A stretch of 64,000 bases of DNA from Limnospira fusiformis SAG 85.79. Lineage in GTDB: Bacteria; Cyanobacteriota; Cyanobacteriia; Cyanobacteriales; Microcoleaceae. The notes below the pieces were generated by a model that was given only the letters and a program-made list of their open reading frames with translations, was not told where the DNA came from and ran no database searches. A program made the position numbers and the translations under genes. Below, piece by piece: positions 1 to 64,000 of this stretch. Every line of letters starts with the position of its first letter. Position 1 is the first letter of the stretch. The stretch lies in NCBI RefSeq assembly GCF_012516315.1, contig NZ_CP051185.1, forward strand, positions 4,593,363 through 4,657,362, written 5' to 3'.

Positions 1-930
1 GGTTTGCCCATCTAAGTTGCCCATAGTCTCGCCCGCCACATAAATCGAGCCATCACTACCGGTGGTCAGGGCTGATGCATAGTCAGGTCCCCAGGTTCCC
101 AACAGGCGCGTCCAGTCTTGAGTGCCATCAGGCTGGAACCTGCTGATAAAGGCATCAGCGTCACCACTATTGATTTGTCCGTCTAGGTCGCCATCAGTAT
201 AGCCGGCTACATAAATCGAGCCATCACTACCGGTGGTCAGGGCATTAGCCACGTCAAAATTACTGGTTCCCAACAGGCGCGTCCAGGCTTTAGTGCCATC
301 AGGCTGGAACCTGCTGATAAAGGCATCCCCCTCACCACTATTGGTTTGTCCGTCTAGGTCGCCATCAGTATAGCCGGCTACATAAATCGAGCCATCACTA
401 CCGGTGGTCAGGGCTAATGCCTGGTCCCAAGCACTGGTTCCCAACAGGCGCGTCCAGGCTTTAGTGCCATCAGGCTGGAACCTGCTGATAAAGGCATCCC
501 ATTCGCCACTATTGGTTTGTCCATTTAGGTCGCCATCAGTATAGCCGGCTACATAAATCGAGCCATCAAGGCCAGTGGTCAGGGCTGATGCCACGTCATA
601 CTCACCGCTTCCCAACAGGCGCGTCCAGTCTTGAGTGCCATCAGGGTGGAACCTGCTGATAAAGGCATCAGCGGCACCACTATTGGTTTGTCCGTCTAGG
701 TCGCCATCAGTATAGCCGGCTACATAAATCGAGCCATCACTACCGGTGGTCAGGGCTAATGCCTGGTCCCAAGCACTGGTTCCCAACAGGCGCGTCCAGG
801 CGAACTCTGGCGGCGCGGACATCTGTACTGCTACTGGTTCACCTTCTACCCCACTGAATCCCTGTGAGGGCATGAAATTCTGAGAATCTGATGATTCAAA
901 AATATGGAATATTTCGCTAGTATTGTTCAT
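1..930 (-). CDS. Beta-propeller (SBBP-repeat) protein, N-terminal part; continues past the left edge
   Basis: The frame is open from the ATG at 930 to the window edge, so the 3' end is missing. An ATG nine codons upstream (957) is also in frame, but the GGAGGGGG stretch between them makes a good Shine-Dalgarno sequence for 930. A short N-terminus is followed by at least five repeats of about 55 residues, each starting near WTRLLG and containing [16 protein letters not shown] and DAFI, typical of SBBP beta-propeller blades. The protein is a paralogue of the gene ending at 3401, but it lacks about 150 residues between SQGFSG and VEGEPVAVQ, where the paralogue has a domain with an EEFGH motif. 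The join is in frame, so this looks like an internal deletion. By analogy with the paralogue, an RTX calcium-binding tail is expected beyond the edge. Surface or extracellular location is inferred. Confidence 0.8.
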   Translation of the reverse strand, partial: MNNTSEIFHIFESSDSQNFMPSQGFSGVEGEPVAVQMSAPPEFAWTRLLGTSAWDQALALTTGSDGSIYVAGYTDGDLDGQTNSGAADAFISRFHPDGTQDWTRLLGSGEYDVASALTTGLDGSIYVAGYTDGDLNGQTNSGEWDAFISRFQPDGTKAWTRLLGTSAWDQALALTTGSDGSIYVAGYTDGDLDGQTNSGEGDAFISRFQPDGTKAWTRLLGTSNFDVANALTTGSDGSIYVAGYTDGDLDGQINSGDADAFISRFQPDGTQDWTRLLGTWGPDYASALTTGSDGSIYVAGETMGNLDGQT

Positions 931-1140
931 TAGGGTATCCCCCTCCAAGGGAGCCATAAAGATTTCATACCTGGATTGGTATTTACATGGCTAACGACAA
1001 TTGTACTTGGCTCTCAATATAACCGGCCACCATCATTCTTAAAAAAAGCGATCGCACCATTTCCCCACACTCTCTAAAACCCCCCACTCATCAGCAGCTT
1101 AGGCAATCCTAAAAAAACTCTAAAAATCCCAATTTTTGCC

Positions 1141-1220
1141 TTGACAAATATGGGAGCTTGACTTATTATTAAATCATGGGAAACCGTGCCGACATATATA
1201 ATGGTTTTTTGAGCCTATAG
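1141..1220 (+). promoter_or_regulatory. Promoter/short-transcript cassette, copy 1
   Basis: TTGACA (1141-1146), a 17-bp spacer and TATTAT (1164-1169) form a near-consensus sigma-70 promoter. An ATG lies 6 nt after the -10 box, where transcription should begin. The conserved stretch ATGGGAAACCGTGCCGACAT and following bases could encode a leaderless 14-aa peptide (stop at 1218-1220) or be the 5' end of a small RNA. Confidence 0.7.
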
Positions 1221-1429
1221 CTCTGGGTAGGTTGGGTGAAACCCAACAGCGGTGAGATGGTGGTGTTGGGTTCCGTTCCTCCACCCAACCTACTTAAATA
1301 GGCTATATAACCGGCCACCCTCATTCTTAAAAAAAGCGATCGCACCATTTCCCCACACTCTCTAAAACCCGCTACCAATCAGCAGCTTAGGCAATCCTAA
1401 AAAAACTCCCAAAATCCCAGTTTTACCCC

Positions 1430-1509
1430 TTGACAAATCCCGCCACTTGACTTATCATTAAAGAATGGGAAACCGTGCCGACATATATAATGGTTTTTTG
1501 AGCCTATAG
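1430..1509 (+). promoter_or_regulatory. Promoter/short-transcript cassette, copy 2
   Basis: TTGACA (1430-1435), 17-bp spacer, TATCAT (1453-1458), then the same conserved ATGGGAAACCGTGCC stretch starting at 1465, again 6 nt after the -10 box. Confidence 0.68.
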
Positions 1510-1718
1510 CTCTGGGTAGGTTGGGTGAAACCCAACAGCGGTGAGATGGTGGTGTTGGGTTCCGTTCCTCCACCCAACCTACTTAAATAGGCTATATAAC
1601 CGGCCACCCTCATTGTTAAAAAAAGCGATCGCACCATTTCCCCACACTCTCTAAAACCCGCTACCCATCAGCAGATTAGGCAATCCTAAAAAAACTCTAA
1701 AAATCCCGATTTTTCCCC

Positions 1719-1798
1719 TTGACAAATATGGGAGCTTGACTTATTATTAAATCATGGGAAACCGTGCCGACATATATAATGGTTTTTTGAGCCTATAG
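1719..1798 (+). promoter_or_regulatory. Promoter/short-transcript cassette, copy 3
   Basis: TTGACA (1719-1724), 17-bp spacer, TATTAT (1742-1747), conserved ATG stretch from 1754. Confidence 0.68.
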
Positions 1799-2006
1799 CT
1801 CTGGGTAGGTTGGGTGAAACCCAACAGCGGTGAGATGGTGGTGTTGGGTTCCGTTCCTCCACCCAACCTACTTAAATAGGCTATATAACCGGCCACCATC
1901 ATTCTTAAAAAAAGCGATCGCACCATTTCCCCACACTCTCTAAAACCCGCTACCAATCAGCAGATTAGGCAATCCTAAAAAAACTCTAAAAATCCCAATT
2001 TTTGCC

Positions 2007-2086
2007 TTGACAAATATGGGAGCTTGACTTATTATTAAATCATGGGAAACCGTGCCGACATATATAATGGTTTTTTGAGCCTATAG
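2007..2086 (+). promoter_or_regulatory. Promoter/short-transcript cassette, copy 4
   Basis: TTGACA (2007-2012), 17-bp spacer, TATTAT (2030-2035), conserved ATG stretch from 2042. Confidence 0.68.
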
Positions 2087-2294
2087 CTCTGGGTAGGTTG
2101 GGTGAAACCCAACAGCGGTGAGATGGTGGTGTTGGGTTCCGTTCCTCCACCCAACCTACTTAAATAGGCTATATAACCGGCCACCCTCATTCTTAAAAAA
2201 AGCGATCGCACCATTTCCCCACACTCTCTAAAACCCGCTACCAATCAGCAGATTAGGCAATCCTAAAAAAACTCTAAAAATCCCAATTTTTGCC

Positions 2295-2374
2295 TTGACA
2301 AATATGGGAGCTTGACTTATTATTAAATCATGGGAAACCGTGCCGACATATATAATGGTTTTTTGAGCCTATAG
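2295..2374 (+). promoter_or_regulatory. Promoter/short-transcript cassette, copy 5
   Basis: TTGACA (2295-2300), 17-bp spacer, TATTAT (2318-2323), conserved ATG stretch from 2330. Confidence 0.68.
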
Positions 2375-2710
2375 CTCTGGGTAGGTTGGGTGAAACCCAA
2401 CAGCGGTGAGATGGTGGTGTTGGGTTCCGTTCCTCCACCCAACCTACTTAAATAGGCTATATAACCTGCCACCCTCATGGTTAAAAAAAGCGATCGCACC
2501 ATTTCCCCACACTCTCTAAAACCCCCTACCAATCAGGGGTGAGATGGTGGTGTTGGGTTCCGTTCCTCCACCCAACCTACTTAAATAGGCTATATAACCG
2601 GCCACCCTCATGGTTAAAAAAAGCGATCGCACCATTTCCCCACACTCTCTAAAACCCCCTACCAATCAGGATTAGGCTCCTAAAAAACTCTAAAAATCCC
2701 AATTTTTGCC

Positions 2711-2788
2711 TTGACAAATATGGGAGCTCTTATTATTAAATCATGGGAAACCGTGCCGACATATATAATGGGTTTTTGAAGCCTATAG
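2711..2788 (+). promoter_or_regulatory. Damaged promoter/short-transcript cassette, copy 6
   Basis: TTGACA (2711-2716) and TATTAT (2731-2736) are only 14 bp apart because three bases were lost from the spacer, so promoter activity is doubtful. Indels after ATATATAATGG change the short frame starting at 2743, which now runs to a TGA at 2821-2823. This copy looks like a decaying one. Confidence 0.55.
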
Positions 2789-3259
2789 CTCTGGGTAGGT
2801 TGGGTGAAACCCAACAGCGGTGAGATGGTGGTGTTGGGTTCCGTTCCTCCACCCAACCTACTTAAATAGGCTATATAACCTGCCACCCTCATGGTAAAAA
2901 AGCGATCGCACCTATCCTCACACTTCTAAAAACCCCTACCAATCAGGGGTGAGATGGTGGTGTTGGGTTCCGTTCCTCCACCCAACCTACTTAAATAGGC
3001 TATATAACCGGCCACCCTCATGGTTAAAAAAAGCGATCGCACCATTTCCCCACACTCTCTAAAACCCCCTACCAATCAGGGGTGAGATGGTGGTGTTGGG
3101 TTCCGTTCCTCCACCCAACCTACTTAAATAGGCTATATAACCGGCCACCCTCATGGTTAAAAAAAGCGATCGCACTATTACCTCACACTCTCTAAAACCC
3201 GCTACCCATCAGCAGATTAGGCAATCCTAAAAAAACTCTAAAAATCCCGATTTTACCCC

Positions 3260-3339
3260 TTGACAAATCCCGGAACTTGACTTACTATTAAATAATGGGA
3301 AACCGTGCCGACATATATAATGGTTTTTTGAGCCTATAG
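3260..3339 (+). promoter_or_regulatory. Promoter/short-transcript cassette, copy 7
   Basis: TTGACA (3260-3265), 17-bp spacer, TACTAT (3283-3288), conserved ATG stretch from 3295 to the TAG at 3337-3339. It is the last copy of the array. It is followed by a hairpin at 3344-3371 and points at the 3' end of the convergent propeller gene. Confidence 0.68.
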
Positions 3340-3343
3340 AGAA

Positions 3344-3371
3344 GTGGGGTCAAATAGCCATTCAACCCCAC
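3344..3371. other. Inverted repeat after cassette copy 7
   Basis: GTGGGGT (3344-3350) and ACCCCAC (3365-3371) form a perfect 7-bp stem with a 14-nt loop. It lies between the end of the cassette and the stop codon of the convergent gene. There is no T-run on either strand, so it may be a weak terminator or just RNA structure. Confidence 0.45.
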
Positions 3372-3400
3372 CTCATCAATCGGAACTTAATTCCCCAGGA

Positions 3401-5956
3401 TTACACTACAAAGAAATCCTGAACCGGAATCTCTCCGAAACCTGGTAAATCCCCCGTATATCCAGTGATATTGATAACTAAATCATTCGGAGCCTGAAAA
3501 CCGGGAACATTATCATTAATCACTAGATAAGTGCCGCGAATATCGGCATGAGTCGCCCTCACTAATGCAGCACTATTAGGTTCTAATGGTTGTCGTCCGG
3601 CTTGTCCGCCATCAGCATTAGCAAATACCTGATTAACCAGGGTTCGCAGGTTAGGAGCATTGCTATTTCGAGCGCGGGTAAAATTCTCAGGAGCCCCGAT
3701 ATCCCGTCCGCGTCGGTTCAGCAAGTCAATTTTATCAGTACCGATTTCCAAGTCGGTAATATGGTCAGGAGCCGCTACCCTCGATTCCCCAAACTGGAAC
3801 ACAAAGATATCAGCACCAGGACCACCAGTGAGAATATCTTGACCGGGACCACCGTTGAGGGTGTCGTTACCAGCACCACCGATTAAAGTATCCCGACCGG
3901 GACCACCAAGGAGGCTGTCATTTCCTGGACCTCCATCTAAATAATCGTTACCTTTTCCACCGATTAAAGTATCGTGACCCGCACCACCAAGGAGGCTGTC
4001 ATTTCCCGGACCTCCATCTAAATAATCGTTACCTTTTCCACCGATTAAAGTATCATTACCTGCTAATCCATAGATGGTGTCATGACCAGGGGTTCCTCGT
4101 AATAAATCATTGCCACGAGTACCCCTAATTGGTTCTGGTTCCGGTGTGGGTTCTGGTGTGGGTTCTGGTGTGGGTTCTGGTGTGTCAGCGCCATCTACTA
4201 TCAACCTGCTAATAAAGGCATCAGTCATACCACTATTGGTTTGTCCATCTAGGTCGCCCCAAGTCGTACCCGCCACATAAATAGACCCATCATTACCGGT
4301 GGTCAGGGCAGTAGCATAGTCAGCCTCACCGCTTCCCAACAGGCGCGTCCAGGCTTTAGTGCCATTGGGCTGATACTTGGTGATAAAGGCATCAAACCAG
4401 CCACTATTGGTTTGTCTATCTAGGTTGCCCTCAGTCCAGCCCCCCACATAAATCGAGCCATCACTACCGGTGGTCAGGGCTGATGCCCAGTCACTCTCAC
4501 TGGTTCCCAACAGGCGCGTCCAGGCTTTAGTACCATTGGGCTGGAACTTAGTGATAAAGGCATCCCACCCACCACTATTGGTTTGTCCCTCTAGGTCGCC
4601 CCCAGTCCAGCCCCCCACATAAATCGAGCCATCACTACCCGTGGTCAGGGCATGAGCCCGGTCATCCTCACTGGTTCCCAACAGGCGCGTCCAGGCTTTA
4701 GTACCATTGGGCTGGAACTTGGTGATAAAGGCATCCCGCCCACCACTATTGGTTTGTCCATCTAGGTTGCCCAAAGTATAGCCGGCCACATAAATAGACC
4801 CATCACTACCGGTGGTCAGGGCATTAGCCCCGTCCCTATCACGGGTTCCCAACAGGCGTGTCCAGTCTTTAGTGCCATCAGGCTGGAACCTGGTGATAAA
4901 GGCATCCAAGCTACCACTATTAGCCTGTCCATCTAGGTCGCCCTGAGTATAGCCCGCCACATAAATCGACCCATCACTACCGGTGGTCAGGGCATGAGCC
5001 TCGTCCCAACCCCTGGTTCCCAACAGGCGCGTCCAGGCTTTAGTGCCATCAGGCTGGAACCTGCTGATAAAGGCATCCCTACCACCACTATTGGTTTGTC
5101 CATCTAGGTTGCCCGCAGTCCAGCCCGCCACATAAATAGACCCATCACTACCGGTGGTCAGGGCATTAGCCCAGTCCTCTTCACCGCTTCCCAACAGGCG
5201 CGTCCAGTCTTTAGTGCCATCAGGCTGATACTTGGTGATAAAGGCATCACCGCTACCACTATGGGTTTGTCCATCTAGGTTGCCTGAAGTATAGCCCGCT
5301 ACATAAATCGACCCATCACTACCGGTGGTCAGGGCATGAGCCCGGTCATCCTCACTGCTTCCCAACAGGCGCGTCCAGGCGAACTCTGGCGGCGCGGACA
5401 TCTGTACTGCTACCGGTTCTCCTTCTACCCAGATGATTCCCCAATCATTCTGATTCCTTAACCCAGTGATATCTGCTTCTGTCAACGCTTCCCCATTCAC
5501 TAGGCGCATAAATAACTCTCCCTCATCTCCAGGAGAGTCGATTTCGTTTAACTGAGAATCCAGATAATGCCCAAATTCCTCCGTTATCACATCCACCAGT
5601 TTCTCACTGTGAATTATGGCATCGGATAAATACACCGTACCCGTCAGGGAGTCAAAAGCGCCATCAGCACCATTCATTGATGTAGCGGAAAGCACTATCA
5701 TCTCTGGTGTGTCTCCCTGAGTGAAAGCCTCAATGATGGTTGCACCTAATTCCACATCGGTAGATGCACCGAAAGCGGTTTGTAAATCTGTCTGAAAATT
5801 AGGTGAGGCGAGAAACTCTGTTAATTGCTGGTTAACCTGAGTTAATGCTGCTGTCAGTGGTTCCCTGGATACATCACCGCTGAATCCCTGTGAGGGAAAG
5901 AGATTCGGAGAATCTGATGATGCCAAAATATCTGAGATTTCGCTAGTATTGTTCAT
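3401..5956 (-). CDS. Seven-bladed beta-propeller protein with RTX calcium-binding C-terminus
   Basis: The protein is 851 aa from the ATG at 5956, which is preceded by GGAGGGGG; an upstream in-frame ATG at 5983 would add nine residues. Residues about 30-190 form an N-terminal domain with [13 protein letters not shown], a family seen in cyanobacterial RTX proteins that resembles a zincin helix but lacks the first His of HExxH. Seven SBBP repeats (each opening with WTRLLG) cover about residues 193-570, fitting one closed seven-bladed propeller. [10 protein letters not shown] linker leads to several glycine/aspartate RTX nonapeptides (GNDxLxGG type) at about 590-690, then a C-terminal domain beginning near DIFVFQF. 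RTX repeats generally bind calcium and accompany type I secretion, so an extracellular or surface location is inferred. No secretion genes are nearby. The ligand or function is unknown. Confidence 0.88.
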
Positions 5957-6153
5957 AAGGGTATCCCCCTCCAATGGAGCCATGGGGATTTCATACCTGA
6001 TTGGTATTTACATGGCTAACTACTATTGTACTTGCCTCTCAATATAACCTGCCACCCCATCTGAGCCCCATATTTCCCCACACTCTCTAAAACCCGCTAC
6101 CCATCAGCAGATTAGCGAATCCTAAACAAACTCGAAAAATCCCTATTTTTCCC

Positions 6154-6233
6154 TTGACAAATGCGGAAACTTGACTTACTATTAGAGAATGGGAAACCGT
6201 GCCGACATATATAATGGTTTTTTGAGCCTATAG
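6154..6233 (+). promoter_or_regulatory. Promoter/short-transcript cassette, copy 8
   Basis: TTGACA (6154-6159), 17-bp spacer, TACTAT (6177-6182), conserved ATG stretch 6189-6233. The cassette lies upstream of and divergent from the propeller gene, and directly before the 92-bp array. The flank at 5984-6060 matches the flank of the first paralogue at 958-1030. Confidence 0.68.
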
Positions 6234-6240
6234 CTCTGGG

Positions 6241-7340
6241 TAGGTTGGGTGAAACCCAACAGGGGTGAGATGGTGGTGTTGGGTGGCGTTCGGACCCCCC
6301 AACCTACTCAAATAGGCGATCGCTCCGAATAGTAGGTTGGGTGAAACCCAACAGGGGTGAGATGGTGGTGTGGGGTGGCGTTCGGACCCCCCAACCTACT
6401 CAAATAGGCGATCGCTCCGAATAGTAGGTTGGGTGAAACCCAACAGGGGTGAGATGGTGGTGTGGGGTGGCGTTCGGACCCCCCAACCTACTCAAATAGG
6501 CGATCGCTCCGAATAGTAGGTTGGGTGAAACCCAACAGGGGTGAGATGGTGGTGTGGGGTGGCGTTCGGACCCCCCAACCTACTCAAATAGGCGATCGCT
6601 CCGAATAGTAGGTTGGGTGAAACCCAACAGGGGTGAGATGGTGTTGTGGGGTGGCGTTCGGACCCCCCAACCGACTCAAATAGGCGATCGCTCCGAATAG
6701 TAGGTTGGGTGAAACCCAACAGCGGTGAGATGGTGGTGTGGGGTGGCGTTCGGACCCCCCAACCTACTCAAATAGGCGATCGCTCCGAATAGTAGGTTGG
6801 GTGAAACCCAACAGGGGTGAGATGGTGTTGTTGGGTGGCGTTCGGACCCCCCAACCGACTCAAATAGGCGATCGCTCCGAATAGTAGGTTGGGTGAAACC
6901 CAACAGCGGTGAGATGGTGGTGTGGGGTGGCGTTCGGACCCCCCAACCGACTCAAATAGGCGATCGCTCCGAATAGTAGGTTGGGTGAAACCCAACAGGG
7001 GTGAGATGGTGGTGTGGGGTGGCGTTCGGACCCCCCAACCGACTCAAATAGGCGATCGCTCCGAATAGTAGGTTGGGTGAAACCCAACAGCGGTGAGATG
7101 GTGGTGTGGGGTGGCGTTCGGACCCCCCAACCGACTCAAATAGGCGATCGCTCCGAATAGTAGGTTGGGTGAAACCCAACAGGGGTGAGATGGTGGTGTG
7201 GGGTGGCGTTCGGACCCCCCAACCTACTCAAATAGGCGATCGCTCCGAATAGTAGGTTGGGTGAAACCCAACAGCGGTGAGATGGTGGTGTGGGGTGGCG
7301 TTCGGACCCCCCAACCGACTCAAATAGGCGATCGCTCTGG
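6241..7340. repeat. Twelve tandem 92-bp units, each with one HIP1 octamer
   Basis: Units start every 92 bp from TAGGTTGGGTGAAACC at 6241 (6333, 6425 and so on, to 7253). Each contains the palindrome TTGGGTGAAACCCAA, a second GC-rich inverted segment (GGGGTGGCGTTCGGACCCC) and one GCGATCGC. Differences are limited to a few single-base variants such as AGGGG/AGCGG and CCTACT/CCGACT, which combine in mosaic fashion as expected from unequal crossing-over. The 75-aa frames that tile across it merely follow the repeat. Core sequences are shared with the 288-bp array. Confidence 0.95.
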
Positions 7341-7421
7341 GTACGGTGAGATGGTGGCGTTGGGTTCCGTTCCTCCACCCAACCTACTTAAAATAGGCTC
7401 TAAAAATCCCAGGTTTTTCTC

Positions 7422-7525
7422 TTGACAAATACCGGAACTTGACTTATTATAAAAGAATGGGAAACCGTGCCGACATATATAATGGTTTGGGGAGGGGTTC
7501 AGTCTCTCCCGGTAAAATTACCTGA
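7422..7525 (+). promoter_or_regulatory. Promoter/short-transcript cassette, copy 9, with altered tail
   Basis: TTGACA (7422-7427), 17-bp spacer, TATTAT (7445-7450), conserved ATG stretch from 7457. After AATGGT the sequence differs from the other copies. The short frame runs 22 codons to TGA at 7523-7525, and the DNA contains a small inverted repeat (GGTAAAATTACC). It points at the 3' end of the convergent gene that stops at 7547. Confidence 0.65.
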
Positions 7526-7546
7526 AAGAGAGACGGAATTAACTAG

Positions 7547-10500
7547 CTAAGACCAGTTCTTTTTGGCGGGTTTAATGTGAGGGACTCCTAATCGAAAATA
7601 TGTAGGTGCTACTGGTTCAATATCGGGGTCAAAACCACCTACTTGATTAGTCCTGAGCATCCATAAATCAGCCCCTAATTGCAGAAAAATCATGGCGATT
7701 TGGTCGTGAACCCAACGAGGTAGAAGAGTTCGCCAACTAGACAAAGCCTTAATCAGAGTGTCGCGGGGTTTTTCGACAGTCAAATCACCTAATTTGGGGG
7801 CATTAAATCGCCAGTCTGGGCGTACCTTTCCCATGGGGGTTAAATAATGTTCGAGGGTATTCAGTAAATCGCCTAACTGTTGGAAACGGAGAGTTTGCTC
7901 ATGATTAGGGTGTTCTCGCATCCATTTAATGATGAGGGGATTTAATTCTAACTCGGCTAAAATTTGCCGCAAAGAGGAATATAAGGCTTGGCTAGAGTCC
8001 TGACAACAGGAATTAACGGGACTCACAAAAGTAGTTCCGGTTCCGTCTCCGACACGATAACGCGCAGCCATAATATCTAATTCCTGAATAACGGCATTTA
8101 GGGGGGAGAATTTGATGCCATCAAAATCATAATCTTCGGTGAGGGGGCTAAACTTAATTAGAGTTTCGCATAATGGTCGCACACCCAACCATCCCCATTG
8201 ACGATCGCCTCCATAATGTTCCCAAGCATTCGCCCCAGAAATAATACCATCAGTATTATTAGTATAAATTTGTCGGTACTCGATCGCAAAACGTAACTCC
8301 CCCGTTAAAGGGTCTCGTTTCACCGTAGCTACCCCGAAAGCAAAATGCCCAAAATAGATTTTCATTGATGCTAATTCGGCTTTCTTTCCGCCAATACCGC
8401 CAAACAGGTGCATCATCAAAGCGCGATCGCCTTCTCGCCATTGAGAAATCGCCATATGATCATCTTCACCCTCATTGTGCGGAGATAATAACACATTTTT
8501 CATCTGCCCCTTTTCCGCCTTTAAATTACTCAAATAATCACGCCTAAAGTAATCCAAGCATGGTGTCAGACCGTGAATCACCCGTTGAGGGGAGAGGCGG
8601 AACATTTCCCTAGGTGCGATCGCCTGTACCGTAAACCGACCTTGCTTATTTCTCGCCCCATAAATATACCATCCTCCGCTGTTAACCGGAGACTCTTCCA
8701 CCCCCTGATTATTAAAAGAATAAACCCCATTACGATTAGGGATTACCGTCGGCATATAAACTATCTCCTCATACCCATCAAAATCCCCTGTAGACGGGTT
8801 AAAATGCCGAACTTGAAACAGGTCATTGCCCAAGTTTTTGACAAACCTTACCACCCCATAAAACCGCCCGGAAATTTGCATCGGTTCCCGTTGAATATAC
8901 ACCACCGGAACACCCTCCCCAGTATCCTTAATTACCACCGGTTCACGAAGTGCCACAATCATATCATCATCAGGTCTCGCCCCCGCCAAAGACTCCAAAG
9001 GATCGACATTTTCCCAACCATCAAGTCGGTGAGGATGAACCTTTCCCTGTCGTTGACTAAGCCGCGCTTGATCAGAGAAATTCACATCCATTTTTAACAA
9101 TTTCGAGTAGTTTTGCACCCACTGTTCATCACTCCAGCGCAAAATTACTACCTGTCCGATGCGATGTTGATTTTCCGGGTCAGCATGATAAATTTCCAGC
9201 CGCACCCCTTTCAGGGTTTCCCGTTCATCTTTACTTGGTAAAATTAACCGACCTATCCAAGTATAATTGGGGTGATATAACTCGGGATTTAACCTTTGTT
9301 GAATTGGATAATAACCCACCTGATTAAATAACCCCTGCTTGTAGCGTTCATATTCGCTAATGGTGATAAACTTCTGCGGGTCTAATCCGGTGATTTCCCA
9401 ATTTTGACAGAGAATACCTGTAATAATTTGCACCGTCTGTTCCAGGTGCGTCCGTCCGTCCGGTAACAGCGCATCCCCCATGGGTCCATCATCGCCATTA
9501 TGACCTACTGGACCCAAAGAAATCAAGATAATTCTGCCCCGTCTTTTGGCACAATTCCAATTAGAAAGAACGGAAATCGGCCAGCGTCCTGAAAACATAA
9601 TCGGACCGAGTTTTTCCACATTATCTTTTTCCCCCACTAGGTGATAGAGTCTTTGAATCGCCATAGCCCCGGTATTCCCACTAATTACCCCCGCTAAAGA
9701 AATCACCTCAATGGGGGCATTAATATTGTATTTCAGGAAGCTAACCGCACCCATAGACATCTGACCACCCCCACTGTAACCAATCAGGGTAATCGGTTTA
9801 CCACTACCGAGGGGATAGCCAAAGCTAATTAGACTATTATAAATGACTTGGGCTAATCCTTGGTTTTGAATCGGACCATAACGGGGGTCGGCGGCGATCG
9901 CTACAGAAACTACATTGCGGAAATTGATAATAAAAGCGATCGGGTTAGCCGGATTTTTTAGGGATATTGATTCAATGATTTGCCAAATAAACGATAGGGG
10001 ACGGTCTGAGGTTAGGGGTTTATTGGTGACACTATAAGGCATGATTCCTTTGACGATGAGAATATCATCAGGTAAGGACTCAGCTACCTTATCCAACATA
10101 TTTTCAACTTGGGGGAGGTATTCATGGGAACCTTGATTGATACCGTCTAGGTACATTACATAACGGGAAATACTGTTGGGGTTCTCGATTTCTTTGACCG
10201 GGGTTCCTGTATATTTCAGGGTGCGATCGCCATACCATCCCGCCCACCAACTTAGGGCTTCTAGGGGAGTTAGGAATATCGAAAAGAATAGCGCGATCAA
10301 GCCAATAGTCGTCAGGTCGATCGCTAATTGCAAAGTTTGTTCTAACGCATTGTACCAACGACTAAACCAACCTGGGGACTGGGAGGAAATTAACACAAAC
10401 ACGAAAAACCCCGTTAATCCTAATGCGATCAATTGGATCGCCCGGTTGCGTTTGATGGTTTCTGGACTGTGGCGGGTCGCAGCATCCAGTATTACTTCAT

Positions 10501-11155
10501 TACCCACATCATCGATGCTTTCGATATTACCTGATATCACCATTTGTGTGAGTTTTTGGCGATCGGTTACTACCTCGGTTCCCGCCACTAGGTTAGTTAA
10601 CTTTTGACCCAGAATCATTAACGGACTGCCGATCGTTCGTTGTAAAATCTGCAATAGTACCCAGCCTAACCCTACCGACGAAAAAGTAGCCCAGGTGTCA
10701 AAATTGGTTACTGCTTTAATCGCCGTTACTTCCGCTAGTAATGACCAAATCGACAGAAATACACCAATGGGAACGCCAAAATAGGGAAGACCCACTATGA
10801 ATCGTAAAATTTGCGGCGCGTAGCTTAATCCTAGCGTCGTAATCGTTGCTTGTAGGTTAAGTCCGCTATTAAATATCGCATTGTGAACTAGCCAAATACT
10901 CGCCGCCCAAAACCAAAACGTGAACACAAACAAAATCGCGGCCATTCCTAAACTCAGCACAAATCGGAAGGGTCGGACTCGGTTAATAAATAAAACAATC
11001 GATTGACCTATCGCCTGGGAGACTCCCGCCACCAACACTATTGTTAGGGCTAGTCCTCTACCTAGGGGTAGGATATTAATTTCTACAAAAGCATCTCGGT
11101 TTAGGGACAGCGCCCCTAAGATTAGATGCCACCACTGATCAAATGCCGTTTCCAT
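7547..11155 (-). CDS. Large membrane protein with Yip1-like N-terminus and lipase-type GYSGG motif
   Basis: This 1202-aa protein starts at ATG 11155. About six hydrophobic segments lie in residues 30-305, interrupted by a soluble stretch at about 190-235. The block at about 105-175 resembles Yip1-type membrane domains. Residues about 330-560 look like an alpha/beta-hydrolase region: ITLIGYSGGGQ at about 456-465 carries the nucleophile-elbow pattern GxSxG, and PVGHNGDDG follows at about 550. The remaining 600 residues are soluble and of no family I recognise; they include GGIGGKKAE and SPVNSCCQDSS. Lipase or protease activity is not shown and the catalytic acid/His are not assigned. The gene is divergent from the transporter at 11260, with a 104-bp shared upstream region. 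It appears intact, with no frameshift visible. Membrane location is well supported; function is unknown. Confidence 0.8.
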   Translation of the reverse strand: METAFDQWWHLILGALSLNRDAFVEINILPLGRGLALTIVLVAGVSQAIGQSIVLFINRVRPFRFVLSLGMAAILFVFTFWFWAASIWLVHNAIFNSGLNLQATITTLGLSYAPQILRFIVGLPYFGVPIGVFLSIWSLLAEVTAIKAVTNFDTWATFSSVGLGWVLLQILQRTIGSPLMILGQKLTNLVAGTEVVTDRQKLTQMVISGNIESIDDVGNEVILDAATRHSPETIKRNRAIQLIALGLTGFFVFVLISSQSPGWFSRWYNALEQTLQLAIDLTTIGLIALFFSIFLTPLEALSWWAGWYGDRTLKYTGTPVKEIENPNSISRYVMYLDGINQGSHEYLPQVENMLDKVAESLPDDILIVKGIMPYSVTNKPLTSDRPLSFIWQIIESISLKNPANPIAFIINFRNVVSVAIAADPRYGPIQNQGLAQVIYNSLISFGYPLGSGKPITLIGYSGGGQMSMGAVSFLKYNINAPIEVISLAGVISGNTGAMAIQRLYHLVGEKDNVEKLGPIMFSGRWPISVLSNWNCAKRRGRIILISLGPVGHNGDDGPMGDALLPDGRTHLEQTVQIITGILCQNWEITGLDPQKFITISEYERYKQGLFNQVGYYPIQQRLNPELYHPNYTWIGRLILPSKDERETLKGVRLEIYHADPENQHRIGQVVILRWSDEQWVQNYSKLLKMDVNFSDQARLSQRQGKVHPHRLDGWENVDPLESLAGARPDDDMIVALREPVVIKDTGEGVPVVYIQREPMQISGRFYGVVRFVKNLGNDLFQVRHFNPSTGDFDGYEEIVYMPTVIPNRNGVYSFNNQGVEESPVNSGGWYIYGARNKQGRFTVQAIAPREMFRLSPQRVIHGLTPCLDYFRRDYLSNLKAEKGQMKNVLLSPHNEGEDDHMAISQWREGDRALMMHLFGGIGGKKAELASMKIYFGHFAFGVATVKRDPLTGELRFAIEYRQIYTNNTDGIISGANAWEHYGGDRQWGWLGVRPLCETLIKFSPLTEDYDFDGIKFSPLNAVIQELDIMAARYRVGDGTGTTFVSPVNSCCQDSSQALYSSLRQILAELELNPLIIKWMREHPNHEQTLRFQQLGDLLNTLEHYLTPMGKVRPDWRFNAPKLGDLTVEKPRDTLIKALSSWRTLLPRWVHDQIAMIFLQLGADLWMLRTNQVGGFDPDIEPVAPTYFRLGVPHIKPAKKNWS

Positions 11156-11259
11156 AGTGATTTATACTGCCTAGACTTAAAGCGATCGCATCATTGTGTC
11201 GTTTTTGATTGAACTCGCTATGATATCAATATTGAAATTTCTTAACTTTTGTTTACAAA

Positions 11260-12642
11260 ATGGAATTATCCCCAGTTAGCTTTGGCAATACCAAGGCATG
11301 GCTCAAGAAGCATATACTATTTGGCAATGAACCTAACCCAGAATTGGTCGCTATTCTGACCGTGTACTTTGTGCAAGGTATTCTGGGCCTCTCCCGTCTC
11401 GCCGTTAGCTTCTTCCTCAAAGATGATTTGGGTATGAGTCCCGCCGAAACCGCCGCCCTATTCGGAATAGTCTCTATTCCCTGGGTGATTAAACCCCTAT
11501 TCGGCTTTATGTCCGACGGGTTGCCAATTTTTGGATATCGCCGCCGACCCTATTTAATCCTATCCGGGTTAATGGGGACTTTCTCCTGGGTTTACCTAGC
11601 TACCTTCGTTGATCATCCCATTACCGCGACAATTGCGATCGCCCTTAATTCCCTATCCGTAGCTATCAGCGATGTGATTGTAGACTCCTTAGTTGTAGAA
11701 AGGGCGCGAAACGAGTCTATCAGCAATATCGGTTCCCTTCAATCCCTCTGTTGGGCTTCCTCAGCCCTGGGGGGGTTAATTACCGCCTACCTCAGCGGCT
11801 ATCTCCTGGAAATCTTTACCTCCGAAACAGTTTTCCTCATTACCGCTACCTTTCCCCTATTGGTGATGGTTGTCGCATGGGCGATCGCTGAAGATAAAAT
11901 TACTAACATCTCCAATTGGCAAACCGTCAAACACCAAGTCCAACAACTGCGGGCTGCCATCACCCAAAAATCCATCTGGCTACCCACTGCCTTTATCTTC
12001 TTGTGGCAAGCTACCCCCACCGCCGACTCAGCCTTTTTCTATTTCACCACCAACGAATTAGGATTTCAACCAGAGTTTTTAGGACGAGTCCGCCTAGTTA
12101 CCAGTATCGCCGCCCTCCTCGGTATTTGGTTATTTCAGCGATTCTTTAAATCTGTCCCCTTCCGTAAAATCTTCCTAGTCTCAACCCTTCTCTCCGCCGC
12201 CCTCGGTATGACCATGTTACTCCTAGTTACCCACACCAACCGCGCCCTAGGAATAGACGACCACTGGTTTAGCCTCGGAGATAGTCTCATCCTCACCGTA
12301 GCCGGAGAAATCGCCTATATGCCTGTTTTAGTCCTCGCCGCCCGCCTATGTCCCCCCGGTGTAGAAGCCACTCTTTTCGCCCTATTAATGTCCATCTCTA
12401 ACCTTTCCCGACTCCTATCCCACGAGTCTGGCGCACTTCTCACCCACTTATTAGGAGTCACCGAGACTAACTTCGATAAATTATGGTTGTTAGTCATTAT
12501 CACTAACTTAACTACCCTTTTACCATTACCCCTAATTCGCTGGCTACCATCTACCACCGCCGAAACTAACACCCATAACATCCATTCACCCAACCTAGAA
12601 TCAACCGCAGAATTAGTCCCCGAATTAGTCACCACCGATTAA
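11260..12642 (+). CDS. Folate/biopterin transporter (BT1/FBT family, MFS fold)
   Basis: The 460-aa protein has about twelve hydrophobic segments. The conserved N-terminal region reads GILGLSRLAVSFFLKDDLG, then PWVIKPLFGFMSDGLPIFGYRRRPYL, the hallmark of the folate-biopterin transporter family in cyanobacteria, plants and trypanosomatids. SDVIVDSLVVERAR is a second family block. It would move folates or pterins across the cytoplasmic membrane; the exact substrate is inferred. The C-terminus after about residue 430 is a Thr/Glu-rich soluble tail. It reads away from the large membrane protein at 11155, and the carotenoid-oxygenase gene follows after 200 bp with its own promoter. Confidence 0.9.
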   Translation: MELSPVSFGNTKAWLKKHILFGNEPNPELVAILTVYFVQGILGLSRLAVSFFLKDDLGMSPAETAALFGIVSIPWVIKPLFGFMSDGLPIFGYRRRPYLILSGLMGTFSWVYLATFVDHPITATIAIALNSLSVAISDVIVDSLVVERARNESISNIGSLQSLCWASSALGGLITAYLSGYLLEIFTSETVFLITATFPLLVMVVAWAIAEDKITNISNWQTVKHQVQQLRAAITQKSIWLPTAFIFLWQATPTADSAFFYFTTNELGFQPEFLGRVRLVTSIAALLGIWLFQRFFKSVPFRKIFLVSTLLSAALGMTMLLLVTHTNRALGIDDHWFSLGDSLILTVAGEIAYMPVLVLAARLCPPGVEATLFALLMSISNLSRLLSHESGALLTHLLGVTETNFDKLWLLVIITNLTTLLPLPLIRWLPSTTAETNTHNIHSPNLESTAELVPELVTTD

Positions 12643-12734
12643 TTAATAACTGGGAATCGGTAATCAATCCCCCTTTCCGACTCCCTCCCCCTCACCTAAT
12701 CGGCGGGATTTATGCCTGCTATTCTCAACCTATC

Positions 12735-12763
12735 TTGACCTATCACACATCTTGATATATACT
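12735..12763 (+). promoter_or_regulatory. Probable promoter of the carotenoid oxygenase gene
   Basis: TTGACC (12735-12740), a 17-bp spacer and TATACT (12758-12763) match the sigma-70 consensus well. The boxes lie about 80 bp before the start codon at 12843. Confidence 0.6.
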
Positions 12764-12842
12764 AAATATATCTACTAACTGATGTCTGATATCAATTAAC
12801 CATAATTTCTCAGTTAATCACCTTAAACCAAATCATTGAATC

Positions 12843-14321
12843 ATGCAAAATACCATATCTGAACCCTCCCAAAATCAACTATCATATAACCCCCAAGAAT
12901 GGCAAAAAGGCTATTTGTCTCAACCCAATGAATACAACTATACCATCACCAATATTGATGGAGAAATCCCCCCAGACCTGAAAGGAACCCTATTCCGTAA
13001 CGGTCCCGGTTTATTAGATATCGGTGGCTTACCCATTCATCACCCCTTTGATGGAGATGGCATGATTTCCGCTATCCGTTTTCAGGACGGACAAGCACAC
13101 TATCAAAATCGCTATGTCCGCACCCAAGGCTATATAGACGAACAACAAGCCAAAACTATTCTTTATCGCGGTGTATTTGGAACCCAAAAGCCTGGCGGTT
13201 TTCTCCACAACGCCTTTGACCTGCGGATTAAAAATATTGCCAATACTCAAGTCATTTATTGGGGTGGTAAATTACTCGCCTTATGGGAAGCAGACCTACC
13301 CTATCATCTCAACCATCAAACCTTAGAAACTATTGGGCTAGATAACCTTAACGGTATCCTCGAACCCGGAGAATCTTTCGCCGCCCACCCCCGCATTGAC
13401 CCCAGTTCTAAGTTTAATGGCGGTTCCCCAAGTTTAGTTAATTTTTCCATTAAACCAGGACTATCAACCACTATCCGTATTTATGAACTCGACAGCCATG
13501 GTAGCCTCCTACAAAAATACGCCCATACAGTCCCCGGATTTGCCTTTATCCATGATTTTGCCATCACCCCTAACTACTGTATTTTCTTCCAAAATCCTGT
13601 AAAATTTAATCCCCTTCCTTATCTGTTTGGACTCTGTGGCGCAGGACAATGTGTGCATTTTCAAACTAATCAACCTACCCGCATCATTGTTATTCCTCGT
13701 GACCCCGCACAACGACAAAATATCCGACATTTTGACGCTCAATCTGGCTTTGTTTTCCATCATGCTAATGCTTTTGAACAGGAAAATAAGATTGGCGTTG
13801 ATTCTATATGTTACCAATCTTTACCAGGGGTTGACCCACAAGCTAATTTTCGCGATACTGATTTTAATGCCTTAGAACCTGGTCAACTCTGGCGGTTTAC
13901 CCTTGACCTCACTACCGGACAGGTTCAGCGTCAATTAATAGAATCTCGCTGTTGTGAGTTTCCTACTACTCACCCTAATTCTGTCGGTCGCCCTTACCGA
14001 TATCTCTACTCCGCCGCCGCCCATAATAGCCAGGGAAATGCACCCCTTCAGGCGATTATTAAGTTTGACCTGGAAACCGGTTTGCGTCAACTTTGGACTG
14101 CTGCACCACACGGCTTTACCGGAGAACCTGTCTTTGTTCCCCGTCCTCATGCTACCTCCGAAGATGATGGCTGGTTATTGACTCTCGTTTATAATGCACA
14201 ACACCATCGCTCAGATGTCGTTATTTTGGATGCGAAAAACCTTGAAAAAAATGCGATCGCTACCTTACACCTTCAACACCATATCCCCTATGGCTTACAT
14301 GGGACCTTCGCCAACATTTAA
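12843..14321 (+). CDS. Apocarotenoid-15,15'-oxygenase (carotenoid cleavage dioxygenase)
   Basis: The 492-aa protein matches the RPE65/carotenoid-oxygenase family over its whole length. The four histidines that hold the non-haem iron are visible as FAAHPR (H182), FIHDFA (H237), FVFHHAN (H306 or H307) and GLHGTF (H486). They lie at almost the same positions as in the structurally known Synechocystis enzyme. The second-shell glutamates are also present in LWEADLP, CEFPTTH and GFTGEPV. The N-terminal LFRNGPG block is conserved. The family enzyme cleaves apocarotenals to retinal; retinal production here is inferred from this near-collinear match. No signal peptide is seen; family members associate with membranes through a hydrophobic patch. 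Confidence 0.93.
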   Translation: MQNTISEPSQNQLSYNPQEWQKGYLSQPNEYNYTITNIDGEIPPDLKGTLFRNGPGLLDIGGLPIHHPFDGDGMISAIRFQDGQAHYQNRYVRTQGYIDEQQAKTILYRGVFGTQKPGGFLHNAFDLRIKNIANTQVIYWGGKLLALWEADLPYHLNHQTLETIGLDNLNGILEPGESFAAHPRIDPSSKFNGGSPSLVNFSIKPGLSTTIRIYELDSHGSLLQKYAHTVPGFAFIHDFAITPNYCIFFQNPVKFNPLPYLFGLCGAGQCVHFQTNQPTRIIVIPRDPAQRQNIRHFDAQSGFVFHHANAFEQENKIGVDSICYQSLPGVDPQANFRDTDFNALEPGQLWRFTLDLTTGQVQRQLIESRCCEFPTTHPNSVGRPYRYLYSAAAHNSQGNAPLQAIIKFDLETGLRQLWTAAPHGFTGEPVFVPRPHATSEDDGWLLTLVYNAQHHRSDVVILDAKNLEKNAIATLHLQHHIPYGLHGTFANI

Positions 14322-14599
14322 CTGACTTAACATTGGGGCAGCTTTTTTGTATACAATCTTCTTGCCCCCTTCTGGCTCGCCTAATGTTAACTTTTGTAAA
14401 AAAAAATTAAGTTTTGTTGCAAAAAATTTTTTTTTGGGGAGGGGGGTTGCTTTTTCGCGGCACTTGCGCTACACTTTTAATATAATGGGATGGTTGCAAA
14501 ATTTTTATTTTAGGCAGTAGTTCATTATTAAACTTAATACAAATATACTATCATTAATCCTGAGCCCCTGTCAACCCCTTTAACAAAAATTGTCGGCTG

Positions 14600-15766
14600 A
14601 TGAATTTACCAAATGCTCAATCTGTCTCAGAATTTGACCGCCAGATGATGCGTAATTGTCTAAATCTGGCAAAGGAAGGGCTAGGAAAAACGGCACCAAA
14701 TCCCCTAGTAGGTTGTGTGATTGTCCGTGATGACCAAATTATCGGGGAGGGATTTCACCCCGGACCAGGACAACCCCATGCAGAAATTTTCGCCTTGCGG
14801 TCTGCGGGAGAATTAGCCAGGGGAGCGACAGTATATGTGAACCTAGAACCGTGTAACCATTACGGAAGAACTCCCCCCTGTAGCGAAGCGTTAATTAAAG
14901 CAGGAGTTGCTAAAGTAGTGGCGGGAATGGTGGATCCGAATCCTCTGGTAGGTGGACAGGGAATTGCTAAACTGCGCCAAGCCGGAATAGAAGTAATTGT
15001 GGGAGTAGAAGAATCAGCCTGTTTAAAATTAAACGAAGCATTTGTTCATCGGATTATTTATAAACAAACCTTTGGTATATTGAAATACGCCATGACCCTG
15101 GATGGGAAAATAGCCACAGATACAGGTCATAGTGCTTGGGTAACAGGTGCGATCGCTCGCCAGGAAGTCCACCGTCTACGGGTCGCCTGTGATGCGGTAA
15201 TTGTGGGGGGAAATACGGTCAGGCGAGATAATCCTCACTTAACCACCCACGGTCAAGGGGAACCCAACCCGTTGCGGGTAGTCATGAGTCGTAGTTTAGA
15301 TTTACCATCATCAGCGCGACTGTGGGACACTTCCGAGGCTGCTACCATAGTTTTTACAGAAGTTGGTTCCCGTCCCGATTTCCAAGAACACTTGCGGAAA
15401 AAGGGGGTAGAGGTGCTGGAATTTGCACCATTGACACCCGCTAAAGTTATGTCATATTTCTATGAGCGTCAATTTTTGTCCGTGCTATGGGAATGTGGGG
15501 GTCGTCTAGCCTCTGAAGCCATAACTCAGGGGTGCGTTCACAAGATTTTGGCGTTTATTGCTCCTAAAATTATTGGTGGACAGGCTGCACCCTCTCCGGT
15601 CGGTAATTTAGGCTTTAGTCAAATGACTGAAGCCTTATCCCTAGAAGCAGTAAGCCTGCGAGCGATCGGTTCAGATTACCTAATTGAGGGTTATTTGTCG
15701 AATGGCTGGTCTGGAGCCTTACCAGAGGCTTTTCAATTCCAGACTACAGGGAGTAAAGCCCTATGA
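14600..15766 (+). CDS. ribD: Bifunctional riboflavin biosynthesis deaminase/reductase RibD
   Basis: At 388 aa it has the usual two-domain length. The N-terminal deaminase (about 12-150) shows the zinc site HAE (H60, with E62 as proton shuttle), EPCNHYGRTPPC (C85 and C94) and the typical NPLVGCVIV. The C-terminal reductase (about 160-375) carries KYAMTLDGKIAT and the NADPH-binding region VIVGGNTVRRDNP. It catalyses the second and third steps of riboflavin synthesis, turning the GTP-derived pyrimidine into 5-amino-6-ribitylamino-uracil phosphate. The stop codon overlaps the next start (ATGA at 15763-15766), implying translational coupling. A TATAAT at 14481-14486 may be its -10 box, but no good -35 accompanies it. 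Confidence 0.95.
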   Translation: MNLPNAQSVSEFDRQMMRNCLNLAKEGLGKTAPNPLVGCVIVRDDQIIGEGFHPGPGQPHAEIFALRSAGELARGATVYVNLEPCNHYGRTPPCSEALIKAGVAKVVAGMVDPNPLVGGQGIAKLRQAGIEVIVGVEESACLKLNEAFVHRIIYKQTFGILKYAMTLDGKIATDTGHSAWVTGAIARQEVHRLRVACDAVIVGGNTVRRDNPHLTTHGQGEPNPLRVVMSRSLDLPSSARLWDTSEAATIVFTEVGSRPDFQEHLRKKGVEVLEFAPLTPAKVMSYFYERQFLSVLWECGGRLASEAITQGCVHKILAFIAPKIIGGQAAPSPVGNLGFSQMTEALSLEAVSLRAIGSDYLIEGYLSNGWSGALPEAFQFQTTGSKAL

Positions 15767-16359
15767 ATGAGGTGGTTATTTTAGGCTTGATGGTCAGCAG
15801 CCTCGGTGTGGAAGCCGTCCTCGCTGGAAGCTGGCTATGTCAATTGCAGGATGAACAACAACAAGAATATGAAGAGGAGGAAGAAATCTTGACTCATTAT
15901 GATTCCGATAATCCTAACACCACCACTATTGCATCATCTCAATCTCAGATATCCTCCCCTAATCATCAAGACTGGGAATATAAAATTGTTCGCGCTCAAA
16001 GAGATTTATTTCGGAACCCTAAAACCTTTGAAAAACTTTGTCAGGAAGAGGCGATCGCTGGTTGGGTAATGGTGGAAAAACTAGACGATCGCCGCATTCG
16101 CTTTCGTCGTCCTAGCAATTACCAACCATCCCAGTCAGATCAGGTAGCCTTGATTGACCCCTATCGGTCTTCCTATGGGTCTAGTTTTAACTTGATGGGT
16201 TTACTAACAGGTTTCGCCTTTTTAATCGCCATTATTCTCCCCGCTTATTTGGGATATATATTGGTATCAACCACCTTAAATACTCGGCTCCCAGAACTAC
16301 CCATAACCCCCGAAATAACTGAAGATAATGAAAGTGAAGACATCGAAATCCCCAGATAA
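15763..16359 (+). CDS. Conserved membrane protein translationally coupled to ribD
   Basis: This is a 198-aa protein whose ATG overlaps the ribD stop by four bases. Residues 3-26 are hydrophobic, followed by a very acidic stretch (EEEEE near 38). A small soluble domain at about 70-115 starts with WEYKIVRAQRDLFRNP and contains GWVMVEKLDDRRIRFRR, a pattern like small DUF4177-type domains. A second hydrophobic segment lies at about 145-172, then an acidic tail. Two membrane segments therefore bracket a cytosolic or luminal domain. No enzymatic motif is seen and there is no known riboflavin role; the overlap suggests co-expression only. Family assignment is tentative. Confidence 0.75.
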   Translation: MNEVVILGLMVSSLGVEAVLAGSWLCQLQDEQQQEYEEEEEILTHYDSDNPNTTTIASSQSQISSPNHQDWEYKIVRAQRDLFRNPKTFEKLCQEEAIAGWVMVEKLDDRRIRFRRPSNYQPSQSDQVALIDPYRSSYGSSFNLMGLLTGFAFLIAIILPAYLGYILVSTTLNTRLPELPITPEITEDNESEDIEIPR

Positions 16360-16431
16360 ATCCTATAGATACCATCAGAGTTTAGCACCCCATTAAGTTT
16401 ATACTTTCGATTTCTGAGAAAATGCGATAAT

Positions 16432-16458
16432 TGGTCTATTCTGCTGTAGGATAGACCA
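16432..16458 (+). terminator. Hairpin between the ribD operon and the methyltransferase gene
   Basis: TGGTCTAT (16432-16439) and ATAGACCA (16451-16458) form a perfect 8-bp stem with an 11-nt loop, followed by TTATTCTAT. It may terminate the ribD transcript or sit in the leader of the gene at 16483. The T-content after it is modest. Confidence 0.45.
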
Positions 16459-16482
16459 TTATTCTATAGTGTTCATCTGGTT

Positions 16483-17559
16483 ATGACTGCAACTAAAAGC
16501 CTCGAAACCCTTGGCTGTCTTGGTCAAGTTACCTTAGAAGGTGATCTGGTACGCCTTAAAGGTTGGTCTGCTTCCTGGGGAGGTGGTCTCGTCCTGGATT
16601 TTCGTATTAATATTGGTGGCTTAGATGTTCCTGAGTTTCGGGTAGAGAAAGGGTTAATTAGTCAGGATGTCCAACAGTTATTTCCTAGTTTAGATCACGC
16701 TGACCAGGCTAGATTTTTAATTTATATCCCCCTAAGTTGGATTCAACAAACAGGTTTATTCAATAGTTTGGTAAGGCTAACTCCTATATTTGCATCGGGA
16801 GAAGGTGATGTTTTATTTGGGTTCTTGGAACCTTCGCTTCCGGTTCCCGAAAAAAGCGATCAGGTTGGGGTGGGTGGTAGTTTTAAGTTGGTGGCGGCGG
16901 ACTTTTTAGGACACTTTGTTAATAAAGCCAATTTACAACCAGCAGAGGCGGTTCTTGATGCGGGTTGCGGGGTCGGTCGCATCGCTTATGGTTTGGCTTA
17001 TTATCTCAACTCTCAAGCCTCTTATCACGGGTTTGATATTGTTCCCCATTGGATTGATTGGTGTCAGCAAGTGATTAGTGCTACCCGTCCTAATTTTCAT
17101 TTTGAATGTGCGGATTTATACAGCGATCGCTATAATCCCACTGGCAAAACTCCCGCCGAAAATTTTGTGTTTCCCTACCCTAATAACCAATTTAATTTTG
17201 TGCTGTTAACTTCCGTTTTTACCCATTTATATGCAGCCGCCAGTCGGAATTATTTACAACAGATAGCGCGAGTGTTAAAGCCGGGTGGTAGGTGTTTATG
17301 CACGTTTTTTCTATTAAATGATGAAACCGAATCCTTGATTAAATCCGGTCGCAGTTCCCGGAATTTTGCCTATGCTGTCGGCGAAAGTTTTATCGATGAT
17401 CCTGATAATCCCGAAGATGCGATCGCACATTCCGAAGCATTAGTAATGGATTGGATTAAGGATTCTGGTCTATCAGTACAACGCCAAGATTATGGGATGT
17501 GGTGTCGTCGGAGTCGTTCCGCTAGTTATCAGGATATGTTGGTGTTGTGCAAAAATTAA
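16483..17559 (+). CDS. SAM-dependent methyltransferase
   Basis: The 358-aa protein has a class I methyltransferase domain at about 145-290. Motif I is VLDAGCGVGR (157-166), the acidic residue ending strand 2 is in GFDIVP (D185), and LKPGGRCLCTFF is the post-motif block. The N-terminal 140 residues form an extra domain with LKGWSASWGGGLV that I do not recognise; it may bind the substrate. The substrate is unknown. It stands alone between the ribD operon hairpin and a convergent SH3-domain gene that ends 10 bp after it. Confidence 0.85.
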   Translation: MTATKSLETLGCLGQVTLEGDLVRLKGWSASWGGGLVLDFRINIGGLDVPEFRVEKGLISQDVQQLFPSLDHADQARFLIYIPLSWIQQTGLFNSLVRLTPIFASGEGDVLFGFLEPSLPVPEKSDQVGVGGSFKLVAADFLGHFVNKANLQPAEAVLDAGCGVGRIAYGLAYYLNSQASYHGFDIVPHWIDWCQQVISATRPNFHFECADLYSDRYNPTGKTPAENFVFPYPNNQFNFVLLTSVFTHLYAAASRNYLQQIARVLKPGGRCLCTFFLLNDETESLIKSGRSSRNFAYAVGESFIDDPDNPEDAIAHSEALVMDWIKDSGLSVQRQDYGMWCRRSRSASYQDMLVLCKN

Positions 17560-17569
17560 AGCATTTACC

Positions 17570-18301
17570 TCATTCTAATCTCACCAAAAACTCATAGGTA
17601 AAACCTCGGAAATTCGAGTCAAGCTCGAAAGTATAGGTTCCCGATTCCGGAATCATTCCCGTCCATTCCGTTAGGTCATCATTAGCATTAACATCATCCC
17701 CTAAAAGTTGACCATCTGGAGTGATAATATAGGGGAAAATAGAGTTTTCCGCCGTAACTGTCAGGGTTTGACCTGCTTCAGCTTCCAAGGTATAGCTATG
17801 GCTACCACCGCCAATAATTTCACCTTGGATAATAGCTGAATTACCACCCGGTAAAAATTGAATCGGTTGGCGGACATTCGGACAACTGCTATGGGTTCGG
17901 TTTTTAGCAACCCATCCCGGAACCGGATCGCTAATTTCTAGCCAACCGTCTTGCTCATTTACTACCGAAATAAAAGTATTATTGGGTAGTTGACCAACAA
18001 TGTTACCTTCCTGAACTTGAGGCGCGCGCCGTACATTTAAAGGAGGGTCAGGGTCTTGGACAATTGCCATAGTAATCTCGCAGCCAGTTGTCGGGGGTCT
18101 CACCACAATTGGTGGCGACTCTATAACCCCAGGTGCTTGACTTGGCGCACTAGGAACCGGGGAATCAGTAACTGTTCCTTGAGGTGAGGCGGCGGGAGTT
18201 TCCTGTGAAGATCGCCACTGAATAGCGATCGCTGCTACTATAACTGCTGTCACCAGTCCGGCTACACTGGCAACTATCAATTGCTTGGGTTTGAAGGACA
18301 T
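17570..18301 (-). CDS. Membrane-anchored SH3-domain protein
   Basis: The protein is 243 aa from the ATG at 18301, which has GAGG eight bases before it; the longer frame to 18325 would need a TTG start. A single hydrophobic segment follows the N-terminus (IVASVAGLVTAVIVAAIAIQW) and acts as signal or anchor. A Pro/Ser-rich linker leads to a bacterial SH3 domain around LNVRRAPQVQEGNIVGQLP through GWLEISDPVPGWVAK. The C-terminal 90 residues look like a small beta-sandwich similar to pre-peptidase C-terminal domains (SYTLEAEAGQTLTVTAEN, YTFELDS). Such proteins act at the cell wall or periplasm; the ligand is unknown. Confidence 0.8.
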   Translation of the reverse strand: MSFKPKQLIVASVAGLVTAVIVAAIAIQWRSSQETPAASPQGTVTDSPVPSAPSQAPGVIESPPIVVRPPTTGCEITMAIVQDPDPPLNVRRAPQVQEGNIVGQLPNNTFISVVNEQDGWLEISDPVPGWVAKNRTHSSCPNVRQPIQFLPGGNSAIIQGEIIGGGSHSYTLEAEAGQTLTVTAENSIFPYIITPDGQLLGDDVNANDDLTEWTGMIPESGTYTFELDSNFRGFTYEFLVRLE

Positions 18302-18508
18302 GGGACAGACCTCGCTGGTAGACAAAAATCATCTTCAAAAATTGCAGAGTTCCCAATTCCAAATATATCAAAACTTACCCCCTCTTCCCCAATCCTTCAG
18401 GACTCTAACCTAAAACTTAACATGATAATTATCCCTAAAGTCATAGTTCAGTGTATTTTTAACATAACCATTATTTCCTGTCCCGATCGCAAATCCTGAC
18501 TCTATTCA

Positions 18509-19903
18509 ATGCCTAGATTAACTGGTACTCGGGTACAAGTTCCCAAACGCCATCAATTACTCACCCAAGTTAAACAGGAGGTGAGACAATATCGGCTACA
18601 GTCTCCCCATCGCCATGTTCTCACCAAGTTAGCCCAGGAAAAACCCCCCCTACGCATGAGGCGCGCTTGGGATGTGGAAGTGAAAATAGGCAGCCGCCCT
18701 AGTGTGAAATTAGCAGCTAATGCCGGAATTATTGAAGTATTCGATCACATTGATGGCCGCCTGTTGATTTTGGGGGGGACTGGTTCCGGGAAAACTACCA
18801 CCCTGGTGGGACTGGCTAAGGTCTTAGTAGAGAGAGCCTTATCTGATGAACATGAACCTATGCCGATTTGGCTCAATTTATCATCTTGGCGAGTTGAGCA
18901 ACAGTCTATCTCCGATTGGATGGTAGAGCAAATGCACCTCAAATATGCGATCGCTCCCGAATCAGGACGCTACTGGATGGAACAACTCCAGATTCTCCCC
19001 TTATTGGATGGTTTCGATGAGGTCGAAGAACATCATCGGGAATCCTGTATTCAATATATTAATGATTTTTTAGACAGTCATCTCTCCCCCCTACATTTAG
19101 TAGTATCTAGCACCGTCAAATCCTATCATCCCTGTCAGGCAAGGTTGCAACTAAATGGTGCAATATTGTTACGTCCCTTGACTAATCGACAGATACACAA
19201 GTATTTAATGAATGCTAGAAGTCGGGAACTTTGGCATGACATCGAAGAAGAACCACAGTTATTAAAAATCGCCCAAAAGCCATTATTTTTAACAATGATG
19301 ACCCTAGCTTATGAAAATATCTTAATCTCATCTTGGAAACATTTAAACACCATTGATGATCAACAAGAGTATTTATTAAAAGCCTATCTGCGCCATCAAA
19401 TTTCTAGCTTACGCGATCGCCATCATAATAGTGATGCCGGAAAAAACTACAGTTCCGAACAATTCCGCCACTGGCTAACAGAACTCGCCAAACGCCTGGA
19501 AAAAGAACAAACTCAAGATTTTATCCTCGATCGCATCCCGAAAACCTGGCTACATACCCGCGAACAAGAACGGGCTTATCATCTGGGTATGAAGATAGTC
19601 GAAAGTGGGATTTGGTGGTCAATTATAGCAATCATGATCCTAGCAATCATTTGGCGATCGCTGCCATTGTTAATCGCCGCCATGACCCTAGGAATCATAT
19701 TAGCCCTCACCTACCAACCGTTGAGCCTAAAATTGGCGATCGAACGCCTGATCTTGCGATTTGTCCTATGGGGAGAAGGAGATGCACCCTGGAACTATGC
19801 CCAATTTTTAAATGATGCCACCGGGTTACTGTTGCTCAGAAAAATAGGCTCACGCTACCAATTCATTCATCGCCTACTACAAAAACACCTTGGCAAAACG
19901 TGA
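18509..19903 (+). CDS. NACHT-type P-loop ATPase with C-terminal membrane segments
   Basis: This 464-aa protein has a NACHT-like ATPase domain. Walker A is GGTGSGKTT (89-97), followed by LPIWLNLSSW-type spacing (PIWLNLSSW near 119), and Walker B is LLDGFDE (165-171) with the acidic pair typical of NACHT/STAND proteins. A helical region follows (to about 360), then two or three hydrophobic segments at about 370-410. There is no WD40, TPR or LRR sensor at the C-terminus, and no N-terminal effector domain beyond about 70 basic residues. Roles for related proteins include signalling and phage defence, but no partner is adjacent and none can be assigned here. Confidence 0.82.
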   Translation: MPRLTGTRVQVPKRHQLLTQVKQEVRQYRLQSPHRHVLTKLAQEKPPLRMRRAWDVEVKIGSRPSVKLAANAGIIEVFDHIDGRLLILGGTGSGKTTTLVGLAKVLVERALSDEHEPMPIWLNLSSWRVEQQSISDWMVEQMHLKYAIAPESGRYWMEQLQILPLLDGFDEVEEHHRESCIQYINDFLDSHLSPLHLVVSSTVKSYHPCQARLQLNGAILLRPLTNRQIHKYLMNARSRELWHDIEEEPQLLKIAQKPLFLTMMTLAYENILISSWKHLNTIDDQQEYLLKAYLRHQISSLRDRHHNSDAGKNYSSEQFRHWLTELAKRLEKEQTQDFILDRIPKTWLHTREQERAYHLGMKIVESGIWWSIIAIMILAIIWRSLPLLIAAMTLGIILALTYQPLSLKLAIERLILRFVLWGEGDAPWNYAQFLNDATGLLLLRKIGSRYQFIHRLLQKHLGKT

Positions 19904-20116
19904 CCAGCCTTACAACACAGGACGTAACTCCTCTACCAGGGCTCGCCTCAGTAGTTGATGATGCCCTGATGTCCCTATTTAGCCCGTCTGACCCAGCCCA
20001 CCAGAGCGTCTATTTGCCAGTTTTAACTTTGCTACTTGCCAAGATTGCCATCCAGTCGGACACTTAGACTTGGGAGAACTGATGCAGTCGAGAGCATGAT
20101 TTAATCTCAAATTAGG

Positions 20117-20144
20117 TTAACATTTTACGGCAATACGGTATAAT
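20117..20144 (+). promoter_or_regulatory. Candidate promoter upstream of the tnpB remnant and glgC
   Basis: TTAACA (20117-20122), a 16-bp spacer and a perfect TATAAT (20139-20144) on the plus strand. No other promoter-like sequence was noticed before glgC, so this may drive glgC through the remnant. Confidence 0.5.
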
Positions 20145-20254
20145 ACCAAGTATGGTGCGAGACCTTCGGGTATGAAATAGAGCTGAAATGGGCGTGGGGA
20201 CTACCCGGTGAGGACTTCAACCCCTTGCTTGATTGGGTCGCATCCCTGGCCATC

Positions 20255-20653
20255 CCATAACACAGCCGGATTTTTTGGCCCACCTTCGAGACTTCCAATA
20301 TGGTTGCCAAGGTGAAGCGTCTAATCAGGTCTAAGACTGCCCGAGCCATGCTGACATGGGCGCATTATCGATTCAAACTAACCCTGAGACATAAGCGCGG
20401 AAATAACTGAACAGTTGTAGATGTGACCGAAGAATACACCAGCAAAACCTGTACTCACTGTGGTCATGTCCATTCCCAGCTAGGTGGCTCAAAAGTGTTC
20501 CGATGTCCTGAGTGCGGGTTCACTCTACCACGGGACTGGAACGGTGCTTTTGGAATCTTTCTAAAAGCTTTGCGGGATACCGCCTCTGTTACCTTAACGG
20601 GTAATAGTGCTATCGTCGCATTGTCCGGGAACAACCGGAAAAATGTCGCGTAA
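20255..20653 (+). pseudogene. tnpB: Decayed IS200/IS605-type tnpB (C-terminal part only)
   Basis: One frame reads PTFETSNMVAKVKR, then RSKTARAMLTWAHYRFKL, then an in-frame TGA at 20408-20410. It resumes with VVDVTEEYTSKTCTHCG, followed by FRCPECGFTLPRDWNGA and ends at TAA 20651-20653. The two CxxC pairs are the TnpB zinc ribbon and the DWNGA motif supplies the last catalytic Asp of the RuvC-like site. The N-terminal two thirds are missing, and there is the internal stop, so the gene is dead. A GTG at 20423 could still start a 76-aa fragment. No tnpA is present, and the right end of the element is lost because glgC begins at once. Bases 19904-20254 show no gene I can support and may be further element debris. 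Confidence 0.8.
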
Positions 20654-20671
20654 ATGTATCAGGTAATTGAA

Positions 20672-21967
20672 GTGAAACAAGTATTAGCAGTAATTCTAGG
20701 TGGCGGTGCGGGCACCCGTTTGTACCCCCTAACCAAAATGCGAGCCAAACCCGCTGTTCCTTTAGCCGGTAAGTACCGTTTGATCGATATTCCGATCAGT
20801 AACTGTATAAACTCAGAAATTCTGAAAATCTATATCCTGACCCAGTTTAACTCAGCATCCCTTAACCGTCATATTGCCCGAACCTACAACTTTTCTGGCT
20901 TTACAGATGGCTTTGCGGAAGTCCTCGCCGCACAACAAACCAGTGTGACTAACCCCCAATGGTTTCAGGGAACTGCTGATGCAGTGCGCCAATATCTATG
21001 GCTCATGGAAGAATGGGATGTTGAACATTTCCTAATTCTGTCCGGTGACCACCTGTACCGCATGGACTATCGGGATTTTGTCCAACGTCATATCGACACA
21101 GGGGCAGACATCACCCTATCAGTTTTACCCGTAGACGAAAAACGGGCTTCTGCTTTCGGTTTGATGAAGATTGACGAAAGCACTGGTCGGATTATCGATT
21201 TCAGCGAAAAACCCAAGGGAGAAGCCCTAAAACAAATGGCAGTGGATACCAGCAGTTTGGGGTTATCCCCCGAAGAGGCTGCCGAGTCGCCTTACATCGC
21301 TTCTATGGGCATCTACGTTTTTAAAAAGGATGTTTTATTTAAACTACTCAAGGATGCCCCAGATCAAACCGATTTTGGTAAGGAAGTGATTCCTGGTGCC
21401 GCTAAGGATCATAATGTTCAAGCCTATCTGTTTAACGATTACTGGGAAGATATCGGAACTATTGAGGCCTTTTTTGAAGCTAACTTGGCTTTGACTCAAC
21501 AGCCACAACCTGCTTTTAGTTTCTACGACGAGAACGCTCCTATTTATACCCGTTCCCGCTACTTACCACCATCCAAGATGCTGGACTGTCAGATCACTGA
21601 ATCTATTATTGCTGAGGGTTGCATTCTCAAGGAATGTCGCATTGATCATTCTGTGCTGGGGTTGCGCTCTCGTGTCGAGTCCGGTAGTCTCGTTGAAGAC
21701 ACCATGTTAATGGGGTCAGATTTCTATCAACCTTTTGCTGAACGTCAATATGGTTTAGAAAAAGGTAGCGTTCCTATCGGTATCGGTAACAACACTACTA
21801 TCCGCCGGGCTATTGTCGATAAAAATGCTCGCATTGGTCGCCATGTCCAGATTATCAACAAGGACCATGTTCAGGAAGCAGAACGGGAAGAGGATGGCTT
21901 CTACATTCGCGGTGGAATAACCGTAATTTTGAAAAATGCCGTGATTCCAGATGGGACAATTATTTAG
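20672..21967 (+). CDS. glgC: Glucose-1-phosphate adenylyltransferase (ADP-glucose pyrophosphorylase)
   Basis: The enzyme makes ADP-glucose from glucose-1-phosphate and ATP, the committed step of glycogen synthesis. [19 protein letters not shown] opens the nucleotidyltransferase domain, with [29 protein letters not shown] and [10 protein letters not shown] following. The C-terminal left-handed beta-helix with the regulatory lysine region begins near residue 300. From the GTG at 20672 the product is 431 aa and aligns with the family start ([12 protein letters not shown]). An ATG at 20654 would add six residues, but it abuts the tnpB stop and has no Shine-Dalgarno sequence. The gene therefore sits directly behind transposon debris yet its own sequence is intact. 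Cyanobacterial enzymes of this type are activated by 3-phosphoglycerate. Confidence 0.96.
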
Positions 21968-22053
21968 GTTTACCTTTTGGGTAGTTCTATGGTTGACTAA
22001 GGGAAAGGAGGCTATTTTAACCTTCCTATCATATAAACAATCTGCCCTAGTCC

Positions 22054-22518
22054 ATGTCTAAAATTGTCTTGATTATAGGGCTTCCTGCTAGTGGGAAGTC
22101 CTTTATTGCTGAAAGGTTATCTCAAGGGTCGCACTTTCAGCGCTGGGTCTCCACTGATAGAATTCGCCAACGCTTATTTGGTGATGAGAGTATTCAAGGA
22201 CCTTGGTTGTCAATCTGGGCTCAGGTTCGCGGGGAACTTCAACAGGCCGTTGCTGATATGGTTGATGTTATTTATGATGCAACTAATGTTCAACGCCGTC
22301 GCCGCCGAGATTTAATTGCTCAGGTCCGTGGTTTTGGTTTTCAGTCCGTGGTCGGATTATGGGTTAATACTCCCCTGGAGGTCTGTCTAGCACGCAATGA
22401 AAGGCGATCGCGTCAAGTTCCTGAAGGGGTGATTCTCCAAATGTATCGCCAACTTACTGACGCGCCTCCTACTCTTAGTGATGGGTTCGATCGCCTCCTT
22501 GAGATTCAAAATATATAA
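22054..22518 (+). CDS. Small P-loop kinase of the zeta-toxin/polynucleotide-kinase type
   Basis: This 154-aa protein has Walker A GLPASGKS (9-16), the STDRIRQRLFGD segment common in predicted kinases of this group, and the YDATNVQRRRR block (74-84) found in PNK-like and YjbM/YrbE-neighbour kinases. It is all one P-loop domain with no membrane segment. It probably phosphorylates a small molecule or nucleic-acid end, but the substrate cannot be read from sequence. It lies 86 bp after glgC on the same strand and could be co-transcribed. Confidence 0.8.
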   Translation: MSKIVLIIGLPASGKSFIAERLSQGSHFQRWVSTDRIRQRLFGDESIQGPWLSIWAQVRGELQQAVADMVDVIYDATNVQRRRRRDLIAQVRGFGFQSVVGLWVNTPLEVCLARNERRSRQVPEGVILQMYRQLTDAPPTLSDGFDRLLEIQNI

Positions 22519-22531
22519 ATATGCTGCTTTT

Positions 22532-22550
22532 CCTAGCATCCTCTGCTAGG
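22532..22550 (+). terminator. Hairpin after the kinase gene
   Basis: CCTAGCA (22532-22538) and TGCTAGG (22544-22550) form a perfect 7-bp stem around TCCTC, 14 bp after the kinase stop. No T-run follows on the plus strand, so termination is uncertain. Confidence 0.4.
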
Positions 22551-22638
22551 CTGGATCGAATTAGAGTGAATTTTCAGACCCAAGTTATTGTGCGGACGCA
22601 CCCAAAAGCACAAAATGAGAACAGTAGGAGACTAGATA

Positions 22639-23631
22639 ATGCCGACGACAGATTATAAAGATTACTATTCGGTTCTCGGCTTAACTAAAAATTCTAGCGC
22701 CGATGAGATTAAAAAAGCCTATCGCCGATTGGCTCGTAAATATCACCCAGATATGAATCCCGGTAATAAGGCTGCGGAGACCCGCTTTAAGGAGGTTAAT
22801 GAGGCTTATGAGGTACTCTCTGACCCCGAAAAACGCCAAAAGTACGATCGCTTTGGTCAATATTGGCATCAAGCCGGAAACTCCGGTTGGTCGGGAACTA
22901 CTAATAGTGCTAATAATCCTGATGTCAGTGGGTTTGATTTTAGCCAGTTTGCTAGTTTTGATGAGTTTATCAATAGTCTATTAGGACGCGCGGCGGGAAG
23001 TCCTGGGGGCGCTGGTAGTCGCTATTCCTATCGCACCAATCAGTCCAAATCACCCGGTTATGGTGGATTTGAGGATTTTACTTCTTCCTCTTCCTCTCCG
23101 GGTGGTTCTAATCTTGAGACTAAGGTGACATTGACTCTTAGTGAAGCCTTCCACGGTACTCAGCGCCGTATGGCTGGTGGTGAGGTTTCCATTCCGCCAG
23201 GGGTGAAGCCGGGAAGTAAGATTAGAATACGGGGACAAGGACAGGTTGATCCCTATACCCAGCAACGGGGAGATTTATATTTGATTGTCGATATTCAACC
23301 CCACAATTTTTTTAAGTTGGATGGCGATAATCTGATCTGCGAAATTCCCATAACTCCCGATGAGTTGGTTTTGGGAGCCTCTATTCAGGTTCCTACTCCT
23401 GATGGTATGGTCAAAATGAATATTCCCCCTGGGCTTCGGTCTGGACAGTCTCTCCGACTGAGGGGGAAAGGTTGGCCGAAACCAAAGGGCGGCGGACGTG
23501 GTGATCAGTTTGTCAAGTTATTGGTGGTGCCACCTGATGAACTTACTGCGCGCGAGCGTGAATATTATCAGAAAATTGCCGCTAACCGTACTTTTAATCC
23601 CCGTAGTAGTTTATCTTCCATCACTCTTTAG
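22639..23631 (+). CDS. DnaJ-family co-chaperone without zinc finger (CbpA type)
   Basis: The 330-aa protein has an N-terminal J domain (6-70) with the HPD motif at 36-38, needed to stimulate DnaK ATPase. A Gly/Ser-rich linker (about 85-155) includes [13 protein letters not shown]. The C-terminal substrate-binding domains (about 156-318) show [30 protein letters not shown] and [16 protein letters not shown]. The four CxxCxGxG zinc modules of classical DnaJ are absent, so this is a type B/CbpA-like co-chaperone. It acts with DnaK in cytosolic protein folding. The start has TAGGAGAC upstream. Confidence 0.92.
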
Positions 23632-24059
23632 ATAGTCAAAACTCTACAGCCTCAACTCGATTATAACTCGATTCTCCAAAGGCAAGGGACAACCGGGAAA
23701 TTAATTAATAATTTTACTAACCATATCCCTCTGGGAGATGATCAACCCCCCCATATCAAGCCTAAGCTATGGGGGAATTGTTGACTATGAGATGCGATCG
23801 CTTTTTCAATCAACTTATGCTCACACAAGCACAAACCCTATATATCACATTTTAGGTAATTTGTCAACATCTCATCGGCAAAACTGATGGGCTAGTTTAG
23901 CCAGACCAAAACCTGGTTTATACCAGCTAAATTTACCTCTCATTTAAGGCTTTATCTGTCTGTTACTTCAATCAAATTCGGGTGAAATCATGAGGGTGTC
24001 AGACATTAATTAATAGTGCTGACATCACCTCATTTCCCCCCAATTTTACCTACTCTATA
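23632..24059. other. Intergenic region between dnaJ-like gene and RTX gene
   Basis: The 428 bp between two convergent genes contain one HIP1 octamer and the imperfect inverted repeat at 23991-24032 just after the RTX gene. I see no gene or RNA signature in the rest. Confidence 0.6.
23991..24032 (-). terminator. Inverted repeat downstream of the RTX/Calx-beta gene
   Basis: TGAGG-GTGTCAG and CTGACATCACCTCA pair with a small bulge around an AT-rich loop. It lies 28 bp past the stop at 24060. No clear T-run, so only a candidate terminator. Confidence 0.4.
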
Positions 24060-27000
24060 CTAAACCCTCCAGGTAGCTAAGTAGGTATCATTTCCACCCA
24101 AAGCATTAGGGTTAATAGCTGTGGGAGTCGTGAAAACCTCAGGTTGAGTAACTGTGCCAAAAATCACGGCTTGACCATTGCGAACCGTAAAAGCATTAAC
24201 AGTTCCTCTTGAGCCATTGTCACCAGGTTGGGTTAGTGGATTCCAGAATCTCCTGATTGTATAATCTGGAGAAAGTCCCAAAACCGCCATTTCTCCCAAG
24301 GTGTAGTTTCCTACTGGTTGACCGTTAATAGTTTTATCACCGCGATTTTGGAGTTGGAATGCGGAAGAACCACCAATATAGACCTGTCCAAATTCATCAG
24401 CGGTAATAGAGCTGGGGTTAAAACTATTAGCACCAGTGGCAGTGCGGGTAACAATAAATTGACCGCGTTCGATATCTCCGTTATTGGGATCTATTTTAGC
24501 ATGAAAAGTAAAGGAACCAGCACCCGCGCCAGAAAAGCTATTAAATTGATCAACATTCACCATAGTTGATAGGTTTTGGGTGATGTCTTGACCATCCCTT
24601 TGAAAGACGTTATTTCCGCCATCGGTTTTTCCGAGGAAATAGAGTCCGCCATCTTGTCCAAAGGTAATTCGTTCTCCACGGGTATCAGCACCTAAATTCT
24701 GTCCGGTGATTTGAGAGGCGCTATAATCCCAGGTATTCCAGAGTTGATTTAATCCGGTATCAAAGGCGCGTAAAAATGGGGTTTGTAAGTTGCTAGTGAC
24801 TTGATTAAATCCGGTGACAAAAATGCGATCGCCATTGGGGTCAATAGCAATATCTGCGGGACGGATATCAGTTCCTGTCAGGGTAGTAGTAGCCAGTTGG
24901 GTTCCTGTCGAACTCCACAGAGTCACGGTATCGCTACTATTAGTTAGGGTAGCAATAGTACCATTGTTAGCAATAGAAACTCGGTCAAAAATTCCCGTGT
25001 CTGACCACAAGATATTTGCCGCCGTACTATCATAAACCCGAATGCCAAAATCACCCACAGCCACGATTTCTCCACTGTCTCGGTCTACATCAAGATGTCG
25101 GACATTTCCTCCTAAGTTGGTAATTGATAAAGGTTCTGTATTTCCATCCTCCAAGCGTTTAATCTTACCCACACCGTCAAAGTTTCCAGCAATGATAATA
25201 GCCGAATCTACAGGAGAAATCACCGCCGCATTAGCACTATCATTTCCAGGTGTTCCTAGATAGGTTGCGCTTTCAAGTTGTAGGTTATTGGTAGAGTCAT
25301 TATCAACAATGAACAGAGTAGCGGTTTCTTGGGTTCCCAAGGTCGCACTTCCTGTCAGGTTACTCAGACTCAGAATCACGGTTTCTGTTGGTTCAAAGAT
25401 GTCATCATCAATAATAGGAATGGTGACCGTTTTCGGTGTGGTATCTCCATCCGCAAAAGTGATGGTAATGGGACTATTAATATAGTCTTCCCCAGCGGTA
25501 GCTGTTCCATCAGTTGGGATGACATCAACACTAATTTCGCCAATACTTTCACCAGTTCGTATTACCGTAATTTCGGAGATAGGTGTACCATCTTCATTAA
25601 CACTGAAAACGGCATCACTAAATTCGATAACTGACGGCTCTACATCGTCATCAATAATACTCACGGTTATTGAATCGCGATCGCCTAAAGTTAAACCACC
25701 AGTAGGATTACTCAGCACAATCCTAAATTGTTCCGTATCTTCTACTTGATTATCGTCGATAATCTGGATGTCAATATTTTGGATGGTTTCACCTGGAGAA
25801 AAAATTAGGGTTCCGCTACTAGCGATGTAATCTTCTCCGGCGATCGCTGTATCATCTACTGTCGCATAATCTACAGTTACTGTACTACTTGTGTCTCCTG
25901 TTCTTTCGACTGTAATTATAATATTACCGTCACTTTCAACAACTTCTATTTCCTCCATAGTAAACCCTACAACTGCAAGTTCGGGTTCCGGTTCTGGTTC
26001 AGGCTCCGGTTCCGGCTCCGGTTCAGGAGTCGGTTCGGGTTCGGGTTCCGGCTCTGGTTCTGGCTCCAGCTCCGGTTCTGGTTCGGGAGTTGGTTCAGGA
26101 GTCGGTTCGGGTTCGGGTTCCGGTTCCGGTTCTGGAGTTGGTTCCGGTTCTGGAGTTGGTTCAGGAGTCGGTTCGGGTTCGGGTTCTGGAGTTGGTTCCG
26201 GTTCAGGAGTCGGTTCCGGCTCCGGTAATGGTTCGGGTTCAGGTTCCGGTAATGGTTCGGGTTCAGGTTCCGGCTCCGGTTCAGGAGTCGGTTCGGGTTC
26301 GGGTTCAGGAGTTGGTTCAGGTTCCGGCTCCGGTTCTGGTTCGGGTTCAGGTTCCGGCTCCGGTTCAGGAGTCGGTTCGGGTTCGGGTTCCGGCTCTGGT
26401 TCTGGCTCCAGCTCCGGTTCTGGTTCGGGAGTAGGTTCAGGAGTAGGTTCAGGTTCCGGCTCCGGTTCAGGAGTCGGTTCAGGTTCCGGCTCCGGTTCTG
26501 GTTCAGGAGTTGGTTCGGGTTCAGGAGTCGGCTCAGGAGTCGGTTCAGGAGTTGGTAAAACTGTCGATTCTGGTGTGGGTTCCGGTGTCGGTGTAGGTTC
26601 ATCTGAAGGGAAGATGGTAGCCTTGAAACCATCGCTATTTACATTTTTAATAATCGCCAAAAACTCATTAGTAGCGCGGTCTTGAATAATTGTATCGGTC
26701 GCATATATACCGGCACCTTGATAAATATTTAAAGATGCAAAAGTAAGATTATCTAATAAACCAATAGAGTCTTTATTAATATCAAAATCCATAATAAAAT
26801 TGCTGCGGTCAGGGGTAAATCCTCCCGTATTCAAACCCAGATAAAACCAGTTATTTCCTTCTCCACCTGTGAGAGTATCAGAACCCTGATCGCCAATTAG
26901 TGTATCATTTCCGCGATCGCCAAATAATAAGTCATCCCCTTTACCACCGTAGAGGAGATCATCCCCTTGACCGCCATAGAGGGTATCATTACCTTGATTT

Positions 27001-27428
27001 CCAAATAATGTATCATTGTCGCGATCGCCAAATAAGAGGTCATCACCCAGATCACCAAATAGCAGATCATTGCCTTTACCACCTCTAAGGGTATCATCCC
27101 CCTGACCGCCATAGAGGGTATCATTACCCTGATTTCCATGTAAGAAATCATTGCCTTGATTTCCGGTAATAATATCATCGCCATCTAAACCATAAACCGT
27201 ATCATCTCCCCCTAAAGCAAAGATGATATCATCGAATTCTGTACCTAGGATAAAATCCGAGTTATCAGTGGGTTCTGATGAAATTTGACCATTAGTTAAG
27301 ACAGTTATAGAATTTTGCGCCTGAATACCAGTTGCTGTGGAAATCGGATCAGGAGAAATTCCGGTAGTATCTGACTGAAGATCCGGATTAAAATTAACGT
27401 CTTCAAATTCAAAGGCAGTAAAACTCAT
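24060..27428 (-). CDS. RTX calcium-binding protein with PEP-rich linker, two Calx-beta domains and a propeller-like C-terminus
   Basis: This is a 1122-aa protein. Residues about 58-190 are RTX nonapeptides ([12 protein letters not shown] type), unusually placed at the N-terminus. Residues about 275-484 are almost pure PEP/PTPEP repeats, likely an extended rod. Two Calx-beta domains follow (about 485-600 and 600-710), marked by [16 protein letters not shown] and [14 protein letters not shown], calcium-binding beta folds of adhesins. The last 400 residues resemble beta-propeller repeats ([27 protein letters not shown]). The whole looks like a large extracellular adhesin or matrix protein; secretion route and ligand are inferred or unknown. 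No signal peptide is present, consistent with non-classical or type I export. It stands alone between convergent and divergent neighbours. Confidence 0.88.
25977..26605. repeat. Low-complexity repeat encoding the PEP linker
   Basis: About 630 bp of near-hexameric GGTTCC/GGTTCG/GGTTCA repeats on the plus strand encode Pro-Glu-Pro on the minus strand. A block containing [18 protein letters not shown] occurs twice, indicating duplication of a unit of about 45 codons. All other frames through it are also open. Confidence 0.9.
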
Positions 27429-27730
27429 GGGTGCAAAATGGGTAAGTTTAAATAGCTAAACAGAATAGCGATCGCGCTGAATTCCGTTTTCAACTTGCAC
27501 TCTATAGATCCGGACAATTAGTGGGCGTAATTTTCCGGTTGAGTTATAGAAATGGGAATGAGTTATGGTTTTTTATGTTAAATACTCAAGCATCTAAGCG
27601 GAGTATCAATATTTGGGGCAACCGCGTAACTGTAAATGTAAGCGTGACCATCAATTCCCTAAAACTTAGGATACCCTCCTAGGACGAATAAATATACAAT
27701 GGATTGAGAAATTAATGGAATTCTAGTCCC
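27429..27730. other. Divergent promoter region
   Basis: The 302 bp between the divergent RTX gene and the gene at 27731 should hold promoters for both. It has one GCGATCGC near the RTX start. I could not pick a convincing -35/-10 pair and see no further gene. Confidence 0.45.
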
Positions 27731-28165
27731 ATGAATATTACCCCCACCCCTGTAGATCAAAATGGCTGGCAAAAACAACTCGATCACTTTGTGGAAAATC
27801 ACCATCCGCAACTAGCCGCCTTAGCTTGGGGAGTTCACCTAGAAGGGGAAAGCGAACAGGGAACTTTAGGTATTGACCTCAAGCCAACTCCTCACTTTGT
27901 TTTTTGTCCGAAATCAGCCATTGAACTCCTTAACCAAAATGCGGATAATAAATTACAGGAAATCCTGGGAATTATCGACGGATATAAACCAGAGATAGAA
28001 GTTTTGATGATTTGCATTAGTCCAAATCGGATTAAGTTAATTTATTTCCAGCCGGAGTTGGCACCGCCGGATTGTTATGCTAGAATAGCCACAGATAAAA
28101 GGTCTCTCATGAGCGAACTCGAAAAAGCGATGAGTGAACTAATACAACTGCCAGAAAATATGTAA
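27731..28165 (+). CDS. Conserved cyanobacterial protein of unknown role
   Basis: This is a 144-aa soluble protein. The pattern PQLAALAWGV, LGIDLKPTPHFVFCP, LQEILGIIDGYKPEIEVLMI and KLIYFQPE reads like a family conserved across cyanobacteria. I have a weak recollection that beta-carboxysome chaperone CcmS-like proteins look similar, but cannot confirm that here, and no carboxysome gene is nearby. There is no signal peptide, membrane segment or catalytic motif. It converges with the response regulator ending at 28223. Confidence 0.72.
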   Translation: MNITPTPVDQNGWQKQLDHFVENHHPQLAALAWGVHLEGESEQGTLGIDLKPTPHFVFCPKSAIELLNQNADNKLQEILGIIDGYKPEIEVLMICISPNRIKLIYFQPELAPPDCYARIATDKRSLMSELEKAMSELIQLPENM

Positions 28166-28222
28166 AGTTGGTGGGGCTAAGTTTGGGGATTTTTCAATTT
28201 AATCCTGGTAAATTTTACGCCC

Positions 28223-28945
28223 CTACAATTCCCAATCAGGACACCTATCAGATTTTGATCCTTGAGGATGCACTGCACAATTGATGCCATCCTGCCCATA
28301 AAAATAGTGACATATTTGGCAGGAATGATTTGCCTGCAATTCTTTAGTAAAAAGTTTATATCTATGATTAATTATCCGATAATATTGACGCGCTTGAGGA
28401 TAATTAGGATTGAATGTTAGGGTATGTTCAAGGGCTTGAATTGCCGACTGATAAAGTTTAACTATTTGGAGTGCATACTTATCTGGTTTACCTTTAGAGA
28501 TAAAACAGACATCAATAATCTTGACAATTAAGAAAAAATAGTTGAACCAGGCTTGAGCAGAATTAACTGTGGGTTGAGATTTAGCAGCAACTGTCACCCA
28601 TTTAATCGTCTGCAAAAGTTCTTTAGGTCGCCAGGGTTTACTGACATAGGCTTCGGCGTGTTTAATGCCTTCATACACGGCTAGATTTTGTTCTTTTCCG
28701 GTTAAAAATATAACGGGGATATTTTGAGTGTCAGGGTTGGATTTAATCAAACGACAGGTTTTGTAGCCGTCCAGCTTAGGCATCACCACGTCCAACAAAA
28801 TCACATCTGGACACACCTGCTGTAACTTATCTAAAGCCTCCAAGCCATCAGAGGCGGGTATGACTTCCAAACCACTCCAGGTTAGTTGGTAGGAGAGACA
28901 TTCCCTTTGGGTGAGGGAGTCTTCAACCAGTAAGACAGTATTCAT
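28223..28945 (-). CDS. Response regulator with cysteine-rich C-terminal tail
   Basis: The 240-aa protein begins with a receiver domain (1-120): acidic pair ED at 8-9, phospho-acceptor D52 in LLDVVMPKLDG, and conserved lysine in SKPWRP near 103. Residues about 130-210 are helical and without a recognised DNA-binding fold. The tail has SCQICHYFYGQDGINCAVHPQG followed by CPDW, a four-cysteine arrangement that could bind zinc. The output is unknown; receivers of this type serve PilG/CheY-like or phototaxis systems in cyanobacteria. No kinase is adjacent. Confidence 0.83.
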   Translation of the reverse strand: MNTVLLVEDSLTQRECLSYQLTWSGLEVIPASDGLEALDKLQQVCPDVILLDVVMPKLDGYKTCRLIKSNPDTQNIPVIFLTGKEQNLAVYEGIKHAEAYVSKPWRPKELLQTIKWVTVAAKSQPTVNSAQAWFNYFFLIVKIIDVCFISKGKPDKYALQIVKLYQSAIQALEHTLTFNPNYPQARQYYRIINHRYKLFTKELQANHSCQICHYFYGQDGINCAVHPQGSKSDRCPDWEL

Positions 28946-29399
28946 GACACGAGGGGTCTAGTTTAATAAAAATGGTGCGCTACCTACCTCTACCCTGAAT
29001 TCCCTATTTAAGAGTTGATCCATGAGTGGTGGTGTAACGCACCCAACTTCTCCGAATACCTATAGTTTACCCAGTTTAGTTCCCTTTACGATCGCTCTTT
29101 TACCAATTCCAGCACAGTTGTATCTGATCAATACCAGGTCCACCAGGGAAGCGTAATATTAAATTATGTCGCTTTTCACGCTTTTTTCACAGTTGCCTGA
29201 AATAGTAAATAGCTGATGAGGCGAAAACGCTATTATACCATGAAAACTGTGGTTTGAGGTGATTATATGATTAATTTATTGGCTGATTTAGATAGCCGAA
29301 TTGAGTATTACTAATACTTTCCCAAGAATCCCCCAAAACCATAGGGATCAATTATAATAGGTGTTAATGGCTCATTAAACTATCAAGTGAGGCAACGAC
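28946..29399. other. Intergenic region before a small ORF
   Basis: The 454 bp upstream of both the response regulator (minus) and the 62-codon ORF (plus) are AT-rich. A 15-codon frame at 29267-29314 has GAGGTG before its ATG but no other support. No RNA gene is recognised. Confidence 0.4.
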
Positions 29400-29588
29400 A
29401 TGAAAACACTGAAACTGGAAATTCATAAAGTTTCACCCTGTTTGTTTCAATTACTGCGGGACTATTCGCCTAGGCTGCTGGTGGATGGAATTTTGTTTAC
29501 AATTGATGGCGATAGTTACGACACACTAATGGTTGCTGACAAAATTAGCAGTTTAGTTGCACCCCCTTGGAGTCTAAAAGAAGTGTAG
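29400..29588 (+). CDS. Small hypothetical protein
   Basis: The 62-aa frame starts with ATG and has GTGAGG eight bases upstream. Its composition (KLEIHKVSPCLFQLLRDYSP, then GILFTIDGDSYDTLMVADKI) looks like a small globular protein rather than random translation. No family is recognised. It lies alone between minus-strand genes. Confidence 0.45.
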   Translation: MKTLKLEIHKVSPCLFQLLRDYSPRLLVDGILFTIDGDSYDTLMVADKISSLVAPPWSLKEV

Positions 29589-29746
29589 GATGCCAATGCG
29601 ATCGCCACCATAGGTAAAAATCACTACAACAGACCCAATTTAACATAACTTAACCTCAGTTGTACTCAAGCGAGGAAACCTGACAGAGCGATCGCATAAT
29701 TTCAACCCCACCCAATTAATAAACACCCGAAAGCCGAGTTTGATAT

Positions 29747-29768
29747 CCCCCTAAATTGGTCTAGGGGG
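29747..29768 (-). terminator. Hairpin downstream of the ABC-F gene
   Basis: CCCCCTA (29747-29753) and TAGGGGG (29762-29768) form a 7-bp GC-rich stem, 19 bp past the ABC-F stop codon. No T-run follows in the minus direction. Confidence 0.45.
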
Positions 29769-29786
29769 AATTACAGATTTATAAAA

Positions 29787-31496
29787 CTATCTACCCTTAG
29801 CCGCTGCCTTTTTCTGAGCCGCCTTAGCCGCCTTAGCTGCTTTTTTCGCGGCTTTTTCGGCTGCTAACTTAGCTTGTCGTTCCTGTTCTTTTTCCTCAGC
29901 CAACTTGTCCAAATAATAGTGATAATCTCCCAGATAAACCCGAAACTCACCATCACGAATTTCCACAATTTTATTGGCCACCTGAGAAATAAAGTAACGG
30001 TCATGGGATACCAGCAGAACCGTTCCCTCATACTCCTGTAAAGCTGATTCCATCATTTCCTTAGCCGGAATATCCAAGTGATTAGTTGGTTCATCCAAAA
30101 TCAACAAATTCACAGGTTGGAGCAACATTTTAGCCAAAGCCAGCCGCGCCTTTTCTCCACCACTCAAAGAACCCACTTTTTTAAAGACAGTTTCACCACT
30201 AAATAAAAACCGACCGAGGAGGGTGCGAACTTCCTCATTTTTCCAGTCGGGAACTTCATCATGGATAGTTTCCATAACTGTTTTGGTCAAGTCTAAGGCT
30301 TCGGCTTGATTTTGTTCAAAGTAACCCGGAATCACATTATGTTTTCCTAGAGATACACTTCCTTCGCTGGGGGTTTCCAGCCCCATAATCATCCGAAGCA
30401 AGGTAGATTTACCGCAACCATTAGGACCCAAAAAAGCTACGCGATCGCCTCTTTCAATTAGCAGTTCTGCCCCCAAAAACAGGATTTTCTCATCATAGGT
30501 ATGCACCAAATCTTGAATTTTAACCACATCCCGGCCACTACGGGGAGCCTCTGGAAAGTGGAATTTCAGCGTTTTTAAAGAAGCTGTAGGAGCCTCAATT
30601 TTCTCAATTTTATCTAACTGTTTTTCGCGGCTTTTTGCTTGGGTACTACGGGTGGCACTCGCCCTAAATCTTTCGACAAATTCCTGTTGTTTTTCGAGTT
30701 CCTTCTGCTGACGTTCATAGGCGCTTAATTGAGCAGCCTCAGCTTCCGCCTTTTGTAGCAAATAGGCGGAATAGTTACCCAAATAAGTCCGAGAAACTCC
30801 CCGTTCGGTTTCGACAATTTGAGTACAGAGACGGTCTAAAAACTCGCGGTCATGGGAAACAATTACCATGGGGGTAGTTAAACCCTTCAGGTAAATTTCT
30901 AGCCATTCTATCGTTTCTAGGTCGAGGTGGTTTGTCGGTTCGTCCAGTAGTAATAAATCTGGTTCTTGCAGAAGAATTTTACCTAAACTCATACGCATTT
31001 GCCAGCCACCACTAAAGGCGCTAACTAAGCGATCGCCATCTTCCGAGTCAAACCCCATTTCTGGTAAAATCTTCTCAATTTTAGCTTCTAAGCCGTAGCC
31101 ATCAAGGGATTCAAATTTCCGTTGGAGTTTATCCAATTTATGGATTAATTCATCCAGGCGATCCGGATCAGCCGTTTCCATTTCTCGCTGAACTTCACCA
31201 TAAGCTGCATGGGTAGCGTTAGCCTCATTAAAAACCCTCCAAAACTCCTCTCGGACGGTGCGCGCCGGATCAACTTCAAATTCCTGGGTTAAATAGGCGA
31301 TATGTAGACTTGATGGCTTAATAACTTCCCCGGATGTGGGTTCAACTTCTCCGGCTATAATTTTAAGTTGGGTAGACTTTCCCGCCCCATTTACCCCCAC
31401 TAAACCAATGCGATCGCCCGGTTTAACTTCCCAGTTAATATCTTTAAGAATAGTACCTGTGGGATAGATTTTGCTAATATGTTCTAGTCGCAGCAT
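29787..31496 (-). CDS. ABC-F family ATP-binding protein
   Basis: The 569-aa protein starts at ATG 31496, with AGGAG upstream; the frame extends one codon to a TTG. It has two ABC domains and no membrane segments. Walker A motifs are GVNGAGKS near 35 and GPNGCGKS near 350; signatures are FSGGWQMR and LSGGEKAR; Walker B with LLLLDEPTNHLD and LLILDEPTNHLD. The linker carries the basic SATRSTQAKSREKQLDKI typical of ABC-F factors acting on ribosomes. The C-terminus is a lysine/alanine tail (about 540-569). ABC-F proteins act in translation or antibiotic protection; the specific role is not evident. Confidence 0.92.
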   Translation of the reverse strand: MLRLEHISKIYPTGTILKDINWEVKPGDRIGLVGVNGAGKSTQLKIIAGEVEPTSGEVIKPSSLHIAYLTQEFEVDPARTVREEFWRVFNEANATHAAYGEVQREMETADPDRLDELIHKLDKLQRKFESLDGYGLEAKIEKILPEMGFDSEDGDRLVSAFSGGWQMRMSLGKILLQEPDLLLLDEPTNHLDLETIEWLEIYLKGLTTPMVIVSHDREFLDRLCTQIVETERGVSRTYLGNYSAYLLQKAEAEAAQLSAYERQQKELEKQQEFVERFRASATRSTQAKSREKQLDKIEKIEAPTASLKTLKFHFPEAPRSGRDVVKIQDLVHTYDEKILFLGAELLIERGDRVAFLGPNGCGKSTLLRMIMGLETPSEGSVSLGKHNVIPGYFEQNQAEALDLTKTVMETIHDEVPDWKNEEVRTLLGRFLFSGETVFKKVGSLSGGEKARLALAKMLLQPVNLLILDEPTNHLDIPAKEMMESALQEYEGTVLLVSHDRYFISQVANKIVEIRDGEFRVYLGDYHYYLDKLAEEKEQERQAKLAAEKAAKKAAKAAKAAQKKAAAKGR

Positions 31497-31708
31497 CAAC
31501 AGTCTCCTAGGACGAAAATATGTTCAAGGGTGGGGTCAGGAAATCGTGTAAGGATAGGTTCGACCGTAGATCCATTTCCTGGAAAGATATGGCATCACCC
31601 CCCTACACTGTCATCAAAGCCAAAAATTACATACCCGCATTGGATCTTAACAAAAATCAACCATTTCTGGAGTCATGGCTAAACGTGATCAAATTAGGCC
31701 TTGGTTGT

Positions 31709-32119
31709 TTATGGATTTTCTGCACCTTGTCGCTGCTGGTAAACTGCTTTAGCATCTTTAATGGTAGCCTCAAACACTGTGGGGTCCCACGGTTTAGTAA
31801 TACACTGAAACAATTGCGCCGCCTCTAAATTTTCGCCGGATGCTTCTAGGGTTTCTGGGGAGTATCCACTCAGCAAAATCCGAATTGTGTCGGGAAAACG
31901 GGCCACAGTTTTACTGAGGAACTCAAGTCCGGTCATTTCTGGCATACTCTGATCGGAAATTATGATCGCCATTTCCCCTTCAGTTTCCAGTAATTGTAAA
32001 GCCGCCGTTGGGCTATCTACTCGAAACACCTGAAATTCGCGGCGAAATATCCGATACAGCAAATCGAGGTTATCGGGTTCGTCATCAACTACCATCAGTT
32101 TGAGTTTATTTTTAGCCAT
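31709..32119 (-). CDS. Stand-alone response regulator (receiver domain)
   Basis: This 136-aa protein is a receiver domain alone: acidic VVDDEPD at 10-16, phospho-acceptor D56 in IIISDQSMPEMTG, threonine/serine in RILLSGYS and lysine in CITKPWDP near 114. A short helical tail follows. The layout suits receivers of the RpfG/HD-GYP or CheY-like type with the output partner elsewhere. It lies downstream of prfA, separated by a long inverted repeat. Confidence 0.85.
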   Translation of the reverse strand: MAKNKLKLMVVDDEPDNLDLLYRIFRREFQVFRVDSPTAALQLLETEGEMAIIISDQSMPEMTGLEFLSKTVARFPDTIRILLSGYSPETLEASGENLEAAQLFQCITKPWDPTVFEATIKDAKAVYQQRQGAENP

Positions 32120-32219
32120 TTCTCAACATCAGACTGCACTGTTTGCTATCTCGGAAGTAATGGTGCTGTTTTTCCACTCAACTCTGCTTCCCGTAACACG
32201 ATCGCAGAACCCCCCAACT

Positions 32220-32285
32220 AGAAACCGGGTTTCTTGGTTAAATCTTTGATCAGAAACGAAAAACTCTCACATCAACCCGGTTTCT
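32220..32285. repeat. Long inverted repeat after prfA
   Basis: AGAAACCGGGTT (32220-32231) and AACCCGGTTTCT (32274-32285) form a perfect 12-bp stem around a 42-nt loop. It lies 31 bp downstream of the prfA stop on the minus strand. GAAACCGGGTTTCT is a dispersed motif I associate with cyanobacterial spacers. It may terminate the ribosomal-cluster transcript. Confidence 0.55.
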
Positions 32286-32316
32286 TTCCCCAATCATAAA
32301 ATAGCGATCGCCATTA

Positions 32317-33432
32317 TTATACAGATGCAGGAGCAGTTGATTCTGCTAATTGTGCCAATCGTTCCTGTTGATCTTGAATGATACACGCTTGGATCAAATC
32401 TCCTATTCCCCCTTCTAATACTGGGGCTAACGAGAAATTATGACCCAGACGATGGTCTGTCACCCGATTATCCTTATAGTTATAGGTGCGGATTTTTTCC
32501 GACCTTGAACCTGTCCCCACCTGCGATCGCCGCATGGAAGTCACAGCATCCTGTTGTTCCCGCAGTTTAGCTTCGTATAACTTAGCCCGCAAAATCTGCA
32601 TAGCCCGTTCCCGGTTTTTTAGCTGACTGCGTTCTTCCGTACAGAATACCCGAATACCCGTCGGTTTGTGGAACAAATCAACTGCCGTTTCCACCTTGTT
32701 TACGTTCTGACCACCTGCACCTCCGGATCTAGCCGTAGTCATCTCAATATCTTTCGGGTCTATTTGCACTTCCACATCATCAACTTCTGGCATAATTGCC
32801 ACCGTTGCTGTGGAAGTATGAACCCTCCCACCTGCTTCCGTTACAGGAACTCGTTGGACTCGATGAACTCCCGCTTCAAATTTAAGCTGACTATAAACGC
32901 GCGCGCCTTGAATTTCCAGAATCGCCTCTTTAAATCCCCCCATATCAGCCAGGGACTCACTCAGTAGCCTTACCCGCCAACCTTTAGTTTCAGCATAGCG
33001 GGAATACATCCGCACCAAATCCCCCGCCCAAATACTCGCTTCATCGCCGCCAGTACCTGCCCTAATCTCTAACATGATATTTTTATCATCATTAGGATCT
33101 TGGGGTAGCAGGAGAATTTTCAGGCGTGTTTCCAACTCTTGCAACTTCGTGGTTAGTTCTTCTACCTCCAAAGCTGCCATTTCTTTCATTTCCTTGAGTT
33201 CAGGATCATTCCCCGTCTCTCGGAGGATTTGTTTGGCCCCGGCTAACTCCGTCTGAGTTGTTTTCCAATCTTGATAGGCATTAACCACATCTTCCAGGGA
33301 AGACCGAGTTTTGGCTACCCGTTGAAATTCATCAGGATCTGTCGCAATTTCAGGATCTGCTAATCGTAAAGTTAACTCCTGAAAGGTTTGCTCAACGGAT
33401 TTGAGTTTATCTAGTAAATAAGTTTCTGCCAT
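32317..33432 (-). CDS. prfA: Peptide chain release factor 1
   Basis: The 371-aa protein recognises UAA and UAG and triggers peptide release. The catalytic loop [16 protein letters not shown] contains the GGQ motif. The codon-recognition tripeptide is PVT in [19 protein letters not shown], fitting the PxT rule of RF1. The N-terminal helical domain spans about 1-105. It ends the ribosomal-protein run but is separated from rpmE by 344 bp, so it may have its own promoter. Confidence 0.96.
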
Positions 33433-33776
33433 GGCGGTTCGGTTGCCTCTTGTTAGTAGTCGGTTGTCGAAGCATAATTTAGCTTAAATTGTCTTTGTCT
33501 CCGTCTTGAACCCCGGGTATAAAGATATCTTAAATATCGGAATTTTGCAGCTTTTTACCATCAAAATTATCGGTAAATGTGGGTGATTTACATCATTAAA
33601 TATTCGATAATTAGGCGTTGGCATTACCTCCATCACCATCATTAACCCTTACTTAATGGTGGTTTACAACTTATTTTACACTGCTAAATATTAGGGATAA
33701 ACCGGAAACCAAAAATCGGTCGGTTGCCAGTAGTCAGACGCTACGGACAACAGACGACAAACAATCGACAACCCGG
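33433..33776. other. Spacer between prfA and rpmE
   Basis: 344 bp, AT-rich, with no gene, strong hairpin or clear promoter boxes that I can support. It presumably holds the prfA promoter on the minus strand. Confidence 0.45.
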
Positions 33777-34028
33777 CTATTTTTTCGATTGATCCGCTTC
33801 CGTTCCTGTGGCTTGACTCTCATCAATCATGCCATACTTACGCAGGAAGCGTTCAACTCGTCCTTCTGTGTCAATAATCTTTTGAGTTCCAGTATAGAAT
33901 GGGTGGATTCCAGACCAGATATCAACGTGCAGTGATGGCTGTGTGCAACCAACTTTCATAACGACTTCGCCGTTACAGATTACTTCAGCTTCTGGATACC
34001 ATTCGGGATGAATATCAGGTTTAGGCAT
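33777..34028 (-). CDS. rpmE: 50S ribosomal protein L31
   Basis: 83 aa, with the family block HPFYTGTQKIIDTEGRVERF. Of the four zinc cysteines of classical L31, only scattered ones remain (ICNG, VGCT), and the CxxC before HPFYTG is IWSGI here, so the zinc site is incomplete. It is the last r-protein of the cluster. Confidence 0.94.
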   Translation of the reverse strand: MPKPDIHPEWYPEAEVICNGEVVMKVGCTQPSLHVDIWSGIHPFYTGTQKIIDTEGRVERFLRKYGMIDESQATGTEADQSKK

Positions 34029-34223
34029 GGTTTAAGCTACCAAGTCAAAATCAACAAATTTTACTTTCTTTCTATTATAGCCATAATTGGCTCGCGACAG
34101 GCTGAGTCACAAAACCTAATAAATTGAGATTCTGCACCCACCTGGGGATGGGCAATATTACCACCCCCTGTCTAGGATAGTTTACACGATCGCGCTTGAG
34201 TCTGGATTGATAGCCAAAACTCT

Positions 34224-34634
34224 CTAGCGTTTCGAGTATTGGGGAGCCTTGCGAGCTTTCCGCAAGCCGTATTTTTTCCGCTCTTTAGCGCGAGGGTCAC
34301 GGGTTAAATAGCCTTCTGCTTTCAGTGGTTGGCGATTATCAGGACTTAACTCGCATAAAGCACGAGCCACACCTAAGCGGATGGACTCCGCTTGACCTGT
34401 GAGACCCCCACCTTGGACATTTACCAGAACATCGTAATCATTTTCTAGCCCTAAAGTTTCTAGGGGTGCTTTAGTAGCTGAAAGATAGCTCGTGTTAAAT
34501 TGCAGATACGATTCGCCCTCGCGACCATTAATAATTACCTGGCCACTGCCCGGAACTAAACGCACACGAGCGATCGCTGATTTCCGGCGACCTGTACCCC
34601 AGTAAACTGCCTTACCTGTATCTATAGCCTGCAT
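34224..34634 (-). CDS. rpsI: 30S ribosomal protein S9
   Basis: 136 aa with [19 protein letters not shown] at the start and the basic tail [16 protein letters not shown], which reaches the ribosomal P site. It overlaps the rplM stop by one base (TAATG at 34634), so translation is coupled. Confidence 0.97.
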
Positions 34635-35092
34635 TATTTACCTCCTGTGGGAATTGTGTCAATTTTCAGCACTTCAGGATCTTGAGCCTGATGGGGATGA
34701 GTCGGACCAGAATAAACTTTTAGCTTCGTAAATAGTTGGCGGCCCAAAGCATTTTTGGGGAGCATTCCCTTAACTGCTTTCTCAATAATTCGTTCCGGGA
34801 CTCGGTTTTGCAGTTGATCAAAAGTCTCTGTCTTCATCCCTCCCGGTCTACCCGAGTGGCGACGATAGATTTTTTGCTCCCCTTTTTTGCCAGTTACTGC
34901 CACTTTGTCAGCGTTAACCACGATTACAAAATCCCCTGTATCCATGTGGGGGGTGTAAGTGGGTTTATTTTTGCCACGAATGATTTGAGCAATTTCTGTA
35001 GCCAGGCGGCCCAGTCTTTGATCCGCCGCGTCAATGACGTACCATTTTCGTTCAATGGAGTCAACCGGCGGCAGATAGGTTTTAGTCATCAT
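34634..35092 (-). CDS. rplM: 50S ribosomal protein L13
   Basis: 152 aa: [21 protein letters not shown] opens the fold, and [10 protein letters not shown] and [12 protein letters not shown] are family blocks. Early-assembly 50S protein. Two ATGs in tandem open the frame. The gene is coupled to rpsI downstream and follows truA by 15 bp. Confidence 0.97.
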
Positions 35093-35107
35093 GATCTTGC
35101 AGTTCTC

Positions 35108-35944
35108 CTAAGTTAATGGTGATTGTGGTTCAGTTTTTCCTAGGATAAATTTAGGAAAAGTATCGAACCAGATATCAGGAGTAAAGGGGAAATTCGGATA
35201 GCCTACCCGTAGTAGGCACAACCCCTGGGGAGGGGCTGCCGATTTGACAATTTCCCGACGTTCGTTGACCCAGATATCTTGGAAGTTTTCTAGCGATCGC
35301 TCCCCCGCCCCCACCTGTACCAGCAGCCCCACCAGTAATCGCATCATTCCATACAGAAATCCGCTCGCTTGAACTTCAATATGAATAAATGCTTCGCTCC
35401 GCCAACATTGCACATCCTGGACATCCACCCAAGCATGGGGGCGACTAGAACCAGCTCGTTGGAATGCTGATAAATGGTGATAGCCCAGTAATGGTTTGAG
35501 AGCTGCCAACATTAGGCTTTCATCCAACCGCTGATGATAGTAGTGCCAGGTAAACCGACGGATAAACAAGTTAGGTCGAGCATCCGTGTAAAGGCTATAG
35601 CGATAGCGTCGCCATTGAGCGTCAAACCTGGCGTGCCAATCCTTCGCTACCGGAGCCGATGCCCTAATCAGGACATCCGCTGGCAATCGGCTATTGAGAA
35701 TGGTTGCCCACCGATAGGCAGGAATATGGGCTGGGGCATCAAAATGAGCCACCTGGGCTGCTGCATGAACTCCAGAGTCCGTGCGACCTGCTGCATGGAG
35801 GGGGACTCGCTCCTGCTTTAAAACCTTGCCAATAGCTGTTTCTATGTCCTCCTGAACCGTGCGCTGATTGGGTTGCCGTTGCCATCCGTGGAAGTGGGTT
35901 CCATCGTATTGGATAATCAGAGCAATGCGCTGTTTATCAGTCAT
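35108..35944 (-). CDS. truA: tRNA pseudouridine synthase A
   Basis: 278 aa from ATG 35944; the frame extends two codons to a TTG. It converts uridines 38-40 of the tRNA anticodon stem to pseudouridine. The catalytic aspartate lies in AAGRTDSGVHA (D56), and YDGTHFHGWQRQP is the N-terminal signature. It sits between rplQ and rplM, the usual cyanobacterial order. Confidence 0.95.
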   Translation of the reverse strand: MTDKQRIALIIQYDGTHFHGWQRQPNQRTVQEDIETAIGKVLKQERVPLHAAGRTDSGVHAAAQVAHFDAPAHIPAYRWATILNSRLPADVLIRASAPVAKDWHARFDAQWRRYRYSLYTDARPNLFIRRFTWHYYHQRLDESLMLAALKPLLGYHHLSAFQRAGSSRPHAWVDVQDVQCWRSEAFIHIEVQASGFLYGMMRLLVGLLVQVGAGERSLENFQDIWVNERREIVKSAAPPQGLCLLRVGYPNFPFTPDIWFDTFPKFILGKTEPQSPLT

Positions 35945-36000
35945 TGACAATCCGCCTTCCCTTGAGTTCAGCTTGAGTCACCGGCTCCCTGACAATCGCC

Positions 36001-36351
36001 TTAAACCAGCTCAATGATTGCCATTTCCGAGTTATCTCCCCGGCGAGGAACCGTTCGCACAATGCGAGTATATCCCCCTTTACGGGAGCCATAGCGCTGG
36101 GCTGCTCCTTCAAACAACGCATGAACCAGTTGTTTGTCATAGATATAGCCCATCGCTTGGCGACGAGAGGCGAGTGTTCCATCTTTAGCTAGAGTAATCA
36201 TCCGTTCTACTTCAGAGCGCACAGCTTTAGCTCGTGCTTTCGTCGTAGTTACACGACCATGACGGATGAGTTCGGTAGTCAGCGATCGCAAAAGGGCTTT
36301 TCGCTGGTCCGCAGGTTTACCAAGTTGATGAATACGACAACGATGACGCAT
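36001..36351 (-). CDS. rplQ: 50S ribosomal protein L17
   Basis: 116 aa: [20 protein letters not shown] is the family start, followed by [18 protein letters not shown] and [20 protein letters not shown]. It lies directly downstream of rpoA as in most bacteria. Confidence 0.97.
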
Positions 36352-36454
36352 GACAAATTATTTAGATAAGTTACTTAGATTTAGTTCCGAAACCAGCCAT
36401 AAACAGGCACTCACAACTCATTTCGAGCCGTGACCTTCTATGGCACTCACCTAC

Positions 36455-37399
36455 TCAAGATTTAGCTGCTCGCTCCTTAGGTAAAGTAATTCCTAGGCGG
36501 TTTTGGAGAGCTTCGATCACCTCTTCAGCAGACTTTTGACCGAAATTTTTGATCTCTAGGAGATCTTCCTCTGTATAATCTCGTAAGTCCGCCACCGAGT
36601 TGATTTGCGCTCGTTTTAGGCAGTTATAAGCCCTAACCGAAAGTTGTAGCTCCTCAATCGGGATCTGGCTGGTAGGATCGATATCATCCCTTTGATCGCT
36701 CGTAATTGATTCTAGGTTGATATCTTTCAGGGCACCGAATAGATCCACCAAAATCGCAGCCGCTTGACTGATCGCTTCTTGGGGAGTCAAACTGCCACTC
36801 GTCCAGATTTCCAACGTCAGCCGATCTTTCTCCAAAGATCCACCATCGCGGGCATCTTCTACAGTGTAGTTTACCTTCCGTACCGGCATGAAAATTGCAT
36901 CAATTTGGAGAAAATCCAAAGCCGCAGAATCATCCCGATGTCTATCAACCGCTCGATACCCTGTCCCCTTTTCAATCTGACATTCCATCTCCAGAGTTGC
37001 CCCCGGGGATAAGGTAGCAATATATTGATTTTTATTGACCACCTCCACTTCCGAGGGTAAATCAAAATGGCCGACTGTTACGGTTGCTGGACCTTGCACC
37101 AAGAGACGGCCAATTTGCTTCTGATAGGTATGGCTTTTGAGAACTGCTTCTTTCAAATTCAGCATGATCTCTAGGACATCTTCCCGAACCCCTTCAATCG
37201 TTGCAAATTCGTGGTTAACGCCAGCAATTCGGACCGCTGTAATGGCAGTCCCTTCTAAATTTGACAGCAGCACCCGCCTTAGTGCATTTCCAACGGTTAT
37301 TCCCTGGCCACGATCTAACGGTCCCAGGACAAATTTGCCATACTGACTACGGTCAGTGCTTATATTGGATTCAATACACTCAATCTTAAACTGCGCCAC
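36455..37399 (-). CDS. rpoA: RNA polymerase alpha subunit
   Basis: 314 aa. The N-terminal dimerisation domain (about 1-230) contains GKFVLGPLDRGQGITVGNAL and the beta-contact region. After a flexible linker, the C-terminal domain (about 245-305) shows LELSVRAYNCLKRAQI-type sequence and LLEIKNFGQKSAEEV, which binds UP elements and activators. Confidence 0.98.
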   Translation of the reverse strand: MAQFKIECIESNISTDRSQYGKFVLGPLDRGQGITVGNALRRVLLSNLEGTAITAVRIAGVNHEFATIEGVREDVLEIMLNLKEAVLKSHTYQKQIGRLLVQGPATVTVGHFDLPSEVEVVNKNQYIATLSPGATLEMECQIEKGTGYRAVDRHRDDSAALDFLQIDAIFMPVRKVNYTVEDARDGGSLEKDRLTLEIWTSGSLTPQEAISQAAAILVDLFGALKDINLESITSDQRDDIDPTSQIPIEELQLSVRAYNCLKRAQINSVADLRDYTEEDLLEIKNFGQKSAEEVIEALQNRLGITLPKERAAKS

Positions 37400-37539
37400 C
37401 GATTGACCTCCGTTCGACTCTTACCCCAAAAATTAGACCTAACCCATTACCAATGAAAAATGAAAAGTATCGGGGATGTAACTTCTCATTTTTCAAAACC
37501 TGTTACGGCTTTAGTTTGGGCGCACGCCACCAGGCTTTT

Positions 37540-37932
37540 TTACACCCTACGACGTTTGGGGGGACGACAACCATTGTGAGGAATTGGGGTGACATCACGA
37601 ATGAGAGTAATTTCTAGTCCCGCTCCCTGCAATGCCCTAATTGCTGTTTCTCGACCTGATCCAGGACCGCTGACCATTACTTCAATTTGGCGCATACCTT
37701 GGTCGGACGCTCGACGGCCAGCACTTTCAGCCGCTGTTTGGGCTGCAAAGGGAGTTCCTTTTTTCGCTCCCTTAAATCCTGTAGACCCGGCGGAAGCCCA
37801 AGATATTACTTCCCCATTTTGATCCGTAATACTAACAATTGTGTTGTTGAACGTAGACTGAATGTAAGCTACCCCGTTGGGGACATTCCGTTTTTGCTTT
37901 TTTGGTCCAGTTTTTTTAGTTTGTCGCGCCAT
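37540..37932 (-). CDS. rpsK: 30S ribosomal protein S11
   Basis: 130 aa: [18 protein letters not shown] and [15 protein letters not shown] are diagnostic. S11 forms part of the platform near the mRNA exit channel. Followed by rpoA after 140 bp. Confidence 0.97.
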
Positions 37933-38022
37933 AGTTGTCTCTTTAACGACCTATTGAGTTGATTAACTTGCCTACTGAATAATTGATTAATACAGTTGGC
38001 CCATGGAAAGCCTCTCCATAGA

Positions 38023-38406
38023 CTATTTCTTGGAGGCGGCTTTTTTCTTACCTGCTACAGTTCGGCGAACTCCACGCCGGGTTCTGGCATTCGTCCTCGT
38101 CCGCTGACCCCGAACCGGTAATCCCATTCGGTGACGACGACCACGATAAGTACCAATATCCATTAAACGCTTGATGCTCATCGCTTCTAAGCGCCGCAGG
38201 TCTCCTTCTACTTGGTAGTTAGTTTGGATTACAGAACGTAAAGCTGCTACGTCCGCATCAGTTAAATCCTTAACCCGAGTGTCGGGGTTGACACCCGTCT
38301 CCGCTAAGATTTCTTTGGAGCGAGATAATCCAATTCCGTAGATATAGGTCAGACCAATCTCAACACGCTTATCGCGTGGAAGGTCTACTCCGGCTATCCG
38401 TGCCAC
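38023..38406 (-). CDS. rpsM: 30S ribosomal protein S13
   Basis: 127 aa: [21 protein letters not shown], and [19 protein letters not shown] near the C-terminus, with a lysine-rich tail. S13 contacts the 50S subunit at bridges B1a/B1b. Confidence 0.97.
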
Positions 38407-38755
38407 GTTTTTTTCTCCCTAATAATCGTGCTGTGCCAAAATTAATTACAGTGCCGAGTTGTTCTATTTAATCCTGCCAGTGATCAGACCGTGAAGGCTA
38501 ACTTCACACTTCCTAGCTTAGTGACTGAGCCGCCTCGCGCGGCCATCATAACAGCCATTAAGTGCGTTTGACGAGGGTATCACTGGCTTGGGTTAGTGGG
38601 ATACTTAATTTAGCTTTCCCGCTACTTTGCTTTTCTTCCCTCTGTGTACAATAGACATCAACAGTTAATATGGGTAGGGTGCGCCAGACCAATTAATAAT
38701 CATTGAATCTGCGTGCATTCTGCCTCTCTGACGCACTTCACTACCTTCATCATCA
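38407..38755. other. Long spacer between rpmJ and rpsM
   Basis: The 349 bp are unusual in an otherwise tight cluster. I see short inverted repeats (TGAAG/CTTCA near 38490 and GCCGC/GCGGC near 38530) but no ORF, tRNA or convincing promoter. Confidence 0.45.
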
Positions 38756-38869
38756 CTATCCTTGTCTTTGCTTATGTTTGGGATTCGAGCAAATCACCAT
38801 CACTCGCCCTCGACGGCGAATGACGCGACATTTTTCACAAATTTTCTTCACTGATGCTCTAACTTTCAT
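38756..38869 (-). CDS. rpmJ: 50S ribosomal protein L36
   Basis: A 37-aa product, read directly from the minus strand: [20 protein letters not shown], ending HKQRQG. The four zinc ligands C11, C14, C27 and H32 are all present. GAGG precedes the ATG at 38869. A longer plus-strand frame over it is a shadow. Confidence 0.95.
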
Positions 38870-39371
38870 GTCAACCTCATGGGAGTTGGGAAACCACTAG
38901 ATTTAGCTGGCCGATTACAATTTTATGGCTCATGAATTTGCCTTACCCTACTGGGGAAGAAAGACAGAGGTGCTGTATCTTTCTATGGTTAGCCTGATTT
39001 AGGCTGTTTTCAGCACAAAGTTACTTCGCTACTATGGTGTTACTGGTCGGCGGTACTTTCCCCAGAGTATTATTTGACAACTCAGCCCTACGCGCAGGTA
39101 GTCCCCTTGTTGATTTTTAACTCTTAGGTTTTAGTGCTTGAGATTAGCGACCCCCCTATCCCCTAGGAAATTCAACTATTGTCCATAACTTAGTTCCCCG
39201 GAAACATGGCTGTTGACCAGCCTGGTTTTTACAGGGGGATGCTAACGCTATATAGAACGACACTAACTACTAATAGTAGTTTACAACAAATTCTTAATTA
39301 TACCACAGGCTAAAAATTTTCAGCCAGGATTGAGGTAAATCAACCTGGAGCGATTCAGCTATGAGGGGAAC
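38870..39371. other. Long spacer between infA and rpmJ
   Basis: The 502 bp break the ribosomal cluster. A minus-strand TATAAT lies at 39297-39302 but has only a poor -35 partner. I see no ORF or RNA gene. It may hold a second promoter for the alpha part of the cluster. Confidence 0.4.
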
Positions 39372-39596
39372 CTATTTCTTTTTCAGTCGATAGGTGATCC
39401 GACCTTTGCTGAGATCGTAGGGGGTTAATTCTACCTTGACGCGATCGCCCGGTAGAATTTTAATGTAGTTGCGCCGGATTTTACCCGAAATGTGTGCTAG
39501 TACATTAAAACCATTATCGAGATCGACTCGAAACATAGCGTTGGGAAGGGACTCGGTAACAGTTCCTTCCATTTCTATTAAGTCTTGTTTAGACAA
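39372..39596 (-). CDS. infA: Translation initiation factor IF-1, probable TTG start
   Basis: 74 aa: [20 protein letters not shown] and [20 protein letters not shown] form the S1-like OB fold. The conserved family N-terminus requires the TTG at 39596, preceded by GAGGAAC nine bases upstream. The first ATG (39572) would remove eight conserved residues. IF-1 occupies the ribosomal A site during initiation. A rare start codon for an initiation factor is notable. Confidence 0.95.
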
Positions 39597-39817
39597 ACTG
39601 TTAGTTCCTCAATTCGGTAAATAAACCCCCCAGTAGGCGACTAAAATCATCCAACCAGGCAGAATAGCGTCCGGGCTAGGGCCTGAGCGTGTTAACATAT
39701 CTTATCAAAATCTGGTAATCATCCATGTCATCAACACAAATGACTAAGCCACGATGGGAACCGCCGGGGGGAGATTTGGTGCCCAGATTGGTGAACCTGG
39801 ATTCTCCATGCCAATGA

Positions 39818-40396
39818 TTAGCTGGTAATTACCTCTTTTAAACTATCGGTTACTTCTTCCATGGTGCGATCGCCATTGATATGATGCAGTTGGTTACGAC
39901 TGCTGTAAAATTCAATCAAGGGAGCCGTCTGTTCCCGATAAACCTGAAGGCGATGTAAAATCGTTTCTTCATGGTCATCTTCACGACCTCGCACCAGCAA
40001 TCGTTTCAGGATGACATCATCTGGAACCTCTAAATTAATGACCCAGACGTGATCTTTATCTGGAATTTTGCCCGTTTTCTCATCAACCGACAACAAATGC
40101 TCTTGGACAAACTGAGCCTGGCTGACATTACGAGGGAACCCATCGAGAATCCAACCCGTTTCAGCATCAGGCTCTGATAAACGGTGAGTCACCATATCCA
40201 AAATCAGTTGATCCGGAACCAAATCACCCAGATCCATATAGGTTTTAGCCTGTTGACCCAGGGGAGTTTGCTTAGAGACATGATCCCTCAAAATCTCTCC
40301 AGTAGAAATGTGAGGAATTTTCATAATCTCAGCCATACGAGCCGCTTGTGTTCCCTTTCCCGAACCAGGCGGCCCCAAAAAAATCAATTCCCGCAT
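39818..40396 (-). CDS. adk: Adenylate kinase
   Basis: 192 aa. It interconverts AMP + ATP and 2 ADP. P-loop GPPGSGKGTQ (8-17), NMP-binding HISTGEILRDHV and GWILDGFPRN are clear. The LID is short and lacks the zinc insertion, giving the short form. The ATG overlaps the secY stop by one base (TAATG at 40396). Confidence 0.97.
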   Translation of the reverse strand: MRELIFLGPPGSGKGTQAARMAEIMKIPHISTGEILRDHVSKQTPLGQQAKTYMDLGDLVPDQLILDMVTHRLSEPDAETGWILDGFPRNVSQAQFVQEHLLSVDEKTGKIPDKDHVWVINLEVPDDVILKRLLVRGREDDHEETILHRLQVYREQTAPLIEFYSSRNQLHHINGDRTMEEVTDSLKEVITS

Positions 40397-41712
40397 TATT
40401 TTTTCACCATCCCTTCATATCTTTGAGAAATTACATAGGTCTGAACCTGCTTGGCGGTATCAATAGCAACCCCGACCAGAATCAGTAGAGAAGTAGCACC
40501 AAAGCCTCGGAAAGTAGGAACTCTGGTAGCGCTTTCGACTACAGTAGGAATAATTGCTACTAAACCCAAGAAAACCGCTCCCAAAAAGGTTAAGCGATTC
40601 AGAACCCGCTCAATATACTCACTGGTGGCGCGACCTGGACGAATTCCGGGAATACTAGCTCCCATTTTCTTCAAGTTCTGAGCCATATCTACGGGATTCA
40701 TAATTAAAGAAGCGTAGAAATAGCTAAAGAACAGAATCATCAGCAAGTAAAAGGCAATATAGAGCCAAGGAGCAGGTCCTCCGGGACTCAGATAAGTAGA
40801 AATTTGTACCAGAACCGGATTATTAGCAAACTGGGAGATAGAAGCCGGAAGAATCAAAACTGCCGAAGCAAAGATAATCGGCATCACCCCGCCTTGATTT
40901 AGACGCAAAGGTAGATAGCTACTTTTTTCGCGATAAAGTTTGCGACCCACTTGTCGGCGGGCGGAAACAATAGGAATACGACGGGTTCCCTCTTGTACAA
41001 AAACAATCCCAACAATCATTGCTAGGAAAATCAATAACAAGATCACAACTCGTCCTACAATAGCGCTATCACCACTTTGAGCTAATTCAATGGTACTGCC
41101 CAATGATTGGGGTAGAACCGCTACGATGTTGATAAAAATGAGCAGGGAAGCGCCATTACCGATACCGCGTTCTGTAATCAGTTCCGATACCCACATGACA
41201 AACATAGACCCAGCAGCCAGAGCCAGGACTACTTCAGCCATGACTATGAACTGTGGTTGATTGGGGTTTTGAGCAAAGGGGCTGACCCAAATGGCAATAC
41301 CAATACTTTGCAAGATAGCCCACCCCAAGGCCACATAGCGGGTAATTTGAGATATTTTCCGCCGTCCGGCTTCCCCTTCGTTTTTTTGCAAATCTTCTAA
41401 AGTGGGGAGAGCCGCCGTCATCAACTGCATGATAATGGAGGCGTTAATATAGGGGAGAATTCCCAGAGCAAAAATACCCAGGGCTGAAAATCCACCCCCG
41501 GAAAATAGGTCGAGAAAACCGATAAAGGGGGTGTTTTGAATATTTTGGCTAAATGCTTGCCGATCAATGCCTGGGATAGGCAGGAACACGCCCAAACGAA
41601 CTAGAATGAGCAGACCAATGGTTACGAGAATACGACCCCGTAAACCAGCAGCCTGAGCCATCTGCATGAATGTTTCCTGTGCAGTTGGCGTTTTTTCACG
41701 ACTGACGACCAT
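40396..41712 (-). CDS. secY: Protein translocase subunit SecY
   Basis: 438 aa with ten hydrophobic segments. VFLPIPGID lies in the N-terminal region, FSGGGFSALGIFALGILPYINASI is the plug/TM2 region, and GIRPGRATSEYI precedes TM9-10. It forms the export channel in cytoplasmic and thylakoid membranes. Usual place between rplO and adk. Confidence 0.97.
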   Translation of the reverse strand: MVVSREKTPTAQETFMQMAQAAGLRGRILVTIGLLILVRLGVFLPIPGIDRQAFSQNIQNTPFIGFLDLFSGGGFSALGIFALGILPYINASIIMQLMTAALPTLEDLQKNEGEAGRRKISQITRYVALGWAILQSIGIAIWVSPFAQNPNQPQFIVMAEVVLALAAGSMFVMWVSELITERGIGNGASLLIFINIVAVLPQSLGSTIELAQSGDSAIVGRVVILLLIFLAMIVGIVFVQEGTRRIPIVSARRQVGRKLYREKSSYLPLRLNQGGVMPIIFASAVLILPASISQFANNPVLVQISTYLSPGGPAPWLYIAFYLLMILFFSYFYASLIMNPVDMAQNLKKMGASIPGIRPGRATSEYIERVLNRLTFLGAVFLGLVAIIPTVVESATRVPTFRGFGATSLLILVGVAIDTAKQVQTYVISQRYEGMVKK

Positions 41713-41764
41713 GAAGGACTACCTCTTGAAAACACTATTGGGAATGTACAGAGCAAGCTAATGC

Positions 41765-42235
41765 TTAACCTTCCGGGCTGGTGTTTCTGGCTCCTAAGAC
41801 TTCACAACTTCCCCCGGCTGCTTCAATTTTAGATCGAGCGCTTTGGGTGAAGGCTGCTGCTTTAACCTGAAGTGCTACATTTAGTTCTCCATCTCCCAAA
41901 ATCTTGAGCGGTCCCCGGTCAGTAGTAATAATTCCGGCCGCAATGAGAGAGGATAGAGTTACTTCGCTGTTGACACTCAGAGAATCCAGACGACCCACAT
42001 TAATGGTAGTGTACTGTTTTCGGTTGACCAGAGGAAAGCTTTTTAATTTAGGTAGTCGTCGATAGAGGGGGTTTTGACCTCCTTCAAATCCGGGTCTGGT
42101 GCTGCCACCGGAACGCGATTTTTGACCGCGCATTCCTTTGCCACAACTAGCTCCTTGTCCGGCAGAAACCCCACGACCAAGGCGACGGCGACGTTTTTGA
42201 GAGCCAGCTTTGGGCTTTGCGTCTTGTAATCTCAT
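41765..42235 (-). CDS. rplO: 50S ribosomal protein L15
   Basis: 156 aa from ATG 42235 ([12 protein letters not shown], the family start); seven further upstream codons begin at TTG and are not needed. [19 protein letters not shown] and [17 protein letters not shown] are diagnostic. Confidence 0.96.
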
Positions 42236-42312
42236 GGTTGTCTCAGTGCATTGCAATTGATGGGTTATCAGTGAGAGGCAATTGAGGAATTGCCCCGATG
42301 GTCCACTTATGA

Positions 42313-42843
42313 TTAAGCATAAAGCTGTTCGATGGGGATGCCCCGTTCTTTAGCCACATCCGATAGGGTCCGCAATCCTGATAGAGCGTTAATGGTGGCG
42401 CGGGCGTTATTCAGGGGATTACTGGAGCCTAGCTGTTTAGCTAGAACGTTTTTAACCCCGGCTAGTTCTAGCACGGTGCGGACAGCACCCCCAGCGATTA
42501 CCCCTGTACCAGGGGCAGCGGGTCTAACAATGACTTGGGCTCCGCCTCCCACACCATTGGCGGGGTGAGGTAGAGAGTTAGATTTGGTTAGGGGAATCTC
42601 GACGACATTTTTGCGGCCATCGGCGACACCTTTTTTGACGGCTCCGATGACATCTGCTGCTTTTCCGACACCGACACCCACCTGGCCTTTTTCGTTGCCG
42701 ACGATAACAATGGCACGGAAGCTGAGTTTTTTACCGCCTTTAACTACTTTAGTTACACGGCGAATTTGAACAACCCGTTCTTGCCATTCGGATTCTTTTT
42801 CTTTGGTGCGAGTATTTTTTTTACGACGTTGCTGTTCTGCCAT
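42313..42843 (-). CDS. rpsE: 30S ribosomal protein S5
   Basis: 176 aa: [21 protein letters not shown] and [21 protein letters not shown] are the conserved dsRBD-like region; [15 protein letters not shown] follows. S5 shapes decoding accuracy. Confidence 0.97.
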
Positions 42844-42893
42844 ACTTTTAGTTCCTGATTGTTAAGGGCAATTATAAATTGCCCGTCAGCTTA

Positions 42894-43256
42894 TTAAAAT
42901 TCTAACCCGGCTTCTCTGGCTGCGTCTGCCAAGGCTTTAACGCGGCCGTGATAGATGTAACCTCCCCGGTCAAATACTACGCGCTCAATTCCTTTAGATA
43001 GGGAGCGTTTAGCGATTAATTGACCAACTTTAACAGAGGCATCACAGGTGGCCCCAGTTTTTAAGTCGGCAGTTATTTCGGGGTCTAAGGTAGACGCGGC
43101 AACTAAGGTGTGTTGCTGGCTATCGTCGATCACCTGTACATAGATGTGCTTGTGAGAGCGAAACACAGCCAATCTAGGACGCTCTGAAGTGCCTAGGACT
43201 TTGCGCCGAACTCGACGGTGACGGCGCTGACGGGAATCGTTACGAGTAAGTTTCAT
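42894..43256 (-). CDS. rplR: 50S ribosomal protein L18
   Basis: 120 aa: [20 protein letters not shown] and the C-terminal [20 protein letters not shown]. Binds 5S rRNA with L5. Only 3 bp separate it from rplF. Confidence 0.97.
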
Positions 43257-43259
43257 GAT

Positions 43260-43799
43260 CTATTTTTTCCCTGCCTTACCAGCTTTACGTCTGACTTGTT
43301 CTCCGGCGTAGCGAATGCCCTTGCCTTTATAGGGTTCAGGGGGTCGCACGGCGCGAATTTTCGCAGCCATGTTGCCGACGAGTTCTTTATTAATTCCGCT
43401 AACAATCACATTGGTGTTATTTTCAACGGCTACGCTGCAACCTTCAGGGGGAACCATTTCCACCGGTTTGCTGTAGCCGACATTTAAGATCAGGTTTTTA
43501 CCTTGAACCTGAGCCCGATATCCCACTCCTTGGATTTCCAGTCGCCGTTCAAATCCTTGGGAAACTCCATCCACCATGTTGGCTACCAGGGTGCGACAGA
43601 GACCATGACGCTGACGGGCGACTCGGGATTCATCCCGACGCTTAACGATTAGTGTGTCTTCTTCGAGGGAGAGGATCACTTCGTTGGGTAATACGCGGGA
43701 AAGCTCCCCTTTTGGTCCTTTGACTGTGACTTTTTGGCCGTCTAAGGTTAGGGTAACTTTGGCGGGAATCGGAATTGGACGCTTACCAATTCTAGACAT
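43260..43799 (-). CDS. rplF: 50S ribosomal protein L6
   Basis: 179 aa with two repeated folds: [15 protein letters not shown] at the start and the signature [14 protein letters not shown] near the C-terminus. It lies at the factor-binding site. Confidence 0.97.
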
Positions 43800-43867
43800 A
43801 ATCCTTGTTTAATGGTCGATGAGCAGTGTTTAGGGGTCTGCGGAGTGCGAGGCTGTGGGTAATGGAT

Positions 43868-44269
43868 TTACCACACATAGCAAAGCACTTCTCCGCCTAA
43901 GCCCTGAAGGCGGGCTTCTCGGTCGGTCATTACCCCACGGGAGGTAGAAATGATCGCAATTCCAATTCCACCTAAAACCCGGGGGAGTTCTTTGCGGTTT
44001 TTGTAAACGCGCAAACCTGGACGGCTCACTCGTTTAAGGGTGCGGATTGTGGGGGTGCGGGTTTTGGTGTTGTATTTTAGTGAAACCACTAAATGTTTTT
44101 TGACACCAACACCTGCTTCTTCAAAGTTGGCAATAAAGCCTTCATCCTGGAGGACTTTGGCAATACTGCGGGTCATTTTGGTGGATGGAATTTCTGTGGT
44201 TTGATGCCGCGCCATGCAAGAGTTGCGGATGCGCGTTAACATATCTGCAATAGTGTCGTTCGTCGCCAT
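43868..44269 (-). CDS. rpsH: 30S ribosomal protein S8
   Basis: 133 aa: [19 protein letters not shown] and the signature [18 protein letters not shown]. Early 16S-binding protein. In many bacteria S14 (rpsN) precedes it; that gene is absent here, as usual in cyanobacteria. Confidence 0.97.
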
Positions 44270-44292
44270 AGTTGTCTCGTTATTTTACTGCC

Positions 44293-44838
44293 TCAGTTCT
44301 CCCGGAAGGGCATTCCCATTTCTTTAAGTAAAGCACGCCCTTCTTCATCTGTCTGGGCTGTGGTGACAATTGAAATATCCAGACCTCGAATTTGATCGAT
44401 GCGATCGTAGTCGATTTCTGGGAAGATCAGTTGTTCTTTGACCCCCAGACTGTAGTTACCCCGACCGTCAAAACTTTTGGGACTAATGCCACGAAAGTCT
44501 CGAATGCGAGGTAGGGCTAGGTGAATTAGACGTTCCATAAAGGCATACATCCGATCAGAACGGAGTGTCACCATTACCCCAACGGGCATTCCTTGACGGA
44601 TTTTAAAGCCGGCGATCGCTTTTTTAGCGCGGGTCACTACTGGTTTTTGTCCGGTAATAATCGCCAATTCATTAACTGAAGATTCCAGAGCCTTGGCATT
44701 TTGGGATGCTTCGCCCAGTCCTCGGTTAATGGTAACTTTAACAACCTTGGGAACCTGATGGATGTTCTCATATTTGAACTGTTCCATCAATTTAGGAACG
44801 ATGGTTTCCTGATAGATGGTTTTGAGTGGAGATGTCAT
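44293..44838 (-). CDS. rplE: 50S ribosomal protein L5
   Basis: 181 aa from ATG 44838 ([17 protein letters not shown]); the longer frame begins at a [21 protein letters not shown] and [18 protein letters not shown] are family blocks. Binds 5S rRNA. Confidence 0.96.
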
Positions 44839-44967
44839 AGTTGCTGTCTGTCCTAAATACATTCCCTGGGCTTGGTCAGGGATAATCAAAACGAGTGTTT
44901 AACAGAGTCCACCTGTCCAGTCAGGGCTGGTGGGAAACCCGCCCCGGGGGAGAAAGTGTGCCATTGA

Positions 44968-45324
44968 TTAATCAATAACTTCCCCGGTTTTTTTGAGCAT
45001 TCTGACCTTGCGCCCGTCTTCCGTAAAGGTGTAGGAAATACGACTAGCGACTTTTTCTTTGGTCGAATACAGCATCACATTAGAACTGTGAATAGGAGCT
45101 TCAAAGTTGACAATACGGCCACCTTCACCCTCTTGTTGAGGTTTAACGTGCTTGGTACGGACGTTAACATCTTTGACAACTACTTTACTCAATTTAGGTA
45201 GAGTGGATATCACCTCCCCAACTTTTCCTTTATCTCGTCCGGCAATTACCTGGACAGTATCCCCTTTTTTGACGTGCATTTTGTAGCCCCGGGGCGGAGC
45301 TAATTTGCGCTGACGCTTGGGCAT
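44968..45324 (-). CDS. rplX: 50S ribosomal protein L24
   Basis: 118 aa: [20 protein letters not shown] is the KOW motif that binds 23S rRNA. It starts 3 bp after rplN. Confidence 0.96.
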
Positions 45325-45327
45325 AAT

Positions 45328-45696
45328 TTAGAGTACCTCCGGTGCAAGGGAAACAATTTTAGTGAAATTTTTGTCCCGTAGTTCCCGTGCCACAGGTCCA
45401 AATACACGGGTTCCCCTGGGGTTGCCATCCTGGTTAATGATAACGGCTGCATTATCGTCAAAGCGAATACTCATACCGCTATCTCGGCGTAGTCCTTGGC
45501 GACTGCGAACAATGACAGCTCGAACGACATCGGATTTTTTGACGGCCATGTTGGGAATTGCATCTTTAACGACAGCGATGATGACATCACCAATAGTGCC
45601 GTAGCGACGATTACCCCCACCCAGGACGCGGATACACATAAGTTTGCGCGCGCCGCTGTTATCTGCCACATTAAGTATGGACTGCTGTTGAATCAT
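45328..45696 (-). CDS. rplN: 50S ribosomal protein L14
   Basis: 122 aa: [19 protein letters not shown] and the signature [20 protein letters not shown]. Lies at the subunit interface. Confidence 0.97.
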
Positions 45697-45752
45697 GGTA
45701 TTGTCTCTGTAAGCGTAATTTGGGGTTCAAGATAAACAGAAACCGGTGAGAA

Positions 45753-46001
45753 TTACTGGTTATTTTTGTTGATAATTTCAACTACATTCCAGCGTTTAGT
45801 GCGACTGAGGGGGCGGGTTTCTCGAATGCGAACCCGATCGCCTTCTTGACAAGTATTATCTTCATCGTGGGCTTTATATCGTTTAGTATTAACGACAATT
45901 TTCCCATATTTAGGGTGAGGGGAGCGGTTTTCAATAGCTACCACCACAGTTTTTTGCATTTTATTGCTGACGACTACGCCAACTCTTTCTTTAACTGCCA
46001 T
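45753..46001 (-). CDS. rpsQ: 30S ribosomal protein S17
   Basis: 82 aa: [20 protein letters not shown] and [20 protein letters not shown] are diagnostic of the OB-fold S17. Confidence 0.97.
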
Positions 46002-46036
46002 GATTGTGAGAAATAAGAGATGAATGATTGTTTAGG

Positions 46037-46057
46037 TAATGGGTAATGGGTAATGGG
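46037..46057. repeat. Short tandem 7-bp repeat
   Basis: Three copies of TAATGGG between rpmC and rpsQ. Short heptameric repeats of this kind are common in cyanobacterial spacers. Confidence 0.8.
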
Positions 46058-46121
46058 TATTACTGACCAGTATTTCCCATTTCCTATTCCCTAGGGCCTT
46101 AGACTAATGAATTAGGGAATA

Positions 46122-46337
46122 CTAAGCCGGACTTTGATTTGGAAGTTGTCGTTCCCTCTCCACGGTGAGTAACTGTGACAATCGATGTCGTGTGTGTCTA
46201 ATTTCATGAGGTTTTTCCAAGCGTCCTGTAGCTTTCAGGAGGCGCAGATTAGCGAGTTGTTTTTTAATTTCCAGGATTTGCTCAGAGAGGTCATCATCAT
46301 TTAACTGTCGGGCTTCTTCAATTTTAGAAAGAGCCAT
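46122..46337 (-). CDS. rpmC: 50S ribosomal protein L29
   Basis: 71 aa: two-helix protein with EARQLNDDDLSEQILEIKKQ and LANLRLLKATGRLEKPHEI. Lies by the peptide exit tunnel. Confidence 0.95.
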   Translation of the reverse strand: MALSKIEEARQLNDDDLSEQILEIKKQLANLRLLKATGRLEKPHEIRHTRHRLSQLLTVERERQLPNQSPA

Positions 46338-46390
46338 AATTATCTCCTCGGTACAATTAGCGGGCAGTTTTCAGGTCAATGCAATCAGTA

Positions 46391-46810
46391 TTAGGACTGT
46401 GAATCTTCCCGTGTGAGAAACTTAGTCTTAATCGGGAGTTTAAAGGAGGCTAGGCGCATAGCTTCGCGGGCGACCTCTTCAGAAACACCTGCAATTTCAA
46501 ACATGATGCGTCCAGGTTTAACAACAGCGACCCAGTATTCAGGGGCCCCTTTACCGGAACCCATACGGGTTTCTGCGGGACGCATAGTGACAGGTTTATC
46601 AGGGAATACACGAATCCAGATTTTCCCACCCCGGCGAATATAACGAGTCATTGCCCGACGGGCTGCTTCAATTTGGCGGGAGGTAATCCAAGAGGGTTCA
46701 AGGGCTTGTAGGGCAAAATCACCAAAGTTGATATTGTTGCCGCGAGTTGCCTGACCCCGCATTCGACCCCGCTGTTGTTTGCGGAATTTAGTTCTTCTTG
46801 GGCTTAACAT
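46391..46810 (-). CDS. rplP: 50S ribosomal protein L16
   Basis: 139 aa: [19 protein letters not shown] and [21 protein letters not shown]82 in TRMGSGKG corresponds to the arginine that is hydroxylated by the JmjC oxygenase YcfD in E. coli; a YcfD-like gene is in this window at 57685. Confidence 0.97.
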
Positions 46811-46920
46811 GATCGCAAATAGTAGTGAGTGAAGTTAATGAGACAGAGGCGTACCCATGAGGGAGATAAGTGTTAGGTTTTGGGTTATGAACCTATCGAG
46901 ATCGCGCCTACTAGAACTTT

Positions 46921-47649
46921 TTATGTATCACTAGACCGGTCATCATACTTTTGCCGTCTGGGTGTACGGCGACTTTTCGGCGCTCTTGTATTAGGTGCGG
47001 GGGTTTCTTCCTGACCGGGAATAATTTCTCCCTTAAACACCCAAACTTTGACACCGAGGATGCCGTAAATAGTGAGAGCGGTGCAGTAGGCATAGTCAAT
47101 ATCAGCTCGTAAGGTGTGTAGGGGAACACGACCTTCACGGGTCCACTCAGTCCGAGCAATTTCTGCTCCGTTCAAGCGGCCACTGACCTGGATTTTAATG
47201 CCTTCAATGCCAGCTTTTTGGGCGCGGGTAATAGCTTGGCGGACAACTCTACGGAAGGAAACCCGTTTTTCAAGTTGAGCGGCGATATTTTCAGCGATGA
47301 GGGTAGCATCAGCATCAACGCGGGACACTTCCACAACGTTAATGCGGATCTGGCGATTGCTGCCCAGTTCTTTCTGAAGTCCTTGGCGGAGGGAGTCAAT
47401 TCCGGCACCACCACGACCAACTACCACACCCGGTCTAGCGGTTAGCACTTCCAGGTCAATTTGATCAGCTTTGCGTTCAATGCGAACATCTGAGATGCCA
47501 GCATTGCTGAGATTTTTCTGAATGTACTTACGGATGGTGTGGTCTTCCTGCAACAGTTGCGGATACTGACTAGCATCGGCAAACCAGCGAGATTTGTGTT
47601 CTTGGGTAACTCCAAGGCGGAAACCAATTGGATGTATTTTTTGTCCCAT
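46921..47649 (-). CDS. rpsC: 30S ribosomal protein S3
   Basis: 242 aa: [20 protein letters not shown], a KH domain with [15 protein letters not shown], and the C-terminal [14 protein letters not shown]. The tail is basic. Located at the mRNA entry site. Confidence 0.97.
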
Positions 47650-47756
47650 AGCAGCTTAATAATTTAGTCTGTACATAAAACGACCAGATAGGCGCTTATC
47701 CATGCAAGGTAAGGGTTTAATGCTTAACCCACTGACCCTGGGGAAGCTAGGAGTTG

Positions 47757-48107
47757 TTATTGGGCTTCCGCGACGGTCACGGTAATGTGACAGGTGGGTT
47801 TGCGAATGGGATAGGCTCGACCTTGGGCGCGAGGGCGGTAGCGTTTAAGGCTTGGTCCGGCATCGGCGAAGGCTTGGGAAACGATGAGAGTGGCGGGGTC
47901 TAAACCCTGGTTATGTTCAGCGTTAGCAACAGCCGATCGCAGAACTTTCAAGACAGGAGTACAGGCGCGGTAGGGCATAAACTCCAGGATAATCAGGGCT
48001 TCGCGATAGCTACGTCCGCGAATTTGATCAAGTACCCGCCGGACTTTTGATGGGGACATTCTGATGTAACGAGCGATCGCTTTTACTTCTGAGTTGGAAC
48101 TAGCCAT
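47757..48107 (-). CDS. rplV: 50S ribosomal protein L22
   Basis: 116 aa from ATG 48107, which has AAGGAGA upstream; a longer frame needs [23 protein letters not shown] and [20 protein letters not shown] are diagnostic. Its loop lines the exit tunnel. Confidence 0.96.
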
Positions 48108-48316
48108 ATCTTTCTCCTTGATTCGGGCGTGATGTAGGTGTGGTTTAGGGTCGCTCAACCCAGAAATTGTCAGGGCGCTTTGGACTTGGGCGGGTTTCTC
48201 AAAACACGCTTTGGGGAATTAAGGTTACGGGCAGAACCAGCCCCAGCCGCGTTTTTTCCGAAAATACCGCATAATCCGCCGCTACTCCACAGTCCTACAG
48301 GCGAACGAAGCGCCGC

Positions 48317-48595
48317 TTATCGGCGAGCTTTTTTATCACTTTTAGCGTGACCTCGGAATGTCCGAGTGGGAGCAAATTCTCCCAATTTATGTCCCACCAT
48401 TTGTTCGTTAACAAATACAGGGACGTGCTGACGGCCGTTATGAACAGCGATAGTATGACCAACCATTTGGGGAACAATGGTGGAGGAGCGCGACCAAGTT
48501 TTGATCACTTCCTTACGATTGTCAGCGTTGAGTTTTTCGATTTTGACGAGCAGATGATCGGCCACAAATGGACCTTTTTTGAGCGATCGAGACAT
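48317..48595 (-). CDS. rpsS: 30S ribosomal protein S19
   Basis: 92 aa: [20 protein letters not shown] and [20 protein letters not shown]. Followed by a 209-bp spacer before the L22 start. Confidence 0.97.
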
Positions 48596-48747
48596 GGTAT
48601 ATGTTTAGGATTCCAATGGTGATCTAGGCTGTGGGCGGAGGCTACCCATTACCCTTTGGGCAGGGTAGGGGTGGGGGGCTTAGTCCGATTTTCTTTTGAT
48701 GCCTTTACCAGGAATGCAGCCAGATAGCAGTCTGCAAGGCTTGGCGA

Positions 48748-49611
48748 TTAGCTCTGACGGCCACCTTTGCCTCGTTTCGAGGATTTCCGACGACGGCGAA
48801 CAATTAAAGCAGTGCTGCGTTTTTTCTTGTTTCTGGTTTTCGCTCCCAGGGCTGGTTTACCCCAAGGCGTAACCGGGCCACTGCGACCAATGGGGGCGCG
48901 TCCTTCACCACCACCGTGGGGGTGATCAACAGGGTTCATAACACTACCGCGCACGGTGGGACGTTTACCCAACCAGCGATTACGTCCAGCCTTACCAATG
49001 CTGATATTTCTGGCATCCACATTACCCACTTGTCCAATCGTCGCATAGCAACGGGCGGGGATTTTCCGTTGTTCACCAGATGGCAGTTTCAGGGTTACAT
49101 AATCCCCTTCTTTAGCCATAATCTGAGCCGAGGCTCCGGCTGCTCTCACCATTTGTCCGCCTTTACCGGGAATCATTTCCACGTTGTGGATTGATGTACC
49201 CAAGGGAATGTGGGATAGGGGGAGAGCGTTACCCACTTCAATGGGGGCATCAGGTCCAGATATAACCACAGTCCCGACAGCCAAGCCTACAGGGTGGAGA
49301 ATATAGCGTTTTTCGCCATCCACATAGTTAAGTAGGGCAATTCTGGCGTTACGGTTGGGGTCGTATTCAATCTCAGCGACTTTAGCGGGTACATTATGTT
49401 TATCCCGGCGAAAGTCAATAATCCGATATAGTTTTTTATGTCCACCACCTCTATGGCGACAGGTAATCACACCGCGATTATTACGACCTTTAAGGCGGTG
49501 TTTAGAGACGGTTAGGGATTTTTCCGGCTCGGATCTAGTAATTTCTGTAAATTCCGAGACAGTATGTTGGCGTGTGCTTGGGGTATAAGGTCGGTAAGAA
49601 CGAATTGCCAT
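48748..49611 (-). CDS. rplB: 50S ribosomal protein L2
   Basis: 287 aa: [20 protein letters not shown], and [19 protein letters not shown] with the histidine important for the peptidyl-transferase centre. Basic C-terminal tail. Confidence 0.97.
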
Positions 49612-49792
49612 ATAGTCGATCCTATGTCTGTTTCTGTGGAAGTTAGAGATCTAGATTTCAGGATAGGGAAAGAAAACTCGATCGCCCTTCATGTCGGTGT
49701 TCAATAATTACCAGGGTAAAGGTGGGTTCTCGGTGCCGCTTTTTTTTGATAGTTATTCAGAAGGTGGCACACCCGCGTTTTACCCGACACCA

Positions 49793-50104
49793 TTAAACTT
49801 CAGGGAAGAGGACTTTTCTCAAGGCTTCCCCATCTTCCAGGGTAACGATCGCTCTTTTATAGCGAGGTTTGTACCCGACGAAACGGCCGACCCTACGTCG
49901 TCGCCGGGGAGGATTCTGGGTATTAACACTCAAAACCTTAACTGGAAATAGCAGTTCAACTGCCGCCTTAATAGTTGGTTTATCCGCCCTAGGATCGACA
50001 TCAAAAGTAAACTGATTCAACTCCATTTGAATTGTGGCTTTTTCAGTTACAATTGGTCGTCGGATCACATCAGCTAAATCACGGGTTTTAAACTCAGTCA
50101 CCAT
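49793..50104 (-). CDS. rplW: 50S ribosomal protein L23
   Basis: 103 aa from ATG 50104, preceded by AGGAGG; the longer frame starts at [22 protein letters not shown] is the family start. It overlaps the rplD stop by 11 bp. Docking site for trigger factor and SRP. Confidence 0.96.
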
Positions 50105-50726
50105 AAACCTCCTGAATTTTCGCCAGGGCATTAGCAGTGGTTACTATTTTGTCTGCTGCCAGAACATCATAGACATTCAAGCTATCTGCCAGACAAATTC
50201 TAATTTTCGCCACATTCCGACCCGACAAATAGACGTTTTCTTGTTTTTCAGGTAGTACCAGCAGCACTTTAGCTTCTGGTGAAACTCCCCAACGTGCCAA
50301 AGCATCTGTCAAGTCTTTAGTTTTAGGACGTGGCAGTTGCGTCACAAATTCTTCCACCACCACGATATCCTCTGCCCTACTCTGAAACGCCGTTCTCAAA
50401 GCCAACCGACGTTCTTTGCGGTTCATTTTGACGCTGTAATCTCTCGGTTTTGGCCCAAAGATCACACCACCACCGCGCCATAGTGGAGAACGAATTGAAC
50501 CTGCCCTTGCCCGTCCTGTTCCTTTTTGTCTCCAGGGTTTACGGCCACCGCCTCGCACTTCTGAGCGAGTTTTGGTGCTGGCTGTTCCCTGTCTGGCTGC
50601 CGCCTGCTGACGTACTAAGGCTCTATGGACGATGTGGGAGGCATTTTCTTCTTTAGCAACTTTTAGTTCCAGGGTAGTCTGTCCGACTTCTTCCCCTTCC
50701 CAGTTGCGAATTACACAGTCAACCAT
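50094..50726 (-). CDS. rplD: 50S ribosomal protein L4
   Basis: 210 aa from ATG 50726 (GGGGG upstream); extension to 50792 needs TTG and would run into rpl[21 protein letters not shown] is the loop reaching the exit tunnel. Confidence 0.96.
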
Positions 50727-50745
50727 TTTTCCCCCTGTCTTCTCT

Positions 50746-51435
50746 CTACTTGCCACCCACCAGGTTGGCTGGTTTGATATTAAGCAAGCCACCGGGTTTG
50801 CCGGGGATTGATCCTTTAATTAGCAACAGGTTCCTTTCTAGGTCTATCCGCACGATAGTCAGCTTCCTAGTGGTAATCTGTTTCCCGCCATAACGTCCCG
50901 CCATTTTTTTGCCGGGATAAACGCGCCCTGGTGTGGTTCCGGGTCCGATGGAACCTGGTAGGCGGTGGTTTTTGGAACCGTGAGCCATTGGTCCACGTCG
51001 GAAGTTATTACGTTTTTGGTTTCCCGCAAAACCCCGACCCATGCTAATGCCCGTCACATCTACCATTTGTCCGAGTTCAAAGGTATCTACTTTGATTTCC
51101 TGACCTAGTTCAAAGTTATCGGTACTTTCTAGCCGATATTCTTTAAGGTGACGAACTAAGGGGCTGTTGGATTTGGTTAGGTGTCCCTGTTCAGCATGGC
51201 TGAGGTATTTATTAACCTCTTTGTCTGGGGATTTTCGGGTGTTTAATTTCCGGGTTTTGTTAGGAACTTCACCATAACCTAGCTGGATGGCCGTATAGCC
51301 ATCGGTGGCTTCGGTCTTCACTTGGGTGATTGTGCATGGCCCGGCTTGAACTACGGTGACCGGAATCGCTTTTCCTGTCTCTGCGTCAAATACCTGAGTC
51401 ATGCCTAGCTTGGTGCCGAGGATACCTACAGACAC
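50746..51435 (-). CDS. rplC: 50S ribosomal protein L3
   Basis: 229 aa, from a GTG start preceded by [18 protein letters not shown] opens the protein and [20 protein letters not shown] is the signature. It is slightly longer than the common 205-215 aa, with an extra loop around [18 protein letters not shown]. It is the first gene of the cluster, because rpsJ is not here. Confidence 0.96.
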
Positions 51436-51606
51436 TTAAACTGGCCTCTCTTTTCTACGCATTACAATAGGGCGGAATTTTCCACTGACTAAATCATGGT
51501 TAACCCGCCAGTTAACGATGCTTGTGGCATCATAATTTAAACCCGATTTTGGGCAGGCAAACCGACCGTCTTTCCGGCTCAGGAGCAAGGATAGACGTGC
51601 TTGGTT

Positions 51607-51625
51607 GCCTGGAAGTATTTCAGGC
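51607..51625. other. Hairpin A upstream of rplC
   Basis: GCCTGGAA and TTTCAGGC pair over 8 bp (one G-T) around a GTA loop, 172 bp before the rplC start. Confidence 0.45.
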
Positions 51626-51731
51626 TATCAACTTGTTTAAGCTGTTCCCAGACTGAAGCATAAGCCCCAGTGCGGCCCGATGTCGCTAGGACTTGAGCAG
51701 ATATCTACTCAGTATCCGTTTCTGTTGCTCA

Positions 51732-51758
51732 GGGTCAAACTAGCATCAGGTTTGACCC
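51732..51758. other. Hairpin B upstream of rplC
   Basis: GGGTCAAAC (51732-51740) and GTTTGACCC (51750-51758) form a perfect 9-bp stem with a 9-nt loop. No T-run on either side. Confidence 0.55.
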
Positions 51759-52198
51759 AGTTTACTGTTGGCGCTTGGCAAGTTCGGCGAAGCTGCTGTA
51801 GCTTAAAGCCATTGATGTCTTATGAGAAGTTCTCGCTATAAGGTTGTATCTGCTTGGCAGATCCTATAGGTTAGCTATCCCTACTCCAACAGTTATGCTA
51901 CAATTTGATCACGATTCTTGATTGTATGTGATATCTGTGCTTTCGTCAAGTCTATTTTTAACATTTATGATCTGGCTCTATGACGATCGCATTTTGGGGA
52001 ATGATAGAAGGGGAGGTGCGTATCCCGAAGCCTTTGGGGAAAACAGCCGACCTTCTGCTGGGGGGGGATGCTATTTAAGGTTCGCCGATCTTGGCGACGG
52101 GTGAGCGCTAACTATCACCCCTAGTACAAGCTATCTTAGAGACCAAAGCGGCTTTGTGGGTAGCTTTGGGTAAGTCTTAACTATAAGGAACGCTGGCC

Positions 52199-52498
52199 AT
52201 GAGTCAATTAACAGTTGTCGCGAGAATCAAAGCTAAAGCCGGAGTAGAAGAGACAGTTCATCAGGAGTTACTGAAACTAATTCCGCTGACTTTAGCTGAA
52301 AGTGGATGTCTAAATTATGATTTACATCGGTCGATTGATGATCCGACTTTATTTTTGTTCTATGAGAATTGGGAAAGTCGTTTGTTGTGGGAACAACACA
52401 TGGCGACGGAGCATATTAAAATATTCCGGGAAAATACAGAAGGTTTCATCGAAAAGCTGGATATTGATTTATGGACGCTTGAGGGTAATCTAGGATGA
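52199..52498 (+). CDS. Antibiotic-biosynthesis-monooxygenase (ABM) domain protein
   Basis: 99 aa covering one ABM ferredoxin-like domain: LTVVARIKAKAGVEETVHQE, GCLNYDLHRSIDDPTLFLFY and ENWESRLLWEQHMATEH. Family members such as YgiN oxidise quinols without a cofactor; the substrate here is unknown. Preceded by AAGGAACGC, and its stop overlaps the next start by four bases. Confidence 0.85.
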   Translation: MSQLTVVARIKAKAGVEETVHQELLKLIPLTLAESGCLNYDLHRSIDDPTLFLFYENWESRLLWEQHMATEHIKIFRENTEGFIEKLDIDLWTLEGNLG

Positions 52499-53913
52499 AG
52501 TCGTTTAAATCTGTTTTGACTAGTTGTCTAATTCCAGCCATGGCTTTGCTGACGGGAAATGTCGCGATCGCTCAGACTGTGGAACCGGAGCAGTTGACCA
52601 TTGCTGGCGATCGCACCACCAAACAAGTCCGCCAGCTTTATATTAGAACCGATAGCGCCGTCAGAGATTTACAGGTGCTTCCGTTTGACCTGAATGGAAC
52701 TAATGGGGTATCGGTGTTTCCTGGGGCAGCCATCGCCGCCGGAGAAATACAGCCAATTCTGGGTAAGGCGAATGAGGTGATTGTACCCGTGGTGTTTAAT
52801 TTACGCCAGGCGACTGATAGTGGTGAATTTGTGGGAACTGTGCGCCTAAGTTACTCTGGGGGACAACTGGCGATTCCGGTGACGTTAAGGGTTAAGGATC
52901 ATTGGTTTTGTCCGCTGGTAGTGCTGGTATTTTGGACAGTATTAGGAATTCGCATCTCTGCTTATCGCGACCAAGGACGACCGAGAGATCAGATTTTGAT
53001 GCGGGTAGGACAGGTTTATGCTCAGATGGAGGAAGACCCAGATCTTGAGAAGGCTAAGGCGTTTAAGGGTCGCATCAATGCTTATTTAGTTGAAGTGAAG
53101 ATGGAACTTCAGGGGGAACGCTGGGAAGAGGCGGCGCTGATTATTGATCGCGCTGAGGGAACTTGGCGACGTTGGGTGATGGGAAGGTCTGATTGGTTGG
53201 CGCAGTTTGAATATAGCGATCGCCTCAAGCAGAAGTTAGAGGATTATGATGCTACCACTACCTTTGTGCGGATGGTAAGCTGGGATTTGGATGATGCTCT
53301 GAACACTGCGCCAGAGTTGGAAGGTCCGCCTCAATTGCGCGAGGAGTTGGAGGCGATCGCCAAACAAATTAACAGTTATGTTCCTTTAAAAAAGGATATT
53401 GAGGAACTACAAAAACGCCTCCCCGTTGAAACTGATGATGACCAAAAGCCTCTGGCTGCAATTATTCGCCAACTCGATCGCCAGGTTGACCGTTTAACCC
53501 CCATGGAGTTACAAAAAGATGAAACTGTCGGTCGTCAGTTAGAACAGCTAAAGGTTCAGGTAGATGAACAAAGTCTGGCTGAGTCGGATTTGGTTTCTAA
53601 AGGATTAGGATTTATGTCCGGTTTGTCTTTAGTGGCTCTCCCTCCGGCTACTCATTACAACGCTTCTTGGAGTGAACAAGCAGCCTCGGCTAATTTGCGG
53701 ATTAGAGCCTTTGTTTGGAGGAGTTATCTGTTGGCGGTGGTGCTATTAGCCGTAGCCGGTTTTACTGAGTTATATGTGGCAAATTCGACTTTTGGCGCTA
53801 ACCGTTCTCGGGACTATTTTACTCTCATGGCTTGGGGTATTGGGGCGGAAGCGACCAGGGATGCGATCGCTAAGGTGGTTCAGAGTTGGGGTTTACCCGG
53901 CTTGAAGTCTTAG
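52495..53913 (+). CDS. Exported/membrane protein with helical middle region
   Basis: 472 aa, with ATGA overlap to the ABM gene. A signal peptide (about 1-26, ending NVAIAQT) is followed by a beta-rich domain (about 30-135) carrying GVSVFPGAAIAAGEIQPI. A membrane segment lies at about 138-155 (FCPLVVLVFWTVLGI), then a long helical, charged region (about 160-370) with coiled-coil character. A second membrane segment is near 412-432 (LLAVVLLAVAGFTELYV). No family recognised. The middle may bind a partner in the cytosol. Coupling to the ABM gene suggests co-expression. Confidence 0.78.
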   Translation: MKSFKSVLTSCLIPAMALLTGNVAIAQTVEPEQLTIAGDRTTKQVRQLYIRTDSAVRDLQVLPFDLNGTNGVSVFPGAAIAAGEIQPILGKANEVIVPVVFNLRQATDSGEFVGTVRLSYSGGQLAIPVTLRVKDHWFCPLVVLVFWTVLGIRISAYRDQGRPRDQILMRVGQVYAQMEEDPDLEKAKAFKGRINAYLVEVKMELQGERWEEAALIIDRAEGTWRRWVMGRSDWLAQFEYSDRLKQKLEDYDATTTFVRMVSWDLDDALNTAPELEGPPQLREELEAIAKQINSYVPLKKDIEELQKRLPVETDDDQKPLAAIIRQLDRQVDRLTPMELQKDETVGRQLEQLKVQVDEQSLAESDLVSKGLGFMSGLSLVALPPATHYNASWSEQAASANLRIRAFVWRSYLLAVVLLAVAGFTELYVANSTFGANRSRDYFTLMAWGIGAEATRDAIAKVVQSWGLPGLKS

Positions 53914-53924
53914 GAGTTACTCAA

Positions 53925-55367
53925 TTAGTGGATCCGGGGCAATTTTATCGTAAATTTAGTACCTTCATTTAGGGTACTAACTACGCTAATTTCGCCCCCA
54001 TGAGCCTCGACAATTTGTTGGGCGATCGCTAATCCTAATCCCCAACCACCGGAGGCTTTAGAACGCTTTAAATCCGCTCGATAAAATCGCTCAAACACAT
54101 GAGGCAATGCTTCAGCCGCAATGCCAATTCCAGAGTCTTCCACCTCGAATATAGCATATTTTTCCGAGTTGTGCAAGTTAATTTTAATAATTCCTCCGGG
54201 GGGAGTGTAGCGACTAGCGTTGCTGAGAAGGTTGGTGATCACTTGTTTTAATAAACTGCGATCGGCTAATACCCAAACGGGGGTTAATGGTAGGTTAGTT
54301 ATTAATTCTAATGATTGACTTTTGAGGGGAGTTATCCACTCCGAGGCGATCGCCAATAGCAGTTGATTGACATTGACTTTTTGTATAGACTCAGGTGCTA
54401 GTAAGCCTTCATGTCTGGCGAGAAATAATAAATCACTGACCAAGGAACTCATCTGTTTAGTAGTTTTGACGATGTTTTCCAGTCTTCGATGTAACGATGG
54501 GGGGATTTCATCCACATCATCTAATTCTAGTAAAGCCACCTGAGCATTACTTAATACAGCCGCTAAAGGCGCTCTTAATTCATGGGAAGCATTAGCGGTA
54601 AATCTTTGCAGTTGGTCACAAACATTTTCCAAACGTTGATTGGTGACTTTCAAGTTAATTTGTCTCTGGGATAATTCTTGTTCTAAGTTAGAGAAAAGAT
54701 GAATAGTAAACATAGTAGCGATCGCACTAATTACCCCAGAAAAACATAAGAAAATCCAGGTTAATTGTCGATACTCATCTCGATGTTGGATGCGTTCAAT
54801 TAGTAGCTTTTCTTCATTTTCGGCAAAGATATCAATAGCTTGACGTGCTTGATTCATCGTTTCTTGACCTTTAGCCAGCCAATCATATAAAGACTCGATG
54901 GGTACTAAAGTATCATTTTGTCCGCGAATCCTAATTAATTCTTGTTGGAGGATTATTTTTTTTTCAAAATTAGCGATATTTTCATCAATATAAAACCTGA
55001 CATCTTCCAAGTATTCTGATTGTTCAGCATTGTCTTGTACCAAATCTTGTAAAGTGTCTAAAACTCGAGGAATTCTACTTTTAGCATGATGATAACGCTC
55101 TAAAAACTCATCTCGTTGAGTCAGTCCATATCCCCTCACCCCCGTTTCCGCATCAAGTAAAGCGTTTAAAAGTTGTTTAGTTTCTAATCTAACATTCTGG
55201 GTATGTTGTACCCAAGCCTCGTCTTCAATTATGTGAAATTTCAACCAAGAAAAGGCTAACAATACTATCAATAAACAACTCACGGGAATCGCAATAATTG
55301 CTGTACCCCGCCATTTAATCGGTAGAGATAGCCAACGTTTTTGGAGTTTGGTAATTAGCTTAACCAT
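53925..55367 (-). CDS. Sensor histidine kinase with CHASE3 domain
   Basis: 480 aa. A first membrane segment (about 22-42) is followed by a CHASE3 extracytoplasmic sensor (about 45-190; [20 protein letters not shown]) and a second membrane segment (about 203-223). The HisKA dimer domain has the phospho-acceptor H262 in [12 protein letters not shown]. The ATPase domain shows [17 protein letters not shown] (N box) and [11 protein letters not shown] (G1), then [19 protein letters not shown]. No HAMP is obvious. It lies 20 bp downstream of its regulator, so the pair is an operon. The signal is unknown. Confidence 0.93.
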
Positions 55368-55387
55368 AGATATATATTATTTAATCT

Positions 55388-56065
55388 TTAATCTGTCCGA
55401 GGCTCGAGACGATAACCCATACCATAAACCGTTTCAATCCAACTGTCAATTTCTATGGCTTTCAGGGTTTTACGCAGTCGTTTAACTCTCGCTACTACCG
55501 CATTGCTTTCCGGTTCTTCTCCCCATTCCCAGAGTGCTTGTTCTATTTGATTATGAGTGAGAACTTGGTGGGGGTGACGCATCATATATTCTAAGAGTTG
55601 AAAGTCGCGACTTTTCAGCTTTAAGCTATCATTCCCCCATGTTAAAATCATAGTATCGAGATTTAATGATAATCCTTTGACTGCTAATATATCCCCCACC
55701 CAAAGAGGCGATCGCCTTCTTAAAGCTCTAATTCTAGCTAACAATTCTTGTAGGTCTACTGGTTTAACTAAATAATCATCTGCGCCAGCGTCTAGTCCCA
55801 TAACTTTATCAGCCGTCGTATCTTTAGCTGTCAGCATTAACACTGGTGATGTTTTCCCCATTTGGCGATAATTTTTACATAAAATAATACCATCTTCTCC
55901 CGGTAACATCCAATCTAAAATCAACAGATCATACTCGGTTTCATTCATTAACCACAAGGCGGTTGTGCCATCTTCTACCCCATCAACAATATGTCCATAA
56001 CGAGTTAAAGCTGCATGAATTGGCTCCCGTTGTTCTGGATCGTCTTCTACCAATAAAATCCGCAT
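55388..56065 (-). CDS. OmpR/PhoB-type response regulator
   Basis: 225 aa. Receiver domain with acidic pair ED at 7-8, phospho-acceptor D51 in LILDWMLPGEDG and K102 in YLVKPVDLQ. The winged-helix DNA-binding domain (about 125-222) ends VARVKRLRKTLKAIEIDSWI and TVYGMGYRLEPR. It is the first gene of a two-gene operon with the CHASE3 kinase. Its targets may include the nearby exported proteins, but no shared operator was seen. Confidence 0.93.
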   Translation of the reverse strand: MRILLVEDDPEQREPIHAALTRYGHIVDGVEDGTTALWLMNETEYDLLILDWMLPGEDGIILCKNYRQMGKTSPVLMLTAKDTTADKVMGLDAGADDYLVKPVDLQELLARIRALRRRSPLWVGDILAVKGLSLNLDTMILTWGNDSLKLKSRDFQLLEYMMRHPHQVLTHNQIEQALWEWGEEPESNAVVARVKRLRKTLKAIEIDSWIETVYGMGYRLEPRTD

Positions 56066-56197
56066 TTTTACTTATACCAAAATAGACCATATATAGTTAT
56101 TATATTAATAGCTAAATTTTGGCAGCCATGTCAAGCCGTCCCCTCCCGGTGAGGGAGAGGACAGGAATTCACGGTAATTAATGCTTATGAACTGTTG

Positions 56198-56587
56198 TTA
56201 TCGAGAGCTTTGGGAAGCAGAATTCCGTCTTCTGTAACCACCTGACCAAGGTGGGGGACCCTGTGGATCGCGAATAAAAATCACTTCGCCATTACTGCGA
56301 GTAATAGTGAAAGCATCAAAGTCATAGTCATCATATTTACCTGTGACTGTGACCTGTTCTCCGGGTTGTAAATTCAGTTGATGATGGCGCATGGGTCCAG
56401 CATCAACAATAATTTGTCCAGTTCCGTCGTCTAAGATAAAGTCATTACCTACAACACTGCGAATTGTACCAGATATAGTCACTCCTGAATGACGCTGCAA
56501 ATCTTGAATAGAAACTTGTGCATTCACGGCTGGAACCCCTATGGTTAACAGTGCAGAAGTTAGTAAGGCTGTAATGGTTGGTTTCAT
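56198..56587 (-). CDS. Exported OB-fold (BOF) protein with basic tail
   Basis: 129 aa with a signal peptide (about 1-23, ending PAVNAQ). The rest is one bacterial OB-fold domain: VTISGTIRSVVGNDFILDDG and PGEQVTVTGKYDDYDFDAF. The YDDYDFDAFTITR motif is the same as in the repeats of the gene at 59727. The tail is GYRRRNSASQSSR, basic like those of the nearby small exported proteins. Periplasmic stress proteins of the YgiW/YdeI type have this fold; the ligand is unknown. Confidence 0.85.
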   Translation of the reverse strand: MKPTITALLTSALLTIGVPAVNAQVSIQDLQRHSGVTISGTIRSVVGNDFILDDGTGQIIVDAGPMRHHQLNLQPGEQVTVTGKYDDYDFDAFTITRSNGEVIFIRDPQGPPPWSGGYRRRNSASQSSR

Positions 56588-56732
56588 AAAATTTAATGGT
56601 GGTTAACTCCATTACCCTACATAGTAAACTGCAAATATGACCAAAAAATGACAGCGGCTAATTGGTGATCAGCATTACAGTTATGATTAACTTGGGTGAT
56701 AATATTAACTATACCTACGGGATGATTGAACT

Positions 56733-57596
56733 ATGGCTAAAATTGCTAAAATTGGCTCGGTTTTGGGAGTTGATGAACAAGGCTTTATTATTCGGAAAGC
56801 TAATATTGACAAAATTGTGGAACCTTGGCGATCGCTAGTTGATGAAATTGTCACAGCTTATCTTAATCATTGGTCTGACCAAGTTCATAACATTTATATT
56901 CGCGGGTCTGTCGCTGTAGGACAAGCTATTCCCTTCATTTCTGATGTTGATAGTTTCGCCGTGGTTTCCGGGAATTATCAAGACTGCGATCGCCATTGGT
57001 TTGATGGTTTTAATCAGCACGTTAGACCAAAATATCCCTTCTGTAAGGGAGTCGAATTGTCACCTATTTCAGGCGATCGCTTACGGGATTTTGATGATTA
57101 TGGTTATGGGGGTTTGCGAATGCTAATTGTCACTCAAGCCGCCTGTGTTTACGGACAAGATATCTCCCCAGAATTGCCAAAGTTTAAGCCTGATATCGAT
57201 GCGGTTAGTCATGCTTTTGATTTGTCCGAAGATATCCAGGAAGTCAGTTTTGACCTATTATATACAACCCCTCAAAAGCCACCTAATGAACAAACTGCTT
57301 ATGTTCATAAACTCGGTCAGTGGATTATGAAAAGGATCCTCCGGTCTGGCTTAGAAATTGTCATGGAACGTCATCAATGTTATACCCGTGATTTATATCC
57401 TTGTTATCAGATTTTTTCCGAATATTATCCCGCACAAAAAACACTCATGTATCAAGCCTTAAATTGGTCAATTAATCCCCTTGATTCACCCCAGGAAATT
57501 GTCGATTTTTTGGCAACTTTTGGTTCTTGGTTGGTCGCCGAAATTGATCACGTTTATCCTCCCCAAATTTCCGATGATTTCCTCTTGACAAACTAG
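56733..57596 (+). CDS. Nucleotidyltransferase-fold protein
   Basis: 287 aa. YIRGSVAVGQAIPFISDVDS (56-74) is the pol-beta/NTase pattern GS...DxD, with D71 and D73 as metal ligands. The remaining 200 residues are helical and of no recognised family. It resembles stand-alone nucleotidyltransferases acting on small molecules or RNA; the substrate is unknown. The stop codon lies inside the promoter of cassette copy 10. Confidence 0.8.
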   Translation: MAKIAKIGSVLGVDEQGFIIRKANIDKIVEPWRSLVDEIVTAYLNHWSDQVHNIYIRGSVAVGQAIPFISDVDSFAVVSGNYQDCDRHWFDGFNQHVRPKYPFCKGVELSPISGDRLRDFDDYGYGGLRMLIVTQAACVYGQDISPELPKFKPDIDAVSHAFDLSEDIQEVSFDLLYTTPQKPPNEQTAYVHKLGQWIMKRILRSGLEIVMERHQCYTRDLYPCYQIFSEYYPAQKTLMYQALNWSINPLDSPQEIVDFLATFGSWLVAEIDHVYPPQISDDFLLTN

Positions 57597-57670
57597 CCGA
57601 CTTGCTCTATTATATTATCATGGGAAAATGTGCCGGCATATATAATGGTTTTTCAAGCCAAAAGCAGTGA
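57585..57670 (+). promoter_or_regulatory. Promoter/short-transcript cassette, copy 10 (diverged, isolated)
   Basis: TTGACA (57585-57590) overlaps the last codons of the nucleotidyltransferase gene. A 17-bp spacer and TATTAT (57608-57613) follow, then a diverged conserved stretch ATGGGAAAATGTGCCGGCAT from 57620. All three base changes in the core alter codons (N/K, R/C, D/G) while the promoter and -10-to-ATG distance are kept. It points at the 3' end of the JmjC gene. Confidence 0.65.
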
Positions 57671-57684
57671 TTAATAAACGCCGT

Positions 57685-58848
57685 TTATGGATGGGAGATA
57701 ACCAGCAAAATTCCAGCTTTAACCAAACGCGACAGTAGGGGAACAATTTCTGTATCCCAGTCAAAATCTTGTAACCATTGTTGTATGTCTAAGCCACTAA
57801 ATTCTGTGGATGTAAAAATTTTCTCTAATATATGTTGGTCAAGTCCGGTCAGAGATATTTTCTTACCCCCAGTTTTAATTTCAAATTTACCCGTGGGAGT
57901 TAATTGCGTAATATAGACGGGTTGTTGAGGACGATAGAATTTAGTTTCCTGACCTTGGGGGAAGATATCATAGCCAATTTGACTGGGAAAGCCTAATTGT
58001 AAGTCGGGTTGTCCTTGTAAAAGTTGTTCATCTAAATAGCGATTAATTAAATCCTCTGACTCTAATATCTCTAGCCAGTTTTGGACTAGGTTTTGTAGAT
58101 GTTGGCGACAGTTTTCTCGATGGGATTTATTTAATAAAGGTAAATTTTTGCGCCATTGTGGATGTTGTTGCAATTGACTGGTTAACCAATCACTAAAATC
58201 AATACCAGTTTGACAGTCAATTCCTAGGGTTAAATGCAAAGAAGGTTCATCAATTGCGATCGCATAATGCCAATGTCCACGGGGTATATAAAGCAGATCG
58301 CCAGGGTTAATAATTGCGTCTATATAGGGTTGAGTATCAGGGGGAGAAAACTGGGAAGATCGATTTTCACTCAGGGGATAAATAAAGGTATCTGAAAAAA
58401 CTCGCCAGTGTTTTCTACCGGAAATTTGCAGGATGAAAACTTCGTGGGAGTCGTAATGACAAGCAAAGCCTTGATGTCCGGGAAATGAACAATAACTATT
58501 GACTTGGCTACGATGTCCGATTTCTATGCGTAATAAGGCTACCATTTTGGCGATCGCTTCTATTTTTTCATGAAGTCGATCTATAATGAGAGTAGCACCT
58601 TCCTGACATTGTTTAATTATCTGTTCATTGTTGGTAATTTCTGGCAAAGTTTCCCCAGTTTTAGCTAATCTAATTTCTGGGTGTTTTAAGGGATAATAGT
58701 TGAGTAAATTATTGAGTTTTTGCCAGGAAAACAAATCGGCAAATTTTTGATGATTAGCACCCGGAATTAGCACAGATTTTTCAGTCCAATATTTATCGAA
58801 AAATTCGCTAATTGGTAAAGGGTGTAATAATTCGGTTAAGGTCTGCAT
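57685..58848 (-). CDS. JmjC-domain ribosomal oxygenase homologue (YcfD/ROX type)
   Basis: 387 aa, close in length to E. coli YcfD (373 aa). The JmjC cupin (about 85-215) has the iron ligands HYDSHE (H131, D133) and GHWHYA (H194), with PGDLLYIPRGHWH diagnostic of the family. The rest fits the dimerisation and winged-helix C-terminus of ROX proteins. Known ROX enzymes hydroxylate an arginine of L16 (YcfD) or histidine of other r-proteins in an Fe(II)/2-oxoglutarate reaction. L16 with that arginine is encoded at 46391 in this window. The substrate here is inferred. Confidence 0.88.
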   Translation of the reverse strand: MQTLTELLHPLPISEFFDKYWTEKSVLIPGANHQKFADLFSWQKLNNLLNYYPLKHPEIRLAKTGETLPEITNNEQIIKQCQEGATLIIDRLHEKIEAIAKMVALLRIEIGHRSQVNSYCSFPGHQGFACHYDSHEVFILQISGRKHWRVFSDTFIYPLSENRSSQFSPPDTQPYIDAIINPGDLLYIPRGHWHYAIAIDEPSLHLTLGIDCQTGIDFSDWLTSQLQQHPQWRKNLPLLNKSHRENCRQHLQNLVQNWLEILESEDLINRYLDEQLLQGQPDLQLGFPSQIGYDIFPQGQETKFYRPQQPVYITQLTPTGKFEIKTGGKKISLTGLDQHILEKIFTSTEFSGLDIQQWLQDFDWDTEIVPLLSRLVKAGILLVISHP

Positions 58849-58945
58849 TGATAGATAGAAAACGAGATTTTACTAACCTTATGGGGGACGATTAATCCCC
58901 CTAAGTATAGCCGCCATTGACAACAGTTAAAGGCTGATTATTTAG

Positions 58946-59209
58946 TTAAGACCATCTGCGACGACGGTTACGGGAAGCACTACCCCTATCATTATCATAG
59001 TCATAATCGACATCATTATCCCGATCTGAATCAGCTAGTAAATTAGCATCCTCCCCAGGTAGTAGGATATTCGGTAGGTCTTCAATGTCTATCTGAATCC
59101 GATTTACGAGGGTTGATGATGGGGAATTTATCGCAGCTTGACCAGCTTCAGCAAAACCGATAATAGCGGCAAAGGATAACAGGGTCGCAATTTTCCAGGA
59201 AGGTTTCAT
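58946..59209 (-). CDS. Small exported protein with Asp/Tyr-Arg tail, paralogue A
   Basis: 87 aa. A signal peptide (MKPSWKIATLLSFAAIIGFA, cleaved near AGQA) is followed by SSTLVNRIQIDIEDLPNIL, an acidic stretch with DYDYDND and an arginine-rich end (NRRRRWS). The signal-peptide region is nearly identical in DNA to the next gene, and the same AGGAG leader precedes the ATG. No known family. Repeated Asp suggests cation or polymer binding, which is only a guess. Confidence 0.72.
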   Translation of the reverse strand: MKPSWKIATLLSFAAIIGFAEAGQAAINSPSSTLVNRIQIDIEDLPNILLPGEDANLLADSDRDNDVDYDYDNDRGSASRNRRRRWS

Positions 59210-59314
59210 CGAAGCATCTCCTAAAGAGTTAAATTTGAGTATTGAGATGGTAATTTATGATTACCATAAGTATAGCCTAAATTTACAAATTTATCAATGT
59301 TTATCAAGTGGTGA

Positions 59315-59638
59315 CTATCTTTGACGACGACCAGCATTAGGACGGTTAACACGGCGGGGAGTTTGACCATTAAAACGACCAGCATTAGGACGACGAACTC
59401 GGCGGGAATTCCGACCTCGATCATTGTCATAATTAAAATCGCGATCGCTATTATTAAAACGATTTGCTAGTAAATTAGCATCCTCCCTAGGTAAGATATT
59501 GGGTAGGTCTTCAATGTCTATCTCAATCCGATTTACGAGGGTTGGTGATGGGGGATTTATCGCAGCTTGACCAGCTTCAGCAAAACCGATAATAGCAGCA
59601 AAGGATAACAGGGTCGCAATTTTCCAGGAAGGTTTCAT
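59315..59638 (-). CDS. Small exported protein with Asp/Tyr-Arg tail, paralogue B
   Basis: 107 aa from ATG 59638 (AGGAG eight bases upstream). The same signal peptide and PTLVNRIEIDIEDLPNIL motif as paralogue A are followed by FNYDNDRG and a longer arginine-rich end with two RRxNRPNAG-like units (RRPNAGRFNGQ, NRPNAGRRQR). The pair arose by tandem duplication with a diverging tail. Confidence 0.72.
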   Translation of the reverse strand: MKPSWKIATLLSFAAIIGFAEAGQAAINPPSPTLVNRIEIDIEDLPNILPREDANLLANRFNNSDRDFNYDNDRGRNSRRVRRPNAGRFNGQTPRRVNRPNAGRRQR

Positions 59639-59726
59639 CGAAGGATCTCCTAAATTAATTAAATCAATGTTTTTTGTGTTCAATGAAAAACCGGGATTGG
59701 TTTATAGATGAGAGTGGCTGAAACTA

Positions 59727-61052
59727 TTAGTTAAAACGACGAGATCTACCGTGGTCATAGTCAAAATCAGGCCGATCATAATCATAATCGCGATCGCCTA
59801 CTGTTGGGGATGTCCTATTACCCGGATTTAAGGGGGGGTTAGGAATGTTATTAATTGGCGCAAATCCGGGATTATTAATATCAGTAATTTCCATCTGAAT
59901 ACGATTGGATAATACCGGAGTTACGGGAGGAATAGAAGCCGGTGGAAAAGCCATCATTGGCTGTAATGGTAGAACCGCCGAACCGTCCAGACGGGTCAAA
60001 CTGTAAGCATCAAAATCATAGTCATCAAAATTGCCAACAATGGTTAATATTTCTCCCGGAATTACACTTACCATTCCTTCCCCTTGAGGAATAGCATCTA
60101 CCAAAATCGGTCCGATATCACTTTGGAAGAAAAAGCTATCCGGTTCAGTTTGGCTAATTACTGTACCTGAGAGAGTCAGAAATTCTGGATTTACGGGAGG
60201 AATAGAAGCCGGTGGAAAAGCCATCATTGGCTGTAATGGCACAACCGCCGAACCGTCCAGACGGGTCAAACTGTAAGCATCAAAATCATAGTCATCAAAA
60301 TTGCCAACAATGGTTAATATTTCTCCCGGAATTACACTTACCATTCCTTCCCCTTGAGGAATAGCATCTACTAAAATCGGTCCGATATCACTTTGGAAGA
60401 AAAAGCTATCCGGTTCAGTTTGGCTAATTACTGTACCTGAGAGAGTCAGAAATTCTGGAGTTACGGGAGGAATAGAAGCCGGTGGAAAAGCCATCATTGG
60501 CTGTAATGGTAGAACCGCCGAACCGTCCAGACGGGTCAAACTGTAAGCATCAAAATCATAGTCATCAAAATTGCCAACAATGGTTAATATTTCTCCCGGA
60601 ATTACACTTACTATTCCTTCCCCTTGAGGAATAGCATCTACCAAAATCAGTCCGATATCACTTTGGAAGAAAAAGCTATCCGGTTCAGTTTGGCTAATTA
60701 CTGTACCTGAGAGAGTAGTTAATCCGACACCTGTTAAAGGGTCTATATTAGGTGGTACAGTCATGGGGGGAATGTTAGATAAACCTAACACCGTAGACCC
60801 ATCAGGACGGATAATATTGTTAGTGTCGATTTCGCGACCATTCCATTCTCCTACTTGGAGAGTGATGATTTCTCCAGGCATTAAACCAAGTTGCCATGCG
60901 GGGAGAGGGGAGACATCAACAATGACTTCTGAACCGTTGATAGGATAGAATAGAAAGTCATCGCCGTTATCAATTAGGCTACCGACAGTCCCAGAAACCA
61001 TCGCACCAGGAATAAAGTTGTGATCAAGGGGGAATAACTCGCTAAAAGCCAT
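59727..61052 (-). CDS. Multi-OB-fold protein with Asp/Tyr-Arg tail
   Basis: 441 aa from ATG 61052; the longer frame begins at TTG. One diverged OB-fold domain (about 15-95) is followed by three almost identical 90-residue OB-fold units, each with SGTVISQTEPDSFFFQSDIG and GNFDDYDFDAYSLTRLDGSA, spaced by PPASIPPV linkers. The C-terminus reads SNRIQMEITDI and then RDYDYDRPDFDYDHGRSRR, the same tail type as the two genes before it. No signal peptide is visible in this reading. Function unknown; a polymeric, multi-binding-site protein is likely. Confidence 0.82.
   Translation of the reverse strand: MAFSELFPLDHNFIPGAMVSGTVGSLIDNGDDFLFYPINGSEVIVDVSPLPAWQLGLMPGEIITLQVGEWNGREIDTNNIIRPDGSTVLGLSNIPPMTVPPNIDPLTGVGLTTLSGTVISQTEPDSFFFQSDIGLILVDAIPQGEGIVSVIPGEILTIVGNFDDYDFDAYSLTRLDGSAVLPLQPMMAFPPASIPPVTPEFLTLSGTVISQTEPDSFFFQSDIGPILVDAIPQGEGMVSVIPGEILTIVGNFDDYDFDAYSLTRLDGSAVVPLQPMMAFPPASIPPVNPEFLTLSGTVISQTEPDSFFFQSDIGPILVDAIPQGEGMVSVIPGEILTIVGNFDDYDFDAYSLTRLDGSAVLPLQPMMAFPPASIPPVTPVLSNRIQMEITDINNPGFAPINNIPNPPLNPGNRTSPTVGDRDYDYDRPDFDYDHGRSRRFN
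59938..60720. repeat. Three near-identical 270-bp units inside the OB-fold gene
   Basis: The CTTTGGAAGAAAAAGCTATC segment recurs at 60121, 60391 and 60661, exactly 270 bp (90 codons) apart. Only a few bases differ between copies. Confidence 0.9.
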
Positions 61053-61136
61053 CTCGGTTGTTTCTTTCTTGGGGGTTGAAATATACCTTATTAAAGAAAG
61101 ATGACCTAAATATGACAATTGGGAAATTTGGAGAGT

Positions 61137-61349
61137 TTACCTTTGATGATAGATAAATATACCGATCGCACCAGCAATTAAGCCGATCGCCAAGCTGAAG
61201 GCCAAAACTACCCCTACAGGTATGTTAATTGACTCGAATATCATAAACTGTAGGGAAACCGGGGTGGCATTTTGGACCGATAATATAGCAACGGCGGCGA
61301 TCGCCACTGCGAGAATGAGGTTGGTCGTGAAGGGAAATAGTGCTTTCAT
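61137..61349 (-). CDS. LapA-domain small membrane protein
   Basis: 70 aa from ATG 61349; upstream codons to a GTG at 61442 add a Cys-rich stretch of no known function and are doubtful. Two hydrophobic segments (about 8-25 and 38-62) frame VQNATPVSLQFM, the pattern of LapA-type domains (DUF1049). Role in cell-envelope organisation is inferred from the family. Confidence 0.75.
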   Translation of the reverse strand: MKALFPFTTNLILAVAIAAVAILSVQNATPVSLQFMIFESINIPVGVVLAFSLAIGLIAGAIGIFIYHQR

Positions 61350-61512
61350 GGTAATTTGGGTAGCAGTATAGCAACAAAAAGGCAGAAATATTCCGGGGGC
61401 GGTCGGTGGAAGTTTGCAGAAGACTTCCAGGGTTTCAGTCACCCGATCGCGATCGCCTGTATTGCTGAGGGTTTAAACTGAATCATATTATACAAACCGT
61501 GAGGCTAGACCA

Positions 61513-62274
61513 ATGGTAGATTGGCGCAACTATACGAACCGAGAACTACGTTTTGTTCTTTATGGCTTGGGCTATGGTGTCCCAGTCAATAATGATTCTC
61601 CCACAGATGCGATCGCTCAACAAGGCATTCGCGCCTTCCAACACGATCGCAATTTGGTTGTTGATGGAATTGTCGGAGACAAGACCCAAGCCGAGATGGC
61701 TGCCATTGTCAGTAGTCTGCATAATCATCTTAATATTGTAGTGCGGCCGAATCCTCCCTTACCCGGAAATCAGTTTTATGGTCCGAAAACTACCGCCGCC
61801 GTTAAGGATTTTCAGAAAAGGTATGATTTACCCGTAACTGGGGTGGCTGATACCTATGTCCGCGATAAGTTAGAGGATACAGCCTATTGGTGGGAAAATC
61901 GACCCCAACCAGATCCAGTTAAGCCTATTTATTTACCTAAAGATTTTGCCGAGACAATTAAAGGCTTAGGATATGCTAATATTTCGTCATTTCAGCGAGA
62001 TTATGATATACCTCAAACCGGGACAGCTAACCCAGAAACCCAGGAAATTTTAGCGAAAATTGTTCGGAATCTTCAGCACAACTTAAACTTAATCTTCCAA
62101 CCTCGTCCTCTGATTCCTTACAGCGAGATTTATGATCATCGGACTGAGGAATATGTGGGTAAGTTTCAGCAGCAGTTAGGATTACCCATAACTAAAACTG
62201 CTGATTTGTCACTGCGTAAGCGTTTGGATCGTTGGGCGAGAAATAAGTGGCTGTTAGGATCAGTCAGTTATTAA
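61513..62274 (+). CDS. Peptidoglycan-binding domain protein
   Basis: 253 aa with peptidoglycan-binding (PGB_1) repeats: GIRAFQHDRNLVVDGIVGDK, AAVKDFQKRYDLPVTGVAD, ISSFQRDYDIPQTGTANPET and VGKFQQQLGLPITKTADLSL. No signal peptide or catalytic domain is visible, so it may bind wall polymers through a partner. It is followed by a strong terminator at 62374. Confidence 0.85.
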   Translation: MVDWRNYTNRELRFVLYGLGYGVPVNNDSPTDAIAQQGIRAFQHDRNLVVDGIVGDKTQAEMAAIVSSLHNHLNIVVRPNPPLPGNQFYGPKTTAAVKDFQKRYDLPVTGVADTYVRDKLEDTAYWWENRPQPDPVKPIYLPKDFAETIKGLGYANISSFQRDYDIPQTGTANPETQEILAKIVRNLQHNLNLIFQPRPLIPYSEIYDHRTEEYVGKFQQQLGLPITKTADLSLRKRLDRWARNKWLLGSVSY

Positions 62275-62373
62275 ATATCACCCGATCAGGTCATGCGATC
62301 GCATGATGCCCCACTTCCGACCATGTTAGATGATTAAATTAGCAAGAATCCATTATAACCTCAAGTAATTCAC

Positions 62374-62404
62374 AAGCTGCCTTGGTTTGGGCAGCTTTTT
62401 TTGG
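62374..62404 (+). terminator. Rho-independent terminator after the peptidoglycan-binding gene
   Basis: AAGCTGCC (62374-62381) and GGCAGCTT (62390-62397) form a perfect 8-bp stem with an 8-nt loop, followed directly by TTTTTTT. The best terminator in the window. Confidence 0.85.
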
Positions 62405-62450
62405 GGATTCCATTATCCCCACCCTCTCCCAGATGGAATTTAACCAACCT

Positions 62451-63416
62451 TTATTCATGATCAACAATGCCATAGGTATCTCGAATTAGATAGAGAGGTC
62501 TTCTTTTGACTTCCGCATAAATTCTGCCTAAGTATTCGCCAATTACGCCTAAACTAATAAGTTGGACTCCTCCCATAAATAGAATGGCTACCATTAAGGA
62601 AGCGTAACCGGGAACATCAATGCCAAAAATCAAAGTTCTGATGATTAAAAATAGGGCGTAAAGAAAAGCCGCCAATGAGATAAATAATCCCATGTAACTC
62701 CAGACTTTTAGGGGGAGGGCGCTAAAAGAGGTAATCCCTTCGATCGCCAAATTCCACAATTGCCAATAGTTCCATTTTGTCCGACCTTTATATCTCGGTA
62801 AGCGGTCATATTCTAGGGCGGTTTGTTTAAACCCTACCCACGCAAATAAACCTTTCATAAATCGATGAGTTTCGGGGATTTGTTTTAAGGCTGCCACTAC
62901 CTGACGATCCATCAGTCGAAAATCTCCAGTATCTTGGGGAATGCGAACCGGAGTCATCTTTTGCATAATTCGATAAAAACCATTGGCGGTTATCTGTTTA
63001 AGCCAGGTTTCTCCCTGTCGCGATCGCCTTTTGGCGTAAACTACATCATAACCTTCTCGCCACTTTTCCAGCATTTCTACAATTAATTCCGGTGGGTCCT
63101 GTAGGTCAGCATCAATAGGAATGACCGCTTCACCTTTAGCATGATCTAAACCCGCCGTTAAAGCGATTTCTTTGCCAAAATTCCTTGACAGGTTAATCAC
63201 TTTAATGTTATGATTGGAATGGTGATGTTTAATGAGTTTGGCGAGAGTATCATCCTGACTGCCATCATTAACACAGATAATTTCATAGGTAATCTGCAAA
63301 GGTTCAATCACAGCCAGCAACCTAGATAATAAGTAATCGAGGTTAGGTTCTTCGTTGTAGCAGGGAGCGATAATTGAGAGTTGAACTGTGGTGGGTTTTG
63401 CTGATGGTGGCAACAC
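62451..63416 (-). CDS. Family 2 glycosyltransferase with two C-terminal membrane segments
   Basis: 321 aa, from a GTG at 63416. The GT-A domain starts VQLSIIAPCYNEEPNLDYLL, with the metal-binding DxD in PIDADLQDPPE and the RLMDRQVV block. Two membrane segments fill about 230-255 and 265-300. This is the DPM1/GtrB-like layout of enzymes that load a sugar on polyprenyl phosphate for wall or O-antigen glycosylation. The sugar is unknown. Confidence 0.9.
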   Translation of the reverse strand: MLPPSAKPTTVQLSIIAPCYNEEPNLDYLLSRLLAVIEPLQITYEIICVNDGSQDDTLAKLIKHHHSNHNIKVINLSRNFGKEIALTAGLDHAKGEAVIPIDADLQDPPELIVEMLEKWREGYDVVYAKRRSRQGETWLKQITANGFYRIMQKMTPVRIPQDTGDFRLMDRQVVAALKQIPETHRFMKGLFAWVGFKQTALEYDRLPRYKGRTKWNYWQLWNLAIEGITSFSALPLKVWSYMGLFISLAAFLYALFLIIRTLIFGIDVPGYASLMVAILFMGGVQLISLGVIGEYLGRIYAEVKRRPLYLIRDTYGIVDHE

Positions 63417-63845
63417 GGTAAAAATAAATTGATATTAACTAAAATTGTATTAATTAAGTGGTGCGTCAGGGTATAATTATCCGGTAGTAGATTGATCTAG
63501 TCGGGTTCTGACGCTACGGGAAAGCTGTAATTTTTCGGGGTAATGGCGACTACAGCTTGTTCACCAGTCGCTTAATACATTGCCCTCACCCTAAATCCCT
63601 CTCCCTCTCTGGGAGAGGGACTTTGAGATGTGATCAGATGATTTCTGAACAGGCTGTAACTGGGTTAGTGGTTACGAGGAGGAGGGGGACAGTCCAAGGA
63701 CCGACGGGGTGATCAAATGTGAAAATAAGATTAGATATTAGACCAATGGGGTAAATTGGGGACATACTAGAGAGCGGAGGGAAAGAGCGATCGCATAAAA
63801 TACCACCGCATGGTTGAAAACAGCACCAACTACCAAAGACAGACT
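63417..63845. other. Intergenic region before cimA
   Basis: 429 bp between divergent genes. It contains a 9-bp perfect hairpin (63597-63619) and a HIP1 octamer near 63790. No gene or RNA signature was found; it should carry the cimA promoter. Confidence 0.5.
63597..63619. repeat. Palindromic CCCTCTCCC element
   Basis: CCCTCTCCC (63597-63605) and GGGAGAGGG (63611-63619) form a perfect 9-bp stem around TCTCT, an element that I associate with dispersed cyanobacterial repeats. Confidence 0.65.
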
Positions 63846-64000
63846 ATGAGTAAGCAACTTTGGATTTATGATACAACCCTACGAGACGGAGCCCAGCGCG
63901 AAGGACTCTCTCTCTCCCTAGAAGATAAACTCCAGATAGCGCGGAAACTAGACCAACTAGGTATTCCGTTTATTGAAGGTGGTTGGCCAGGTGCTAACCC
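63846..64000 (+). CDS. cimA: Citramalate synthase, N-terminal part; continues past the right edge
   Basis: 51 codons are visible: [20 protein letters not shown], then [20 protein letters not shown] and [20 protein letters not shown] is the metal- and substrate-binding start of the HMGL-like (DRE-TIM) family, and EGGWPGANP is characteristic of the citramalate-synthase branch. CimA condenses pyruvate and acetyl-CoA for threonine-independent isoleucine synthesis. The rest is outside the window. Confidence 0.85.

Follow-up and report, generated by a model that had tools for sequence, protein, structure and literature searches.

Why do three neighbouring genes, two for small proteins and one for an OB-fold repeat protein, end in the same kind of tail, a short conserved segment followed by an Asp/Tyr-rich stretch and an Arg-rich end? 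The question arises in a 64,000-nt stretch of DNA (hereafter, the window) that is part of a single-contig, 6.42-Mb cyanobacterial genome, and in which all genes discussed here, with one exception, lie on the minus strand. An initial annotation, made from the sequence alone, had reported three open reading frames (ORFs) with this arrangement, and these are indeed present. Small protein A (58946–59209; 87 aa) combines a Sec-like signal peptide with the segment VNRIQIDIEDL, an Asp/Tyr-rich stretch, and an Arg-rich end, i.e., a precursor-like layout, and small protein B (59315–59638; 107 aa, with an ATG start at 59638 and a listed TTG start at 59683) is its tandem paralog: the duplicates are 96% identical across 164 nt, after which the tails diverge. 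The third, a BOF-repeat protein (59727–61052), sits 88 nt upstream of B and contains four OB-fold repeats (PF04076, 39.2 bits for a cut-off of 25.8), three of which are near-identical 270-nt units. The bodies thus differ as had been described, and the exported system that was proposed fits A and B, whose signal peptides were called by eye, as were those of the long-type ORFs below, whereas the BOF-repeat protein has no obvious signal peptide. In transcription order, the BOF-repeat gene (61052–59727) is followed by B (59638–59315), A (59209–58946), and a JmjC gene (58848–57685) that the annotation had not included, and then by a convergent nucleotidyltransferase-like gene (56733–57596, the one gene on the plus strand), a single-BOF gene (56587–56198), an RppA-type regulator (56065–55388), and a CHASE3 kinase (55367–53925). 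The kinase and regulator had been placed just upstream of the three genes; these being minus-strand, both are in fact downstream in transcription. Gene order is identical in a second Arthrospira genome (G001), the sole genome of the same genus in the search set.

The sharing of the tail among the three neighbouring proteins is not a product of chance. Scored against a profile of A, B, and their relatives, the C-terminal tail of the BOF-repeat protein (last 60 residues, 59730–59909, with the precursor-like segment SNRIQMEITDI followed by DYDYD and RSRR) reached 31.9 bits, a value attained by none of 3000 whole-tail shuffles (maximum 13.3), by none of 3000 shuffles of the segment only (maximum 25.5), and by 5 of 3000 shuffles restricted to the Asp/Arg part. 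This indicates that the segment reflects real homology, while similarity in the Asp/Arg part is to some extent a matter of composition. For the tail, comparison of the two Arthrospira genomes gave a dN/dS of about 0.14 for A and 0.20 for B, and values were similar for the short-type peptides described below, which identifies all of these as translated proteins under purifying selection. Profile searches of the whole 6.42-Mb genome returned the tails of A, B, and the BOF-repeat protein and no fourth copy, and a DNA pattern for DYDYDY gave zero matches across the genome. Of the two observations that the annotation had named as counting against its proposal, a lack of further copies in the genome is therefore what was found; a lack of conservation among relatives is not, since ten or more families of the order retain the tail, although this applies less generally to the Arg-rich end than to the Asp-rich part. 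The peptide family had no match among Pfam or NCBIfam models. The single-BOF protein (56198–56587), which carries a signal peptide, had been counted as a fourth member, and it does share the BOF fold, but not the tail: the NRI segment is absent, YDDYDFDA cannot be taken as a common tail, since this strand motif belongs to the BOF domain itself and also occurs in the repeats, and the basic end comes after a separate GPPPW-x-GG motif that is conserved among homologs.

Across relatives, the constant partner of the tail is the JmjC gene. A search with the single-BOF consensus yielded 40 named loci, nearly all cyanobacterial, and in several of them a small protein with the segment adjoins a JmjC homolog. 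Among 293 genomes of the order Cyanobacteriales, the JmjC gene is present in 69, and under one fixed rule a small ORF that encodes the segment followed by an Asp-rich end was detected ≤800 nt upstream of it at 48 of 62 distinct loci, compared to 0/62 on the opposite strand and 5/140 upstream of other genes in the same loci. A stricter motif rule gave 34/62, 0/62, and 5/140, respectively. Since the motif rule was fixed after examples had been seen, these controls weigh more than the absolute rate; at four loci (L179, L184, L188, and L189), a clear peptide lies narrowly outside the rule. Genome-wide profile searches that ignored JmjC gave confident matches to a long peptide type in 26 of the 293 genomes and to a short type in 27. 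JmjC is present in all 53 genomes with a confident peptide, and the 224 genomes that lack JmjC contain no confident peptide, a test that is not fully independent since the profile seeds were largely JmjC-adjacent ORFs, although the search was still genome-wide. Adjacency has its exceptions: nine JmjC homologs have no recognised peptide, in one genome (G175), 16 kb separate a convincing precursor from the JmjC gene, contig ends break the adjacency in another (G280), and at one locus a BOF gene intervenes between the two. In a tree of the JmjC proteins, the long and short types are strongly clustered. Overall, the common tail of the three neighbouring genes marks them as members of a family of small Asp-rich peptides, widespread but unnamed, whose genes lie beside one for a JmjC-type oxygenase. 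Several matches were discarded: a profile match in G133 lacks the segment and has no JmjC gene nearby, a weak tail match in G038 is a chance one, antisense inside a WELGVGS simple repeat, and reading frames indicated low-complexity chance for weak A1 profile matches in G098, G178, G041, G156, G088, and G294, with G242 the sole real one among the weak matches to this profile.

The genomic distribution also bears on what the tail does. The initial annotation had suggested a signal for sorting, binding, or co-assembly, and the notion of a common partner stands. If the tail brought distinct exported proteins to a single site or partner, its occurrence on both an OB-fold repeat protein and two small proteins would be readily understood; such a tag would, however, be expected on many proteins distant from any one enzyme gene, whereas across the 293 genomes the tail profile matches almost exclusively JmjC-adjacent small ORFs, usually one per genome, and the BOF-repeat proteins of relatives have other ends. 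We thus regard a sorting, anchoring, or co-assembly role as improbable, and less likely than a reading in which the tail is a recognition-plus-substrate region for the JmjC enzyme. Most simply, the end of the Arthrospira BOF-repeat protein would then be a third precursor copy fused to it.

The JmjC protein itself has an intact oxygenase site. It matches PF08007 (JmjC_2, 2-oxoglutarate oxygenases) with 97.4 bits for a cut-off of 22, and the HxD...H metal triad (H131, D133, and H205) is invariant in 64 of 64 homologs. Its closest solved relatives, by sequence as well as by fold, are the protein hydroxylases NO66, MINA53, and YcfD, and an alignment to NO66 pairs the triad with the HYD and HSLHLT stretches of that enzyme. 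The predicted C-terminal domain consists of three strands followed by helices, and this order of strands and then a helix is what Bregman et al. require of a RiPP recognition element; the same study reports JmjC-fused recognition elements, with bacterial homologs in RiPP-like contexts (PMC12710340). When the C-terminal domain was excised, sequence searches matched it to no recognition-element family. Since ribosomal oxygenases themselves have a winged-helix domain, the C-terminal domain is best described as consistent with a recognition element. Could the enzyme then be a ribosomal oxygenase, and the upstream small ORFs leader or regulatory peptides of its operon? Ribosomal oxygenases, which share fold and metal-binding triad with it, are its best matches, and the ORFs do precede the JmjC start. 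Yet the gene occurs in merely 69 of the 293 genomes, a patchy distribution that, like the fixed linkage to small peptide genes, sets it apart from NO66, MINA53, and YcfD; long-type ORFs bear signal peptides and repeated cores, one ORF lies 16 kb away and another is separated from JmjC by a BOF gene, and Arthrospira has two ORFs plus a fusion. Taken together, this makes an operon-leader role very improbable.

We instead propose, with a rough probability of 0.62, that the segment and Asp-rich tail form a RiPP-like precursor region and that the adjacent JmjC_2 protein is its putative modifying enzyme. Two features expected of such a pair are seen here, namely linkage to the gene of a modifying enzyme (the 48 of 62 loci and 53 of 53 genomes above) and a short precursor with a conserved N-terminal part and a variable, repeat-like core (the A/B pair and alignments A2 and A3). 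In this scheme, the alternating hydrophobic segment would pair as a strand with the JmjC C-terminal domain, and the Asp-rich core would enter the active site to be hydroxylated, most likely on Asp, although the modified residue could be Arg, Tyr, or Asn instead. Small precursors of the Arthrospira type would be exported through their Sec-like signal peptide, which would place the action of the modified peptide in the periplasm or outside the cell, and the copy fused to the BOF-repeat C-terminus may undergo the same modification.

The two precursor types share a segment of alternating hydrophobic pattern, N/S-R/K-I-x-h-E/D-h-x-E/D-h. Long-type peptides carry a Sec-like signal peptide, segments such as SNRLHVEIEDL, SSVEVEVVNL, and SPLTLTVTDL, and Asp repeats (e.g., QDYDQDYDQDYD, QDLNQDLNQDLNQ, and NYDYSRNYDYSRNYDYS); short-type peptides are about 50 residues long and have no signal peptide (e.g., RASKIQVEVKEI...NVDADGSDVTNE). 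Asp is found in every core of both types, whereas Tyr and Arg are not. In two genomes of one family (loci L177 and L185), the ORFs upstream of second JmjC copies have a leader of the GG type (LEVVEESNVVGG) and long cores of alternating Asp (DVDIEVDVDLNFDANVDVDID), which perhaps represent a third precursor class; that Asp alternates there despite a different leader favours Asp as the target. These peptides may also be considered without their enzyme: secreted unmodified, acidic/basic peptides could use the tail to bind metal ions, BOF proteins, or the cell surface, with JmjC being co-inherited as part of the same regulon but having no action on the peptides. The signal peptides (called by eye), the proximity of BOF and two-component genes at many long-type loci, and the resemblance of Asp-rich DxD patterns to metal-binding loops are all in line with this. 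It does not explain, however, why JmjC is found in all 53 peptide genomes, nor why the short type, with neither signal peptide nor BOF neighbours, retains the segment, the Asp core, and JmjC, and we therefore consider it unlikely.

The genes that follow JmjC differ between the types. At 13 of 16 short-type loci (e.g., L216, L222, and L225), a PF06999 sucrase/ferredoxin-like gene comes after JmjC on the same strand, and its product is a possible redox partner. At long-type loci its place is nearly always taken by a convergent nucleotidyltransferase-like gene, as in the window (56733–57596, plus strand). Sequence searches with this protein gave no firm family, and its structural model (pLDDT 66) matched aminoglycoside and MNT nucleotidyltransferases weakly; given the weak matches and the low confidence of the model, transfer of AMP to the peptide by this protein is possible and serves as a lead only. 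Neither a peptidase nor a dedicated exporter could be recognised in the locus.

JmjC enzymes in RiPP clusters are already known; what lacks a database model is the precursor family. BipG is a JmjC ornithine hydroxylase that acts within a RiPP precursor (PMC12707348), and biphenomycin-type clusters (BipG/BpmG, PbsQ) resemble the present loci in that a JmjC-type 2OG enzyme is encoded with the precursor and modifies its core (PMC12707348, PMC12257519), a modification that is putative here. Unlike these clusters, which involve several enzymes (MNIO, B12 radical SAM, and arginase) and target Orn, the loci described here have JmjC alone as an evident enzyme, along with Asp-rich cores. PF08007 proteins with RiPP recognition elements belong to the same Pfam family and share the predicted C-terminal strand-strand-strand-helix order, but neither a precursor family nor a cyanobacterial type was found in the text describing them (PMC12710340), and the protein studied here has no sequence match to a recognition element. 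A further parallel is provided by bufferin-type metallophore RiPPs (DUF2282), whose precursors have a Sec signal peptide and are modified before export (PMC12710340), as is predicted here, and for which the title of a reference in that article indicates a metal role; no MNIO/DUF692 enzyme was found among the scanned neighbours in the window, however, and there is no Cys-rich core. An earlier description of the precursor family was not found in the literature searched, though a 2025 study of 2OG-dioxygenase RiPP macrocyclisation might overlap. Under this proposal, ORFs without annotation become an enzyme-substrate system that can be tested and that occurs in 53 of the 293 Cyanobacteriales genomes sampled, among them that of the food organism Arthrospira (Spirulina). 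If it is confirmed, the few JmjC-dependent RiPPs would be joined by precursors that are rich in Asp and bear signal peptides, as well as by a fusion at the protein level, and the proposal would provide a recognition motif for mining and a role for orphan BOF/two-component loci.

The BOF and two-component genes themselves constitute a separate module, as many such BOF loci have neither precursor nor JmjC. The single-BOF gene lies near a regulator and/or kinase of this type at about 25 of the 40 named loci, and the BOF and peptide modules occur together at 16 of the 25 long-type loci whose flanks are long enough and at 0 of 13 short-type loci. In the window, the single-BOF protein falls just under the PF04076 cut-off (25.3 vs. 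25.8 bits) and passes NF033674 (35.6 vs. 35). The YgiW/YdeI subfamily model TIGR00156 has a cut-off of 108.15, and the scores obtained, 42.9 and 23.9 bits, stay below it. The OmpR-type regulator (55388–56065) passes the RppA equivalog model (NF041734, 257.9 bits vs. 250), whereas the kinase (53925–55367; PF05227, PF00512, and PF02518) fails that for RppB (197.6 vs. 400) and has a CHASE3 sensor domain instead. This arrangement, in which a protein with one BOF domain and a signal peptide is encoded next to a kinase and an OmpR-type regulator, resembles that of YgiW/VisP/SipA proteins; a two-component system regulates SipA of Vibrio cholerae, which binds cationic antimicrobial peptides (PMC5636140, PMC6370654). 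This precedent makes a role in envelope stress plausible, and the neighbouring BOF/RppA/CHASE3-kinase module probably responds to envelope or metal stress. A more far-reaching version, in which JmjC would convert the Asp-rich arrays of a new exported peptide class into beta-hydroxyaspartate arrays and these would serve at the cell surface to bind metal ions or cationic attackers, with the Arthrospira BOF fusion and the RppA/CHASE3 link as parts of the same system, is possible but doubtful. Differences from the YgiW type include, beyond the failed subfamily cut-off, the GPPPW-x-GG motif and basic end, which are conserved in the single-BOF family and absent from YgiW-type proteins, and the existence of BOF-repeat relatives. 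These relatives also have no signal peptide and end in RTX-like repeats or Asp/Phe-rich stretches. C-termini resembling RTX calcium-binding repeats, on BOF proteins lacking a signal peptide, were observed at L070 (6306–7760), L079 (11462–12412), L104 (2203–3207), L114 (2125–3453), and L115 (3–848), which suggests type I secretion of these proteins. Finally, a predicted membrane protein of 472 aa (52495–53913), with no family above cut-off, adjoins the kinase and occupies the same position in the second Arthrospira genome.
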